From: Nanobdellati archaeon
Lineage (GTDB): Archaea; Nanobdellota; Nanobdellia; Woesearchaeales; JAADFO01
Length of the DNA stretch: 42,058 bases
Assembly (NCBI GenBank): GCA_013152815.1
Contig: JAADFO010000020.1
Coordinates: 1 to 42,058, forward strand
Reading direction: 5' to 3'
How positions within the stretch are numbered: the stretch's first letter is position 1; the number at the start of each line of letters is the position of its first letter. Position numbers and translations under genes: made by a program. Shown here piece by piece: positions 1-42,058 of the stretch. The notes beneath the pieces are model-generated. The model was not told the origin of the DNA, did no database searches, and saw nothing but the letters and a program-made list of their open reading frames with translations.

Positions 1-13
1 AGAGGCACACAAA

Positions 14-1168
14 ATGACAACCAAATATGTGACGAGCGAATCTGTTACCGAAGGACACCCGGACAAGATCTGCGACCAGATCTCTGACGCGATACTCGAC
101 GAGATGCTGAAACTGGACAAGGAGAGCCATGTGGCGGTGGAATGTCTCACCACGACAGGACTCGTCGTGGTCGCAGGAGAGGTGCGCACCAACGGGTATG
201 TGGACATCCAGAAGCTCGTCAGGAAGACCCTGAGAGAGATCGGCTACACCGACCCGGAGTACGGCATCGATGCCGACGACGCAGGCGTCCTCGTCTCCAT
301 CCACGAACAGTCACACGATATCGCCCAGGGCGTCGACGTGACCCAGGCCCATGAGCAGGGAGCAGGAGACCAGGGGATGATGTACGGCTATGCCTGCAAG
401 GAGACAGAGGAGCTCATGCCCCTTCCCATCATGCTTGCCCATGGACTGACCAGGAAGCTGGCAGCGGTGAGGAAAGACAGGACCATCGACTATATCGGAC
501 CCGACGGAAAGAGCCAGGTATCGGTGGAATATGTGGACGGCAAGCCCGCCAGGGTGGATGCGGTGGTCATCTCCACCCAGCATGAGGAAAAGGTCACCCA
601 CGACCAGATCGAGAAGGACGTGAAGGAGAAGGTCATCATCCCGGTCCTGGGAAAGCTGATGGACGAAAAGACCAAAGTGTTTGTGAACCCGACGGGAAAG
701 TTCACCATCGGCGGGCCTGAAGGCGATTCCGGCCTTACCGGAAGGAAGATCATCGTCGACACCTACGGCGGCGTTGGCAGACACGGGGGAGGAGCATTCT
801 CAGGCAAGGACCCCTCCAAGGTGGATCGGTCTGCCGCCTATGCTGCAAGATATGTCGCCAAGAACATCGTGGCCGCGGGATTGGCTGACCAGTGCGAAGT
901 GCAGTTGAGCTATGCCATCGGGATCGCAGAACCGACCTCAATCTATGTGGAGACCTTCGGCACCAACAGGATACCGGAAGGGAAGATCGCCGAGCTGGTC
1001 AGGAAGCATTTCAGCCTGACGCCGGGAGGCATCATCAAGTCATTGGACCTCAAGCGGCCCATCTACCAGAAGACGGCAGCCTACGGGCACTTCGGCAGGG
1101 AAGAGGCAGAGTTCACCTGGGAGAGGACCGACAAGGCAGCAATCCTGAAACAGGAAGCAGGGCTGTGA
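14..1168 (+). CDS. metK: S-adenosylmethionine synthetase, bacterial type (MetK)
   Basis: Makes S-adenosylmethionine from methionine and ATP in the cytoplasm. The 384-residue protein has the bacterial/eukaryotic MAT signatures: an N-terminal [17 protein letters not shown] segment (about residues 14-30), a [12 protein letters not shown] segment near residue 117 and a [19 protein letters not shown] segment near residue 257. Length and motif order match the bacterial family; most archaea use a much more divergent archaeal MAT, so this gene was probably acquired laterally (inference). The ATG at 14 has a GAGG-like Shine-Dalgarno in the first five bases. It is followed by a highly folded non-coding element and converges with the minus-strand HEPN gene. 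Its upstream context lies outside the window. Identification is secure. Confidence 0.97.
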
Positions 1169-1192
1169 AGCCCTCGTTCTTGTTTCTTGATT

Positions 1193-1440
1193 GTTATGTT
1201 GGGTTTGATACCCCGCGCTTCAGCGCGCAAACCCAACGTAACACCAGAAATTCCGTCTATTGATGTGAGGAGCGTCATACCCCGACCTCTTAAAAAAAAT
1301 CCTTGATTTTTTGGACGCCAGAAACATTGTTTCTGAGCGTTTAGGTCGGGGATGCACAGAAATGCTTGTGCATTTCTGGCACGCAAACCTTTGGTTTTAA
1401 CGTAGCTCCGAGCGACGGAATTTCTGATTTCTTTATTTTT
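1193..1440 (+). ncRNA. Multi-hairpin structured element downstream of metK (candidate structured RNA or mobile-element remnant)
   Basis: A dense nest of inverted repeats fills this convergent intergenic gap. Hairpin A pairs 1193-1206 with 1229-1242 (14 bp, one G-U) and contains a second stem, CGCGCT/AGCGCG (1214-1219/1222-1227). A separate outer stem pairs CAGAAATTCCGTC (1245-1257) perfectly with GACGGAATTTCTG (1414-1426). Inside it are CCCCGACCT/AGGTCGGGG (1280-1288/1343-1351), AAAAAATC/GATTTTTT (1294-1301/1305-1312), ACGC plus CAGAAAC with GTTTCTG plus GCGT (1315-1325/1329-1340), CAGAAATGC/GCATTTCTG (1357-1365/1370-1378) and AAACC/GGTTT (1385-1389/1393-1397). A T-rich run (1428-1440) follows the outer stem on the plus strand, as expected for a transcript end. 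No convincing protein is encoded. It could be a metK 3' UTR RNA, an independent ncRNA or the palindromic end of a decayed transposon. The pairings are directly visible; the function is unknown. Confidence 0.55.
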
Positions 1441-1477
1441 GGAGATGATGGAAGGAGAAAAGGAGAACCTCTGGATG

Positions 1478-1888
1478 TCAACCCAGCCTATCTTCGGCTT
1501 CTTTGTGCAACAATGCTATCAGCTCTTCAATCGCTTTTTTGTTCCGTTGAAGATACTCTGCTTTTACGAAGAATCCATCATACGCCACTTTGTTCCGTAT
1601 TATCCTCAGACCATCGATCAACATGACAGATTCCTGGTCCAGAAAGCCAAAGTTCAAAGAAGCGTGCTCAATGAGTAATTTATGTGCCTGATCACCCATC
1701 GTTCTCTTGCCATCCAAGAGCAGAAGGATACTGAGAAGCTCACGTATCACCTCATAATATTCTTTCACCACATTTGAAGTGAACGCTGCAGCGTCGATGG
1801 TCCTTATCATCTGCAAGGTCTTCTCAACCATCTTCAGGATTGACTTTGCTTTTTCTTTATCCGGCGTGACTGAAACAATGTTTCCCAT
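1478..1888 (-). CDS. HEPN-domain protein, putative toxin of a HEPN-MNT pair
   Basis: A 136-residue, mostly helical protein matching the HEPN fold that accompanies minimal nucleotidyltransferases. HEPN toxins of this kind are RNases whose active site is normally R-x4-6-H near the last helices. Here the corresponding segment reads RNKVAYDGF (about residue 98), so tyrosine sits where HepT-like toxins have histidine; the protein may be a divergent or non-nucleolytic HEPN. It starts one nucleotide after the stop of the upstream nucleotidyltransferase gene, so the two are co-transcribed. The pair is visibly A+T-richer than neighbouring genes, consistent with lateral gain. Assignment to the HEPN family is fairly firm; toxin activity is inferred. 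Confidence 0.75.
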   Translation of the reverse strand: MGNIVSVTPDKEKAKSILKMVEKTLQMIRTIDAAAFTSNVVKEYYEVIRELLSILLLLDGKRTMGDQAHKLLIEHASLNFGFLDQESVMLIDGLRIIRNKVAYDGFFVKAEYLQRNKKAIEELIALLHKEAEDRLG

Positions 1889-1889
1889 G

Positions 1890-2429
1890 TTAGTAACCTT
1901 TCAGATACCCTTTCAGGACGATTCCGTTGATAATATTGTTCTTTAGTTCATTGCTTAATCCCCTGAAGGAGGTGCTGAAGAGCAGGTTAATCCTCCTCTG
2001 AAGGATCTTTTCGAATCGTTTAAGAACGAGGTGCTCTTGATCCGCCTCGACAAAGAGGTCGATGTCACTTTCTTTGATATCTTCGCCCCGTGCCACAGAA
2101 CCAAATAACACGATGGTATTGGGCATACATGAGGAATCAATAACATCCAACAACCCTGATTCTTCAATGGCGCGTATCGAATGGAGTTTTTTTAGGGTCT
2201 TGAAATACGAACTGTCCCTGTTGGCAGAGTAGAGCGGGTACTGCTGCACCCTATGCAGTGTTTTTTTTATCAGATCTTCTTTTTCGAGTTCTGAGAGGTA
2301 GTTCTTCAGAGAAACAGGCGCAAGCGGAATCATTCTGCTCATCTCTCTCAGCTGATACCCCCCGCTCTCAGGCATAGGATCTATGAAGAATAACTCCAAC
2401 ACCTTCATCCTGTTATCTTTCTGTAACAT
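1890..2429 (-). CDS. Winged-helix plus minimal nucleotidyltransferase (MNT) protein, putative antitoxin
   Basis: 179 residues in two domains. Residues 1-80 form a winged-helix DNA-binding domain (segment YQLREMSRMIPLAPVSLKNY fits helix-turn-helix). Residues about 100-175 are a MNT domain with the motif GSVARGEDIKESDIDLFV, the GSxxRGxxxxxSDxDL signature of DNA-polymerase-beta-like nucleotidyltransferases. MNT antitoxins of HEPN systems can AMPylate their toxin. The strand that usually carries the third catalytic aspartate (V/I-D-L-V) appears here as INLLF, with asparagine replacing aspartate, so catalysis may be impaired. The start ATG lies inside a 12-bp palindrome and about 32 nt from a TATA box, consistent with autoregulation by the winged helix. 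Partner of the HEPN gene immediately downstream. Confidence 0.82.
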   Translation of the reverse strand: MLQKDNRMKVLELFFIDPMPESGGYQLREMSRMIPLAPVSLKNYLSELEKEDLIKKTLHRVQQYPLYSANRDSSYFKTLKKLHSIRAIEESGLLDVIDSSCMPNTIVLFGSVARGEDIKESDIDLFVEADQEHLVLKRFEKILQRRINLLFSTSFRGLSNELKNNIINGIVLKGYLKGY

Positions 2430-2444
2430 ATGTTATAATATTAT
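2424..2444. promoter_or_regulatory. Double palindrome overlapping the start codon of the MNT gene (operator candidate)
   Basis: TAACATATGTTA (2424-2435) is a perfect 12-bp palindrome whose centre contains the ATG of the nucleotidyltransferase gene. ATAATATTAT (2435-2444) is a second perfect palindrome beside it. With the TATA box about 10 bp further upstream, a protein bound here would block transcription start. Autoregulation by the winged-helix domain of the same gene is the natural guess. Confidence 0.5.
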
Positions 2445-2453
2445 GACAAGTGA

Positions 2454-2461
2454 TATATAAA
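2454..2461 (-). promoter_or_regulatory. TATA box of the HEPN-MNT operon
   Basis: Minus-strand TTTATATA about 32 nt before the ATG at 2429, the spacing expected for a leaderless archaeal transcript. Confidence 0.55.
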
Positions 2462-2551
2462 TATATCGTTTTTCATGGCCATTATGAGACCCCACAAGAA
2501 CATGCCAAATACATGACCTACTTCGTCCCATCAATAATCAACACATCAATA

Positions 2552-4312
2552 TTAATTCTTCCGATAGAAATCAGCCACGGTCCTGAACGAACGTTTGGGA
2601 ACGATATGACCCCGAGCATAGGCCTTTTCAGAATCAGAAGGATAGACCGCAATCAGATTGAAACTGGCCTTGTCAAGATCCTGGAGGGGGTCATGCTCAT
2701 CTCGGGGATAATGATCTTCGACAAAGGTGAACGGGAAGGTAGCATAGAGCTTGTAGGCAGAAAAAAGTTTCAGGAGGGTGCCGAGATAGTGTGCCTGTGT
2801 CTCTTCGCTTCGGACATATTCTTCAGGGACCGTGTGCGTGTTCCAGTCAACGATCTGGGGCGAAGCACCTCCTTTATCCTCAGCGCCCTTGAAGGTGCCG
2901 CATCCGAATTCCAGGACAGCGATAGGCTTCTTGTTTCTCGCAAGATTTCGGACGAGCGATTCATAATGCCACCCGTTAGAGAGGTCCCTATAGAGGTTGA
3001 CACCGATGATATCGAACAGATTCCAGTCGACATCTTCCCAGTTGGCACAGGCATAGGTTATTCTTCCCCCGAACCGCTTACGGAGAACCATGACCGTCTG
3101 ATGGAGGTATTCAGAAAGCGTCGAGGTCGCAAGGCTGAACATGTTGAGGACACTCTGCTGCCAGAGGATGGAACCCCTCTCCTGATAGGTATTGCCAGAA
3201 AGGATGCCTTTCATATCCAATGTCCACTCATTTCCGACGACCAGGACAAGATCATGCCGTCTTCTCAGCTTCTCCAGCCGCTCAGAAAGCCTCACCAATC
3301 GGGGAAGGGTCTCTTCAAACGTCCTATTGATGAACCGTGGAGAGACCCAGGGCACCATCCCGAGGGAGATGGCCACTTCAGCTGCATAGAAGAGCAGATC
3401 AACCCTGCCACCGTATATCCGGATGGCGTTACAGCCGAGGTCCTGTCGTATCACCTTCAGCTCCCGTCGGATGGTGAACCGGGAGAGCTGTTCACGCGAG
3501 ATGAAAGAAGGAGTGTACTGGGTACCGATATCATAGCATACGCCCTTCATAGCTATCCTGTGCTGACCAAGCTCTTCGATGGTCTTCTGTGCGGTGTCGC
3601 CTAACATAGACAGGACATATAATCCGACCATCGCTTTACCGATCTTCGTCAAGAAACCTTTTCTTGATAACTTAGCTGAGACAGAGGCGACCAAGCCTGC
3701 ATCATGTTTCTCGATAAGACGAGTGACATCTCCCTCGGTCTTGAGTTCTCGATGAAGCGACTCCGAGAAAGAAGGCCTGTTCCCGTTCTCCAAAGCGAGC
3801 ATCTGTGATGAGACATCAAGATGCATCGCTCTCAACAGAGGAGCAACCTCCCGGGCAAGAAGAGCATACCTGCTCTTCAGGGCAATACGCCTTTCCAGAA
3901 ACGTGGCAGTCTTCTCGACGAACTGAGATTCCTCATCAAGAACTTTCAGCAATCTTGACAGGGGGTGGTTTGGAAACACTGATGCATCTTTTGATCGGAG
4001 GATCCAGAGGGTCTCGATTTCTTGTTCATCGAGTTTATACGAGACAAAGGGAAGTCTCAGATGAACAGGAACCTTCAGAAAGGAAACAAGATTGTCTCCG
4101 AAGGTATCCTTTTGATCAAGAAGAGGGATGTCCTGTATCTTCTGCACAGCACCGATAAGGTCTGCGTTCAGGGCCGAACGACGCAACTTCTTATCCAGAC
4201 CAGAGAAGAGCGTATCAATCTGAGAGATCAACATCTGCTTCTGTTCTGCGAGCCGAAAGAAGATGTCCTGTGTTCTCTTGGAGAGCTTTCTCAGGCGATC
4301 CTCATTGACCAT
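2552..4312 (-). CDS. Large protein with a C-terminal glycoside-hydrolase-like TIM barrel
   Basis: 586 residues. Residues 1 to about 240 are helical, charged and unlike anything I recognise, ending in a hydrophobic stretch near 228-238 (AMVGLYVLSML). Residues about 255-570 look like a clan-A glycoside hydrolase barrel: a first strand MKGVCYDIG, NAIRIYGG near 296, VVGNEW with a candidate acid/base E362, and IAVLEFGCG with a candidate nucleophile E468. Similar barrels occur in proteins loosely annotated as abortive infection proteins, but nothing here supports a phage-defence role. It is the last gene of the minus-strand run descending from the flippase, so a role in glycan processing or attachment is more likely (inference). 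The start ATG at 4312 has a TATA-like TTTTTATGC about 30 nt upstream. Substrate unknown. Confidence 0.65.
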   Translation of the reverse strand: MVNEDRLRKLSKRTQDIFFRLAEQKQMLISQIDTLFSGLDKKLRRSALNADLIGAVQKIQDIPLLDQKDTFGDNLVSFLKVPVHLRLPFVSYKLDEQEIETLWILRSKDASVFPNHPLSRLLKVLDEESQFVEKTATFLERRIALKSRYALLAREVAPLLRAMHLDVSSQMLALENGNRPSFSESLHRELKTEGDVTRLIEKHDAGLVASVSAKLSRKGFLTKIGKAMVGLYVLSMLGDTAQKTIEELGQHRIAMKGVCYDIGTQYTPSFISREQLSRFTIRRELKVIRQDLGCNAIRIYGGRVDLLFYAAEVAISLGMVPWVSPRFINRTFEETLPRLVRLSERLEKLRRRHDLVLVVGNEWTLDMKGILSGNTYQERGSILWQQSVLNMFSLATSTLSEYLHQTVMVLRKRFGGRITYACANWEDVDWNLFDIIGVNLYRDLSNGWHYESLVRNLARNKKPIAVLEFGCGTFKGAEDKGGASPQIVDWNTHTVPEEYVRSEETQAHYLGTLLKLFSAYKLYATFPFTFVEDHYPRDEHDPLQDLDKASFNLIAVYPSDSEKAYARGHIVPKRSFRTVADFYRKN

Positions 4313-4375
4313 GGAAGCGTATCTGAGAAGCCAGCATAAAAAGTTTTTGCTGGACGAACCTGGAAACGCCTGTTT

Positions 4376-4843
4376 TTACTTGCTTTTTTCCATTATCGCT
4401 TCTAAAGAACGCTCTGAGAAATAGCGGTCAGGCAGGATATAGCGAGGATAAAACAACAAGGTAAGGGGGAAGATAATCCCAAGCATCACCAGTTTGGCAT
4501 ATATCCCGTCAGCGACATCATAGGCAGAATCGACGGTGACTTCAGCGGGGTCATGGAGATACCAGCCGAAAAGCCCCTGTCGAAGACGCTCCTGTTGCTC
4601 TTTCGTCAGTTCGCCGCTGAAGACAAGCGGCGTCTCGTTCGCAGATCGGGATTCAAGAAGCGCATAGAATGCCGCGCCTTCCTTGTTCCATAACCCTAAC
4701 AATGCATCAAGAGAGATGCGCGGATATTCCTTGAAGAGATACACCCGTCCCGAATCATCACAGCCATCTAGAGAATACAGACCAGAAGAAGGATCATAAT
4801 GCTCCTGAAATCGTTCCAGGGTCGTCCCACGCCAGTATCGCAT
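4376..4843 (-). CDS. Unknown protein with one C-terminal membrane segment
   Basis: 155 residues with no family I recognise. The first 110 residues are soluble and mixed alpha/beta, beginning MRYWRGTTLERFQEHYDP. A single hydrophobic segment at about 116-134 (AKLVMLGIIFPLTLLFYP) is followed by a short charged tail. It sits between the TPR protein and the glycoside-hydrolase-like protein in the same orientation, so it probably belongs to the polysaccharide region. Codon use resembles its neighbours. Function not assigned. Confidence 0.6.
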   Translation of the reverse strand: MRYWRGTTLERFQEHYDPSSGLYSLDGCDDSGRVYLFKEYPRISLDALLGLWNKEGAAFYALLESRSANETPLVFSGELTKEQQERLRQGLFGWYLHDPAEVTVDSAYDVADGIYAKLVMLGIIFPLTLLFYPRYILPDRYFSERSLEAIMEKSK

Positions 4844-4866
4844 GAGACACTGATGCTCGCCGACTT

Positions 4867-4932
4867 CTTAACTGTTTCTTATCTTAACTGTTTTTACCCA
4901 TCATCGGACAACAGCAAACAATAGCAGACAAC
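4867..4932. repeat. Short degenerate tandem repeats in an intergenic spacer
   Basis: CTTAACTGTTT occurs twice (near 4867 and 4884). It is followed by a run of related units built on ACAACAGCAAACAATAGC and GACAACATCAGACAA up to about 4932, at the 3' end of the TPR gene. One of at least six slippage-like spacers in this window. Confidence 0.5.
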
Positions 4933-4933
4933 A

Positions 4934-5542
4934 TCAGACAAAGCGCTCCAACACCGCAATGTTGGCAGCAGCCTCCCTGAAATCCGGCTTAAGCATGAGC
5001 GCGTGGGAGAAGCTCGCCATCGCCTGTTCACCGTAGGAAGCGTCGTCGGTCGCCCGGAACATGCCGGTGTAGGCGAGGCCCAGGTCGAACCATGCAGAGG
5101 GATCATCCGGCCGGTAGACGACGGTCTTCTCCAGATAGTCGGCAGCACCCTGGAAATCTTTCTTTTCGAGAGCAAGGATGCCAAGACCGTTCCAGGCCTT
5201 TGCATAGTCCTGCTTCAGGAAGACCGCATGCCGGAAGGCCTCTTCGGCCAGAAGAGCATCCCCCTGGGCATAATGGGCATAGCCAAGATTGTAGAATGTT
5301 TTGGGGTCCTCCTTCAGCAGCAGGGAATGTTCAAGGGCTGCCTGTGCCTGCCCGAAGAGACCTCGATGGGCGAGGAAAGTTCCCAGGCTGTAATAAAGCG
5401 CAGGATCGGTTGCCAGCTCTGCCTTCAGCTCGGCAGGAGCAAGCGGCGTCTTCAAGGAGACCAGCGAAGTGGCGCCGTAGACGGCAGCAGCCAGCAGGAA
5501 GAATATCATCATGGTGGTCGTCAATCGGAACATGAACGTCAT
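4934..5542 (-). CDS. TPR-repeat protein with N-terminal membrane anchor or signal
   Basis: 202 residues. Residues about 5-25 (LTTTMMIFFLLAAAVYGA) form a signal peptide or membrane anchor. The rest is a chain of tetratricopeptide repeats, with typical positions such as YYSLGTFLAHRG, FYNLGYAHYAQGD, WNGLGILALEKKD and WFDLGLAYTGM spaced by about 34 residues. TPR proteins scaffold complexes; here it may organise an envelope or glycan-assembly complex outside the membrane. A minus-strand TATA box (about 5573-5586) lies just before the ATG, so it can start its own transcript, although it follows the ParB-like gene by only 72 bp. No enzymatic domain. Confidence 0.8.
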   Translation of the reverse strand: MTFMFRLTTTMMIFFLLAAAVYGATSLVSLKTPLAPAELKAELATDPALYYSLGTFLAHRGLFGQAQAALEHSLLLKEDPKTFYNLGYAHYAQGDALLAEEAFRHAVFLKQDYAKAWNGLGILALEKKDFQGAADYLEKTVVYRPDDPSAWFDLGLAYTGMFRATDDASYGEQAMASFSHALMLKPDFREAAANIAVLERFV

Positions 5543-5614
5543 CTCATCACCCCGGAAGGTGGGAAAACAATTCCATTTATAAGGATTGTTGACGCTTCAG
5601 GAGGGACAGCAGGC

Positions 5615-6175
5615 TCATCTGCTCAACGAGCTGAACCTGCGAGTAAGATGCTTCTTGAACCAGTTCTTCACAAGAATCCAGGGAGAGAGCAGGTCCACCT
5701 CAATACTATGATAGCCGAGCTTGGCCAGGATGGCGGCCCGATGATGGCCCTCATAGATCTCATAGCCTGTCGGCGTATAGGTCGGCGTCGGAGGATGCGG
5801 ACGGCCGAGGGAATCACGTCGTCGGGCATGGGCCGTCGCCCTATAGACCACGATACGTCCTTTCCCGTAGTCGAAGCCTTCCCGTCTGATACGCTCATAG
5901 AGCGCAAGGAAACCCCTCATCTGCTGGAGTATGCCCTCTTTTTCCTTCCTGCCGAACCAGGTACCGAAATAGTGCTGGCGTTCCCGGGCGAAGCGGTAAT
6001 AGTCTGTCCTCCGGAGGTCCAGGTGGGGATTGCGCTCGTAGGAGCGGAGGAGCTTGAAGTGCGGCGAATTCTTTATGCGCCTGTCCTCTTTCCCGTCCTT
6101 GGTCAGATAGTCATCCATGAACAGGATGTCCCAGATGATCTTGCCCATCCGAAGCTCATCGACCCGAAGCTTCAT
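5615..6175 (-). CDS. ParB/sulfiredoxin-fold protein in the polysaccharide region
   Basis: 186 residues. The recognisable part is the ParB/Srx-like motif YEIYEGHHRAAILAKLGY (about residues 137-155), where GHHRAA is the family's nucleotide-binding signature. The N-terminal part (MKLRVDELRMGKIIWDILFMDDY) fits the first strand of that fold. The C-terminus is basic (KNWFKKHLTRRF). ParB-fold proteins include CTPases, nucleases and small kinases; the rest of ParB (DNA-binding helices) is absent, so a partition role is unlikely. The gene overlaps the end of the flippase gene by 4 bp (ATGA), so the two are co-translated, which suggests a role in glycan or phospho-sugar metabolism (inference). Confidence 0.65.
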   Translation of the reverse strand: MKLRVDELRMGKIIWDILFMDDYLTKDGKEDRRIKNSPHFKLLRSYERNPHLDLRRTDYYRFARERQHYFGTWFGRKEKEGILQQMRGFLALYERIRREGFDYGKGRIVVYRATAHARRRDSLGRPHPPTPTYTPTGYEIYEGHHRAAILAKLGYHSIEVDLLSPWILVKNWFKKHLTRRFSSLSR

Positions 6176-7476
6176 GCAGAGCCACCCCTCAAAGAGAGCA
6201 GACCCTGCTTCAGGGCATTCCTTGCGTTGGCCAACGCACCCCCGGTCTCTCGTCTCCAGCCGAGTATCGAGAAGATCGCGACGATGCCATGGACCAGGAT
6301 AAAGGAATAGCCGAGAGCAAGGAAAGAGGAAGAAAGAAATATCGTGCTGAAGCCTACAAAACCGATGGCGATGGCGCCATTGATGAGGAGGACTGTCCAG
6401 ATACGCTTCTGGATGTTATGGACAGCTATTGCTATGGTGTTGATGGCGAAGGGGATGCTTGCCAAGGAGACCAGCTGGAGGAGCCGGGTGGCCTCGACAC
6501 TATAGGCCTTACCGAAGAGCAGAAGGAACGTATCTGCGAAGATGAGCATCAGAATGACGGCAGGGATGAGCAGGAGAAAGGTGAAGAGGAGCGCCTTCTG
6601 GACCTGACGTTCCAGCTCAAAGGTATGAAGCTTCCCTGCAGAGAGCAGGGTCTTGGAGACAGAGACAGGTATCATGAAGAGCACTCCCGCGAGGGTCCAG
6701 GCCACATAGAAATAGGCCGTATGTGCAGGGTCGATGATCGATGCGATGAGCAGGGGAAGGATCCACTTCGGGCCCCTGGCAAGGAAATTGGCGACATAGT
6801 TTGCGAGACCGAAACGGAACACCCTCGTTATGATGTCCCGGTGGATGGCAGGCCGGATATGTATCTTCAGGATGAAAAGGGAAAGGGCAGAGGCGATGCC
6901 TGCCGCGACCATCCATGAGGAAAGGATGCCGAATGCGCCAAGGCCGACAAAAAGGAAGGGAAGGGCCAGCTTTGCCAGACTGAACGTCATGTCCTTTGCA
7001 AAAAGGGACCGCATCCTGTCTCTCGCGATGAAGATAGCAGCAAAGAGGTTGGAAAAGAGGTTGAAGAGCAGAAAGACCAAGAATGTTAACCATCCTGTTG
7101 ATGTTGACAGGATAGCAGGAGAGGGAATGAACCACTGCCTCAGCAGGAGGAACACCAGCCCCGATGCGCAGGCGACGAGGATAGTCAGAGAGAATGCGGT
7201 ATTGAGCAGCCTTGACTGATCCTTTGACCGGGGAAGATAATGGAGCAGTGCGATGTCGAACCCCAGCAGGGAAAGCATGACGAGGAGCTCTATGGAAGCG
7301 ATCATGGTCGAGGCTATGCCGACCTGGGTCACGGTGTAGAGGTGGGTGATGACCATCCAGAAGAAGAACCCCATGCCGGTAAGCATGATGGAGTCGGCTA
7401 TCTGCCAGATGGATTTGGTATAGAGCTTGTCCTGGACAAGGAGCATGAGCCGGTCATGGAGTGGTTTTTGGAGCAT
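6172..7476 (-). CDS. Polysaccharide flippase, Wzx/MOP superfamily
   Basis: 434 residues with about 12-14 hydrophobic segments spread over the whole length. N-terminal features (KSIWQIADSIMLTGMGFFFWMVITHLYTVTQVGIAS) and the repeated pattern of two six-helix bundles match oligosaccharide-lipid flippases. Such proteins move lipid-linked glycans across the cytoplasmic membrane, here presumably the product of the nearby glycosyltransferases. It is the first gene of a minus-strand operon (flippase, ParB-like, TPR, unknown, GH-like). Alternative start at the methionine 10 codons later. Two GTGATAAAAA-type motifs lie in the leader and promoter region. Confidence 0.85.
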   Translation of the reverse strand: MLQKPLHDRLMLLVQDKLYTKSIWQIADSIMLTGMGFFFWMVITHLYTVTQVGIASTMIASIELLVMLSLLGFDIALLHYLPRSKDQSRLLNTAFSLTILVACASGLVFLLLRQWFIPSPAILSTSTGWLTFLVFLLFNLFSNLFAAIFIARDRMRSLFAKDMTFSLAKLALPFLFVGLGAFGILSSWMVAAGIASALSLFILKIHIRPAIHRDIITRVFRFGLANYVANFLARGPKWILPLLIASIIDPAHTAYFYVAWTLAGVLFMIPVSVSKTLLSAGKLHTFELERQVQKALLFTFLLLIPAVILMLIFADTFLLLFGKAYSVEATRLLQLVSLASIPFAINTIAIAVHNIQKRIWTVLLINGAIAIGFVGFSTIFLSSSFLALGYSFILVHGIVAIFSILGWRRETGGALANARNALKQGLLSLRGGSA

Positions 7477-7653
7477 GGAAGGTCAACCGCGGCATATTCT
7501 CGCTCAGGGAAATCACCGAGCCGTTATTTTTATCACTGTTTTTATCACTACGGAATAATAACAGACTTATAAACCTTTCTGTCGGTCAGAGCGGGATACC
7601 CAAAGCCTTAAATATATTTATCATTTACCCGTAGTATAACTGATTAATGACTG
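7477..7653. promoter_or_regulatory. Divergent promoter region between flippase and GT2
   Basis: For the minus strand there is a TATA-like GATAAAAATAA (about 7525-7536) and, upstream, the motif TTTTTATCACTACGGAAT (plus-strand reading, 7537-7554), which resembles the motif before two other genes of this region. For the plus strand TTAAATATA (7608-7616) predicts a start of transcription near 7636-7641. A six-codon reading frame, ATG at 7647 to TAA at 7664, lies between that point and the GT2 coding frame. Confidence 0.5.
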
Positions 7654-8496
7654 TTGAAGAGTAAATTAGAGCGCCAATCTCTGGAAAAGAAAGACAGGCG
7701 ACAGCATCGGGTCCGATCCCCCGCAACCGAGGTGTTCACCATAAAAAAAGTCACGCTGCTCATCCCCTGCTACAATGAAGAGCAAGGCATCGCGAACGTC
7801 ATCAACAAGGTGCCGCAGGAACGCCTCCTCGAGCTTGGTTATGAGACGGATATCCTGGTCATCGACAACAATTCTACAGACAGGACCGCTGAGATCGCAA
7901 GGTCCCTGGGCGTCCGGGTCATCAGCGAGAAGCAGCAGGGCAAGGGAGCTGCCATGATCACCGCCTTCCGGAACCTCCCTCATGATGCTGACTACATCGC
8001 CATGATCGACGGGGACGACACCTACGACCCCAAAGAGCTTCCGCGGCTCCTGGAACCCATCGACAGCAATTTCGCCGATGTCATCATCGGGACCAGGCTC
8101 AACGGCAAGATGGACAGGAAATCCATGAAAGGGTTCAACCGGATAGGGAACTGGCTCTTTACCTTCCTTGCGAGGATCGGCTACAGGACCAACACCACCG
8201 ATGTCTGCTCAGGATTCTTCGCCTGGAAAAAGGATGTGCTCGACGAGCTCACCCCCCATCTGGCCTCGAGGAGCTTTTCCATCGAGATGGAGATGATCGT
8301 CAAGATGGCCAGGCTGAACTTCAATGTCTTCTCTGTGCCCATCTCCTATAATGACCGGGAGGGGAACACCAATCTTCGGCCCATCAAGGACGGGGTCATC
8401 ATCCTCGCAGAATGGTTCAAGAACCTCACCTGGAAACCCAACACGTATGCAGGAAAATCTTCTGTCCTGACAGACAAGGAGCTCCAGGAAGCATGA
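7654..8496 (+). CDS. Glycosyltransferase family 2 (dolichol-phosphate-mannose-synthase-like)
   Basis: Transfers a sugar from a nucleotide donor, probably to polyprenyl phosphate, at the cytoplasmic membrane face. The GT-A core starts with VTLLIPCYNEEQGIANVINK, followed by the nucleotide-binding VIDNNSTDRTAEIA, the DGDDTYDP metal-binding D-x-D segment (near residue 119) and the acceptor-site stretch SFSIEMEMIVKMA. There are no C-terminal membrane helices, so it is a short DPM1-like form. The start is uncertain: TTG at 7654 sits shortly after the predicted transcription start, whereas GTG at 7732 would remove 26 charged residues that do not belong to the domain. First plus-strand gene of a run with the GT-C protein and the deacetylase. 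Confidence 0.88.
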   Translation: MKSKLERQSLEKKDRRQHRVRSPATEVFTIKKVTLLIPCYNEEQGIANVINKVPQERLLELGYETDILVIDNNSTDRTAEIARSLGVRVISEKQQGKGAAMITAFRNLPHDADYIAMIDGDDTYDPKELPRLLEPIDSNFADVIIGTRLNGKMDRKSMKGFNRIGNWLFTFLARIGYRTNTTDVCSGFFAWKKDVLDELTPHLASRSFSIEMEMIVKMARLNFNVFSVPISYNDREGNTNLRPIKDGVIILAEWFKNLTWKPNTYAGKSSVLTDKELQEA

Positions 8497-8551
8497 ACCC
8501 CGGAAACAGGACCGATACTTCTTAAATCCTTTTTAAATGAGCAAGGAAACA

Positions 8552-8560
8552 CTTATAAAT
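8552..8560 (+). promoter_or_regulatory. TATA box of the GT-C-like membrane protein
   Basis: CTTATAAAT 33 nt before the ATG at 8585 predicts a leaderless transcript and supports that ATG over an upstream TTG at 8564. Confidence 0.6.
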
Positions 8561-8584
8561 TAGTTGTTATTTGTCAGTAGTTAC

Positions 8585-10408
8585 ATGAAACTCCGAAATG
8601 TGCTCCCTCTTGCAGGCCAGATCCTTCTGGCGGTCATCACATTGATGTCTGTCCTCGGAAGAGAGGCAGGACTGCCGAGAGGGCTCTTCTGGGCATCGGT
8701 CTGGATACTGGTCATCAGCACCTTCATTCTGATACACAGGCAGCCGAAACCTGTCAAGATAGGTGCGCTCATCGTGCTGGCACTGACCATCTCACTTATC
8801 CACACCGCCGCGCTTCCCCAGCCCTGGCAGCTGGGACGTGACGGCTATTTCGAGACGCAATATGCAGACCTGCTCGCCAAAGGAGGCATCTGGGATCCCA
8901 CATTGGGGACCGGATTCGCCGAGGACTACTACGGCCATAATCCAGGCGTGCATATGGTCATGGCAGGTCTCTCCCTGACCACAGGCATCGACATCTTCCT
9001 GCTCTCGAAATACGTCCTCTTCGCTCTCTTCCGGCTGCTCCTGGTCGGATTCGCCTATCTGGTCATCGACGCCCTGCTCGGCAGGGAAAGGGAGGAGGTC
9101 ACCTTCCTTGCCACGCTCATCTTCATCGGGTCTGCAGGACTGGCCTTTGTCGGCGTCTCACGACGGACCATGGGCGCATTCTTCGCTCTCCTCGCGCTCT
9201 ATGCGCTCATCAACTACACCAAAGAACCGACCAGGGCAAGATGGCACATCCTCTTCGGCGTCTTCGGTACCCTGCTCGTCATCTCTGACCACACCAGCTC
9301 CTACTTCTTCCTCAGCTTCCTCCTGGGCTACTGGCTCTATTCGCTCTTCGTGAACACCCTCCTCCGGCGCAGGATGGAAAGACGCCTGCCGACGCCGCTC
9401 TTCTTCCTCATCTTCTTCACCGGAATCCTGTTCGTCTGGGAGGTCTATGTGAGCAAGGTCCTCATCATGACCGACATCTCCTACATCGACAAGCTCATGG
9501 GCATCGTCGCATCAGGGTTCGGACTCGGCTCTTCTGCCGGCGTCTCTGCAGCACTGCCTCATTCCTACTATCTTTGGGAGATCATAATGGTCTATGCGGC
9601 CCAGGTCATCTTTGTCCTCCTGGGCGGCATCGGCTTTCTCACCATGCTCACGCTCAGTCTCATGAAGCGACGCAGAGGAAAGAAGCTCGATCCCACCGCA
9701 GTCCTCTTCATCTACTTCGCGGTCTTCGGATTCATCATGTACCTTATCTCCTCGCTCTTCATCGTCACCGGATTGACGGTCGCAGGCAACATCCTGCTCT
9801 GGTTCTACGGCATCCCCATAGCCATGCTCATGGCCATGTTCCTCCGGGGCAACATCAGGAAGCTCTTCTCAGGAAAGCTCTACCTGCCGCTGGTCTCGAT
9901 CATCCTGGTCCTGCTGTTCACCGGTTCCCTGTTCATGGGCATCTATACGCCGCGGGTGGTCAACCGCATAGGCGATGACGGCCTGGTCCTGGGCGACGAC
10001 CCACGGGCGAGGACAGGGGAACTGGTCTCGGCGGGCAGATGGCTGCGGGGTTTTGACGGCCGCAGAGCGAAGATCCTCGGAGACACCGAAGTCTTTGAGA
10101 TCTTCTCCGGCATGTATCGCTTCGACGTCAACAACTATCCTGCCTGGCTTGTCCCGCTCTATACAGGAGATGACCAGGACCTGCGGGACATGGTCTTCCG
10201 GACCCACACCTTCGGCACCTATGAGCATGTCTTCACCCGTTCCCGCCTGGACTACATCGTCATCAACGACGAATATCTCAGATATCCGAGCGAGCTCTTC
10301 AAGGGAAAGCTTGAGAACAATACCCTGGGACGCTATGACCGCTCACCCTTCTTCGACCGGCTCTACGACAACGGCCAGATGACCATCTATGCGATCGAAA
10401 GGAGCTAG
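8585..10408 (+). CDS. Multi-pass membrane protein, GT-C glycosyltransferase-like
   Basis: About 607 residues with roughly 12 membrane helices followed by a soluble C-terminal part of about 130 residues (from GDDGLVLGDDPRARTGELVS). The first extracytoplasmic loop has LGRDGYFETQYADLLAKGG and EDYYGHNPG, acidic residues placed as in GT-C enzymes (ArnT, PMT and related families) that use polyprenyl-phosphate sugars outside the membrane. The soluble tail (EVFEIFSGMYRFDVNNYPAW, RLDYIVINDEYL) resembles that of archaeal membrane proteins with GT-C folds. Its position between GT2 and a polysaccharide deacetylase fits a glycan transfer or polymerisation step. A Wzy-type polymerase is the main alternative. 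Confidence 0.7.
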   Translation: MKLRNVLPLAGQILLAVITLMSVLGREAGLPRGLFWASVWILVISTFILIHRQPKPVKIGALIVLALTISLIHTAALPQPWQLGRDGYFETQYADLLAKGGIWDPTLGTGFAEDYYGHNPGVHMVMAGLSLTTGIDIFLLSKYVLFALFRLLLVGFAYLVIDALLGREREEVTFLATLIFIGSAGLAFVGVSRRTMGAFFALLALYALINYTKEPTRARWHILFGVFGTLLVISDHTSSYFFLSFLLGYWLYSLFVNTLLRRRMERRLPTPLFFLIFFTGILFVWEVYVSKVLIMTDISYIDKLMGIVASGFGLGSSAGVSAALPHSYYLWEIIMVYAAQVIFVLLGGIGFLTMLTLSLMKRRRGKKLDPTAVLFIYFAVFGFIMYLISSLFIVTGLTVAGNILLWFYGIPIAMLMAMFLRGNIRKLFSGKLYLPLVSIILVLLFTGSLFMGIYTPRVVNRIGDDGLVLGDDPRARTGELVSAGRWLRGFDGRRAKILGDTEVFEIFSGMYRFDVNNYPAWLVPLYTGDDQDLRDMVFRTHTFGTYEHVFTRSRLDYIVINDEYLRYPSELFKGKLENNTLGRYDRSPFFDRLYDNGQMTIYAIERS

Positions 10409-10422
10409 GAGGCGGTGAAAGG

Positions 10423-11511
10423 ATGCCACCGATCATCTCCATGACTGCAGGAAAGGCGAAACACTTCGTTGTCAAGACCGCATCCAGGATCGGCCTTCTC
10501 CAGACCACCATCCTACTCAAACGATCGATGCGCGATCCGGTGACCATCCTCATGTACCACCGGATAGCAGAAGAAGGCAAAGACGACGGTTTCTGCGACG
10601 AGGTGGTCTCTGCGACAAAGGGACAGTTCGACCAGCAGATGAGGTTTCTCTCAGAACAGTGCAGGGTCATCTCACTGAAGGAAGCCCTCAAAGAGATGCG
10701 AAGAGGACAGCAGACCAGCCGGAGCATCGGTGAACGGCTCCATCACCCCCGGGTGGCGATCACTTTCGACGACGGCTATCATGACAATTACCGTGTCGCT
10801 TTCCCCATCCTTCGGAGACACAGGATCCCTGCAACCATCTTCCTGACGACCGGATTCATCGGGGCCAAGGAGATCCCCTGGTGGGACAGGCTCGCATACA
10901 TCATGAAGCACACAGACAGAGAGACCATCGACAGGGCAACGTCTGTCTCACTCATGGTGGAGGAGAACAGGGAAAAGAAAAAAGGCGGCCCGAAGGACCC
11001 GAAACACCTCATCCCGGTCATGCTCCGGAGACTCAAGCAGATGGGCCCTGAAGAGCGGGAAAAGATGCTCAGGACGCTGGAACGGGAATGCAAGACCACG
11101 TTTCCTAAGACCCGGCTGTTCATGGACTGGAACGAGATCAGGGAGATGCAGGAACATCATATCGATTTCGGAGCCCACACGGTGACCCATCCGATGCTTA
11201 CGCACATCCCATCGGAAGAAGCGAGGAAAGAGATCGTCCTGTCCCGACAGGAGATAGAGAAGGAGACCGGGACAAGGACTGCCCTGTTCGCCTATCCCAA
11301 CGGGACAGCAAGGGATATGGACCAGGCCATCGCGACGGTCCTGAAAAGAGAAGGTTTTCTCGGGGCAGTGTCCACGTGCTATGGCACAAATACCCGTAGG
11401 TCTGACCCCTGGAGACTCAGGAGGGTCGGCATCAGCAGGGACGACGATATGGACATCTTCCGAGCCAAGCTGGCAGGGCTGGGAGAAGGCATCATGAAGA
11501 ACGCAGCATGA
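10423..11511 (+). CDS. Polysaccharide deacetylase (NodB-type, carbohydrate esterase 4 fold)
   Basis: 362 residues. The NodB-homology motifs are present: VTILMYHRIAE at the start of the barrel, AITFDDGYHDNY (catalytic D and metal-binding D), FGAHTVTHPMLTHI with the HxxxH metal ligands, and ALFAYPNGTA for the R/P-rich groove. It removes N- or O-acetyl groups from a glycan. An insertion of about 80 charged residues (VEENREKKKGGPKDPKHL and following) lies between the second and third motifs, as in archaeal and Bacteroidetes forms. No signal peptide is evident, so it may act on cytoplasmic intermediates. Start ATG at 10423 is preceded by GGAGG. It follows the GT-C gene by 14 bp. Confidence 0.9.
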   Translation: MPPIISMTAGKAKHFVVKTASRIGLLQTTILLKRSMRDPVTILMYHRIAEEGKDDGFCDEVVSATKGQFDQQMRFLSEQCRVISLKEALKEMRRGQQTSRSIGERLHHPRVAITFDDGYHDNYRVAFPILRRHRIPATIFLTTGFIGAKEIPWWDRLAYIMKHTDRETIDRATSVSLMVEENREKKKGGPKDPKHLIPVMLRRLKQMGPEEREKMLRTLERECKTTFPKTRLFMDWNEIREMQEHHIDFGAHTVTHPMLTHIPSEEARKEIVLSRQEIEKETGTRTALFAYPNGTARDMDQAIATVLKREGFLGAVSTCYGTNTRRSDPWRLRRVGISRDDDMDIFRAKLAGLGEGIMKNAA

Positions 11512-11601
11512 ACGGCATGAATAGCATGAACGGGTTGCTGCGTCGCTTATCCGCTTTGCTTATCTTATTTGAGTGTGCTTTGCTTATCCGAGCATCTTTG
11601 C
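11506..11601. repeat. Degenerate tandem repeats between convergent genes
   Basis: GCATGAACG, GCATGAATA and GCATGAACG run in tandem (11506-11532), partly inside the stop codon region of the deacetylase. They are followed by three copies of TTTGCTTAT with 16-24 nt spacing up to the stop of the facing glycosyltransferase. Confidence 0.5.
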
Positions 11602-12825
11602 TTATTTGAGTATGGATGCGATGATACGTTCATATTCCCCGATGAAAACATCCAGGGTGTAATGCTCCTGAAAGATCTTCCTGATACGCCCTGGATCATA
11701 TCTTTTTCTGTCGAAAGAAGCGATGACCTTCCTCAGGGCGAGGGGATCATCTCGGGGAACGATGAGCCTTTCATCGATACGGCCGATCATCTCAGGGATG
11801 CCGCCGACATCGGTGCCGATGGAAGGCGTGCCCTGGGCCATGGCCTCGAGGATGGTCAGAGGAGCGTTCTCCGGACTGGAGGAAGGCAGGATGAACGCCT
11901 CTGCATGATGGAAATAAGATCCTATGCGGTTTCCCGGGATGAACCCCAGATGGTGTATCCGATGCGCAAGATCGTTGCCTTCGATGAACCTCTTCACCCA
12001 GGGATCGAGCGAACCTGTTCCTGCGAGGATGAGATGCCTGCCAGGAAGCCCTCTGAATGCCTCCAGCAGGACCTTGATGCCCTTGGTCTCTTCCATCATG
12101 CCTGCGAAGAAGAAATAAGGATCCTTCTGCACAGGGTCAAGAGCCAGGACATCAACAGGACCGGTGTTCGGTTCAGGAACGAAATTGGACAGCCGGCGTA
12201 TAGGTGTTTGAATGCCCTGACGTCTGAGGAACCCTTTGATATAGTCGGAGGGCGTGAGGATGAGCCGTATCTGCTCCAGACCATCCTGCAGAGCATCGCC
12301 GAAACGCCAGAGCTGAGGAGGACGCCCGTGGTGCATCAGGCACCTTGCACAGGTCAGGGGAGACGGTGTCTTCCGGCAGATATCATGGTCGCGGTAGAAG
12401 CCGTTCAGAGGACAGACCAGCCAATGGTCATGGGCCGTATAGATCTTGGGAGCGCTGCCGAGGGAAAAGATCCTGGGACCGAGGAGCGAGATGTTATGGT
12501 AATGGATGAGATCATAGTCCTGATCCATGACCTCTCTGACCTCACGGGGGAAGACGATGCTGCCGGAGACATAGGTCACGAGCGGACCGAGACGGCCAAG
12601 AGGGGTGGAGATCTCATGGAGCAGAACATTTCGGTGGTTGGGATAGTCCTTCCTGTCCGGCGTGCCGCTCCGTTTCAGGTAATAGGCGTCCTTGCTGTAG
12701 AGCACATGGACCTCATGACCTGCCCGCGCAAGACCGTTGGCCAGATAATAGGCATGGGTGCATGCGCCTCCCACATGGAACGGAGGATAGAATGAGGTCA
12801 CGATGAGTATCTTCAATGGTCTCAT
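11602..12825 (-). CDS. Glycosyltransferase family 4
   Basis: 407 residues, GT-B fold. The N-terminal domain begins KILIVTSFYPPFHVGGACTHAYYLANGLARAGHEV, the glycine-rich loop of GT4 enzymes. The C-terminal donor domain has YFFFAGMMEETKGIKVLLEAF, ILAGTG, HHLGFIPGNRIGSYFHHAEAFILPS and the E-x7-E motif ENAPLTILEAMAQGTPSIGTDVGG. A cluster of cysteines (DHWLVCPLNGFYRDHDICRK, LTCARCLMHHG) near residues 150-190 matches a GT4 subfamily with a C-x-n-C-x2-C insert that may bind metal. Start codon overlaps the end of the upstream GT4 by 4 bp, so the two are co-translated and probably act in sequence on the same glycan. Confidence 0.93.
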   Translation of the reverse strand: MRPLKILIVTSFYPPFHVGGACTHAYYLANGLARAGHEVHVLYSKDAYYLKRSGTPDRKDYPNHRNVLLHEISTPLGRLGPLVTYVSGSIVFPREVREVMDQDYDLIHYHNISLLGPRIFSLGSAPKIYTAHDHWLVCPLNGFYRDHDICRKTPSPLTCARCLMHHGRPPQLWRFGDALQDGLEQIRLILTPSDYIKGFLRRQGIQTPIRRLSNFVPEPNTGPVDVLALDPVQKDPYFFFAGMMEETKGIKVLLEAFRGLPGRHLILAGTGSLDPWVKRFIEGNDLAHRIHHLGFIPGNRIGSYFHHAEAFILPSSSPENAPLTILEAMAQGTPSIGTDVGGIPEMIGRIDERLIVPRDDPLALRKVIASFDRKRYDPGRIRKIFQEHYTLDVFIGEYERIIASILK

Positions 12826-14108
12826 GGACGTCGCCTCCTGTCAGCCTTGTTCCGGGAGCCGGCCTTTTTTTTACTGCGGGAAGGATGCGCCGCCAGTATC
12901 TTCTCATAGAAGGCATGGGTCTTCCTGGCCATGTCCTTCACATCGAAGCGTCGCGCGTTCCTGCGTCCTTCACGCGCAAGCCGTTCCCGGAGGGAGCTGT
13001 CCTCTCCAAGAAGACGGATGGCTGCCGCCAGCTGAAGATGATGACCTGGCTGCACAAGGATGCCGTCACTGCCGTCGTCGATGATCTCGTCGACGCTTCC
13101 GACATCAGAAGCGATGGGGACGCAGCCGGAAGCCTGCGCTTCCATCAGGGTGATGGGCAGGTTCTCGGTGAAAGAGGGGAGCACGAAGAGGTCTGCCGAC
13201 GCATAGAGCGCAGGCAGCAACGAATTGTCCACGTGGCCGAGGTAGCGGATGTCTGCGTGGTCTGCGCCATGTCGGTGACGCAGTTCCGAGAGGAATCTGC
13301 TGTCGCCGCGTCCTGCGAGGAGATAGGTGTAATGGGTCCCTGTCGCCTCGAGCTCTGCGATGGCCCGCATCAGTATGTCGATGCCCTTCAGGGCGATGAG
13401 CCGTCCTGCGAAAAGGACGGTCGTCTTCTTCCGGTCATGGAGCGCGGGGAAGAGACGTTCACAACGCCCCTGCGTCCAGCGTCTCTTCCGATAGGCCGCG
13501 AGGTCTATGCTGTTATGGATGACCTTGACAGGCCCTCTGAAACCATAGTCTTTCCGAAGGATGGTCTGGTAACGTGAAGAGACTGCTATGGCCGCATCGG
13601 TCTTTTTCATGTAGTGCCGTTCCATCAGCCGGATGTAGGGATAGGCCAGGAGGGAGAGCCGCTCGCTTGGAGCCATACGGAAGAAGGGTGTCCTGCTGAG
13701 AAGACTTCCGCTCACCTGACCACGGATGGTGGTGTGGACAGTCACGATGGAGGGGATGTCTGCTTTCTTGAATTTGAGAAAGATGTCAGGCATGTGGACC
13801 AGGTTGGCTGCGTGGACGAGATCGAACCCAAACGTTCTGTGGAGCCTGCGAAAACCTGACCAGAGGGCTGTCTGGAACTTCAGGTTATAGACGAAGGTAT
13901 CCTTCGCCAGAGAGATCGTGTGGATATGTACCTGCTTGTTGAACATCTGGTCCACAGAAGCCTTTCGCTGTTCGTCCTGGACGTCGGGGGTGATGACATG
14001 GATCTCCAGCCCGGGAAGCGCCATCAGGCCCCTTATCAGCGCAAGCGAATAGGAGCCTACACCGCCCCAGGCATGGTAGAATTCAGGCGCAAGAAAAGCT
14101 ATTCTCAT
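12822..14108 (-). CDS. Glycosyltransferase family 4
   Basis: 428 residues, GT-B fold: N-terminal MRIAFLAPEFYHAWGGVGSYSLALIRGL, then TTVLFAGRLIALKGIDILMRAI, YLLAGRGD, IRYLGHVDNSLLPALYASADLFVLPSF and ENLPITLMEAQASGCVPIASDVGSV with the E-x7-E donor-site motif. The last 20 residues are strikingly basic (SRSKKKAGSRNKADRRRRP), possibly for membrane association. First gene of a two-gene operon with the GT4 at 11602. Leader of about 25 nt with a GAGG-like site; the shared motif at 14155-14172 lies upstream. Confidence 0.93.
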   Translation of the reverse strand: MRIAFLAPEFYHAWGGVGSYSLALIRGLMALPGLEIHVITPDVQDEQRKASVDQMFNKQVHIHTISLAKDTFVYNLKFQTALWSGFRRLHRTFGFDLVHAANLVHMPDIFLKFKKADIPSIVTVHTTIRGQVSGSLLSRTPFFRMAPSERLSLLAYPYIRLMERHYMKKTDAAIAVSSRYQTILRKDYGFRGPVKVIHNSIDLAAYRKRRWTQGRCERLFPALHDRKKTTVLFAGRLIALKGIDILMRAIAELEATGTHYTYLLAGRGDSRFLSELRHRHGADHADIRYLGHVDNSLLPALYASADLFVLPSFTENLPITLMEAQASGCVPIASDVGSVDEIIDDGSDGILVQPGHHLQLAAAIRLLGEDSSLRERLAREGRRNARRFDVKDMARKTHAFYEKILAAHPSRSKKKAGSRNKADRRRRP

Positions 14109-14154
14109 GGTAGTTCCTCGGATTGCCGCATCATAGGATGCTCTAGGACATTGA

Positions 14155-14172
14155 TTTTTACTACTACATAAT
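14155..14172 (-). promoter_or_regulatory. Shared promoter motif, copy at the GT4 operon
   Basis: Plus-strand reading TTTTTACTACTACATAAT, 47 nt before the GT4 ATG. It differs from the copy at 17539-17556 at one position of 18. It may combine a weak TATA element (AGTAAAAA on the minus strand) with a regulator site. Confidence 0.5.
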
Positions 14173-14205
14173 GTTATTTAGGTGTTACCACTATAAACCG
14201 ATAAC

Positions 14206-14214
14206 TATTTAAAT
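14206..14214 (+). promoter_or_regulatory. TATA box of the epimerase gene
   Basis: TATTTAAAT, predicting transcription start near 14235. A GGAGG ribosome-binding site at 14244-14248 stands 8 nt before the ATG at 14257. Confidence 0.55.
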
Positions 14215-14256
14215 ACTTTGTGTTTTTTCCACAGAGAGGAACAGGAGGAACACCAA

Positions 14257-15213
14257 ATGAACATTCTCGTCACCGGCGGAGCAGGATTCATAGGAAGCCA
14301 TGTCGTCGACCTTCTCCTGAAGAAGAAGCACAAAGTCGTCGTCATCGACAACCTCTGCAACGGCAGCATCAGGAACGTCAATGACAGGGCCATCTTCTTC
14401 CGCTTCGACATAACCTCATCCTCCATCGAAGCGCTCTTCAGGAACAACCATTTCGATGCAGTCATCCATCTCGCCGCCCATATCGATGCCAGAGCATCCC
14501 TGCAAAAACCGCTTCTGGACGCCAGGACCAACATCCTGGGAAGCCTCAACATCATCGACCTCTGCATCAGGTACAAGGTGAAGAGGTTCATCTATGCCTC
14601 ATCTGCAGCGGTCTACGGCAATCCGGAATACCTGCCCATGGACGAAAGACATCCCATACGTCCGATCAACAATTACGGCATCTCCAAACAGGTAGTGGAA
14701 CACTATCTCGATGTCGCCCACAGGATCTCAGGCATGGAATATGTCATCCTGCGCTTCTCCAACGTCTACGGCCCGAGACAGGGAGGGATGGGAGAGGCAG
14801 GGGTCATCGCCAAGTTCCTCAGGCAGATCATCGACAAGAGACCCATCACCGTCAACGGCGACGGACGCCAGACCAGGGACTTCATCTATGTCAAGGATGT
14901 GGCAAAGGCCATCTCGCTCTGCCTCAGGAAGCGGCCGAAACGACGCATCATGAACATCTCCACAGACGTCGAGATACCCCTCAACCAGATCGTCGAGATC
15001 ATCAGACATGCGCTCAAGGAGCCCATCAGGAAGAAGCACGCTCCGGCGCATCCGGGTGATGTGCAGCGGAGCCGCATGGACAACCATGTGGCAAGGACCC
15101 AGCTCAACTGGCACCCGGAGACAGACATCGAGGAAGGGATACACGAGACCGTCGTCTTCTTCAGGAAGCAGAAAGCCGCCCCAAAGAGAAGGAAGGAGCT
15201 CAGAGAGAGATAG
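14257..15213 (+). CDS. NAD-dependent sugar-nucleotide epimerase/dehydratase (GalE-like)
   Basis: 318 residues, extended short-chain dehydrogenase. It has the NAD-binding MNILVTGGAGFIGSHVVDLL, AAHIDARASL, the catalytic S in ASSAAVYG (near residue 122), YGISK with the catalytic Y-x3-K (near 146-150) and the substrate-domain signature RFSNVYGPRQ. Family members convert UDP- or GDP-sugars (UDP-glucose 4-epimerase, UDP-glucuronate epimerase and relatives); exact substrate is not decidable. It probably supplies an activated sugar to the surrounding glycosyltransferases. The C-terminus is basic (KAAPKRRKELRER). Its own promoter and a good Shine-Dalgarno are present. Confidence 0.9.
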   Translation: MNILVTGGAGFIGSHVVDLLLKKKHKVVVIDNLCNGSIRNVNDRAIFFRFDITSSSIEALFRNNHFDAVIHLAAHIDARASLQKPLLDARTNILGSLNIIDLCIRYKVKRFIYASSAAVYGNPEYLPMDERHPIRPINNYGISKQVVEHYLDVAHRISGMEYVILRFSNVYGPRQGGMGEAGVIAKFLRQIIDKRPITVNGDGRQTRDFIYVKDVAKAISLCLRKRPKRRIMNISTDVEIPLNQIVEIIRHALKEPIRKKHAPAHPGDVQRSRMDNHVARTQLNWHPETDIEEGIHETVVFFRKQKAAPKRRKELRER

Positions 15214-15221
15214 GGGATCGG

Positions 15222-15300
15222 CAGAGTTCTTCATACGCACAGAGTTCTTCATACACACAGAGTTCATTTAGGGTCCATTCGGAGTTCGCTCAGAGTCCGC
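15222..15300. repeat. 18-bp tandem repeats between convergent genes
   Basis: CAGAGTTCTTCATACGCA (15222-15239) and CAGAGTTCTTCATACACA (15240-15257) are adjacent, differing at one base. They are followed by decaying copies (CAGAGTTCATTT, GGAGTTCGCT, CAGAGTCCGC) to about 15300. Confidence 0.65.
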
Positions 15301-15302
15301 AC

Positions 15303-16778
15303 TCACAGCAGCCTGAGGATCTTCACTTCATAGGGCTTAAAATTGAGCACGCTGCCCTCTGATCCGCCGCTGATGAGATTGTCGAATCCGGAAAAGGAGA
15401 CACCTTTCACGAGCACAGAGACATGGTGCTGATATTTCCCTTCTTTGTTGACAAGGATGAGGAACCTGCCTTCGGATGTCGACGTGGCAATCCCTTTGAT
15501 GGCCGGGGTTTCAGTGAGCGGAAAGAGCGCTGCTCCGCGTGGAACAGCTCTCATCAGACCCGCGAAGACAGGAAAATCATCGAATTTCTTTCCCCTGATG
15601 TCCACCACGCCGAAACCGTCGTCTTCGACCGAGGTGAACTTGTAGAACTGATGCCCTGAGATCGCTCTGCTCCGCACCATGTTGACGACATCCAGGGCGA
15701 GGATGGCAGCACCTTCCTTTCCCGCCATCTCCCGGGCATACTTCTTGCCGGTATGGAGATTGTGTTCACCGATGTAGAGCGGGATGGACGCCCTGGGCTC
15801 GCCCAGGGTATCGAGGAATGCCCGAAGGGCCAGAGGCCCGTCGTAGAAGAGCCGTCTGCTGTTCTGGAAGAACGCGTCCATGTTGTCGGCGGTCTGATAG
15901 CTCGCATAGAGATGGTAGGACGCCCGCAGATGGGGGACCAGCCGGTCGTCCAGGGAACGGTAGAACCGTTCAGTATCAGGATTCCGTCGATGGCCGTCAT
16001 AGTAGGGGAACACGTTTGCAGAGATGGTGATGCCAGGATAACGATCCACCAGGGCGAGACCGATGTCGTTGATGACATCGGCGTAGGACATGCCCAGATT
16101 TGCGAACGTATCCACATCTGGTTCGTTCCATATCTCGATGACCACCTTGTTGTTGCCTATGGCTTCAGGGGATCGGTAGAGGATGTAGTCCACCAGCTGG
16201 AGGACATAGCGTCTGAACTCAGGGTATTTGCCGGTGTGGATGCCCAGCTTGTTCTTCTCAGGGGAGAGCGGACCTGCACCTTCCGGCAGCAGGGTGTCAG
16301 GAGCATGGGCTATCACGAAGGTCATCTCTGCCCCGGTCGCCTTGGCCTCTGCGAGCATCCTGTCGATGGTCTTCAGGTCGGGATCATCCTTGAAATCCGA
16401 CGGGAGGGTTGTCGGCTTGCCGTACTTCACCTTCCACCATGGCCGGAAGAGCCAGTAGCGGACCGTGTCGAAATGGAAACCGTTCCGGTAGACGTCCACC
16501 ACAGGAACCCTGTCGATACCGATGGCCGTCGCCTCGTTGATGCCATGGGCAAGGATGCTGGTGCCTGTACTGGTCGAGAAGTCGGCAGCTATCGTGGACG
16601 ATGATGCCCTGTTGAACAGAGGGATGCTGGTGACCTCATACTGCGCATAGGAGAAGAGACGTTCTCCGTATTGGAGCGGCCCTTCCGCATCGTTGTCAAG
16701 ATACCAGAGAAGGGAATATCCCACAAGCACGAGAAGAAGGACAGCAGAGGATATCCTGAGGAGACGGGAAAGACGCAA
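15303..16778 (-). CDS. Membrane-anchored glycoside hydrolase, GH39/clan-A-like
   Basis: 491 residues. An N-terminal membrane anchor (residues 7-26, LRISSAVLLLVLVGYSLLWY) places the rest outside the cell. A TIM barrel follows, with VIEIWNEPD holding the predicted acid/base E219 and LYIGEHN holding the predicted nucleophile E338, the two-glutamate arrangement of clan-A retaining hydrolases. The last 90 residues are beta-rich (FLILVNKEGKYQHHVSVLVKG, SVLNFKPYEVKILRLL), like the C-terminal beta-sandwich of GH39 and GH30 enzymes. It may trim or remodel the surface glycan. It is followed by no gene on the same strand for over 1 kb. Substrate unknown. Confidence 0.78.
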   Translation of the reverse strand: MRLSRLLRISSAVLLLVLVGYSLLWYLDNDAEGPLQYGERLFSYAQYEVTSIPLFNRASSSTIAADFSTSTGTSILAHGINEATAIGIDRVPVVDVYRNGFHFDTVRYWLFRPWWKVKYGKPTTLPSDFKDDPDLKTIDRMLAEAKATGAEMTFVIAHAPDTLLPEGAGPLSPEKNKLGIHTGKYPEFRRYVLQLVDYILYRSPEAIGNNKVVIEIWNEPDVDTFANLGMSYADVINDIGLALVDRYPGITISANVFPYYDGHRRNPDTERFYRSLDDRLVPHLRASYHLYASYQTADNMDAFFQNSRRLFYDGPLALRAFLDTLGEPRASIPLYIGEHNLHTGKKYAREMAGKEGAAILALDVVNMVRSRAISGHQFYKFTSVEDDGFGVVDIRGKKFDDFPVFAGLMRAVPRGAALFPLTETPAIKGIATSTSEGRFLILVNKEGKYQHHVSVLVKGVSFSGFDNLISGGSEGSVLNFKPYEVKILRLL

Positions 16779-16784
16779 CAGACA

Positions 16785-17099
16785 TCACCATCCCTGTCGG
16801 CTTCCGGGTCGATGACGCCCGCCTCTGCTCATGACATAGATGATCTCCAGCAGGATGACCGAGACCAGCAGCAGCGTGAGGACAAGCGATAAAGAAGTGA
16901 TGCCTCTTACCGATGCCAGGATACCGATGTAGCTCAACAGGAAAGAGGCAGTTATGGTGATGACCAGGCTCAGCCCTATGCCCAGGATGGCCTTGGACAT
17001 CGCATCATGGTCCGGGAAGAGGAGCAGGGCCAGGAGATAGCCGGGAACGAAGAGGACGAGGAGGATGCCCAGGGATGCCAGGAGCAGTTCGAGGATCAT
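16785..17099 (-). CDS. Small three-helix membrane protein, DUF1616-like N-terminal half
   Basis: About 104 residues, nearly all membrane: ILELLLASLGILLVLFVPGY, then AILGIGLSLVITITASFLLSY and ITSLSLVLTLLLVSVILLEI, ending in a basic tail. The spacing and the FVPGYLLALLLFP signature recall the membrane part of archaeal DUF1616 proteins. Start is the ATG overlapping the stop of the upstream gene (AGATGA), so the two are translationally coupled. It ends 7 bp before the glycoside hydrolase start, so all three form an operon. In the usual DUF1616 arrangement membrane and soluble parts are fused; here they are separate and in reverse order (tentative). Confidence 0.6.
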   Translation of the reverse strand: MILELLLASLGILLVLFVPGYLLALLLFPDHDAMSKAILGIGLSLVITITASFLLSYIGILASVRGITSLSLVLTLLLVSVILLEIIYVMSRGGRHRPGSRQGW

Positions 17100-17500
17100 C
17101 TGACCGTCACCCATTGCTGTATCTGTTGGCCGAGGTCAGGAAGAACGACCTCCATGTGCAAAGGATCGCCGGATGCTTTCCCGCTGACCTTGAGCTCCAA
17201 CGTGATGGCCTGTTCCTTTGATGCAGGAATCGATATGGTTTCTTCGTCCACCACCGAACCGTCGGCAAGGACACGATAGGCATAGTCCATGGGCTTCCCT
17301 TCATGGTTGGTGATGGTGAAGGAGAAGGGATATGCCTGGCCGTCTGTCACGGTCTGAGGCAGGATCTTTCCTTTGACAAAGCCCAGTTCAGTGAACGCAT
17401 CTGCCCTGTGGAGCCCTTCCCATGCAGAAGGAGCGAGAAGGACCGTCAAGAATAGCAGGAACGCGACGACGGTGAGCGTGAAGAGAGGGGGGCTGTCCAT
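17096..17500 (-). CDS. Membrane-anchored beta-sandwich protein, DUF1616-like soluble half
   Basis: 134 residues. One membrane segment (about 6-24, LFTLTVVAFLLFLTVLLAP) is followed by a beta-rich domain with GFVKGKILPQTVTDGQAYPF, FTITNHEGKPMDYAYRV and EQAITLELKVSGKASGDPLHMEVV, the pattern of the extracytoplasmic domain found in DUF1616 membrane proteins. Role unknown; probably a partner of the adjacent three-helix protein and of the anchored glycoside hydrolase. Leaderless: a TATA box (17522-17531) stands about 30 nt before the ATG, and the shared motif lies just upstream of it. Confidence 0.62.
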   Translation of the reverse strand: MDSPPLFTLTVVAFLLFLTVLLAPSAWEGLHRADAFTELGFVKGKILPQTVTDGQAYPFSFTITNHEGKPMDYAYRVLADGSVVDEETISIPASKEQAITLELKVSGKASGDPLHMEVVLPDLGQQIQQWVTVR

Positions 17501-17521
17501 GACCCTGAAGAACCACTACCC

Positions 17522-17556
17522 CTTTATAAATCTTAGGTTTTTTACTACTACACAAT
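17522..17556 (-). promoter_or_regulatory. TATA box and shared upstream motif of the DUF1616-like operon
   Basis: ATTTATAAAG on the minus strand (17522-17531), preceded by the 18-bp motif that reads TTTTTACTACTACACAAT on the plus strand (17539-17556). The motif occupies the position of an activator site immediately upstream of the TATA element. Confidence 0.6.
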
Positions 17557-17581
17557 AACAGCAGACGGCCTGGTCGTGGCA

Positions 17582-18118
17582 TCACTTCTTGAGCCGGGAG
17601 ACCTTTGTCTTGTCTGAGATGATGGCAGAATTGCCGGTGGGATCCTCGATGATGAGCTTGAGCTTCTCATGGCCCCACATGACCTTCTGGAGTTTCTTGA
17701 GCAGGTTCTTCGCTTTCTTCTTGACAGCAGCGTCATCTTCCTGCTCCACTGCCGCTTCGATCTGATGCTTCATCCTGTTCAGTATGCCTTCCACGTTGGA
17801 GACGAAGCCATTGGAAGCGACTCCGGGGGTTATGGAACCGACATGAGGCAATCTTACTGTCGCATGAGACGATTTGATGATACGGATGTTCATGTCTTCT
17901 TCAGTAGAGATCTCAAGTTCGGCCTTCATCGGTTCTTTCTTCTCCGCAGCCTCCACATCGGCCTGATGATAATGGCAGCTGGAACAGTTCATGGAAAAGA
18001 TGTAGACCCTGCCGAAGTAGGGGATCTCCCGCTCATCCTCCATCAGAGTAAGGGTCTTCTTCTTGCACATGGGACAGGCCTGACCCTGGATGATATCTGG
18101 TGCGGACTCTTCTGCCAT
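17582..18118 (-). CDS. zpr1: ZPR1-family zinc-finger protein
   Basis: 178 residues with one ZPR1 module. The four-cysteine zinc finger is CPMCKKKTLTL followed by NCSSCHYHQADV (residues about 15-50). The double-stranded beta-helix part contains LPHVGSITPGVASNGFVSNVEGIL, the archaeal/eukaryotic ZPR1 signature. Eukaryotic ZPR1 binds translation factor eEF1A; the archaeal protein probably assists the elongation factor too (inference from family). The correct start is the ATG at 18118, about 30 nt from a TATA box (TTAAATAA, 18141-18148); a longer upstream reading frame has no domain content. No operon partner. Confidence 0.88.
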   Translation of the reverse strand: MAEESAPDIIQGQACPMCKKKTLTLMEDEREIPYFGRVYIFSMNCSSCHYHQADVEAAEKKEPMKAELEISTEEDMNIRIIKSSHATVRLPHVGSITPGVASNGFVSNVEGILNRMKHQIEAAVEQEDDAAVKKKAKNLLKKLQKVMWGHEKLKLIIEDPTGNSAIISDKTKVSRLKK

Positions 18119-18189
18119 AGGTTGAATCCTGCAAAGCCAGTTATTTAAGGTTTTTGGTGAAGAGAAAAACAGGGAAGAGCATCCTGCGC

Positions 18190-19668
18190 TCACTGCGGCT
18201 GGAGACGTTTCCTGCTCAAGGCGACGAACAGCCCATAGGCCAGGGGAACGACGACGACGCTCCACCCGATGGCAAGAGCCCAGCCAGGATAGCCTTCATA
18301 GGGACCCTCCATCTCCTTGATGAACTGCATCACCAACAGGAGGATGAGGACTGCGGGGATGACATATCGTATCAGATGGTCCCACCATGCTCCCATCTTC
18401 CACCGGCTGACACTGTTGATGTACTCCCGAAGCCTTCGTGCACCATAGACCCAGCCGACGGCAATGGCCTCGAAAAGACCGACGAGCACCAGGCCGAAAT
18501 TGGTGACAAAATGGTCCACGATGTCAAGGAAATAGAGGCCGGCATGGGTGACGAACAATGTCCCGAAGACGAAGGCAGTGAGGCATACCCCGAAGGCTAT
18601 CTTCTTGGTGCTCATGTCCCTGAACCGGTCCTTGATGACCGTATCGACCGCTTCCACAAGCGAGAAAGCGCTGTCGATGCCCAGGCTCAACAGGGTCAGG
18701 AAAAAGAGGGCAGAGAACAGCCAGGAAAGAGGCATCAACGCCAAGGCCTGGGGAAAGACCACGAAGGCAAGGCCCGGCCCCGATGTCACCACATCACCCA
18801 CGCTGACTCCTGTGGTCGTCGCCATGTAACCCAGGACAGAAAAGACCACAAAGCCAGCGAAGAGGCTGATGCCTGAGTTGGTCAGGGCGGTGATCCACGC
18901 ATCGCCGGTGATGTTCTGGTCCTTGCGGTTGAAGGACGCGTAGGCGATCATGACACCAAAGCCAAGAGAAAGAGTGAAGAATATCTGTGACGCCGCAGCC
19001 AGCCATATCTCAGTGCTCATGAGAGCAGAGAAATCAGGCGTGATGTAGAACAGGATGCCTGACAAGGCACCGTCGAGGGTGATGCCCCTGATGAAGATGA
19101 CCAGCAAGAGGATGATGGGAAGAGGCATGGTCACGAGGACGACCTTGCCGACGCTCTTGACCCCTTTCCGGACAGAAAGGTAGATGAGGACCCAGACGAC
19201 CAACAGAGCCGCGAACAGTGTCCAGTTGATGCCGCCGACATCGCCGACGCTCCCTGAAATGTGGAGGATGTGATCGAAGAAATACCCCTTGGCATCTCCT
19301 GCCCAGGGCATCTTTGCCTGGAAGGAATTGAAAAAGAACACCAACGCCCAGGCCATGACCGCTGCATAGTAGACGACCACCACAAAGCCTGAGAAGATGG
19401 CCATGGTTCCTATGCCGCCGAGCCGATGATGGATGCTCCGGAAGGCGGCGACAGCACCTTTCTGGAGCTTCTGGCCGAGGGCGAACTCGAGGATCAGGAG
19501 AGGAACCCCCAAGATGAAGAGAGCGATGAGGTAAGGGACGAGGAAAGCCCCCCCGCCATACTTGTAGGCGAGATAGGGAAAACGCCAGACATTGCCCAGG
19601 CCGACAGCGCTGCCGATGGCAGCGAAAAGAAAGATCATACGGGAGGACCAACGGGCTCTCTGTTCCAT
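18190..19668 (-). CDS. Sodium:neurotransmitter symporter family transporter (NSS/SNF)
   Basis: About 492 residues with 11-12 membrane helices. The first helix carries the family signature IFLFAAIGSAVGLGNVWRFPYLAYKYGGGAF in segments around residues 12-42, where unwound-helix residues bind Na+ and substrate in LeuT. A second conserved block is GFGVMIAYASFNRKDQNITGDAW near residue 240. It imports an amino acid or similar solute with Na+. Two ATG codons are adjacent; GAGGTG lies 5 nt before the second, which is taken as the start. A TATA box at about 19745-19755 gives a leader of roughly 55 nt. Single-gene unit. Substrate cannot be predicted. Confidence 0.93.
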   Translation of the reverse strand: MEQRARWSSRMIFLFAAIGSAVGLGNVWRFPYLAYKYGGGAFLVPYLIALFILGVPLLILEFALGQKLQKGAVAAFRSIHHRLGGIGTMAIFSGFVVVVYYAAVMAWALVFFFNSFQAKMPWAGDAKGYFFDHILHISGSVGDVGGINWTLFAALLVVWVLIYLSVRKGVKSVGKVVLVTMPLPIILLLVIFIRGITLDGALSGILFYITPDFSALMSTEIWLAAASQIFFTLSLGFGVMIAYASFNRKDQNITGDAWITALTNSGISLFAGFVVFSVLGYMATTTGVSVGDVVTSGPGLAFVVFPQALALMPLSWLFSALFFLTLLSLGIDSAFSLVEAVDTVIKDRFRDMSTKKIAFGVCLTAFVFGTLFVTHAGLYFLDIVDHFVTNFGLVLVGLFEAIAVGWVYGARRLREYINSVSRWKMGAWWDHLIRYVIPAVLILLLVMQFIKEMEGPYEGYPGWALAIGWSVVVVPLAYGLFVALSRKRLQPQ

Positions 19669-19744
19669 CATAACACCTCTTTTATGCGGATAAGCACCAG
19701 ATCACAGGACCAGGTCATACGGATAGGCAGCAGGGAGGCAGACA

Positions 19745-19755
19745 CTTTAAATAAG
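19745..19755 (-). promoter_or_regulatory. TATA box of the NSS transporter gene
   Basis: Minus-strand CTTATTTAAAG, about 85 nt before the ATG. One of the few genes here predicted to have a leader plus a Shine-Dalgarno (GAGGTG). Confidence 0.45.
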
Positions 19756-19774
19756 TTTTGGACATATGGACGCA

Positions 19775-20311
19775 TCATCGAACATCCATCCAACCTCTGA
19801 CGAGCCTGTGCTGGTCCTTCACTCTCCTGACATATTCCTCGCCGAGCTCCTTCCGGAACCGGTCGATGACATAATCGATATCCTTCTCGACATCATAGGC
19901 GACAAGGTTGTCGGCGTAGGAGATGATGACCTCTTCCTTGGTCTGGGGCAAGAAGTCCTCTTTCGGCAGAGGCAACCCCTGCTTCTCGATGTCTTCCCGG
20001 GAGATGCCTACACCGATATGGGTCTCGCAGACCCGGGCATGGGCAGGAAGGCCTTCCTTGCGGAGCATCTTTCCGCCTTCGATACCATGCCTGATAGAAC
20101 CTTTTCCAGGAGGATAGCGGAAACGGCCGATGTCATGGAGCAGGGCAGCAGACCGCACAAAGTCCACATCGACTCCGGGACATTGCCTCGCGATCCTGAC
20201 AGCCACCTCCTTGACCGTCTGCACATGCCTGAGGAGGAGATCATAGCTGGCTTCGCTGGGTGCATGGCGACGGAGCAGGGCGAGTGCCTGCTGTTCAGAG
20301 AGCTTTTCCAT
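19775..20311 (-). CDS. HD-domain metal-dependent phosphohydrolase (archaeal TIGR00295-like)
   Basis: 178 residues. HD motifs in order: LLRHVQTVKEVAVRIA (first His), RSAALLHDIGRFRYP (the HD pair near residue 57), IRHGIEGGKMLRKEGL, THIGVGISREDIEKQGLPLP, and VIISYADNLVAYD (last Asp). This layout is that of small archaeal HD hydrolases of the TIGR00295 type, which probably act on nucleotides or phosphorylated small molecules; no substrate is known. TATA element at 20333-20343 about 32 nt from the ATG. Divergent from the hydrogenase operon, whose promoter is about 90 bp away. Confidence 0.85.
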   Translation of the reverse strand: MEKLSEQQALALLRRHAPSEASYDLLLRHVQTVKEVAVRIARQCPGVDVDFVRSAALLHDIGRFRYPPGKGSIRHGIEGGKMLRKEGLPAHARVCETHIGVGISREDIEKQGLPLPKEDFLPQTKEEVIISYADNLVAYDVEKDIDYVIDRFRKELGEEYVRRVKDQHRLVRGWMDVR

Positions 20312-20404
20312 GCCAAGCCCTTACTTCCCGGCAGTATATATGTATTTTGTATCATGGGCGTGCGTATCATAGACAAGGAAGAGCAGAGCCACAGCATCCA
20401 CTAG

Positions 20405-20414
20405 ATTTATAAAG
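20405..20414 (+). promoter_or_regulatory. TATA box of the hydrogenase operon
   Basis: ATTTATAAAG predicts transcription start near 20433-20438. This falls after the TTG at 20427, so the true start of hydB is likely internal. Confidence 0.6.
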
Positions 20415-20504
20415 CCAAATAATATCTTGAAGGACAACAAGAAGAAAGAAAGCGACAAGAAAGCGTCAAGAAGAGAAAGGCAAGAAGCAAAAAAAAGAGG
20501 TCCT

Positions 20505-21497
20505 ATGCCCTTGATGGAAACCTATCGCCAGACAAAGGCAGACTGGAAACGTTTTCTAGAAGCACTCATGAAAGGCAGGGAGCTCATAGCTCCGGTGAAG
20601 AGAGACCTCGTACGTTTCGAGCGGGTCAAGGACATCGAGGACATCCACCTGAAAAGCATGTCCTATTTCCCTGCAAAGCACTGGTTCTTCCCTGAAGAGC
20701 AGACCCTGTTCCGTTTCTCCAAGAAAGGCTTCGAGATGCCCAAGCAGAAAGAGCCTCGCAGGGTGTTCTTCGGACTACGGAAATGCGATCTCAACGCCAT
20801 CAAGCATCAGGACATGGTCTTCATCAAGCAGGCAAAGGATCCCTACTACAAAGCACTACGGAAAAAATCTTTGCTATTAGGATACCATTGCAGGACCGCG
20901 CCCTCGCCGTTCTGCTTCTGCGAATCGTTGGGATTGCCTGATTTCTTCGACCTTCTCTATTACGAGCGAAAGGATCATTTCGTGGTAGAGGTCGGGTCGG
21001 CGAAGGGAAAGGCGCTGGTCAAGAAATACGGAAGATGGTTCCACGCCGAGAAGGGACTCACCCCAGAGCAACGCAGGATCAAGAATGCTGACACGCTTGA
21101 GGAGACAGACATAGGAAGGTTCTACGACCATCCAGGATGGAAAGAAGGCGTGAACCTCTGTCTCTCCTGCGGAGCATGCACAGCACTCTGTCCGACCTGC
21201 TACTGCCACTCCATCCATGACGAGGTGACCGTGGCAGACCCGGGCAGCGGCGAACGGAAAAGGCAATGGTCAAGCTGCCAGCTCCAGGGCTTTACCAAAG
21301 TGGCAGGAGGCCATGTCTTCAGGAAAGACAGGGAGTCAAGGTTCAAGCACCGGATCTACCACCAGCTGGAATGGTTCAGGGAAAAGAACAAGGTTCCCCT
21401 ATGCACAGGCTGCGGTCGGTGCATCCAGGGCTGCCCGACGAGGATCGACTGGGTAAGCATGATCAACAGGATGAAAGATGACGAACACAGGACATAG
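20505..21497 (+). CDS. hydB: Group 3b [NiFe] hydrogenase/sulfhydrogenase beta subunit, 4Fe-4S electron carrier
   Basis: Electron-transfer subunit of the cytosolic sulfhydrogenase. It carries two ferredoxin-like [4Fe-4S] motifs near the C-terminus, CLSCGACTALCPTCYC and CTGCGRCIQGCP, and the family block VFFGLRKCDLNAIKHQD. In the Pyrococcus enzyme HydB passes electrons between the FAD/NAD(P) subunit HydG and the NiFe core HydDA. Start: the reading frame extends to a TTG at 20427 with a Lys/Arg-rich leader, but the TATA box predicts transcription from about 20435, and the domain begins near METYRQTKADWKRF, so ATG 20505 (GAGGT upstream) is preferred. First gene of hydB-G-D-A; overlaps hydG by 20 bp. 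Confidence 0.93.
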   Translation: MPLMETYRQTKADWKRFLEALMKGRELIAPVKRDLVRFERVKDIEDIHLKSMSYFPAKHWFFPEEQTLFRFSKKGFEMPKQKEPRRVFFGLRKCDLNAIKHQDMVFIKQAKDPYYKALRKKSLLLGYHCRTAPSPFCFCESLGLPDFFDLLYYERKDHFVVEVGSAKGKALVKKYGRWFHAEKGLTPEQRRIKNADTLEETDIGRFYDHPGWKEGVNLCLSCGACTALCPTCYCHSIHDEVTVADPGSGERKRQWSSCQLQGFTKVAGGHVFRKDRESRFKHRIYHQLEWFREKNKVPLCTGCGRCIQGCPTRIDWVSMINRMKDDEHRT

Positions 21498-22302
21498 CCA
21501 GGAAGAGAACCCTCTCCAGCCCAGGCCATACCGTGTGAGGGAATACTATCGGGAGACGCCCGACACCTTCACGCTCACCATAGATATGGCTGTCGACCAT
21601 GACCCTGGCCAGTTCGTGCAGGTGAGCCTTCCCGGCATCGGAGAGAGCCCCATCTCGATCTGTTCGGACTCCAGGAAGTTCATCAAGCTCAACATCAGGG
21701 AAGTGGGCAGGGTGACGAGAGAGCTTGCAGGACTACGGAAAGGGGACACCGTCTTCCTTCGGGGCCCCTATGGCAAGGGATATCCTATGGAGCAGCTCAG
21801 GGGCAATGACCTCATCATCGTCGGGGGAGGATGCGGAATCGCTCCGTTGAAAGGCACCATCGACTATATCGAGAACCACCGGGAAGCGTATGGAGAAGTC
21901 AACCTGTTCATCGGCTACCGTTCCCCCAAGGACATCATCTTCTCCAGAGAACTGGAGGAATGGCAGCAGAAGTACCACCTCCATGTCATGGTCGACCAGA
22001 ACCCCGCAGGGGAGTTCTGCTACGACGGCAGGACCGGGTTCGTGACCGAAGCCATCAGGGAGAAGGTGCAGGACAACCGCAACAAGGTGGTGTTCATCTG
22101 CGGCCCGCCGGTCATGATGAGAGCAGTCATAGGAATCCTCCAGGAGAAGGGCTTCAACGACGACCAGATCTTCGTCTCTGCAGAACGGCTCATGTTCTGC
22201 GCCATCGGGGTCTGCTGCCATTGCATGATAAAGGGGAAGTTCACATGCATCGACGGTCCGGTATTCAGGTATGACCAGATCAAGGAGGATGAGCAGGAAT
22301 GA
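21478..22302 (+). CDS. hydG: Group 3b [NiFe] hydrogenase gamma subunit, FAD/NAD(P)-binding
   Basis: 274 residues, ferredoxin-NADP reductase fold. FAD domain: PDTFTLTIDM, PGQFVQVSLPGIGESPISI. NAD(P) domain: IIVGGGCGIAPLKGTIDY, INLFIGYRSPKDIIF-type strand and FICGPPVMMRAVIGIL. The C-terminal MFCAIGVCCHCMIKGKFTCIDGP segment supplies the cysteines of a [2Fe-2S] cluster, as in dihydroorotate dehydrogenase electron-transfer subunits. It exchanges electrons with NAD(P)H. Overlaps hydB upstream and hydD downstream (ATGA), so translation is coupled. Confidence 0.94.
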   Translation: MTNTGHSQEENPLQPRPYRVREYYRETPDTFTLTIDMAVDHDPGQFVQVSLPGIGESPISICSDSRKFIKLNIREVGRVTRELAGLRKGDTVFLRGPYGKGYPMEQLRGNDLIIVGGGCGIAPLKGTIDYIENHREAYGEVNLFIGYRSPKDIIFSRELEEWQQKYHLHVMVDQNPAGEFCYDGRTGFVTEAIREKVQDNRNKVVFICGPPVMMRAVIGILQEKGFNDDQIFVSAERLMFCAIGVCCHCMIKGKFTCIDGPVFRYDQIKEDEQE

Positions 22303-23099
22303 GCAGAGCAAAGAATCCTGGAAAGCCAAGACAGCCCAAGAAGCTCAGGGTCGGCATCTATGGGATAACAGGCTGCGCAGGCTGCCAACTCTCCATCATC
22401 TTCAACGAGGATGATATACTGGACCTGCTCGATCTCGTCGACCTCCAGGCATTCCCCTTCATCAAAGAGGTCAATGCAGACCAGCATTTCGACTGGGTGA
22501 TCGTCGAAGGCCTGGTCGCCTCTGAACAGGATCTCGCGACGGTCAAGAAGCTGCGCAGGAACGCGAAATACCTCGTGTCGCTCGGTGCGTGCGCGGCCAC
22601 CGGCTGCGTGCCGGCATACCGGCAGTTCACCCTGAAAGAGAACTATGAACATCTCCTGTACAGGAAACAGAAGCGCCTCAAAGATGTCGAACCGACACCC
22701 ATCGATGCACACGTCAAAGTGGACTATTATATACCGGGCTGCCCGCCGGACAAGAAAGAGATACTGGGCTTCTTCACCGCGATCGCGAGAGGGATCGAAC
22801 CCAGGGGGACCGACAATCCGGTCTGCGTCGAATGCCGGAAGAACGGAAACGCCTGTCTCCTGGACCAGGGAAAGCCCTGCCTCGGGCCCATCACTGCAGG
22901 CGGCTGCCATGCGGTCTGCATCAACGGAGGGCTGGAATGCTGGGGCTGTCGCGGCCCCACCAAAGACATGAACCTCAACCTCATGATCGACATCCTCCGG
23001 AAGAAAGGCTTCGACGACAGGTTCATCCGTGATAGGATGCGGACCTTTGCCGGCCTCAAGCTGCCGACGCTCAACAGGATATTCCACGGAAAAGGATGA
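22299..23099 (+). CDS. hydD: Group 3b [NiFe] hydrogenase small (delta) subunit
   Basis: 266 residues. N-terminal GIYGITGCAGCQLSI provides C-x2-C ligands of the proximal [4Fe-4S] cluster; further ligands lie in GACAATGCVP and YIPGCPPDKKEI. The second half has CVECRKNGNACLL, PCLGPITAGGCHAVC and LECWGCRGP for the medial and distal clusters. It relays electrons between the NiFe site in HydA and HydB. No Tat signal peptide, agreeing with a cytoplasmic enzyme. Starts within the hydG stop (ATGA overlap). All expected cluster cysteines appear present. Confidence 0.95.
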   Translation: MSRAKNPGKPRQPKKLRVGIYGITGCAGCQLSIIFNEDDILDLLDLVDLQAFPFIKEVNADQHFDWVIVEGLVASEQDLATVKKLRRNAKYLVSLGACAATGCVPAYRQFTLKENYEHLLYRKQKRLKDVEPTPIDAHVKVDYYIPGCPPDKKEILGFFTAIARGIEPRGTDNPVCVECRKNGNACLLDQGKPCLGPITAGGCHAVCINGGLECWGCRGPTKDMNLNLMIDILRKKGFDDRFIRDRMRTFAGLKLPTLNRIFHGKG

Positions 23100-23134
23100 T
23101 GAACACCCGATAAAAGGGATGGACAGGGCACCAC

Positions 23135-24409
23135 ATGACACGCACGATAAAACTGGACCACATCTGCAAGATCGAAGGGCACGCCTCCCTCACGCTCTCC
23201 ATAGACAAGGGCAGGCTGAAAAGATGCGAACTGGGAGCCACCGAAGGGGCAAGATATTTTGAGGGCATCGTCAGAGGACGGAAATACAACGAAGCCCATG
23301 AGCTGACCTCGAGGATATGCGGCATCTGTTCGTCTGCCCATGTGGTCTGCGCATTGCACGCCATCGAGGATGCGCTGGGGATGAAGACGAGCAGACAGAC
23401 AGAAGATCTAAGGGTCCTGCTGACCCTTGCCGAACGCATCCGTTCCCATGCCACCCACCTCTACTTCCTCGCCCTGCCTGATTATCTCGGCTATGAATCA
23501 GCCCTGGCCATGGCACCGAAGTTCAAGAAGGAACTGCAGCAGGCATTGCGGATCATGAAGACAGGGAACCGGCTCAACGCCCTGCTCGCAGGACGGGACC
23601 TCCATCCGGTATCGGCGACCGTCGGAGGCTGGCTCAAGCTCCCCAGGACAGAAGAGCTGCGAAGCATGGCCAAAGAGCTCAAGGCAGTCAAGAAAGATGC
23701 CATCGCCACCTGCAGGCTGTTCTTCTCGCTCGAGCAGCCGACCATGGAGACCGAGAGCGAGTTCTTCTCCCTCAAAGACAGGAAAGGGTTCGCTGTCCTC
23801 AGAGGAGATTTTACCTCAGCACAGGCATCCTTCCCCAAGGAGCAGTACCTCGACTTCATCAGGGAATACCACCGACCCTATTCGACGGCAAACTTCGTCG
23901 TCAAGGACGAGAAAAGGTACATGGTGGGCGCGTTGGCAAGGTTCAACAACAACGGGGAGCAGCTCTCCCCTTCTGCAAGGAAGATGCTCAGGGAATCAGG
24001 CATCGCCTTGCCCTCCCGGAACCCGTTCATCAACAACCTCTGCCAGGCCATCGAGATCGTCCATTGCATCGACCATGCCATCGACCTCTGCGCTACCATC
24101 ACCATCAAGCAGGAGAAGCCGAAGAAGGCAAGAGTCAGAGCAGGCAGGGGCGTAGGATGCATCGAAGTCCCCCGGGGGACGCTCTGGCACGATTATACGT
24201 TGGATGAGCAGGGCATCATCATCAACGCCAACATCATCACGCCGACGGCCCAGAACCTCCTCTCTGCCCAGGAGGACATCAGGACATTCGTCTCCGGCCA
24301 TCTGGACATGAAGAAAGACGAACTCATCATGGCTGTCGAGAAGCTCATCAGGGCCTATGACCCCTGCTTCTCCTGCTCTGCCCATTTCCTAGAGGTGAAA
24401 TGGGAGTGA
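23135..24409 (+). CDS. hydA: Group 3b [NiFe] hydrogenase large (alpha) subunit
   Basis: 424 residues holding the NiFe active site. L1 motif RICGICSSAH (C62, C65) and L2 motif DPCFSCSAH (C411, C414, H417) supply the four metal ligands. The L2 histidine is followed by a seven-residue tail (FLEVKWE), the kind of C-terminal peptide removed by a maturation protease after nickel insertion; such a protease is encoded next. Other family blocks: KIEGHASLTL, ISRICGICS-type N-terminus and TPTAQNLLSAQEDI. Reaction: H2 oxidation or evolution coupled to NAD(P)H, or sulfur reduction. 35 bp separates it from hydD. Confidence 0.96.
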   Translation: MTRTIKLDHICKIEGHASLTLSIDKGRLKRCELGATEGARYFEGIVRGRKYNEAHELTSRICGICSSAHVVCALHAIEDALGMKTSRQTEDLRVLLTLAERIRSHATHLYFLALPDYLGYESALAMAPKFKKELQQALRIMKTGNRLNALLAGRDLHPVSATVGGWLKLPRTEELRSMAKELKAVKKDAIATCRLFFSLEQPTMETESEFFSLKDRKGFAVLRGDFTSAQASFPKEQYLDFIREYHRPYSTANFVVKDEKRYMVGALARFNNNGEQLSPSARKMLRESGIALPSRNPFINNLCQAIEIVHCIDHAIDLCATITIKQEKPKKARVRAGRGVGCIEVPRGTLWHDYTLDEQGIIINANIITPTAQNLLSAQEDIRTFVSGHLDMKKDELIMAVEKLIRAYDPCFSCSAHFLEVKWE

Positions 24410-24771
24410 AGAAGATGTATGTCTTCGGGAACGAGCACCTTCCGGAGGATGCCTTCGCGTTGAAGGTGGCGGACCACCTCCGTCTGCAGGGTGTCTCCAT
24501 CGTGCACTGCACGACCCCGGAGAGCCTGCTCGAGGCAGAGGAGGACGAGCTCATCATCCTCGACGTGGTCAAGGACCTCGCAGAACCTGCAGTGATAGAC
24601 CCGGACAGGATCAGGACCAACAGGATGATGTCTCTCCATGACCTTGATGTCGGGCATATCATCGAGCTCGGACAGGCCATGGGCATCATCAAAAAGCTTA
24701 AAATCATCGGGGTTCCCCAGAAAGGGAATCCGCAAAAAATCGCAGAACAGGTGAAGCAATGGATACCATGA
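24400..24771 (+). CDS. [NiFe]-hydrogenase maturation protease (HyaD/HycI family)
   Basis: 123 residues, shorter than the usual 150. Family features: MYVFGNEHLPEDAFALKVADHL (the GN...ED segment with the first Ni-binding acid), ELIILDVVKDL (the D that binds Ni), and MSLHDLDVGHIIELG (the H of the third ligand). It cleaves the C-terminal peptide of HydA once nickel is in place. Overlaps the hydA end by 10 bp, so coupled to its substrate. Starts with a Shine-Dalgarno-like GAGGTGA directly before the ATG. Confident by motifs and position. Confidence 0.85.
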   Translation: MGVKKMYVFGNEHLPEDAFALKVADHLRLQGVSIVHCTTPESLLEAEEDELIILDVVKDLAEPAVIDPDRIRTNRMMSLHDLDVGHIIELGQAMGIIKKLKIIGVPQKGNPQKIAEQVKQWIP

Positions 24772-25703
24772 AACAAAACAGTCTCCTGAAAAGGAACGGT
24801 CTGCTGCTGGTCAGTTTCACAGCGCTCATCTCAGGCATCTCCATCTTCGTCAACGGTTTCGGCGTGAAGGGCTTCGACAGCTCGGTGTTCACGTTCTCGA
24901 AGAACCTGATGGTGGCGCTCCTGCTTGCAGGCATCCTCCTGGGCTTCAGGGAATGGAAGCACATCAGGGAATTGACCGGAAAACAGTGGAGACAGCTGAG
25001 CATCGTCGGCCTGGTGGGCGGGAGCATACCGTTCCTGCTGTTCTTCAAAGGGCTGCAGATGACGACCGGAAAGACCTCAGGATTCATCCACAAGACCCTG
25101 TTCATCTATGCGACCATCCTGGCCATCATCTTCCTCAAAGAACGGTGGAACAGGAATCTTGTCCTGGGCATCACCGGCATCATGGCCGGCAACTACCTGC
25201 TCATCAGGCCTGACCTGACATTCAGCACAGGTCACATCCTTATCCTCCTGGCGACCCTTTTCTGGGCCGCGGAGAACGTCTACGCCAAGAAGGTGATGAG
25301 GGAACTGTCAGGCACGGTCGTCGGCTTCGGCAGGATGGCCTTCGGGAGCGCATTCATCTTCGTCTATCTTCTTGTCACAGGAAAGACAGAGACCATCGTC
25401 TCGATGAACGCCTCCCAGTACCTATGGATCCTGGTCACCTCGGCATTCCTGCTGCTCTATGTCTTCACCTACTACAACGGCCTGAGACAGGTACGGGTAA
25501 GCACAGCGACGGGCATCCTGGCCCTGGGCAGTCCCATCACGACCCTGCTCGCATTCCTGTTCACCGGAAAGGTCATCTCTGCCAGCGCGGCAGGCGGCAT
25601 GCTGCTCATCATCGTCGGTGTAGCCGCCATCGTCTGGGGAGTCCCACTCTCGACACTGAAGGACAGCCAGGGTGTGCAGGGTGTGGTGCATGGACGGAGC
25701 TGA
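24759..25703 (+). CDS. EamA/DMT-family transporter
   Basis: 314 residues with ten predicted membrane helices in two five-helix EamA repeats (second repeat starts near GHILILLATLFWAAENVYAKKV, ending SPITTLLAFLFTGKVISASAAGGMLLIIVGVA). Members export or import small metabolites; no substrate is evident. The start ATG at 24759 follows AGGTGA by 5 nt and overlaps the protease gene by 13 bp; an ATG at 24768 is an alternative. Being inside the hydrogenase operon suggests a link to hydrogen or metal metabolism, but DMT genes also hitch-hike in operons. Confidence 0.87.
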   Translation: MDTMKQNSLLKRNGLLLVSFTALISGISIFVNGFGVKGFDSSVFTFSKNLMVALLLAGILLGFREWKHIRELTGKQWRQLSIVGLVGGSIPFLLFFKGLQMTTGKTSGFIHKTLFIYATILAIIFLKERWNRNLVLGITGIMAGNYLLIRPDLTFSTGHILILLATLFWAAENVYAKKVMRELSGTVVGFGRMAFGSAFIFVYLLVTGKTETIVSMNASQYLWILVTSAFLLLYVFTYYNGLRQVRVSTATGILALGSPITTLLAFLFTGKVISASAAGGMLLIIVGVAAIVWGVPLSTLKDSQGVQGVVHGRS

Positions 25704-26421
25704 ACTCTGCATACGTTTTGCCTACATAACGAACAAGCTACGTTACTGCGGACCGGAGAAGGCACAGCCAGCATTCCATCGCTATCTGCTGCACCGAGAC
25801 AACCTTCCCGAGGTGCGGGAGGACATCAGACGCTTCGAAGGGCTCTATCCCTACCTTGATGCCATAGCGAAGAAGGCAGGGAAAGACTTCCTCGACAGGG
25901 AGGTGGTCGAAGCCTACTGGCTGGGCAATGGACTGCTCGACGGTTTTTCTGACGCAGAGATGAAGGACGTCATCAGGAGCCTGGAGGCGAGGGGACTGCC
26001 AGCCTCCATCGCCAGGAAACGCATCGATGAACTTCCGCAGGGGATGTTTCCCCACCATGACTTCAATGTCTTCTACGTCGGGGTGGGCAACATCACCCAG
26101 AGTGTGGAAGCTACCCTGCCGAACATGGACAACTGCAGGATCGGCTGGGGAAAGGTGGTCGAGGTGGTCTCCAAGGACACTGCCCTGGTGATGACCCCGG
26201 CCCTGCAGAAGAAAAAAGGGAAGATAGCGATGGGCAAAGAAGAGCCAAAGACCGTCGTGTTCCTGCCGGAGGTCACCTCGGTTGCAGAAGGCGACCTCGT
26301 CGCACTCCACTGGGGATTTATCGTGATGAGACTGAGCAGGGAGCAACAGTACCGGCTGCAGACATATCAAGAAAGGCTGCTGAGACAGCTAGGCGGACCA
26401 GGAAATCAGCCTGTGGCCTGA
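25690..26421 (+). CDS. Unknown hydrogenase-operon protein (DUF6390-like, tentative)
   Basis: About 243 residues from the ATG at 25690 (MDGAELCIRFAYITNKLRYCGPEKA). Mostly helical N-terminal two thirds, with an ITQSVEATLPNMDNCRIGWGKVVEV stretch and a beta-rich region in the last third, ending at a helix rich in Q and R. I recall similar proteins near hydrogenase genes under the label DUF6390, but I cannot verify this here. The last third (CRIGWGKVVEV, ALVMTPALQ, VVFLPEVTSVAEGDLVALHWGFIVMRLS) superficially resembles a HypC-type small beta-barrel. Overlaps the transporter gene and runs 16 bp into the stop of hypC on the other strand, so it is the distal gene of the operon. Confidence 0.7.
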   Translation: MDGAELCIRFAYITNKLRYCGPEKAQPAFHRYLLHRDNLPEVREDIRRFEGLYPYLDAIAKKAGKDFLDREVVEAYWLGNGLLDGFSDAEMKDVIRSLEARGLPASIARKRIDELPQGMFPHHDFNVFYVGVGNITQSVEATLPNMDNCRIGWGKVVEVVSKDTALVMTPALQKKKGKIAMGKEEPKTVVFLPEVTSVAEGDLVALHWGFIVMRLSREQQYRLQTYQERLLRQLGGPGNQPVA

Positions 26422-26615
26422 CGGTAGAGCGCAAGAGCGTCCTCGGCCTCTTTTCGAGGGACCTTCTCGATGACAATACCGCCCTGGATGATGACATAGT
26501 CGTCCACAGCAAAACCGTCGGCGATGAGCTTTCCCGGGCGTCGTTCTGACCCGTAGTCGACGATGGCCATGTCCTTCTCTATCTTCACGATCCTCCCGGG
26601 CACAGCAAGGCACAT
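26406..26615 (-). CDS. hypC: Hydrogenase assembly chaperone HypC
   Basis: 69 residues starting MCLAVPGRIVKIEKDMAIVDYG; Cys2 is the residue that carries the Fe(CN)2CO precursor with HypD. The OB-like barrel (ADGFAVDDYVIIQGGIVIEKV) and final helix (PRKEAEDALALY) match HypC/HybG. Its ATG overlaps the hypA stop by a single A (TGATG), so the two are translationally coupled. HypC hands iron to the hydrogenase large subunit encoded convergently next door. HypB, D, E and F must lie outside the window. Confidence 0.93.
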   Translation of the reverse strand: MCLAVPGRIVKIEKDMAIVDYGSERRPGKLIADGFAVDDYVIIQGGIVIEKVPRKEAEDALALYRQATG

Positions 26616-26938
26616 CAGTCCTTCACCTCGACACTCTGGATCCTGATGTCTGTGCCCGAGATCAGGTCGGGCATGGACTTGCATTCCGGGCATTCGATGA
26701 GGAAGTGGTCGTGGCCCCGTTCGAGGATGGTGGGATGGCCGATGAACCCGCAGGAGCAGGTCGCCTTCGCCGGCACCTCGTGCCATTCGATACGCCAGGA
26801 CACCATCTTCCTGAGCGCTTCGACAAGGTCTTTGCCAGGGACATGGGCAAGCTCTCCTATCTCCAGATGGATGGCCTCGACGTCTCCGTATTTCCTGGCT
26901 TCCTTGATGATCTTCTCTGCGAAGGCTATCTCATGCAT
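26615..26938 (-). CDS. hypA: Hydrogenase nickel-insertion protein HypA
   Basis: 107 residues. N-terminal MHEIAFAEKIIKEA has His2 and Glu3, the nickel ligands of HypA. The zinc site is CSCGFIG and CPEC (about residues 61-85), somewhat closer than usual because the inter-cysteine loop is short. It delivers nickel to the hydrogenase together with HypB. TATA element TTATAAA (26960-26968) 30 nt before the ATG gives a leaderless transcript. A structured RNA candidate lies immediately upstream on the same strand. hypA-hypC converge on the hydrogenase operon. Confidence 0.92.
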   Translation of the reverse strand: MHEIAFAEKIIKEARKYGDVEAIHLEIGELAHVPGKDLVEALRKMVSWRIEWHEVPAKATCSCGFIGHPTILERGHDHFLIECPECKSMPDLISGTDIRIQSVEVKD

Positions 26939-26959
26939 GCAGACACCAGAGGGAGCGGA

Positions 26960-26968
26960 GTTTATAAG
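26960..26968 (-). promoter_or_regulatory. TATA box of hypA-hypC
   Basis: Minus-strand CTTATAAAC, 30 nt before the hypA ATG. Confidence 0.55.
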
Positions 26969-26993
26969 AATTTCTGGAATCAGTTAAAAAAGC

Positions 26994-27168
26994 CAGTTAA
27001 AAAAAAAGAGGCTCCCCGAGGGTTGATGAGGGGGGTGGTTGGTTAGAAATTAGGGTTTCAGGGAGCCCTTGGCGGTTAGAGAGTGAATTTCTCTAATCAC
27101 ATCAATAGCATAGGAACTATATAAAGGTTTCTATTTTGAGCTACCAGTATAGTTAAAGGTATACTGGA
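26994..27168 (-). ncRNA. Candidate structured RNA with terminator, upstream of hypAC
   Basis: Read on the minus strand: a TATA-like CTTTATAAATG (27189-27198) and a second, CTTTATATAG (27115-27124); a palindrome CCAGTATA/TATACTGG (27144-27151/27160-27167) between them; then stems TTAGAGA/TCTCTAA (about 27075-27095), GGCTCCC/GGGAGCC (27010-27016/27061-27067) and a pairing TTGATG/CATCAA (27023-27028/27100-27105) that would form a pseudoknot with the previous stem. The stem is followed by T9 (27007-26999) and another T6 run (26991-26986), as archaeal terminators require. No protein-coding frame fits. It could be a stand-alone RNA of roughly 100-170 nt or a leader controlling hypAC. Function unknown. 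Confidence 0.5.
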
Positions 27169-27236
27169 ATGAGGGAAAAGTTGACTTCATTTATAAAGGG
27201 AAGAAAAGAAAGGGAAGAGAAGGAAGAGCACAAGGA

Positions 27237-29123
27237 CTAGCTTCCGAAGAACTCCTGTATCAATGTCTCTGGTTCGATTGAGATGTTCACCCCCATGTCC
27301 TCTGGGAAGTGCTGACGGTAGTTTGGCCAGGCATAGCGTTCGTCGAGGAAGACGATGACGCCCTTGTCGGTCTCGCTGCGGATGCACCTGCCTGCCCCCT
27401 GCAGGGTCTTGTTGAAGGCCGGCAACACATAGCCGTAGAGCCAGCCCTTGGCGAAACGCCGGTCATAGTAGTCGATCAGGGCCTTGGTCTCGAGGTCAGG
27501 ACGGTGGAGCGGCAGGCCGACGACGATGACCCCCTTCAGAAGGTCTCCCGGAAGGTCGATGCCTTCGGCGAAATTCGCAGAGGAGACCGCCAGCAGCACG
27601 GCACCTGCATCCTTGTAGGTCTTGAAGGTCTCCAGCATCTCGAACTTCTCGTCCTTTGTCAGCCTTGGATCTTCCTCCATGACCGTCTTCTTCGAGATGA
27701 TCCTGAAGTACATGCCGACCTCCCGCATCAGGAAATAGCTGGGGAAGAAGATGATGAGGTTGCCGGGGACCGCAGCACTGATACGGGAACAGTGCTCGGC
27801 GATGTCTTTATATTGCCGGTCTGAACGCAGGGTGAACTTGGTCGTCGTCCTGGGGACGATGAGCGAGAGACGGTTGCTCATGGGAAACGGGTTGCCATAG
27901 GTAATGCATTCGCTGTCATCGGGAAATCCCAGCACATCCCGATACATCCCGGTCGGTGAGAGGGTCCCTGACATGATGATGGTGGAATGGGCATCCTTGA
28001 TGACCGGAGCAGTCAGAAGAGACGGGTCGAGGCATTTGTACTTGAGCGTGATGAGCGGCTGACGGAACCCCTGCTTGAGGTCCACGGTCCGGACATAGCC
28101 GTCATCCTCCCCTTTCCAGAGAGTGAGAAAGGCAGAGACCCTCCCGAGGAAGGATTGTTTCTTCTCCTCCCTGACCGTGTCAGCAGCCTCTTCGAAACGG
28201 TCGATGAGGTCATCATACTGGTCAAGGGTCCCCAACCCGTCCATGAACTGGTCCCTGCGCACCAACCGTTCCCCGCCCAGTTCCAACGACCGTGACAGCC
28301 CGACCAGGATATCCTGCAGGAGCGAAAGCTCTTCTATCAGCTCAGGGAAGGCGTGCTTCTTGGCCTCCTTGATGGCCTGGAGGATGACATAGGAGGAAAG
28401 CTGGACCGAGGCCAGGTCACGTATCCTCCCCGGAAGGTTATGGCCTTCGTCCACGATGATGACAGCATCAGAGAGATCCTTGCCTATCCTGTTGAGAAAG
28501 TTCTGCCGGATTCCCGGATCGAAGAGATAGAGATAGTCGGCGACGATGACACGGGAGCTTGCCGAGAGCAGGGCAGCCATCTCATAGGGACAGAGTTCGG
28601 CATCCTCTGCCACAGAGAAGATACGCTCTGTATGGATGGGGCTCAGCCGTTTCATGTCCTCCAATGCAACCTTCGCCTCGACGGTGAACTTGCCGTTCTT
28701 CTGCCTTGCCCTGCTGTAGAAAGCGCAGGCGTGGTCCTCACGCATCCGTTTGCAGTACTCGTTGAAATCCCCGCCCCGCATGTCCTTGATGCCCGGCTGG
28801 AGGCACATCCACCGTTTGCCTATCATGTCCGATGCCACCAGGGTCTGGAGATGCGCCTCTTTGATGTGCTGCAGGGTCTCGATGGCTATCTTGTGCTGGG
28901 TGTGCCGTGAGGTGAGAAAATAGATGGTGAGGTCCTTCTTCTTGGCGACAGAGAGCGCGGGACCGAGGGTGGAGACGGTCTTTCCGAGACCGGTGGGCGC
29001 ATGGATGACCGCACTCTTCCCTGACTCGATGATGTCCCTGACCTTTTTCAGCATGTCCTGCTGGACGGCCCGGACATGCGCATAAGGAAACAGCAGGCTT
29101 TTCCTGTCGTCGGAGGAGAGCAT
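27237..29123 (-). CDS. XPD/Rad3-family FeS-cluster DNA helicase
   Basis: 628 residues, superfamily 2. Walker A HAPTGLGKT (residues 41-49), DEGH box VIIVDEGHNL (225-228) and C-terminal motifs SSANFAEGIDLPGDLLKGVIVVGLPL and QGAGRCIRSETDKGVIVFLDERYA. Four cysteines between motifs I and II (C107, C124, C133, C178) match the [4Fe-4S] site of XPD and DinG-type helicases. Works on 5' to 3' strand separation in repair (family knowledge). Length and FeS domain resemble archaeal XPD; a DinG-like role cannot be excluded. TATA GCATAAAAA (29145-29153) about 30 nt before the ATG. The region after the stop is a long pyrimidine-rich tract on the minus strand, a probable terminator. Confidence 0.92.
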   Translation of the reverse strand: MLSSDDRKSLLFPYAHVRAVQQDMLKKVRDIIESGKSAVIHAPTGLGKTVSTLGPALSVAKKKDLTIYFLTSRHTQHKIAIETLQHIKEAHLQTLVASDMIGKRWMCLQPGIKDMRGGDFNEYCKRMREDHACAFYSRARQKNGKFTVEAKVALEDMKRLSPIHTERIFSVAEDAELCPYEMAALLSASSRVIVADYLYLFDPGIRQNFLNRIGKDLSDAVIIVDEGHNLPGRIRDLASVQLSSYVILQAIKEAKKHAFPELIEELSLLQDILVGLSRSLELGGERLVRRDQFMDGLGTLDQYDDLIDRFEEAADTVREEKKQSFLGRVSAFLTLWKGEDDGYVRTVDLKQGFRQPLITLKYKCLDPSLLTAPVIKDAHSTIIMSGTLSPTGMYRDVLGFPDDSECITYGNPFPMSNRLSLIVPRTTTKFTLRSDRQYKDIAEHCSRISAAVPGNLIIFFPSYFLMREVGMYFRIISKKTVMEEDPRLTKDEKFEMLETFKTYKDAGAVLLAVSSANFAEGIDLPGDLLKGVIVVGLPLHRPDLETKALIDYYDRRFAKGWLYGYVLPAFNKTLQGAGRCIRSETDKGVIVFLDERYAWPNYRQHFPEDMGVNISIEPETLIQEFFGS

Positions 29124-29247
29124 CCCTAACGGACAGGAGGGATGTTTTTATGCTTTGCCTCCGTTGCCGTGAGAATCGCCGGAAGAGGCAGAGACACTGG
29201 CCAGGAATTATATGCAGTATTGAAAACATATGCTGTAAAATGTAAAG

Positions 29248-29259
29248 TTTTATATATAG
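29248..29259 (+). promoter_or_regulatory. TATA box of the winged-helix regulator
   Basis: TTTTATATATAG, predicting transcription start near 29276-29281 and a leader of about 55 nt with a GAGGGA ribosome-binding site before the ATG at 29334. Confidence 0.5.
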
Positions 29260-29333
29260 TTCTGGATTATCTATTTTCATTCTCATAGGCGATTTTCGAG
29301 GGGGCCGAGAAGGAACATCGAGGGAAGAAAACC

Positions 29334-29603
29334 ATGACGAACAAGAATATCTTCAATGTCTTTTTCCGTGAGAAACCTGCCATGATGCTTGTCAAGCTCA
29401 ACACCTCAAAATCAGATATCTACGCGAGCTCGCTCGCGAAACTCATCGACTGCACCTACTCCCATGTCGTCAAGATACTCCAGGCGATGGAAAAGGCAGG
29501 CCTCGTCAACTTCGAGAAGCAGGGACGGCTCAAGCTCCTCACGCTGACGAAGAAGGGCCAGGAAGTCGCCACCCACATCGAGCATATCAAGAACCTGTTC
29601 TGA
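29334..29603 (+). CDS. Small winged-helix DNA-binding protein
   Basis: 89 residues consisting of one winged-helix domain: helix-turn-helix ASSLAKLIDCTYSHVVKILQAME, wing GLVNFEKQGRLKLLTLTKKGQEV. Resembles archaeal MarR-like or phage-type minimal regulators. No ligand domain, so it is likely an on/off regulator or nucleoid-type protein. Divergent from the helicase with about 210 bp between, and ends 68 bp before the unknown gene on the other strand. Target genes unknown; its own promoter and leader suggest regulation. A pyrimidine-rich tract follows its stop. Confidence 0.8.
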   Translation: MTNKNIFNVFFREKPAMMLVKLNTSKSDIYASSLAKLIDCTYSHVVKILQAMEKAGLVNFEKQGRLKLLTLTKKGQEVATHIEHIKNLF

Positions 29604-29670
29604 TAAAAGACCAGACACCAGATGTTGCCTTCCTCTCTCGTTCCTTCTTTCTTTGCCCGCTGCAATCACA

Positions 29671-30444
29671 TCAGAAGTTGAACAGGGGAAGCTTCTTGAC
29701 CAGTTGCCGGGTGAAGTCAGGATCATTCACTATACCTATGCGAAAGAGATACTCACAGATGCCATCATCCCGCTCGGTGAATCCGATGATCTCGGTGTCA
29801 TGCAGCAGTACCTTCTTCAGAGCAAACTTTGCAAAGAAATAGCGACGGAAACGTGACAGCGCATCGGTCTCTATCTGGTCCTTTACTTTCCCGATGTACT
29901 TCTTATCACTCTTGAATTGTCCAGCGACATAGATGGCCCCGTCTTTCTTGAATACCCCTTGTTTATGATGGTACAGGCCTTTCTCGTTCCTGACATCGAC
30001 AAGCAAGACCCTGAGATGCTTCGCGAGCTTGCCGTCACCGAGCTGCTCTGCGATCTGCAGGTAGATCGAGAGCAGCTTCTCTGCCTCGTCATAGCGATGG
30101 TTCTTCAGGTCGTCCTCCACCTCCCTGTCGATGGACTTCATGATGGCCTGGAACTCTTTGGCAGCGTCCTGGACAAGGATGGTGTTCGCACTGAGCTTGC
30201 CGAGCAGGACCTTCACCCGGGGAAGGAGGTCGATGGTCCCCGCAGCCAGCGGCTTCGCGAGCATCAGAATGGTGAGCAGAGAGATCAGAAACCGCTTCCC
30301 TTTCTTTTTCACCTTTTGATGGAGCGCCTTCAGCAGGGTTCCTGCTCTGAGCCAGGAACCTTCGACAGTGGACGTCATGCCCTTGAACTCCTGGAGAACA
30401 TGCTTCTCTTCCTTGACCGCTTTCTTGAGACGCCTGATGCCCAT
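29671..30444 (-). CDS. Unknown protein with one membrane segment
   Basis: 257 residues with no family I recognise. A basic N-terminus (MGIRRLKKAVKEEKH) is followed by a hydrophobic segment near residues 53-70 (FLISLLTILMLAKPLAAG), then a helical region (DAAKEFQAIMKSIDREVEDDL, RYDEAEKLLSIYLQIAEQ) and a C-terminal part with DGAIYVAGQFKSDKKYIGKV. The N-terminus is probably inside and the rest outside or at the membrane. Leaderless: TATA CTATATAAA (30468-30476) 32 nt before the ATG. The 15-bp repeat array abuts this TATA box directly. Confidence 0.7.
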   Translation of the reverse strand: MGIRRLKKAVKEEKHVLQEFKGMTSTVEGSWLRAGTLLKALHQKVKKKGKRFLISLLTILMLAKPLAAGTIDLLPRVKVLLGKLSANTILVQDAAKEFQAIMKSIDREVEDDLKNHRYDEAEKLLSIYLQIAEQLGDGKLAKHLRVLLVDVRNEKGLYHHKQGVFKKDGAIYVAGQFKSDKKYIGKVKDQIETDALSRFRRYFFAKFALKKVLLHDTEIIGFTERDDGICEYLFRIGIVNDPDFTRQLVKKLPLFNF

Positions 30445-30467
30445 AACAGCATTACACGGTCTGAAAG

Positions 30468-30476
30468 TTTATATAG
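30468..30476 (-). promoter_or_regulatory. TATA box adjoining the 15-bp repeat array
   Basis: Minus-strand CTATATAAA, 32 nt before the ATG at 30444. The repeat units occupy the BRE and upstream-activator positions. Confidence 0.55.
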
Positions 30477-30561
30477 ATTATCATGACACAGATTATCATG
30501 ACACAGATTATCATGACACAGATTATCATGACACAGATTATCATGACACAGATTATCATGA
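30476..30561. repeat. Array of 15-bp direct repeats upstream of a promoter
   Basis: Five exact copies of GATTATCATGACACA (30476-30550) and a partial sixth (to 30561). Each contains the palindrome TCATGA. The array begins at the edge of the TATA box of the minus-strand gene at 30444 and lies about 40 bp past the end of the rps15 gene. Unit length is a multiple of three. Confidence 0.9.
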
Positions 30562-30603
30562 TGAAAAGAAAAAAAGAGGAAGTAAAAAAAAGATGGAGTA
30601 AAC

Positions 30604-31059
30604 CTACTCCAGGAAGATGCTTACCTTGGACGGATCGTATTTCCAGTCGAGGGGCAGAACTTCGCTCTTCTTGTAGTACTTCACCAGCCGTCGTATCTTC
30701 GACGTCGTCAGGGTAAGGCCGCGCTTCGCCGTCTCATCCTTATGGTTCTCCTCGAGATGCTTCCGTATCAGGATCTCCTTCTTGATGAGCGATGTCAGGT
30801 CCTCGGGAATCTTCGGGAGGAGCTTCCGTTCCTGGAGTATCTGGGTGATGGACTTGCCGGTGATCATCTTCACATCGACGATGCCGTAGGTGTCCCGCAG
30901 ATGGAGCCCTATCCTCGACGGCTTCTGGCCTTCTTTGGTCAGCTTGACCACGAGCAGCTCGATCTCCTTCGGCTTGTAGATCTGCCAGCTGGGAGCCTGC
31001 TTCTTGGCAGGCTTTGCTGACCGTGATTTCCCTTTCTTTCGTGAATGCATCCGTGCCAT
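30604..31059 (-). CDS. rps15: 30S ribosomal protein S15, archaeal type
   Basis: 151 residues. Starts MARMHSRKKGKSRSAKPAKK, the archaeal/eukaryotic S15 (S13e) N-terminal extension, then the S15 core LVVKLTKEGQKPSRIGLHLRDTYGI and IKKEILIRKHLEENHKDETAKRGLTLTTSKIRRLVKYYKKS, the 16S rRNA-binding helices. The ATG at 31059 has GAGGTG 5 nt upstream, which decides the start over a longer upstream frame. It is a single gene here, with the 15-bp array beyond its stop and the tRNA-Ile upstream on the opposite strand. Confidence 0.97.
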   Translation of the reverse strand: MARMHSRKKGKSRSAKPAKKQAPSWQIYKPKEIELLVVKLTKEGQKPSRIGLHLRDTYGIVDVKMITGKSITQILQERKLLPKIPEDLTSLIKKEILIRKHLEENHKDETAKRGLTLTTSKIRRLVKYYKKSEVLPLDWKYDPSKVSIFLE

Positions 31060-31209
31060 GGTAGCACCTCTGTTCGCATAGAGAGTGAAGAACGTCGTCA
31101 GAAAAGACCCGTCTTCCAGCATGGGCAAGCCGGTATGACCGGCCCATCTCTCGGATGGGGTCTCGAATCCGGCCCGCTTTTTAAAGGTTTTGGGAATGTT
31201 TACACAAAG

Positions 31210-31219
31210 CTTTTTAAAG
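31210..31219 (+). promoter_or_regulatory. TATA-like element of the tRNA-Ile gene
   Basis: CTTTTTAAAG about 34 nt before the first base of the tRNA. Confidence 0.45.
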
Positions 31220-31243
31220 CAAACATAAACACTAAAGCTTTCC

Positions 31244-31349
31244 GGGCCCGTAGCTTAGCCTGGTGGAGTGCCCGATCCGTCCAGAACGTTTCTAGGCGGA
31301 GGCAATACTGATAATCGGGTGGTCCCGTGTTCAAATCACGGCGGGCCCA
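31244..31349 (+). tRNA. trnI: tRNA-Ile (GAU) with a 32-nt intron at position 30/31
   Basis: Exon 1 (31244-31274) and exon 2 (31307-31349) give a perfect cloverleaf: acceptor GGGCCCG/CGGGCCC, D arm GCUU/GAGU, anticodon stem CCCGA/UCGGG with loop CUGAUAA, T arm CCGUG/CACGG with loop UUCAAAU, discriminator A73. The intron (31275-31306) sits between G30 and A31. Its bulge-helix-bulge is explicit: central helix TGCC/GGCA (31269-31272/31301-31304), 3-nt bulges CGA and ATA, inner stem TCCG/CGGA. Cleavage after the second bulge base on each side gives exactly this splice. CCA is not encoded. Introns in archaeal tRNAs are usually at 37/38. Confidence 0.97.
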
Positions 31350-31497
31350 GTATCTGGAAAGCGCTACTCGGTTTCCACCAGGCACATTTTTTCTTTATGT
31401 TTCGCTCAGGAAGATGTATTCGCTCTGACATCAAGATCAAGAAAGAAAAAGAACAAGGCTTAACAGGGCTTATGCCTGGCTGTCCAGTGGGCAATGA

Positions 31498-31848
31498 TCA
31501 GCCGAAATAATCCTGGACAGGGCTCTTGGTCGTCTTCTTGGCCGTCTTCCTCTGCTTCTTGAGCTTCTGGGCCTTCACGAGCGGCCTGGGCTTCTCGATG
31601 GTCCCGAACTTCTTCTCGTAGTCGTCGATGTTCTTCTTCAGGGCATTGAGGAAATCCTTCGCCATGAACGGATCGGCTGTGATGACATCATGTTTCATGG
31701 AGACCCGCATGGGCTGGCCCGGCATGTCGAGCCTGGGCGTCACGCTCTTGAAGTCGAAGATGAACTTCAAAGGGTTGTGGATGACAGAGATCTCATCGGC
31801 ATGGAACGGGTCGCCATCACTGATATTCAATCGGACTTCTTGCTGCAT
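31498..31848 (-). CDS. DUF3467 protein
   Basis: 116 residues from the ATG at 31848 (MQQEVRLNISDGDPFHADEISVIHN). The pattern FHADEISVIHNPLKFIFDFKSVTPRLD, VSMKHDVITADPFMAKDFLNALKKNIDDYEKKFG is that of DUF3467, a small beta-sandwich family in bacteria and archaea with no known function. The C-terminal 30 residues are basic (KPRPLVKAQKLKKQRKTAKK) and unlike the bacterial members, suggesting nucleic-acid or membrane contact. GGTGAT lies 6 nt before the ATG and a TATA box (31880-31889) above it. Starts near a tRNA-Ile transcribed the other way. Confidence 0.82.
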   Translation of the reverse strand: MQQEVRLNISDGDPFHADEISVIHNPLKFIFDFKSVTPRLDMPGQPMRVSMKHDVITADPFMAKDFLNALKKNIDDYEKKFGTIEKPRPLVKAQKLKKQRKTAKKTTKSPVQDYFG

Positions 31849-31973
31849 GGGTATCACCAGAAAGAAGAGAAAGACCATAGTTTATAAAGGAGACCAATGG
31901 CTTCTTAAATGAAAGCGCATCGTCACTGACATAGGGTATCGTTACCCCTTGCAAGTACTGATAAAAACGAAAA

Positions 31974-32080
31974 GTATAAATAGTAGTTATATCTACTACA
32001 TAGTTACAACAACTGCCTTTCTTACCCAAGGGTATTCTTCCCCCCTCGCTCTTGGGTAATTTTTTTTCTTCTCCGGCAGT
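31974..32080 (+). ncRNA. Promoter, palindrome and terminator of a short transcript (sRNA or attenuator)
   Basis: TATAAATA (31974-31981) is followed by an imperfect 18-bp palindrome TAGTAG...CTACTA (31981-31998) at the predicted start of transcription. Downstream TTACCCAAG (32022-32030) pairs with CTTGGGTAA (32051-32059), a 9-bp stem followed by T8 (32060-32067), the form of a terminator. An outer pairing ACTGCC/GGCAGT (32012-32017/32075-32080) and a competing TACCC/GGGTA local hairpin offer alternative folds. Either a ~65-nt sRNA is made, or read-through is controlled ahead of the mini-ORF at 32105. A further hairpin, GGGTA/TACCC, lies at 31934-31947 before the promoter. Nothing known matches. 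Confidence 0.5.
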
Positions 32081-32104
32081 GTCCCGAAAGACGAGGTGAT
32101 CCAT

Positions 32105-32215
32105 GTGTCATTGGCTGAAATCGCTGAACACACCGAAGTGACCCAGGAAGCAAAGCAGAAGGCTCACCTGGTCGCAGAGTATGAGGATTTCCTGAGATTC
32201 ATGGATTCGACATGA
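32105..32215 (+). CDS. Possible 36-residue mini-protein after the terminator
   Basis: GTG start with GGTGAT (32095-32100) placed as a ribosome-binding site, ending TGA at 32213-32215. The peptide is a single charged amphipathic helix (MSLAEIAEHTEVTQEAKQKA and on, ending RFMDST). Codon use looks normal. The frame extends upstream to a stop at 32057, so a remnant C-terminus of a lost gene is an alternative. No homologue recognised. Confidence 0.3.
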   Translation: MSLAEIAEHTEVTQEAKQKAHLVAEYEDFLRFMDST

Positions 32216-32311
32216 TGATCCTTTTTCTTTTCAGATGATGCTGCATCCGCGACGATGCAGAAGGACCCGTGCAGAGGCTGCCTGTCCGAGAACAGATATG
32301 ATCCAAGAATA

Positions 32312-32321
32312 GATATATAAG
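32312..32321 (+). promoter_or_regulatory. TATA box of the unknown gene at 32347
   Basis: GATATATAAG about 35 nt before the ATG. Confidence 0.55.
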
Positions 32322-32346
32322 TCATGCAAGGTTTGCTTCTCCCAAG

Positions 32347-32859
32347 ATGATGGGACAGGCGCAGAAACAGGAGTTTGAGCTGGGAGGTGTGTATGCCGGC
32401 AATTACGCGGTGCTGTACCAGGTGGACCCGGGCCATGAGGCGGTCTTCGCGCCTACCTATAAACTGAAGAGTCCCCAGCCAGGGATGTACATCGTGAAAG
32501 GAAAGCTCATGCCCCTGGATGATGTCTCGCAGCGTTCTCTCGAGAAGATGCTTCCTCCAGGCAGTTCCCGTAATGAATATGCACAGCTTGGAAAACGGTT
32601 CGAGGACATCGACAAGGCAAGATTCTATGTGACCATCGTCAATGAGTTCAGCTACCTGCTGGAAAGCGTCAGTCTCGCGGCCGAAGCCGGTTTGACCCCG
32701 GAGCGGAGAGAGGTCATCGAGAAGACCACCACAGGATGGATGACGATGCTCATCACCCAGATGCTCACCGACAGAGGATATGACCCACAGAAGGCAGAGG
32801 AAGCATCGAGAAAGGCCTTCAGCGAAGAGCGTTTCGACCACATCGATGCTCTTCTTTAA
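32347..32859 (+). CDS. Unknown small soluble protein
   Basis: 170 residues, no recognised family. The N-terminal half is beta-rich (FELGGVYAGNYAVLYQVDPGHEAVFAPTYK, GMYIVKGKLMPLDDVSQ), the C-terminal half helical (IVNEFSYLLESVSLAAEAGL, ERREVIEKTTTGWMTMLITQML, DPQKAEEASRKAFSEERFDHI). No membrane segments, cysteines or metal motifs. A near-leaderless start is indicated by the TATA box 35 nt upstream. Two ATG codons begin the frame. It stands alone between the attenuator unit and dph2. Probably a real gene because codon use and promoter agree; function not assigned. Confidence 0.75.
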   Translation: MMGQAQKQEFELGGVYAGNYAVLYQVDPGHEAVFAPTYKLKSPQPGMYIVKGKLMPLDDVSQRSLEKMLPPGSSRNEYAQLGKRFEDIDKARFYVTIVNEFSYLLESVSLAAEAGLTPERREVIEKTTTGWMTMLITQMLTDRGYDPQKAEEASRKAFSEERFDHIDALL

Positions 32860-32943
32860 GTTTAAGCGTCAGTCAGCAGCTCCCTGTGGAGACAGGTTTG
32901 CAGCAGCCCGGAAAAACGTTCGCTGGACAGGTCTGACTTTTGC

Positions 32944-32955
32944 ATAACCTTTTTA
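32944..32955 (+). promoter_or_regulatory. TATA-like element of the Dph2 fragment gene
   Basis: TAACCTTTTTAA, roughly 30 nt before the ATG at 32980. Suggests the truncated gene is still transcribed. Confidence 0.35.
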
Positions 32956-32979
32956 ATCAGGCTTCATTTCAGCCTGCCC

Positions 32980-33246
32980 ATGGACTACCTGGACTACGAC
33001 ATGGAGATCGAGAAGGTCATCGCAAAGATACATCAGGAGAAGGCGAAGACCGTCTGTCTTCAGTTGCCCGACGGCCTGCGGCCGAAGGCCAAGGACATCC
33101 AGGACATCATAAAAAAAGAGACAGGAGCCGACGTCCTCCTCTGGGCGGGCAGCTGCTTCGGAAGCTGCGACGTGCCCTTCGAGGTGGGGCAGCTGGGCAC
33201 CGACCTGCTCATCAGCTGGGGACATCCTGTCTGGAAACACACCTAG
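32980..33246 (+). pseudogene. dph2: Dph2 diphthamide synthesis protein, N-terminal domain only (88 residues)
   Basis: Archaeal Dph2 is about 340 residues in three similar domains whose three cysteines hold a [4Fe-4S] cluster that makes the first step of diphthamide on elongation factor 2. This frame matches domain 1 only: VCLQLPDGLRPKAKDIQ, SCFGSCDVPFEVGQLGTD (with the first cluster cysteine) and LLISWGHPVW, then a stop at TAG. The remaining two domains are absent from the next 17 bp before rpiB, so truncation is clean rather than a frameshift. It is either a decayed gene or a reduced protein. It has a plausible TATA box and forms a unit with rpiB. Compare whether EF2 retains the target histidine. 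Confidence 0.65.
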
Positions 33247-33263
33247 GGGTGCGGAGGAGAAGA

Positions 33264-33704
33264 ATGAAGATCATCATGGGAGCAGACCATGCAGGCTATG
33301 AACTCAAGGAAGCGGTCAAGCAGCACCTCAAGGAAAAGGGCCACGAGGTCGTCGACCTGGGGACAGACGGCAAGGAGAGCGTCGACTACCCCGACTATGC
33401 GCAGAAGGTGAGCCATGAGGTGCTGAAGGAGCATGCCATGGGCGTCCTCTGCTGCGGCACCGGCATCGGCATGTCCCTCACTGCCAACAGGATAAGAGGC
33501 ATCCGGGCAGCGGTATGCCATTCTGACTATACCGCCAAAGTAGCGCGTGAGCACAACAATGCCAACATCATCTGCCTGGGCGGACGGACCATCCCCCCGG
33601 AGCTGGCCATCCACATGGTGGACATCTTCTTCTCCACTGATTTCTCGCCAGAGGAACGTCATCACCGACGGGTCGACAAGATAGAAGCGACGAAATGCTG
33701 CTAA
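33264..33704 (+). CDS. rpiB: Ribose-5-phosphate isomerase B
   Basis: 146 residues. MKIIMGADHAGYELKEAVKQHL is the family start (D and H of the active site), MGVLCCGTGIGMSLTANR holds the catalytic cysteine region, and AVCHSDYTAKVAREHNNANIICLGGRTI the phosphate-binding residues. It interconverts ribose 5-phosphate and ribulose 5-phosphate; allose-6-phosphate isomerase is the close relative. RpiB is the bacterial form; many archaea use RpiA. GGAGG lies 8 nt before the ATG. Follows the Dph2 remnant by 17 bp and precedes the DHH gene by 1 bp, so a single operon. Confidence 0.94.
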   Translation: MKIIMGADHAGYELKEAVKQHLKEKGHEVVDLGTDGKESVDYPDYAQKVSHEVLKEHAMGVLCCGTGIGMSLTANRIRGIRAAVCHSDYTAKVAREHNNANIICLGGRTIPPELAIHMVDIFFSTDFSPEERHHRRVDKIEATKCC

Positions 33705-33705
33705 G

Positions 33706-34908
33706 ATGGACAAAACGATGGACAAAGGATTTCTCATCGATGACCAGGACCTCAAAGGGCTTGCGAAGGCGTTCTCCGATGCGACCAAGCTCATCCACAC
33801 GGCCATCAATGAGAGAAGGCCCGTCTGGATCAGGCATCATGGTGACTGCGACGGCTACGCCGCAGGGGTCGCCCTGCAGAGCGCGATAATACCCTTGATG
33901 GTCCAGGAGACAGGTGACAGGAGCGCAGGCTACAAACGATGCAGGAGGGCGCCTTCACGGACACCCTGGTACGACATCGAGGATGCCACCAAGGACATCA
34001 TGTACCATCTTGAGGACCGAGAGCGCTTCGGCAACCCGCCGCCCCTGCTCATCGTCATGGACAACGGCAGCACCGAGGAAGATGTCCCGGCGCTCGAGAA
34101 GGTAAAGGTCCTGGGATTCCAGGTCCTGGTGGTCGACCATCATGATCCTGGAGAGAACAAGGCAGACAAGTTCATCGACGTCCACATCAATCCTCACCAG
34201 GTCAATCCCTCATCGGAGATCACCGCAGGGATGCTCGGCGTGGAACTGGCAAGATGGGTCAAGGAAGATTTCATCGTCCCGCACATGGCCGCAGTGGCAG
34301 GCATCGCAGACCGTTCGAGAGGGAAAGCGTACGAGCAGTATCTCAGGCTCGCAGAGGAGGAAGGCTTCGACGGACCCTATCTCGAGAAGCTCTCGCTCGC
34401 CATAGACCATGAAGCCTATCTGGTACGGTACTCAGAAGGACGGCAATATTTCAATCTCCTTTTCGGTGCGAGGGACGACCGCCAGGAAAGGCTGGTGATG
34501 CTCATCGCGAAGGCTGCCCAGGAGAAGAAGGAGCAGCTGTTCCAGGACGCGAAGGCCCATGTGAAGATAGAGGACAGAGAAGGATTTATCCTCGCGAAGA
34601 TACCCCTGCAAGGCATGACCAACAGAGGAACATATCCGACCATCGGCAAGATAGCGGGCATGGTGCGGGACTGGCTTGAGACCGAGAGAAAGAAGACGGT
34701 CATAGCACTGAGCATCGATGCAGGAAGGGTCTCGTTCCGCATGTCGCATGATGCGGCATTTGACGTCAACAAGATCAAGACGGTGCTGCAAGAGAAGCTT
34801 CCTCACGCAAACGTCACCGGAGGAGGCCATGCCCATGCAGGGACGATCAGGTTCCACGCGATGGCGCAGGATGAGATCCTGAAGAACATCGACGAACAGC
34901 TGACCTAA
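33706..34908 (+). CDS. DHH-family phosphoesterase (RecJ-like/archaeal)
   Basis: 400 residues with DHH and DHHA1 domains. Motif I WIRHHGDCDGYAAGVAL (residues about 41-57), motif II VMDNGSTEED, motif III VVDHHDPGE and motif IV AGIADRSRG form the two-metal site; the C-terminal TGGGHAHAGTIRF (near 382) is the DHHA1 substrate-binding signature. Such enzymes include RecJ exonucleases, the archaeal GINS-associated nuclease and nanoRNases or c-di-AMP hydrolases; the first two are the likeliest in archaea. Starts 1 bp after rpiB; an alternative ATG is at 33718. Substrate not decidable from sequence. Confidence 0.88.
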   Translation: MDKTMDKGFLIDDQDLKGLAKAFSDATKLIHTAINERRPVWIRHHGDCDGYAAGVALQSAIIPLMVQETGDRSAGYKRCRRAPSRTPWYDIEDATKDIMYHLEDRERFGNPPPLLIVMDNGSTEEDVPALEKVKVLGFQVLVVDHHDPGENKADKFIDVHINPHQVNPSSEITAGMLGVELARWVKEDFIVPHMAAVAGIADRSRGKAYEQYLRLAEEEGFDGPYLEKLSLAIDHEAYLVRYSEGRQYFNLLFGARDDRQERLVMLIAKAAQEKKEQLFQDAKAHVKIEDREGFILAKIPLQGMTNRGTYPTIGKIAGMVRDWLETERKKTVIALSIDAGRVSFRMSHDAAFDVNKIKTVLQEKLPHANVTGGGHAHAGTIRFHAMAQDEILKNIDEQLT

Positions 34909-35033
34909 CAATCCTTACCTTCTTTCGGTCAGCACGACGATTACGATCAACCCATCACGAACAATTCGATTAGTTGTTATCAATATAGAAAACAAACAAT
35001 AGCTCTCTTCTTCTCTCAACAGTGGCTAAACAA

Positions 35034-35046
35034 GTTATTTATATCG
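35034..35046 (+). promoter_or_regulatory. TATA box of the pantothenate-kinase-like gene
   Basis: GTTATTTATATCG predicts a transcript starting near 35062-35067, with a leader that includes a GGCGAT site before the ATG at 35097. The preceding 125 bp hold no gene and no clear structure. Confidence 0.45.
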
Positions 35047-35096
35047 AAGAATCATCCCAACAAGAAACGGGGGGTTTTCCAGGCGATTTTTGAAGA

Positions 35097-35867
35097 ATGC
35101 GGGCAGCAATCGACTTCGGTACCACCTTGACGAAAGTCGTGGTGATGAACAAGAACAAGGTGCAGAAGAAGAAGCTCTTCAAGGATTCGAGCCTTATCCT
35201 GGTCAAGAAATTTCTCCGTGACGACCTTCCGAAGATAAGCACTCTTCATTATACCCGAAGCAACAGGAAGACCATGGAAGGTGCATTCCTAGGCGTCGAG
35301 GTGAAGCAGGAAGATGAACTGAAGGCTCTTGTCAGGGGAGCGAGGTATCTCTCCCGGAAGAAGACCGGGCTCGTGGTCTCCCTGGGGACAGGGACAGCCA
35401 TCATGGTGGACGGCAAGCATGCCGGCGGGACTCCCATCGGAGGAGGGATGATCCAGGGCCTGTGTGAGCTGCTGACCGGCACAAGCGACCTCCACGAGAT
35501 CAGCAACCTTGCACGGCAGGGCAACATCCAGAAGACCGCGACCCTCATCAAGAACATCTATCCGAAAGGCATCGGCGGCCTGCATCCCAACGACATCGCA
35601 TCCTATTTCTCCAGGGTCAGCTATCCGAACAGAGGGGATATCGCGCTCGCCATCATCACCGTAGTCGGCGAGACCCTCGGCATGATCGTGGGCATGACCG
35701 CGAAGGCACACAGAGCCAGGAATGTGGTCATGGTGGGGAACGTCAGCAAGATCAAGCAGGTGACGTCGCTCATCGAGAAACGGGCCAGACGCATCGCCGG
35801 GAAATCAGTCACCTTCACCGTCCCCAAGAACGCTGAATATGCCGTTGCCATCGGCTGCATGGTGTGA
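35097..35867 (+). CDS. coaW: Type II pantothenate-kinase-like protein (Fumble family)
   Basis: 256 residues of the ASKHA fold. Phosphate-1 motif IDFGTTLTKVVVM at the N-terminus, a second ATP motif LVVSLGTGTAIMVDG (near residue 98), the substrate and dimer block GGTPIGGGMIQGLCELLTG, an ADENOSINE-type strand NVVMVGNVSKIKQV and the C-terminal AEYAVAIGCMV. Phosphorylates pantothenate, first step of coenzyme A synthesis, in bacteria and eukaryotes. Most archaea instead use pantoate kinase and phosphopantothenate synthetase, so this gene is a lateral gain or a related sugar/metabolite kinase. Convergent with sufS, ending 1 bp before it. Confidence 0.78.
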   Translation: MRAAIDFGTTLTKVVVMNKNKVQKKKLFKDSSLILVKKFLRDDLPKISTLHYTRSNRKTMEGAFLGVEVKQEDELKALVRGARYLSRKKTGLVVSLGTGTAIMVDGKHAGGTPIGGGMIQGLCELLTGTSDLHEISNLARQGNIQKTATLIKNIYPKGIGGLHPNDIASYFSRVSYPNRGDIALAIITVVGETLGMIVGMTAKAHRARNVVMVGNVSKIKQVTSLIEKRARRIAGKSVTFTVPKNAEYAVAIGCMV

Positions 35868-35868
35868 G

Positions 35869-37092
35869 CTATTTCTCTCTCAGCAAAGCAGTATCCTCAA
35901 GCATGCGCATGAGCAAGTCAACCTCCTCCTTCGTGTTGTAGAGGTAGAAGGAGACTCTTGCCGTCCCCGGGACGCCCAGGACATCATGCAGCGGCTGGGC
36001 GCAGTGATGGCCGGTCCTCAACGCCATCCCTCTGGTAGCTGCGAAGGAAGCGATGTCGAAGGGACTGATGCCCTCCATGACGAAAGAGATGACCCCTGTC
36101 CTGTCCTCTGCCTTCTCCGGACCGAATATCTTCATCCCTCCGATGCCGTCGAGCTGCTCCATCGCGTATCCTGTCAGCGCGACCTCATGTTCCCTCACCG
36201 CATCCATGCCGACCGTCCTGAGGTAATCGACAGCAGCACCAAAGCCAGCGACGCCTGCCATGTTTGGAGTACCCGCCTCGAACCGGTGGGGAGGCTGCTG
36301 GAAGGTCATCTTCTCCAGCGTGACCTTCTCGATCATCTCGCCACCGCCCTGATAGACCGGCAGCTCCCTGAGCAGCTCTTCCTTCCCGTACAATGCGCCC
36401 ACGCCGGAAGGGCCGAGCATCTTATGGGCAGAGAAGGCATAGAAGTCTGCATCAAGCTTTTTTACATCGACGGAAAAGTGAGGCACAGATTGTGCTCCGT
36501 CGACGACAAAGACGGCACCGGCATCGTGGACGATCTCTCCCGCGGCCCTGACATCGACGATGGTCCCCAACACGTTTGATGCGTGCGTCAGGGAGACTAT
36601 CCTTGTCTTCGACGAGAGTGACTTCTTAAGCTGTTCCAGGTCGAGCTTCTCCTCGTCGATGAGAGGGACATACTTCACCTTCACTCCCCTGCTCTCCAGC
36701 AGCCGCCAGGGGATCATGTTGGAATGATGCTCCATGACAGAAAGGACGATCTCATCACCCTGCTGCAGGCCTTTCCCCAGAGAAGAAGCGAGCAGGTTCA
36801 ATGATTCAGTGGTGTTGCGGGTGAAGACAAGTTCCTGTGGCTCTGCGGTGATGAACGAAGCGACCTTCTCTCTCGATTGTTCATACAGGGCGGTCGACTC
36901 CCGGGCAAGGCCATAGACGCCCCGATGGACATTGGCGTTGTGATTGCGATAATAATCAGAGACCGCGTCGATGACCTGCTTCGGTTTCTGGGTGGTTGCC
37001 GCGTTGTCGAGGTAGATCAATGGTTTGCCATCGAAGGTACGCGACAGCAGCGGGAAATCCTCCCTGAGAGAGGCAGCATCAAGCACGGGCAT
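35869..37092 (-). CDS. sufS: Cysteine desulfurase SufS (NifS/CsdA type II)
   Basis: About 407 residues. IYLDNAATTQKPKQVIDAV, the PLP lysine in ADFYAFSAHKMLGPSGVGALYG (near residue 225), and the catalytic cysteine loop in RTGHHCAQPLHDVLG near residue 360. This is the group II form that works with SufBCD rather than an IscS. Takes sulfur from cysteine for cluster assembly. ATG at 37092 (preceded by GTG) overlaps the end of sufD by 14 bp, so it is the distal gene of sufC-B-D-S. No SufU or SufE partner is seen in the window. Confidence 0.95.
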   Translation of the reverse strand: MPVLDAASLREDFPLLSRTFDGKPLIYLDNAATTQKPKQVIDAVSDYYRNHNANVHRGVYGLARESTALYEQSREKVASFITAEPQELVFTRNTTESLNLLASSLGKGLQQGDEIVLSVMEHHSNMIPWRLLESRGVKVKYVPLIDEEKLDLEQLKKSLSSKTRIVSLTHASNVLGTIVDVRAAGEIVHDAGAVFVVDGAQSVPHFSVDVKKLDADFYAFSAHKMLGPSGVGALYGKEELLRELPVYQGGGEMIEKVTLEKMTFQQPPHRFEAGTPNMAGVAGFGAAVDYLRTVGMDAVREHEVALTGYAMEQLDGIGGMKIFGPEKAEDRTGVISFVMEGISPFDIASFAATRGMALRTGHHCAQPLHDVLGVPGTARVSFYLYNTKEEVDLLMRMLEDTALLREK

Positions 37093-38299
37093 CACCTAGG
37101 CGTTGCAGGATCATCTTCCTGAACCGTTCCTGCACATCCTTCTCAGGGATGGTGCCGACGAGCTGGTCGAAGAAACCCATCACCAGGAGGGATGACGCTT
37201 CTGCGGCAGAAAGGCCGCGGCTCATCATGTAAAAAAGTTCATCCTCGTCGACCATGCCGATGGTCGAGCCATGGGATGCCTGGACATCGTCGGCATCGAT
37301 CTCCAGCGACGGGATGGAGAAGCTGTGCGCCTCTGGACTGAGATTCAACGTCTTGTCGTCAAGGAACGATGAGGTGTCCCGGGCCTTCTTGTCGATGACG
37401 ATCCGCCCCTGGAAGATAGAGGATGCTCTGCCTGTCAGCACACCCCTGTTCTTGATGTCTCCTCCGGTGTGCGGCACCCGATGAAGCGCCTCGCTGAGCA
37501 GCTGGACCTGCTCCCTGCCCTTGGCGAAGAAGACGCTCTTCAGGCTGCCCTCTGCACCGGGACTGCTGAAGATCATCCGGGATTTCCCCCGCACCTTGCC
37601 CCGGGGGAACCAGCCTTCATACCATCGCAGACGAGCATCGACCCCCAAAGACACCGACCGATAGGCAAAGCTATGGGTATCTTCGGCGTCATGCTGGAGC
37701 GTGAAGAAGTCGACCTGGGCAGCCTCTCCTGCGATCATCTCAAGGAACACGGTGTTGAACGGCCCGGAAAGATCCGATTCGAAAAGAATCGATGCGTGAA
37801 CATGATCCCCCACGTCCAAGAAAAGATGGACAAAGGCGTTCTCTGCAGCACGTGCAGGGTCCCTGGCCCTGAGCAGGATGTGCAACGGCCTGTCGAAGGT
37901 TGCATCATCATCCAGCTTCACATAGATGCTGTCGTTGAGGAAAGCATAATGGAGGGAGGTCAGCTTATCGGTCGGAGGGATGATCCTTCCGAAATGTTGT
38001 GAAACGCTGTTCTTTTCCTTGATGGCACGGGCAAGCGGCATCAGGGATACCGAAGCAGGAAGAGCAGAACCGTCCAGCAGAGCAATCTCGATGAAATCAC
38101 CGGTCTTTGTCCAGACGAGGGGGGACAGGTCGAGCTCCTGGATACGGGTATATCGCCATTCCTGGATCCTGTCGTCGGGAAGCGGCAGACGATGGAAATC
38201 CAAGAACGCTTTTTTCCTCAGGTTTGTCAGGAGCTCTGGCTCATCCCTGTCCTTCGAGAAGGACACCAGCTGTTCTTGGGACACGTCGAGGAGCCTCAT
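37079..38299 (-). CDS. sufD: Fe-S cluster assembly protein SufD
   Basis: 406 residues with the beta-helix core ([49 protein letters not shown]) and the C-terminal helical motif [40 protein letters not shown] shared with SufB. With SufB and SufC it forms the SufBC2D scaffold. The usual SufB cysteines for cluster binding are absent, as in SufD. ATG overlaps the sufB stop by 4 bp. Confidence 0.94.
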
Positions 38300-39699
38300 C
38301 CTACGCTGCCCTCCATCTCCAGTTGGATGAGCCGGTTGAGTTCCACCGCATATTCGAACGGCAGTTCCTTGGTGAAGGGCTCGAAGAACCCTGAGACGAT
38401 GAGCGAGAGGGCATCTTCCCTGGAAAGTCCCCTGCTCATCAGGTAGAAGAGGTCATCGTCAGAGATCTTTCCGACAGAGGCCTCATGGCCGATGCTTACC
38501 CTGTCGTTGGCTATGTCCATAGAGGGCAGGGTATCTGAGCTGGATTCAGGGTCGAGGATGAGGGCATCACAGTTTACCGATGCGGTGACGTTTTTCGCGT
38601 CCTTTGACACTTTGACCAACCCCCGATAGACGGTCTTCCCCCCGTCGAGGGAGATGGACTTGTTCGTTATCTTGGAGGAGGTGTTCGGGGCGAGATGGAT
38701 GACCTTGGCGCCTGCATCCTGATGCTGGCCTTTTCCTGCGAGGGCGATGGAGAGTATCTCTGCGCTCGCGCCTTCCCCGACCATCACGACGGCAGGATAC
38801 TTCATGGTGAGCCTGCTCCCCAGATTGCCGTCTACCCATTCCACCTTGGCTCCCTGGTGGGCGATGGCCCGCTGGGTGACCAGGTTGTAGACATTGGTGG
38901 ACCAGTTCTGGATGGTGGTGTAGCGGATGTATGCATCTTTATGGGCGATGAGCTCGACGACGCCGGCATGGAGCGAAGCGGTGGAATAGTTCGGGGCAGT
39001 GCAGCCTTCTATATACTGGACCGAGGCACCTTCCCCGGCGATGATGAGCGTTCTTTCGAACTGGCCCATGTTCTGGGCGTTGATGCGGAAATAGGCCTGC
39101 AACGGGAAATCTATCTTCACCCCTTTGGGCACATAGACGAAGGACCCGCCGGACCATACAGATGAGTTGAGGGCTGCGAGCTTGTTGTCGTCCGGCGGCA
39201 CCACGGTGGCGAAGTATTTCCTGAACAGGTCGGGGTGCTTCTTGAGTGCCGTGTCGATGTCGCAGAAGATGACGCCCTTGTCCTCCAGCTCTTTCTTGGT
39301 CTTGTGGTATATCATCTCAGAATCGTACTGGGCACCGACGCCTGCCAGGAATTTACGCTCTGCCTCGGGAACGCCAAGACGCTCGAAGGTCTCCAGGATA
39401 TCCGGCGGCACGTCCTTCCAGTCGTCTGCTATCTTGTCTGTGGGCTTGAGATAATAGGTCAGCCTGGAGAAATCGATGGAGGAAAGGTCAGCACCCCAGG
39501 CAGGAAGAGGACGTCGCAGGAACTCTTTCAACGAACTGAGCCTGAAGTCAAGCATCCATGACGGCTCTTTCTTGAAGGCAGAGATCTCCCGGACGATCTC
39601 TTCTGTGATGCCTGGTCCTGTACGAGCGACGTGATGCTCTTGCTTGGAGAAGCCGTACTTCGTCGCATCGTTCCTGAACAGGGATTTCTTGACCGCCAT
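38296..39699 (-). CDS. sufB: Fe-S cluster scaffold protein SufB
   Basis: 467 residues. The family hallmarks are [58 protein letters not shown] (in pieces around residues 175-235), [27 protein letters not shown] and [19 protein letters not shown], ending with the helical [39 protein letters not shown]. It is the main scaffold of the SUF machine; the cysteine in EGCTAP and others can hold the nascent cluster. Separated from sufC by a 60-bp repeat-containing spacer and coupled to sufD. Confidence 0.96.
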
Positions 39700-39759
39700 C
39701 TATGCCTCCTTGCCTATGCGTCCTATGATCTCTATGTGTCCTGTGTGTCCTATGGATCT
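39700..39759. repeat. Degenerate repeats in the sufC-sufB spacer
   Basis: On the minus strand CATAGAGATC occurs twice and CATAGGACNCA-like units three times between the sufC stop and the sufB ATG, the last followed by AAGGAGG as the sufB ribosome-binding site. Confidence 0.5.
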
Positions 39760-40506
39760 CTATGCTTCCTGCAACCAGCCGTATCCTTCCTTCTCAAGAC
39801 GTTCGGCAAGGTCCTTCCCGCCGGACGTCACAATCCTGCCGTCGACCATGACGTGGACCTTGTCAGGGGTGATGTATCTGAGGATCCGCTGGTAGTGGGT
39901 GATGAGGAGCATGCCGGTCTTCTCGTCCGCCACCTTGCTGATGCCCTCGGCGACGATACGCAGCGCGTCGATGTCAAGACCGGAATCGGTCTCGTCGAGG
40001 ATGGCGATCTTCGGCTTGAGCATGGCCATCTGGAGTATCTCTGAACGCTTCTTCTCTCCTCCTGAGAAGCCCTCATTGAGGAATCTCGCACGGAAGCTCT
40101 TGTCGATGTCGAGCAGCTTCATCTTCCTGTCAAGGAGCGCCATGAACTCCTTGAGATCAAGCTTCTGCCCCTTTTTGAGCCGGGCCTGCAGGGCCTGACG
40201 GAGGAAGCTCGACACGGTGACACCGGAGACGGTGCGAGGATACTGGAACGATAAGAACAGTCCGTCCCTGGCGCGCTCATCAGGAGCCAAAGGAAGCACA
40301 TCCTTTCCGCCCAGGGTGATGGATCCTCCGGTAACCTTGTACTTGGGATGGCCCATGATGGTGAAGGCAAGGGTGCTCTTCCCAGAACCGTTGGGACCCA
40401 TCAGTGCATGGATCTCGCCCTGCGGGATCTCAAGAGAGATGCCCCTGAGTATCTCCTTGTCTCCAACAGAGACCTTCAGATCCTTTATGGATAATGTCTT
40501 TTCCAT
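39760..40506 (-). CDS. sufC: Fe-S cluster assembly ATPase SufC
   Basis: 248 residues from the ATG at 40506. ABC ATPase: Walker A GPNGSGKSTLAFTIMG, Q-loop FLSFQYPRTVSGVTVSSFLRQA, signature LNEGFSGGEKKRSEILQMAML, Walker B ILDETDSGLDIDALRIVAEGI and the switch H in LLITHYQRILRYI. It powers the SufBC2D scaffold. A start at a TTG 12 codons upstream would fit the distance to a TATA box (40561-40570), but the domain begins at the ATG. First gene of the suf operon; the promoter region is shared divergently with the small membrane-protein gene. Confidence 0.95.
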   Translation of the reverse strand: MEKTLSIKDLKVSVGDKEILRGISLEIPQGEIHALMGPNGSGKSTLAFTIMGHPKYKVTGGSITLGGKDVLPLAPDERARDGLFLSFQYPRTVSGVTVSSFLRQALQARLKKGQKLDLKEFMALLDRKMKLLDIDKSFRARFLNEGFSGGEKKRSEILQMAMLKPKIAILDETDSGLDIDALRIVAEGISKVADEKTGMLLITHYQRILRYITPDKVHVMVDGRIVTSGGKDLAERLEKEGYGWLQEA

Positions 40507-40560
40507 GAGCGCGGATATCCCCCACGACAACAGCCTATACAATATAACGGGACCAATGAT

Positions 40561-40570
40561 ACTTTATATG
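40561..40570 (-). promoter_or_regulatory. TATA box of the suf operon
   Basis: Minus-strand CATATAAAGT; transcription would start about 40540, 30-35 nt before the sufC ATG. Confidence 0.5.
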
Positions 40571-40640
40571 TGTTGTCGTGTCTGCTCCGGTCTGCTTCAG
40601 AGGAGGACAGCAGGAACGGCAGGAGCGACAAAGACAGTAA

Positions 40641-40650
40641 CTTATATAAA
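40641..40650 (+). promoter_or_regulatory. TATA box of the small membrane proteins
   Basis: CTTATATAAA, 32 nt before the ATG at 40673, a leaderless arrangement. Confidence 0.6.
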
Positions 40651-40672
40651 TCCTTCTTCAGGGAAGAGCCCT

Positions 40673-40873
40673 ATGAACCTGTCTGCTTATATCCCTGCCA
40701 TCATCATCTCCTGGGCAGGAATCCTTGTCGGCATGCTTCTCATCCATATAGCTCCGGAAGAGCGAACAGGCCTGGAAAAGGCGCTTATCATCATGAGGAA
40801 GGCGATGGTCGTCATCATCGTCGTAATCCTTGGATATTCTGGCGAACAATACGGGTTTTTCATCCGGCTCTGA
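40673..40873 (+). CDS. Small two-helix membrane protein
   Basis: 66 residues: MNLSAYIPAIIISWAGILVG, a first helix, an EERTGLEKALIIMRK loop and a second helix AMVVIIVVILGYSG. No family recognised. The leaderless promoter fits the ATG. It overlaps the next frame, so the two may be coupled. Possibly an envelope or transporter accessory protein; function not assigned. Confidence 0.6.
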   Translation: MNLSAYIPAIIISWAGILVGMLLIHIAPEERTGLEKALIIMRKAMVVIIVVILGYSGEQYGFFIRL

Positions 40874-41219
40874 CCAGGTCAGCACCATCCTGGGGATCCT
40901 GATCCTCTTCGCTTTCATCGTGTCGTTCCTGAGACCGCATAGCAGACCCCTGTTCTACGGACTCCTGGGAGGGGCTGCGGCGACAGTGCAGGAACCCTTC
41001 AGGGGCATGCTCCTCCTGAGCATCTTCATCTACGGACTCCCTGACGGGACATTGATCATGGATACCAAGGAAGCGAGAAAGCTCGAAGAGAAGCCGTGGA
41101 AGGAAAGGGCACATTCTTTCTTTGCCCAGAGCAAGAAGCTCATCAATCCTACCATCAGCTATCCCTTGGCTGCCCTTTTGCTAAAGCTCCTTCTTCAGGA
41201 AATCCAGGCTCTCCTCTGA
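40830..41219 (+). CDS. Small membrane protein overlapping the preceding gene
   Basis: About 129 residues if the TTG at 40830 is used; the start is weak because no ATG or GTG lies near the first helix. Hydrophobic segments around residues 20-36 (ILGILILFAFIVSFL) and 44-70 (GLLGGAAATVQEPFRGMLLLSIFIYG), then a soluble, charged stretch (DTKEARKLEEKPWKERAHSFFAQ) and a final hydrophobic helix ending LLLQEIQALL. It overlaps its neighbour by 44 bp and converges with the VTT-protein gene, overlapping its 3' end by 39 bp. Family unknown. Confidence 0.55.
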   Translation: MDILANNTGFSSGSDQVSTILGILILFAFIVSFLRPHSRPLFYGLLGGAAATVQEPFRGMLLLSIFIYGLPDGTLIMDTKEARKLEEKPWKERAHSFFAQSKKLINPTISYPLAALLLKLLLQEIQALL

Positions 41220-41942
41220 ATCCCGTTCTATAGCATAGGTAAGATGGGAAAGCTCCTGCTCTGCTTCTTTGACCTCCCTCAAGAAGAGGATCTTGAGGCG
41301 CTGCCTGAAGAGGTAGAAGGTGCCGAACAGGGTCATCAGGACTGTCAGGAGTATCATGAGGGGACTGCCGAATTCTGTGGACATGCTCTCACCCAGCATA
41401 TTGAGGATGATGAACTGAGGAAGGAAACCGAGGAACGTCGTCCAGGTGTAGGTCCAGTATGATATCTTGGTGAGCCCCAGGAAGAATGAGACCGCATCAT
41501 TGGGAAAGAAAGGGATCAGCCGGACAAGGATGATGGGAACAGGGCCCTGGCGCCGAAAGAACCTGTCCAGATGACGCATCTCCTTCTCCTTGATGAAGGA
41601 TTCAGCCAGGGAACGCCCATACTTCCTTGTCAGCCAGAAGACGATGAGAGAACCGACCATGGTGCCGATGGTATTATAGATGGTCCCAAACCACGCACCG
41701 AAGACATAGCCGCCTGCGATGGACAGCGCCTGCCCGGGGATGGCCGAGATGATGACCTGGATTATCTGGAGAAGCATGTAGACGAACGGAGAGAGGATAC
41801 CGAACTGGAGGAGCCACGCCCGTATCCGGGCAGGATGGGTGAAGAACCCCTCTGCCGGACTGAGGAAGAGATAAGAAAGCAGCATAAGCCCTATCAGGAC
41901 GACAAAGATCGTGAGAAACCGTCGGTTATGGGATTTTTCCAT
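41181..41942 (-). CDS. VTT/DedA-type (SNARE-associated) membrane protein
   Basis: About 253 residues from the ATG at 41942 (MEKSHNRRFLTIFVVLIGLM), which has GGTG 5 nt upstream. The VTT domain is clear: IISAIPGQALSIAGGYVFGAWFGTIYNTIGTMVGSLIVFWLTRKYGRSLAESFI, LVRLIPFFPNDAVSFFLGLTKISYWTY and the following helices (quoted here in pieces of one continuous domain, residues about 55-190). Family members (TVP38, DedA, TMEM41B) move lipids between membrane leaflets. The frame continues upstream through the repeat to the window edge, but that part is probably not translated. The C-terminus is acidic and coiled. Confidence 0.82.
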   Translation of the reverse strand: MEKSHNRRFLTIFVVLIGLMLLSYLFLSPAEGFFTHPARIRAWLLQFGILSPFVYMLLQIIQVIISAIPGQALSIAGGYVFGAWFGTIYNTIGTMVGSLIVFWLTRKYGRSLAESFIKEKEMRHLDRFFRRQGPVPIILVRLIPFFPNDAVSFFLGLTKISYWTYTWTTFLGFLPQFIILNMLGESMSTEFGSPLMILLTVLMTLFGTFYLFRQRLKILFLREVKEAEQELSHLTYAIERDSEESLDFLKKEL

Positions 41943-41962
41943 GGTTGCACCCGTCTCGTCTG

Positions 41963-42058
41963 CTCGTTCTTTCACTTGTTCTCTCACTTGTTCTCTCACT
42001 TGTTCTCTCACTTGTTCTCTCACTTGTTCTCTCACTTGTTCTCTCACTTGTTCTCTCA
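41963..42058. repeat. 12-bp tandem repeat running off the window edge
   Basis: Seven exact copies of CTTGTTCTCTCA (41975-42058), preceded by one degenerate copy (41963-41974). On the minus strand each copy reads GTGAGAGAACAA (Val-Arg-Glu-Gln). The array continues beyond the window, so its true length is not visible. Confidence 0.9.

Follow-up and report, generated by a model that had tools for sequence, protein, structure and literature searches.

A nest of hairpins next to metK in a Woesearchaeales archaeon is very probably a non-autonomous IS200/IS605-type transposon

The metK locus and its hairpins

The window (the whole analysed stretch of 42,058 nucleotides, contig JAADFO010000020.1 of a Woesearchaeales archaeon) starts with a gene for MetK (14-1168) with three S-AdoMet_synt Pfam domains, whose best outside matches come from Candidatus Woesearchaeota (71-73% identity). 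The wider relatives of this protein are mostly bacterial, suggesting a bacterial-type enzyme in an archaeon. On the minus strand, a gene for a nucleotidyltransferase-domain protein (PF01909; 1890-2429) adjoins a small open reading frame without Pfam match (1478-1888); this pair, adjacent to the element described below, looks like a HEPN/MNT-type one.

Between them lies a nest of hairpins. All inverted repeats listed in a preliminary description of positions 1193-1440 are present: the perfect 13-bp outer stem (1245-1257/1414-1426), a separate hairpin outside it (1192-1207/1228-1243; 16 nt, 94%) and, within the outer stem, hairpins at 1280-1288/1343-1351 and 1357-1365/1370-1378 (9 bp each) as well as at 1319-1326/1328-1335 and 1294-1301/1305-1312 (8 bp each). 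CAGAAA does recur in this copy. The RNA fold of the ~250 bp has an energy of -117.2 kcal/mol versus -67.8 ± 4.6 kcal/mol for 200 shuffled sequences (z = -10.8); z is -8.7 for the minus strand and -12.4 with single-stranded DNA parameters. The boundaries had to be redrawn: comparison with its copies reveals a unit of 237 bp (1192-1428), the window copy of a multi-copy, transposase-free element, and the T-rich tract (1429-1440), although present, lies outside this unit in flanking DNA that the copies do not have in common. The parts of the window copy are listed below, with the evidence in brackets.

1188-1191, plus strand: target tetranucleotide C_L, TGAT (within TTGAT), left of the element (copy comparison)
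1192-1428, plus strand: whole element, 237 bp (copies, length comparison, empty site in genome G056)
1192-1243, plus strand: left end, a long closing stem (1192-1206/1228-1243) that encloses the guide and an inner hairpin (repeats, fold)
1207-1210, plus strand: left guide G_L, GATA, which occupies +16 to +19 of the element like its IS608 counterpart (sequence; IS608 positions from PMC5934647)
1214-1227, plus strand: inner left hairpin IP_L, CGCGC-TTCA-GCGCG (fold)
1245-1426, plus strand: right end, closed by the 13-bp stem 1245-1257/1414-1426 (repeats, covariation)
1258-1273, plus strand: 5' bulge TATTGAT, GT, conserved GA (1267-1268) and GGAGC, facing GCTCC-GA-GC at 1405-1413 and forming with it a tandem G.A motif (alignments; the flanking helix covaries)
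1276-1279, plus strand: right guide G_R, CATA, which pairs with TGAT under the IS608 code (guide/target comparison)
1280-1351, plus strand: inner right hairpin IP_R, CCCCGACCT.../...TTAGGTCGGGG, whose loop CCT|TTAGG is split by insert M1 (sequence; uninterrupted in C15 and C51b)
1289-1340, plus strand: insert M1, 52 nt, hairpins AAAAAATC/GATTTTTT and CAGAAACA/TGTTTCTG (present in C53; absent from C15, C51b and C24)
1354-1403, plus strand: insert M2, 50 nt, hairpins CAGAAATGC/GCATTTCTG and AAACC/GGTTT (copy comparison)
1425-1428, plus strand: right-end cleavage tetranucleotide C_R, TGAT (right-end comparison)

Copies and distribution

Other copies in the same genome, which the preliminary description had proposed to look for, were found with 301 bp around the nest as query against the 1.49 Mb assembly (76 contigs). 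BLAST- and model-type searches detected copies or fragments on ten other contigs (C12, C14, C15, C24, C33, C35, C43, C46, C51 and C53), a number to be read as a lower bound; C51 carries two copies in tandem, one directly behind the end of the other. Aligned side by side, typical copies consist of a left and a right hairpin, and some are fragments. Minimal copies, e.g. C15, measure 135 bp; the window copy without its two inserts has the same length, shared also by L291 of genome G056, and an unchanged fold.

DNA similarity revealed relatives of the element in other families of Woesearchaeales. R1, a covariance model built on the right half and the kind of search suggested earlier for related archaea, matches 119 of 288 Woesearchaeales genomes, with up to at least 15 matches per genome and base pairs conserved by covariation. 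In a sample of 371 genomes from the phylum, all of the matches listed belong to the order Woesearchaeales or to the same class. Copy numbers are lower bounds, as up to 15 candidates per genome were scored in the order and up to 12 in the phylum. Placement is strongly intergenic: 4 of 35 cores overlap an open reading frame of at least 100 aa, compared with 78% of random placements, and copies are scattered over many unrelated intergenic loci. In G030 and G143, the core is found repeatedly at almost the same distance from the start of a contig (158-244, 52-140), which suggests that near-identical copies break these assemblies.

Insertion without target duplication

In 60 of the 73 copies with a placeable left arm, the same tetranucleotide stands in the left flank and at the right end; shuffling gave a mean agreement of 28.7 and a maximum of 40. 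Furthermore, an empty site exists in G056, where L154 reads TTCTGGACTTAC-CTTCGGTAAGAGTC without interruption (36/36), and L291 has 135 bp inserted exactly 3' of TTAC without target duplication; around the insertion point, the two loci match gap-free over 12 bp on the left side and 24 bp on the right. Two hallmarks of the IS200/IS605 group were found here, namely insertion 3' of a specific tetranucleotide without target duplication, and hairpins at both ends with a 5' guide that pairs with the cleavage site. Multiple copies with transposon hallmarks, named in the preliminary description among the outcomes that would refute its proposal, are essentially what we observed.

Structure of the right end

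Among 98 aligned right ends, 97.3% of the cells are paired, versus 34-47% in slid controls; this alignment was fitted to the structure, and the pairing figures therefore lean towards it. Two-sided (compensatory) changes occur in 25 of 26 base pairs, including all 11 pairs of the closing-stem helix (1245-1257/1414-1426 in the window), and the number of two-sided cells is 404 compared with 83 in the shuffle control. The effect size together with this control leaves little doubt about the covariation of the right end. Between its 5-bp and 2-bp helices sits a conserved GA/GA dinucleotide pair. Both ends of the element are closed by long stems, which, like the conserved tandem G.A motif, are unusual features.

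Guide and target change together

The tetranucleotide at the right end differs between subfamilies, being TTAC, TTAT or TGAT, and the guide tetramer on the 5' side of the inner right hairpin reads AAAG, AATA/AAAA and CATA, respectively. In IS608, guide and cleavage site also pair at position 4. The other IS608 pairs join guide base 1 with site base 2 and guide base 2 with site base 1 (A+16:T-3 and A+17:T-4; PMC5934647). All three pairs are obeyed in 42 of 45 genome-by-type combinations, whereas 10,000 shuffles yielded a mean of 19.6 and a maximum of 31 fits. The guide bases were taken from model columns, blind to the right-end sequence; TGAT ends were called by the string CTGAT and the others by model position, and the reading of the site was hence not wholly blind. 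Mutual information is highest for C2~G1 and C4~G4 (site and guide positions), i.e., the two pairs that are able to vary. The exceptions are a G266 copy that combines TTAT with AAAG, and two misfits of G000. The shuffle ignores the kinship of the genomes, a concern that is lessened by the coexistence of different codes within single genomes, which is the best guard against it: G017 has all three codes, and G030, G065, G086 and G113 have two each. Right guide and target thus covary in this element family according to the IS608 rule.

The statistics were restricted to the right end because extraction of left guides by regular expressions was biased. By inspection, left guides mostly agree with the code, the exceptions being the GATA copies of the genome studied here. 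The window copy shares GATA with several other copies of its genome; this guide predicts TCAT, and only C14 is located at TCAT. In the window it matches TGAT imperfectly, and other copies of the same genome have CATA.

Twin-hairpin inserts

M1 and M2, ~50 nt each, are both pairs of adjacent hairpins. M2 is also found in C12 and C43 and, diverged, in C51a, and is absent from C15, C51b and C24; in this genome, its exact first stem occurs only on C20, C12 and C43, always within element copies. Inserts of similar layout and different sequence were also detected: G141 (L286) and G048 (L160) carry them in the same loop as M1, G017 (L060) where M2 sits, and in G065, G086, G143, G246 and G266 they lie between the two ends or within them. 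Twin-hairpin inserts of ~50 nt recur in many genomes (also at L164, L249, L269 and L189) at a small number of element sites and share little sequence. They are possibly second-order parasites or duplicated stems.

Transposases of the order

There is no transposase inside the element, and no TnpA with matching ends was found in the genome studied here. The single Y1 locus of this genome is a fragment interrupted by an in-frame stop; it was rejected as the parent since its hairpins and ends differ by inspection. Y1 is present in 96 of 288 Woesearchaeales genomes, and TnpA is weakly associated with the element (51/119 genomes with it versus 45/169 without; odds ratio 2.1, p = 0.005, uncorrected for kinship). 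G030 possesses many near-identical copies and yet gave no Y1 match. Three TnpA-bearing loci (L207, L209 and L213) have a left end TTAT|...GGGTTTAATACCCC-hairpin with the guide AATA and a GGGTTTAATACC-type left motif, which is also found in left ends of the TTAT subfamily; judged by these shared ends, their transposases are candidate helpers. This type of transposase has few close relatives. The full parent transposon of the element was not found in our searches, and the element shares a short left motif with IS200-like elements.

Two further groups of TnpA elements were noticed. L204, L211 and L216 combine a GATA guide with a TCAT right end, in agreement with the IS608 rule, and represent a fourth code in the order. 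In L217 (G062) and L220 (G222), the right-end hairpin is enclosed by a stem (GAAAATCGGC/GCCGATTTTC) without a G.A motif, and such ends are possibly intermediate between ordinary IS200 ends and those of the element family.

Nature of the element

The identity of left flank and right end, the guide pairing and the empty site without duplication lead us to assign the nest, with considerable confidence, to non-autonomous IS200/IS605-type transposable elements (PATEs). An IS200/IS605-like palindrome had already been suspected; the kind was right, although what we see is a complete non-autonomous element, in which the two ends and their cleavage sites are present, and not one decayed end. The same suspicion had been balanced against a structured RNA tied to SAM metabolism, which is not supported, as the copies are intergenic at unrelated places, the metK loci of relatives lack the element and Rfam returned no match; a metK riboswitch fails on the same metK loci. 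More generally, a conserved cellular RNA (riboswitch or sRNA) that is multi-copy by chance would account for the strong fold, the strong covariation, the conserved unpaired bases and the tandem G.A motif. However, no fixed gene context was seen, nothing in Rfam matches at the gathering and E-value thresholds (the best sub-threshold hit, a microRNA model, is far below the cut-off), the boundaries are sharp with an empty site, and the coupling of an internal tetramer to the right end and to the flanking target is not explained by any RNA function, so that we regard such an RNA as highly improbable. Conserved base pairs are compatible with a mobile element as well, since single-strand transposition also demands pairing, and the covariation most likely reflects a DNA fold under the constraint of transposition.

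The element is short, palindromic, intergenic and multi-copy like REP/BIME or classical MITE-type elements that a RAYT, a DDE transposase or the like mobilises, but it causes no target duplication, its ends are not inverted repeats of each other and it obeys the IS608 code, all of which makes this origin very unlikely. The CTTTAG-type right hairpin and the TTGAT-like left motif, which we take to resemble those of TnpB-bearing elements such as ISDra2, could point to the end and guide-RNA (omega RNA) scaffold of a TnpB system, with TnpB acting from elsewhere. This is barely conceivable: just 17 of 288 genomes encode TnpB, the core has no strong match at these loci, and the element is widespread in genomes without TnpB.

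Other resemblances were considered and dismissed. The left stem GTTGGGT...ACCCAAC recalls an integron attC site, with the order reversed, and is not conserved in copies from other genomes. TGATG...CTGA and the tandem G.A pairs recall box C/D or kink-turn RNA; other subfamilies do not preserve these motifs, and CTGA belongs to the cleavage site. A hammerhead-like reading (CUGAUGA/GAAA) lacks the core.

For the IS200/IS605-type element, we infer a single-strand mechanism. When the strand is single, e.g. as lagging-strand template, both ends would fold, and a Y1-type TnpA, presumably supplied in trans, would bind the inner hairpins. The guides, each made up of the four bases 5' of such a hairpin, would pair with the tetranucleotides of the left flank and the right end; TnpA would then cut 3' of both and join the ends into a circle, which would re-enter the DNA 3' of another tetranucleotide that matches, without duplicating the target. 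The closing stems, together with the tandem G.A motif, may serve to present or hide the cleavage sites. A broader picture is offered tentatively, as we are somewhat more doubtful than convinced of it: the elements may form a lineage-wide, transposase-free single-strand family that was repeatedly retargeted by joint change of guide and cleavage site, with a right end of a new folded type (a closing stem with a tandem G.A clamp) that a Y1 transposase recognises in trans and that ~50-nt twin-hairpin parasites invade.

Relation to known elements and significance

The PATEs of Haloquadratum walsbyi are archaeal elements without a transposase gene, with near-terminal palindromes related to IS605-type elements; they occur in many copies, have neither inverted terminal repeats nor target duplication and are often interrupted by small repeats (PMC3119063). 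Our element is likewise too short for a transposase and shares the near-terminal palindromes and the absence of inverted terminal repeats and target duplication. In contrast to PATEs, it has long closing stems and a tandem G.A motif at the right end, spans much of an order and uses three target codes; the likeness is one of description, short of established homology, and a parent transposon was not found. Short inserts named SMR-A target the palindromes of PATEs and IS605 elements in Haloquadratum (PMC3119063). M1 and M2 are also short inserts in element palindromes; however, SMR-A is ~110 bp long with terminal inverted repeats, whereas M1 and M2 are twin hairpins of ~50 nt.

With IS608 the element shares insertion 3' of a tetranucleotide, a guide 5' of each hairpin and the pairing rule; the TTAC/AAAG subfamily even reproduces C_L and G_L of IS608 letter for letter, and the left guide of the window copy sits at +16 to +19. 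It differs in the absence of tnpA and tnpB, in its long closing stems and in having C_R equal to C_L (TTAC and TCAA in IS608). To our knowledge, neither long closing stems nor a G.A motif have been described for IS608 ends, and the geometry of the ends must therefore differ. The IS200-like TnpA elements of Woesearchaeales (L207, L209, L213; L204, L211, L216) follow the same grammar of guide plus hairpin, but carry tnpA, lack closing stems with a G.A motif and, in one group, have the loop TCT. Our literature search, incomplete in coverage, yielded no description of this Woesearchaeales element family.

Structural and engineering work has shown that IS608 chooses its target by base pairing. In the present family, natural variation carries this rule, with three targets and three matching guides, several of them in a single cell, and target switching of single-strand transposons thereby becomes testable from sequence alone. 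For RNA-discovery screens the case is a warning that covariation may come from a DNA fold under transposition constraint, and it accounts for a conspicuous group of hairpin nests in DPANN genomes, which one would otherwise describe as new structured RNAs.

Follow-up and report, generated by a model that had tools for sequence, protein, structure and literature searches.

Bacterial small RNAs with C-rich seeds, such as RsaE, present an unpaired C-rich sequence to G-rich translation starts. The RNA considered here, encoded on the minus strand of the window (the whole stretch of 42,058 nucleotides under analysis), resembles RsaE in this respect; unlike RsaE, it belongs to unrelated hosts and has a long match to one mRNA, tuned to the lineage. 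Bacterial 3′UTR-derived sRNAs, including the one from the glutamine synthetase mRNA, lie in the 3′ end of one mRNA and act on another, as described in PMC9731577; a like arrangement is proposed here, whereas our RNA is archaeal and also occurs as a free gene. For sRNA162 of Methanosarcina mazei, translation block is a reported outcome and the circuit, like ours, includes a transcription-factor gene, according to PMC3510493. The pairing region of sRNA162 is a linker between stems (PMC3510493), whereas our RNA would pair through the loop of a terminator-like hairpin, which at most loci is an mRNA tail; no sequence relation to sRNA162 is claimed.

A search of the open-licence literature, judged by titles and the starts of abstracts, found no regulatory base-pairing RNA reported for Woesearchaeota or any other DPANN archaea. 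New to the literature searched are the RNA family and its hosts, its double life as mRNA tail and free gene, and the target that co-evolves with it; the way of working is known. Reading from the sequence, we consider it likely that the window RNA is a trans-acting sRNA that masks translation initiation on the mRNA of a ~50-aa protein.

The RNA locus and its neighbours

The features of the locus are collected in Table 1. The palindrome, TATA box, stems, C-rich loop and T9 tract that a preliminary description had noticed on the minus strand are all present in the sequence. The promoter and terminator signals suggest an independent small transcript, which would start near position 27095 and end in the T9 tract. 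The folding energy of the minus strand is −28.05 kcal/mol, compared with −16.9 (sd 2.88) for shuffled sequences, and none of 200 shuffles was as good. Against Rfam 15 the window RNA had no match at gathering score, the sole weak match being to Qrr (E = 3), and eight relatives of the RNA were likewise without a match.

Table 1. Features of the RNA locus and neighbouring genes (window positions).
Feature	Position	Strand	Basis
Palindrome CCAGTATA-N8-TATACTGG with GTATAC box, upstream of the RNA promoter	27144..27167	−	sequence
TATA box of the RNA, TTTATATAG	27117..27125	−	sequence; same element in relatives
5′ hairpin TTAGAGA/TCTCTAA	27096-27090/27082-27076	−	seen in the window's family
Outer stem, 5′ arm GGCTCCCT	27060..27067	−	covariation
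Outer stem, 3′ arm GGGGAGCC	27010..27017	−	covariation
Inner hairpin GAAA/TTTC, short and weak	27059-27056/27049-27046	−	sequence
UUCU loop motif	27045..27048	−	131/133 loops vs 17.7% of shuffled loops
Seed TAACCAACCACCCCCCT in the C-rich loop	27029..27045	−	perfect 17-nt complement of target leader at G000:C39
T9 tract, presumed transcription end	26999..27007	−	sequence
hypA (name from the preliminary description), downstream neighbour outside the RNA unit	26615..26938	−	
Separate TATA box of hypA, TTATAAA	26961..26967	−	sequence
Presumed Rad3/XPD-like helicase gene, upstream of the RNA	27237..29123	−	

The RNA sits just upstream of hypA in the window, and the preliminary description had raised the idea of a metal-sensing 5′ leader (riboswitch) of that gene. 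However, beyond the T-tract hypA is preceded by a TATA box of its own, and no Rfam riboswitch matched the RNA. Since only 1 of 131 loci has a hypA homologue close to the RNA, compared with 50 of 131 for a homologue of the helicase (itself a matter of synteny only), the RNA is not tied to hypA; synteny makes a riboswitch very unlikely, and we give it next to no chance. The gene itself looks leaderless, its TATA box lying about 25 bases ahead of the ATG, with the start at 26938.

A pseudoknot between TTGATG (27105-27100) and CATCAA (27028-27023), also proposed earlier, did not hold up. The letters are present, but the crossing helix has no support in relatives and no counterpart in the nearest one, L034, and a 6-nt crossing match is expected by chance in 18.5% of shuffles. 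Judged by TATA spacing, the TTGATG arm is probably upstream of the transcription start. The hypA leader and the pseudoknot were rejected on synteny and on this chance rate, respectively. Scans for sigma-70 promoters and terminators were set aside as uninformative for an archaeon. A TTTATAAAG-like site at 27190-27199 of the window, further upstream of the RNA, is probably the second TATA-like site of the preliminary description; it plays no part in the explanation proposed here.

Distribution and structure of the RNA family

Two clear homologues were retrieved by BLASTN. L003, from the window's family, has a palindrome and a promoter like those of the window; in L004 a small ORF immediately precedes the hairpin. 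A covariance model built from these two and the window RNA matched 132 of 352 genomes of the order, which we take to be Woesearchaeales, at E ≤ 0.01, and a model built from 87 fetched matches found the RNA in 184 of 336 such genomes (125 of 210 genera) at E ≤ 1e-5. In a sample of 378 genomes of the class no match at E ≤ 1e-5 lay outside the order, the best one there having E = 2.9e-5. Weak-E R1 matches include false ones (L311, L316 and L317, missed by R2); the weak L313 was omitted, and antisense matches of L049, L089, L288 (+) and L290 (+) were kept off the RNA lists. The RNA is usually single-copy per genome. Tandem second copies were seen in L039 (1304-1368 and 1501-1565) and L091 (1445-1523 and 1569-1644), and also in L283, L295, L293 and L090.

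The 8-bp outer stem is formed by standard pairs in 99.0% of cases in 87 sequences, compared with 87.2% after shuffling. Two-sided changes occur in 7 of its 8 pairs, giving 79 two-sided cells as against 13.3 in shuffled alignments and no more than 13 in slid controls; as the alignment had been fitted to the outer stem, this count leans towards that stem. The preliminary description's suggestion of a new, stand-alone RNA finds support in the promoter signals and T-tract of the RNA, the lack of an Rfam match and the order-wide relatives with compensated stem changes. The 5′ hairpin reads TTAGTGA/TCACTAA in L034, one compensated pair away from that of the window. The core of the RNA would be a single terminator-like hairpin, its long loop left single-stranded to present UUCU and a C-rich seed.

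The linked winged-helix gene

The ORF ahead of the hairpin is about 130 aa long and was found in 289 of 336 genomes; structure prediction makes it a winged-helix protein (mean pLDDT 82.9). In 130 loci sorted by script, the RNA lies 3′ of this ORF on the same strand in 85, the two are divergent in 6 and the RNA is upstream in 4. No winged-helix ORF was detected within the fetched stretch in the remaining 35, one of which (L033), missed by the script, is in fact 3′-linked. L089, an R1 match on the wrong strand, was omitted from these linkage counts and from the loop-motif counts. In most relatives the hairpin would form the 3′ end of the winged-helix mRNA, and in the window's lineage it would be a separate gene: in the window's genome the winged-helix ORF is on another contig, and the RNA is a free gene with GTATAC box and TATA promoter.

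The winged-helix protein had no Pfam or NCBIfam match at cut-off and no sequence match in the PDB. The best Foldseek E for its model was 0.056, and VIA gave a best Z of 8.5 for cullin winged-helix domains and 7.5 for the winged-helix of RPA2. These structural matches reflect a common fold, not a function, and an assignment of function from them was rejected.

In the 160 nt upstream, 44 of 67 winged-helix ORFs have a GTATAC box, as do 30 of 41 separate RNAs and 13 of the 29 targets (see below); the background is 5.9% of random 160-base windows. Ahead of the separate RNAs it often stands exactly 18 bases before the TATA match. The shared box may place all three units under common control, perhaps by the winged-helix protein.

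The linkage raises the question of whether the hairpin is only the transcription terminator of a winged-helix gene, left in the window as a remnant. In the 85 linked loci the gene ends in a GC stem with a T-run after it, as would be expected of a terminator. A terminator does not account for the conservation of the loop sequence (UUCU in 131 and CCCC in 130 of 133 loops), for free copies with promoter signals (the GTATAC box in 30 of 41) or for the co-evolution of the loop with a distant mRNA described below, and we regard this explanation as improbable.

The proposed target mRNA

In the window's genome (G000) the RNA loop has a single long perfect complement, 17 nt in length, which lies in the leader of a small ORF at C39 that is preceded by a GTATAC box and a TATA box. 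The duplex of the RNA with this leader has an energy of −37.1 kcal/mol, and shuffled leaders had a mean of −18.2 (lowest −30.6). The complementary mRNA is encoded in trans, and the match lies near its translation start.

Homologues of the target ORF (~50 aa) were gathered by protein similarity alone, blind to leaders. A single-sequence query matched 44 of 336 genomes at E ≤ 0.01. Of 80 genomes with the RNA, a profile search at E ≤ 0.05 matched only 17, roughly a dozen of them convincingly, so that this target may not be universal. The protein belongs to no Pfam family; structure prediction gives its core, 34 residues with a mean pLDDT of 93.8, as a sheet of three strands. Target leaders are mostly G-rich.

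Some targets have no usual start codon in frame ahead of the conserved core; in L173, L344 and L350 there is no in-frame ATG, GTG or TTG between leader and core, pointing to an unusual start or a shifted frame. Downstream of the target of family f10 (L183, L186, L189 and L197), a second small hydrophobic frame seems to follow in many genomes. The G033 target leader (L349) contains two G-rich sites, the first of which opens a short upstream frame ending at the next start.

Lineage-matched complementarity

In 10 of 19 lineages the RNA is complementary to the leader of its own target over at least 10 nt: 17 nt in the window's genome and 10-16 nt in nine more, among them G047 (16), f10 (14), G098 (14), G033 (13) and G051 (12). 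In the other nine the loop complementarity is 6-8 nt, and some of those targets are doubtful. Changes on the two sides correspond. In f10, a family-specific ACGTAT in one partner is met by ATACGT in the other. In G011, where the RNA match itself is weak (E = 7.3e-5), the seed change AACCGACCCC is met by GGGGTCGGTT, and the changed seed CCGACCCC by GGGGTCGG.

When RNAs and targets of the 19 lineages were permuted, the summed match was 194 for true partners compared with 151.8 (sd 5.7) for permuted ones; the highest of 200000 permutations reached 182 (P ≤ 5e-6). When only the loop was used and G000 and f10 were dropped, the sum was 158 compared with 130.3 (sd 5.2; P = 1.5e-5). The permutation took one row per lineage, and therefore G317, G236, G010, G145 and further f10 members were left out. 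G345 (8 nt) was kept out as belonging to the same family as G348, and G259, G270, G179, G030, G321 and G006 have RNA matches with target leaders outside the test. For the targets of G049 and G249, RNAs of other lineages match as well or better. The pairing is kept by matched two-sided changes across lineages, and the C-rich loop singled out by the preliminary description emerges as the functional part of the RNA.

Of 17 genomes scanned for the f10 11-mer ACGTGGGGGTG, 13 contain it at exactly two sites, one in the RNA gene and one in the target leader; the exceptions are G145 with one additional site, G152 and G153 with a single site each and G166 with none. For G166, which has a variant seed, the corresponding prediction was unconfirmed: only its own RNA gene matched, and the homologue search listed no target ORF in this genome.

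The hairpin could instead be the binding site or partner RNA of the linked winged-helix protein, in autoregulation or in an RNP, with the small-protein mRNA pairing secondary. The linkage of the RNA to the winged-helix gene fits this, as do the near-universal UUCU, which falls within the long pairing only in G047, and the presence of the RNA in more genomes than have detected targets. A G-run is also found in the leaders of 7 of 10 winged-helix genes separated from the RNA, compared with 3 of 84 linked ones; about five lineages are involved. Nevertheless, the longest match of these separated leaders to their own RNA is 5-7 nt, and this alternative offers no account of the long complementarity, specific to each lineage, between the RNA and the small-protein mRNA, so that we hold it to be unlikely. 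On the same short matches and few lineages, the winged-helix mRNA would be no more than a possible second target of the RNA. Among loci with RNA and winged-helix gene apart, L041, L072, L084, L088, L104, L107, L112, L062 and L063 have a GGGG run ahead of the winged-helix start codon, and inspection by eye showed one in the window's genome and in G001 as well.

Discussion

We favor a trans-acting sRNA that would be transcribed from its own minus-strand promoter in the window. Its seed would pair with the G-rich 5′ end and translation start of the mRNA for the ~50-aa protein and hide the start from the ribosome. Because the seed spans the beginning of the target mRNA, whose 5′ end was placed by TATA spacing, and the start codon follows or overlaps it, a block of translation is the simplest outcome, and repression would be expected.

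More tentatively, the locus may belong to a three-part module that consists of a near-universal winged-helix protein, an RNA found in its 3′ tail or as a gene of its own, and a mini-protein of three strands with a masked mRNA start, all sharing one GTATAC element. The winged-helix protein might then bind the UUCU loop as a new kind of sRNA partner; we see this as a possibility with the odds against it.

Most of these organisms are uncultured, and here genome sequences alone suffice to read the RNA, its target and the pairing tuned to each lineage. As an mRNA tail in some genomes and a free gene in others, the RNA can be traced over many genera. The co-evolution of an archaeal sRNA with its target can be tested directly on this case, which also opens a way to study the control of small proteins in these reduced cells.
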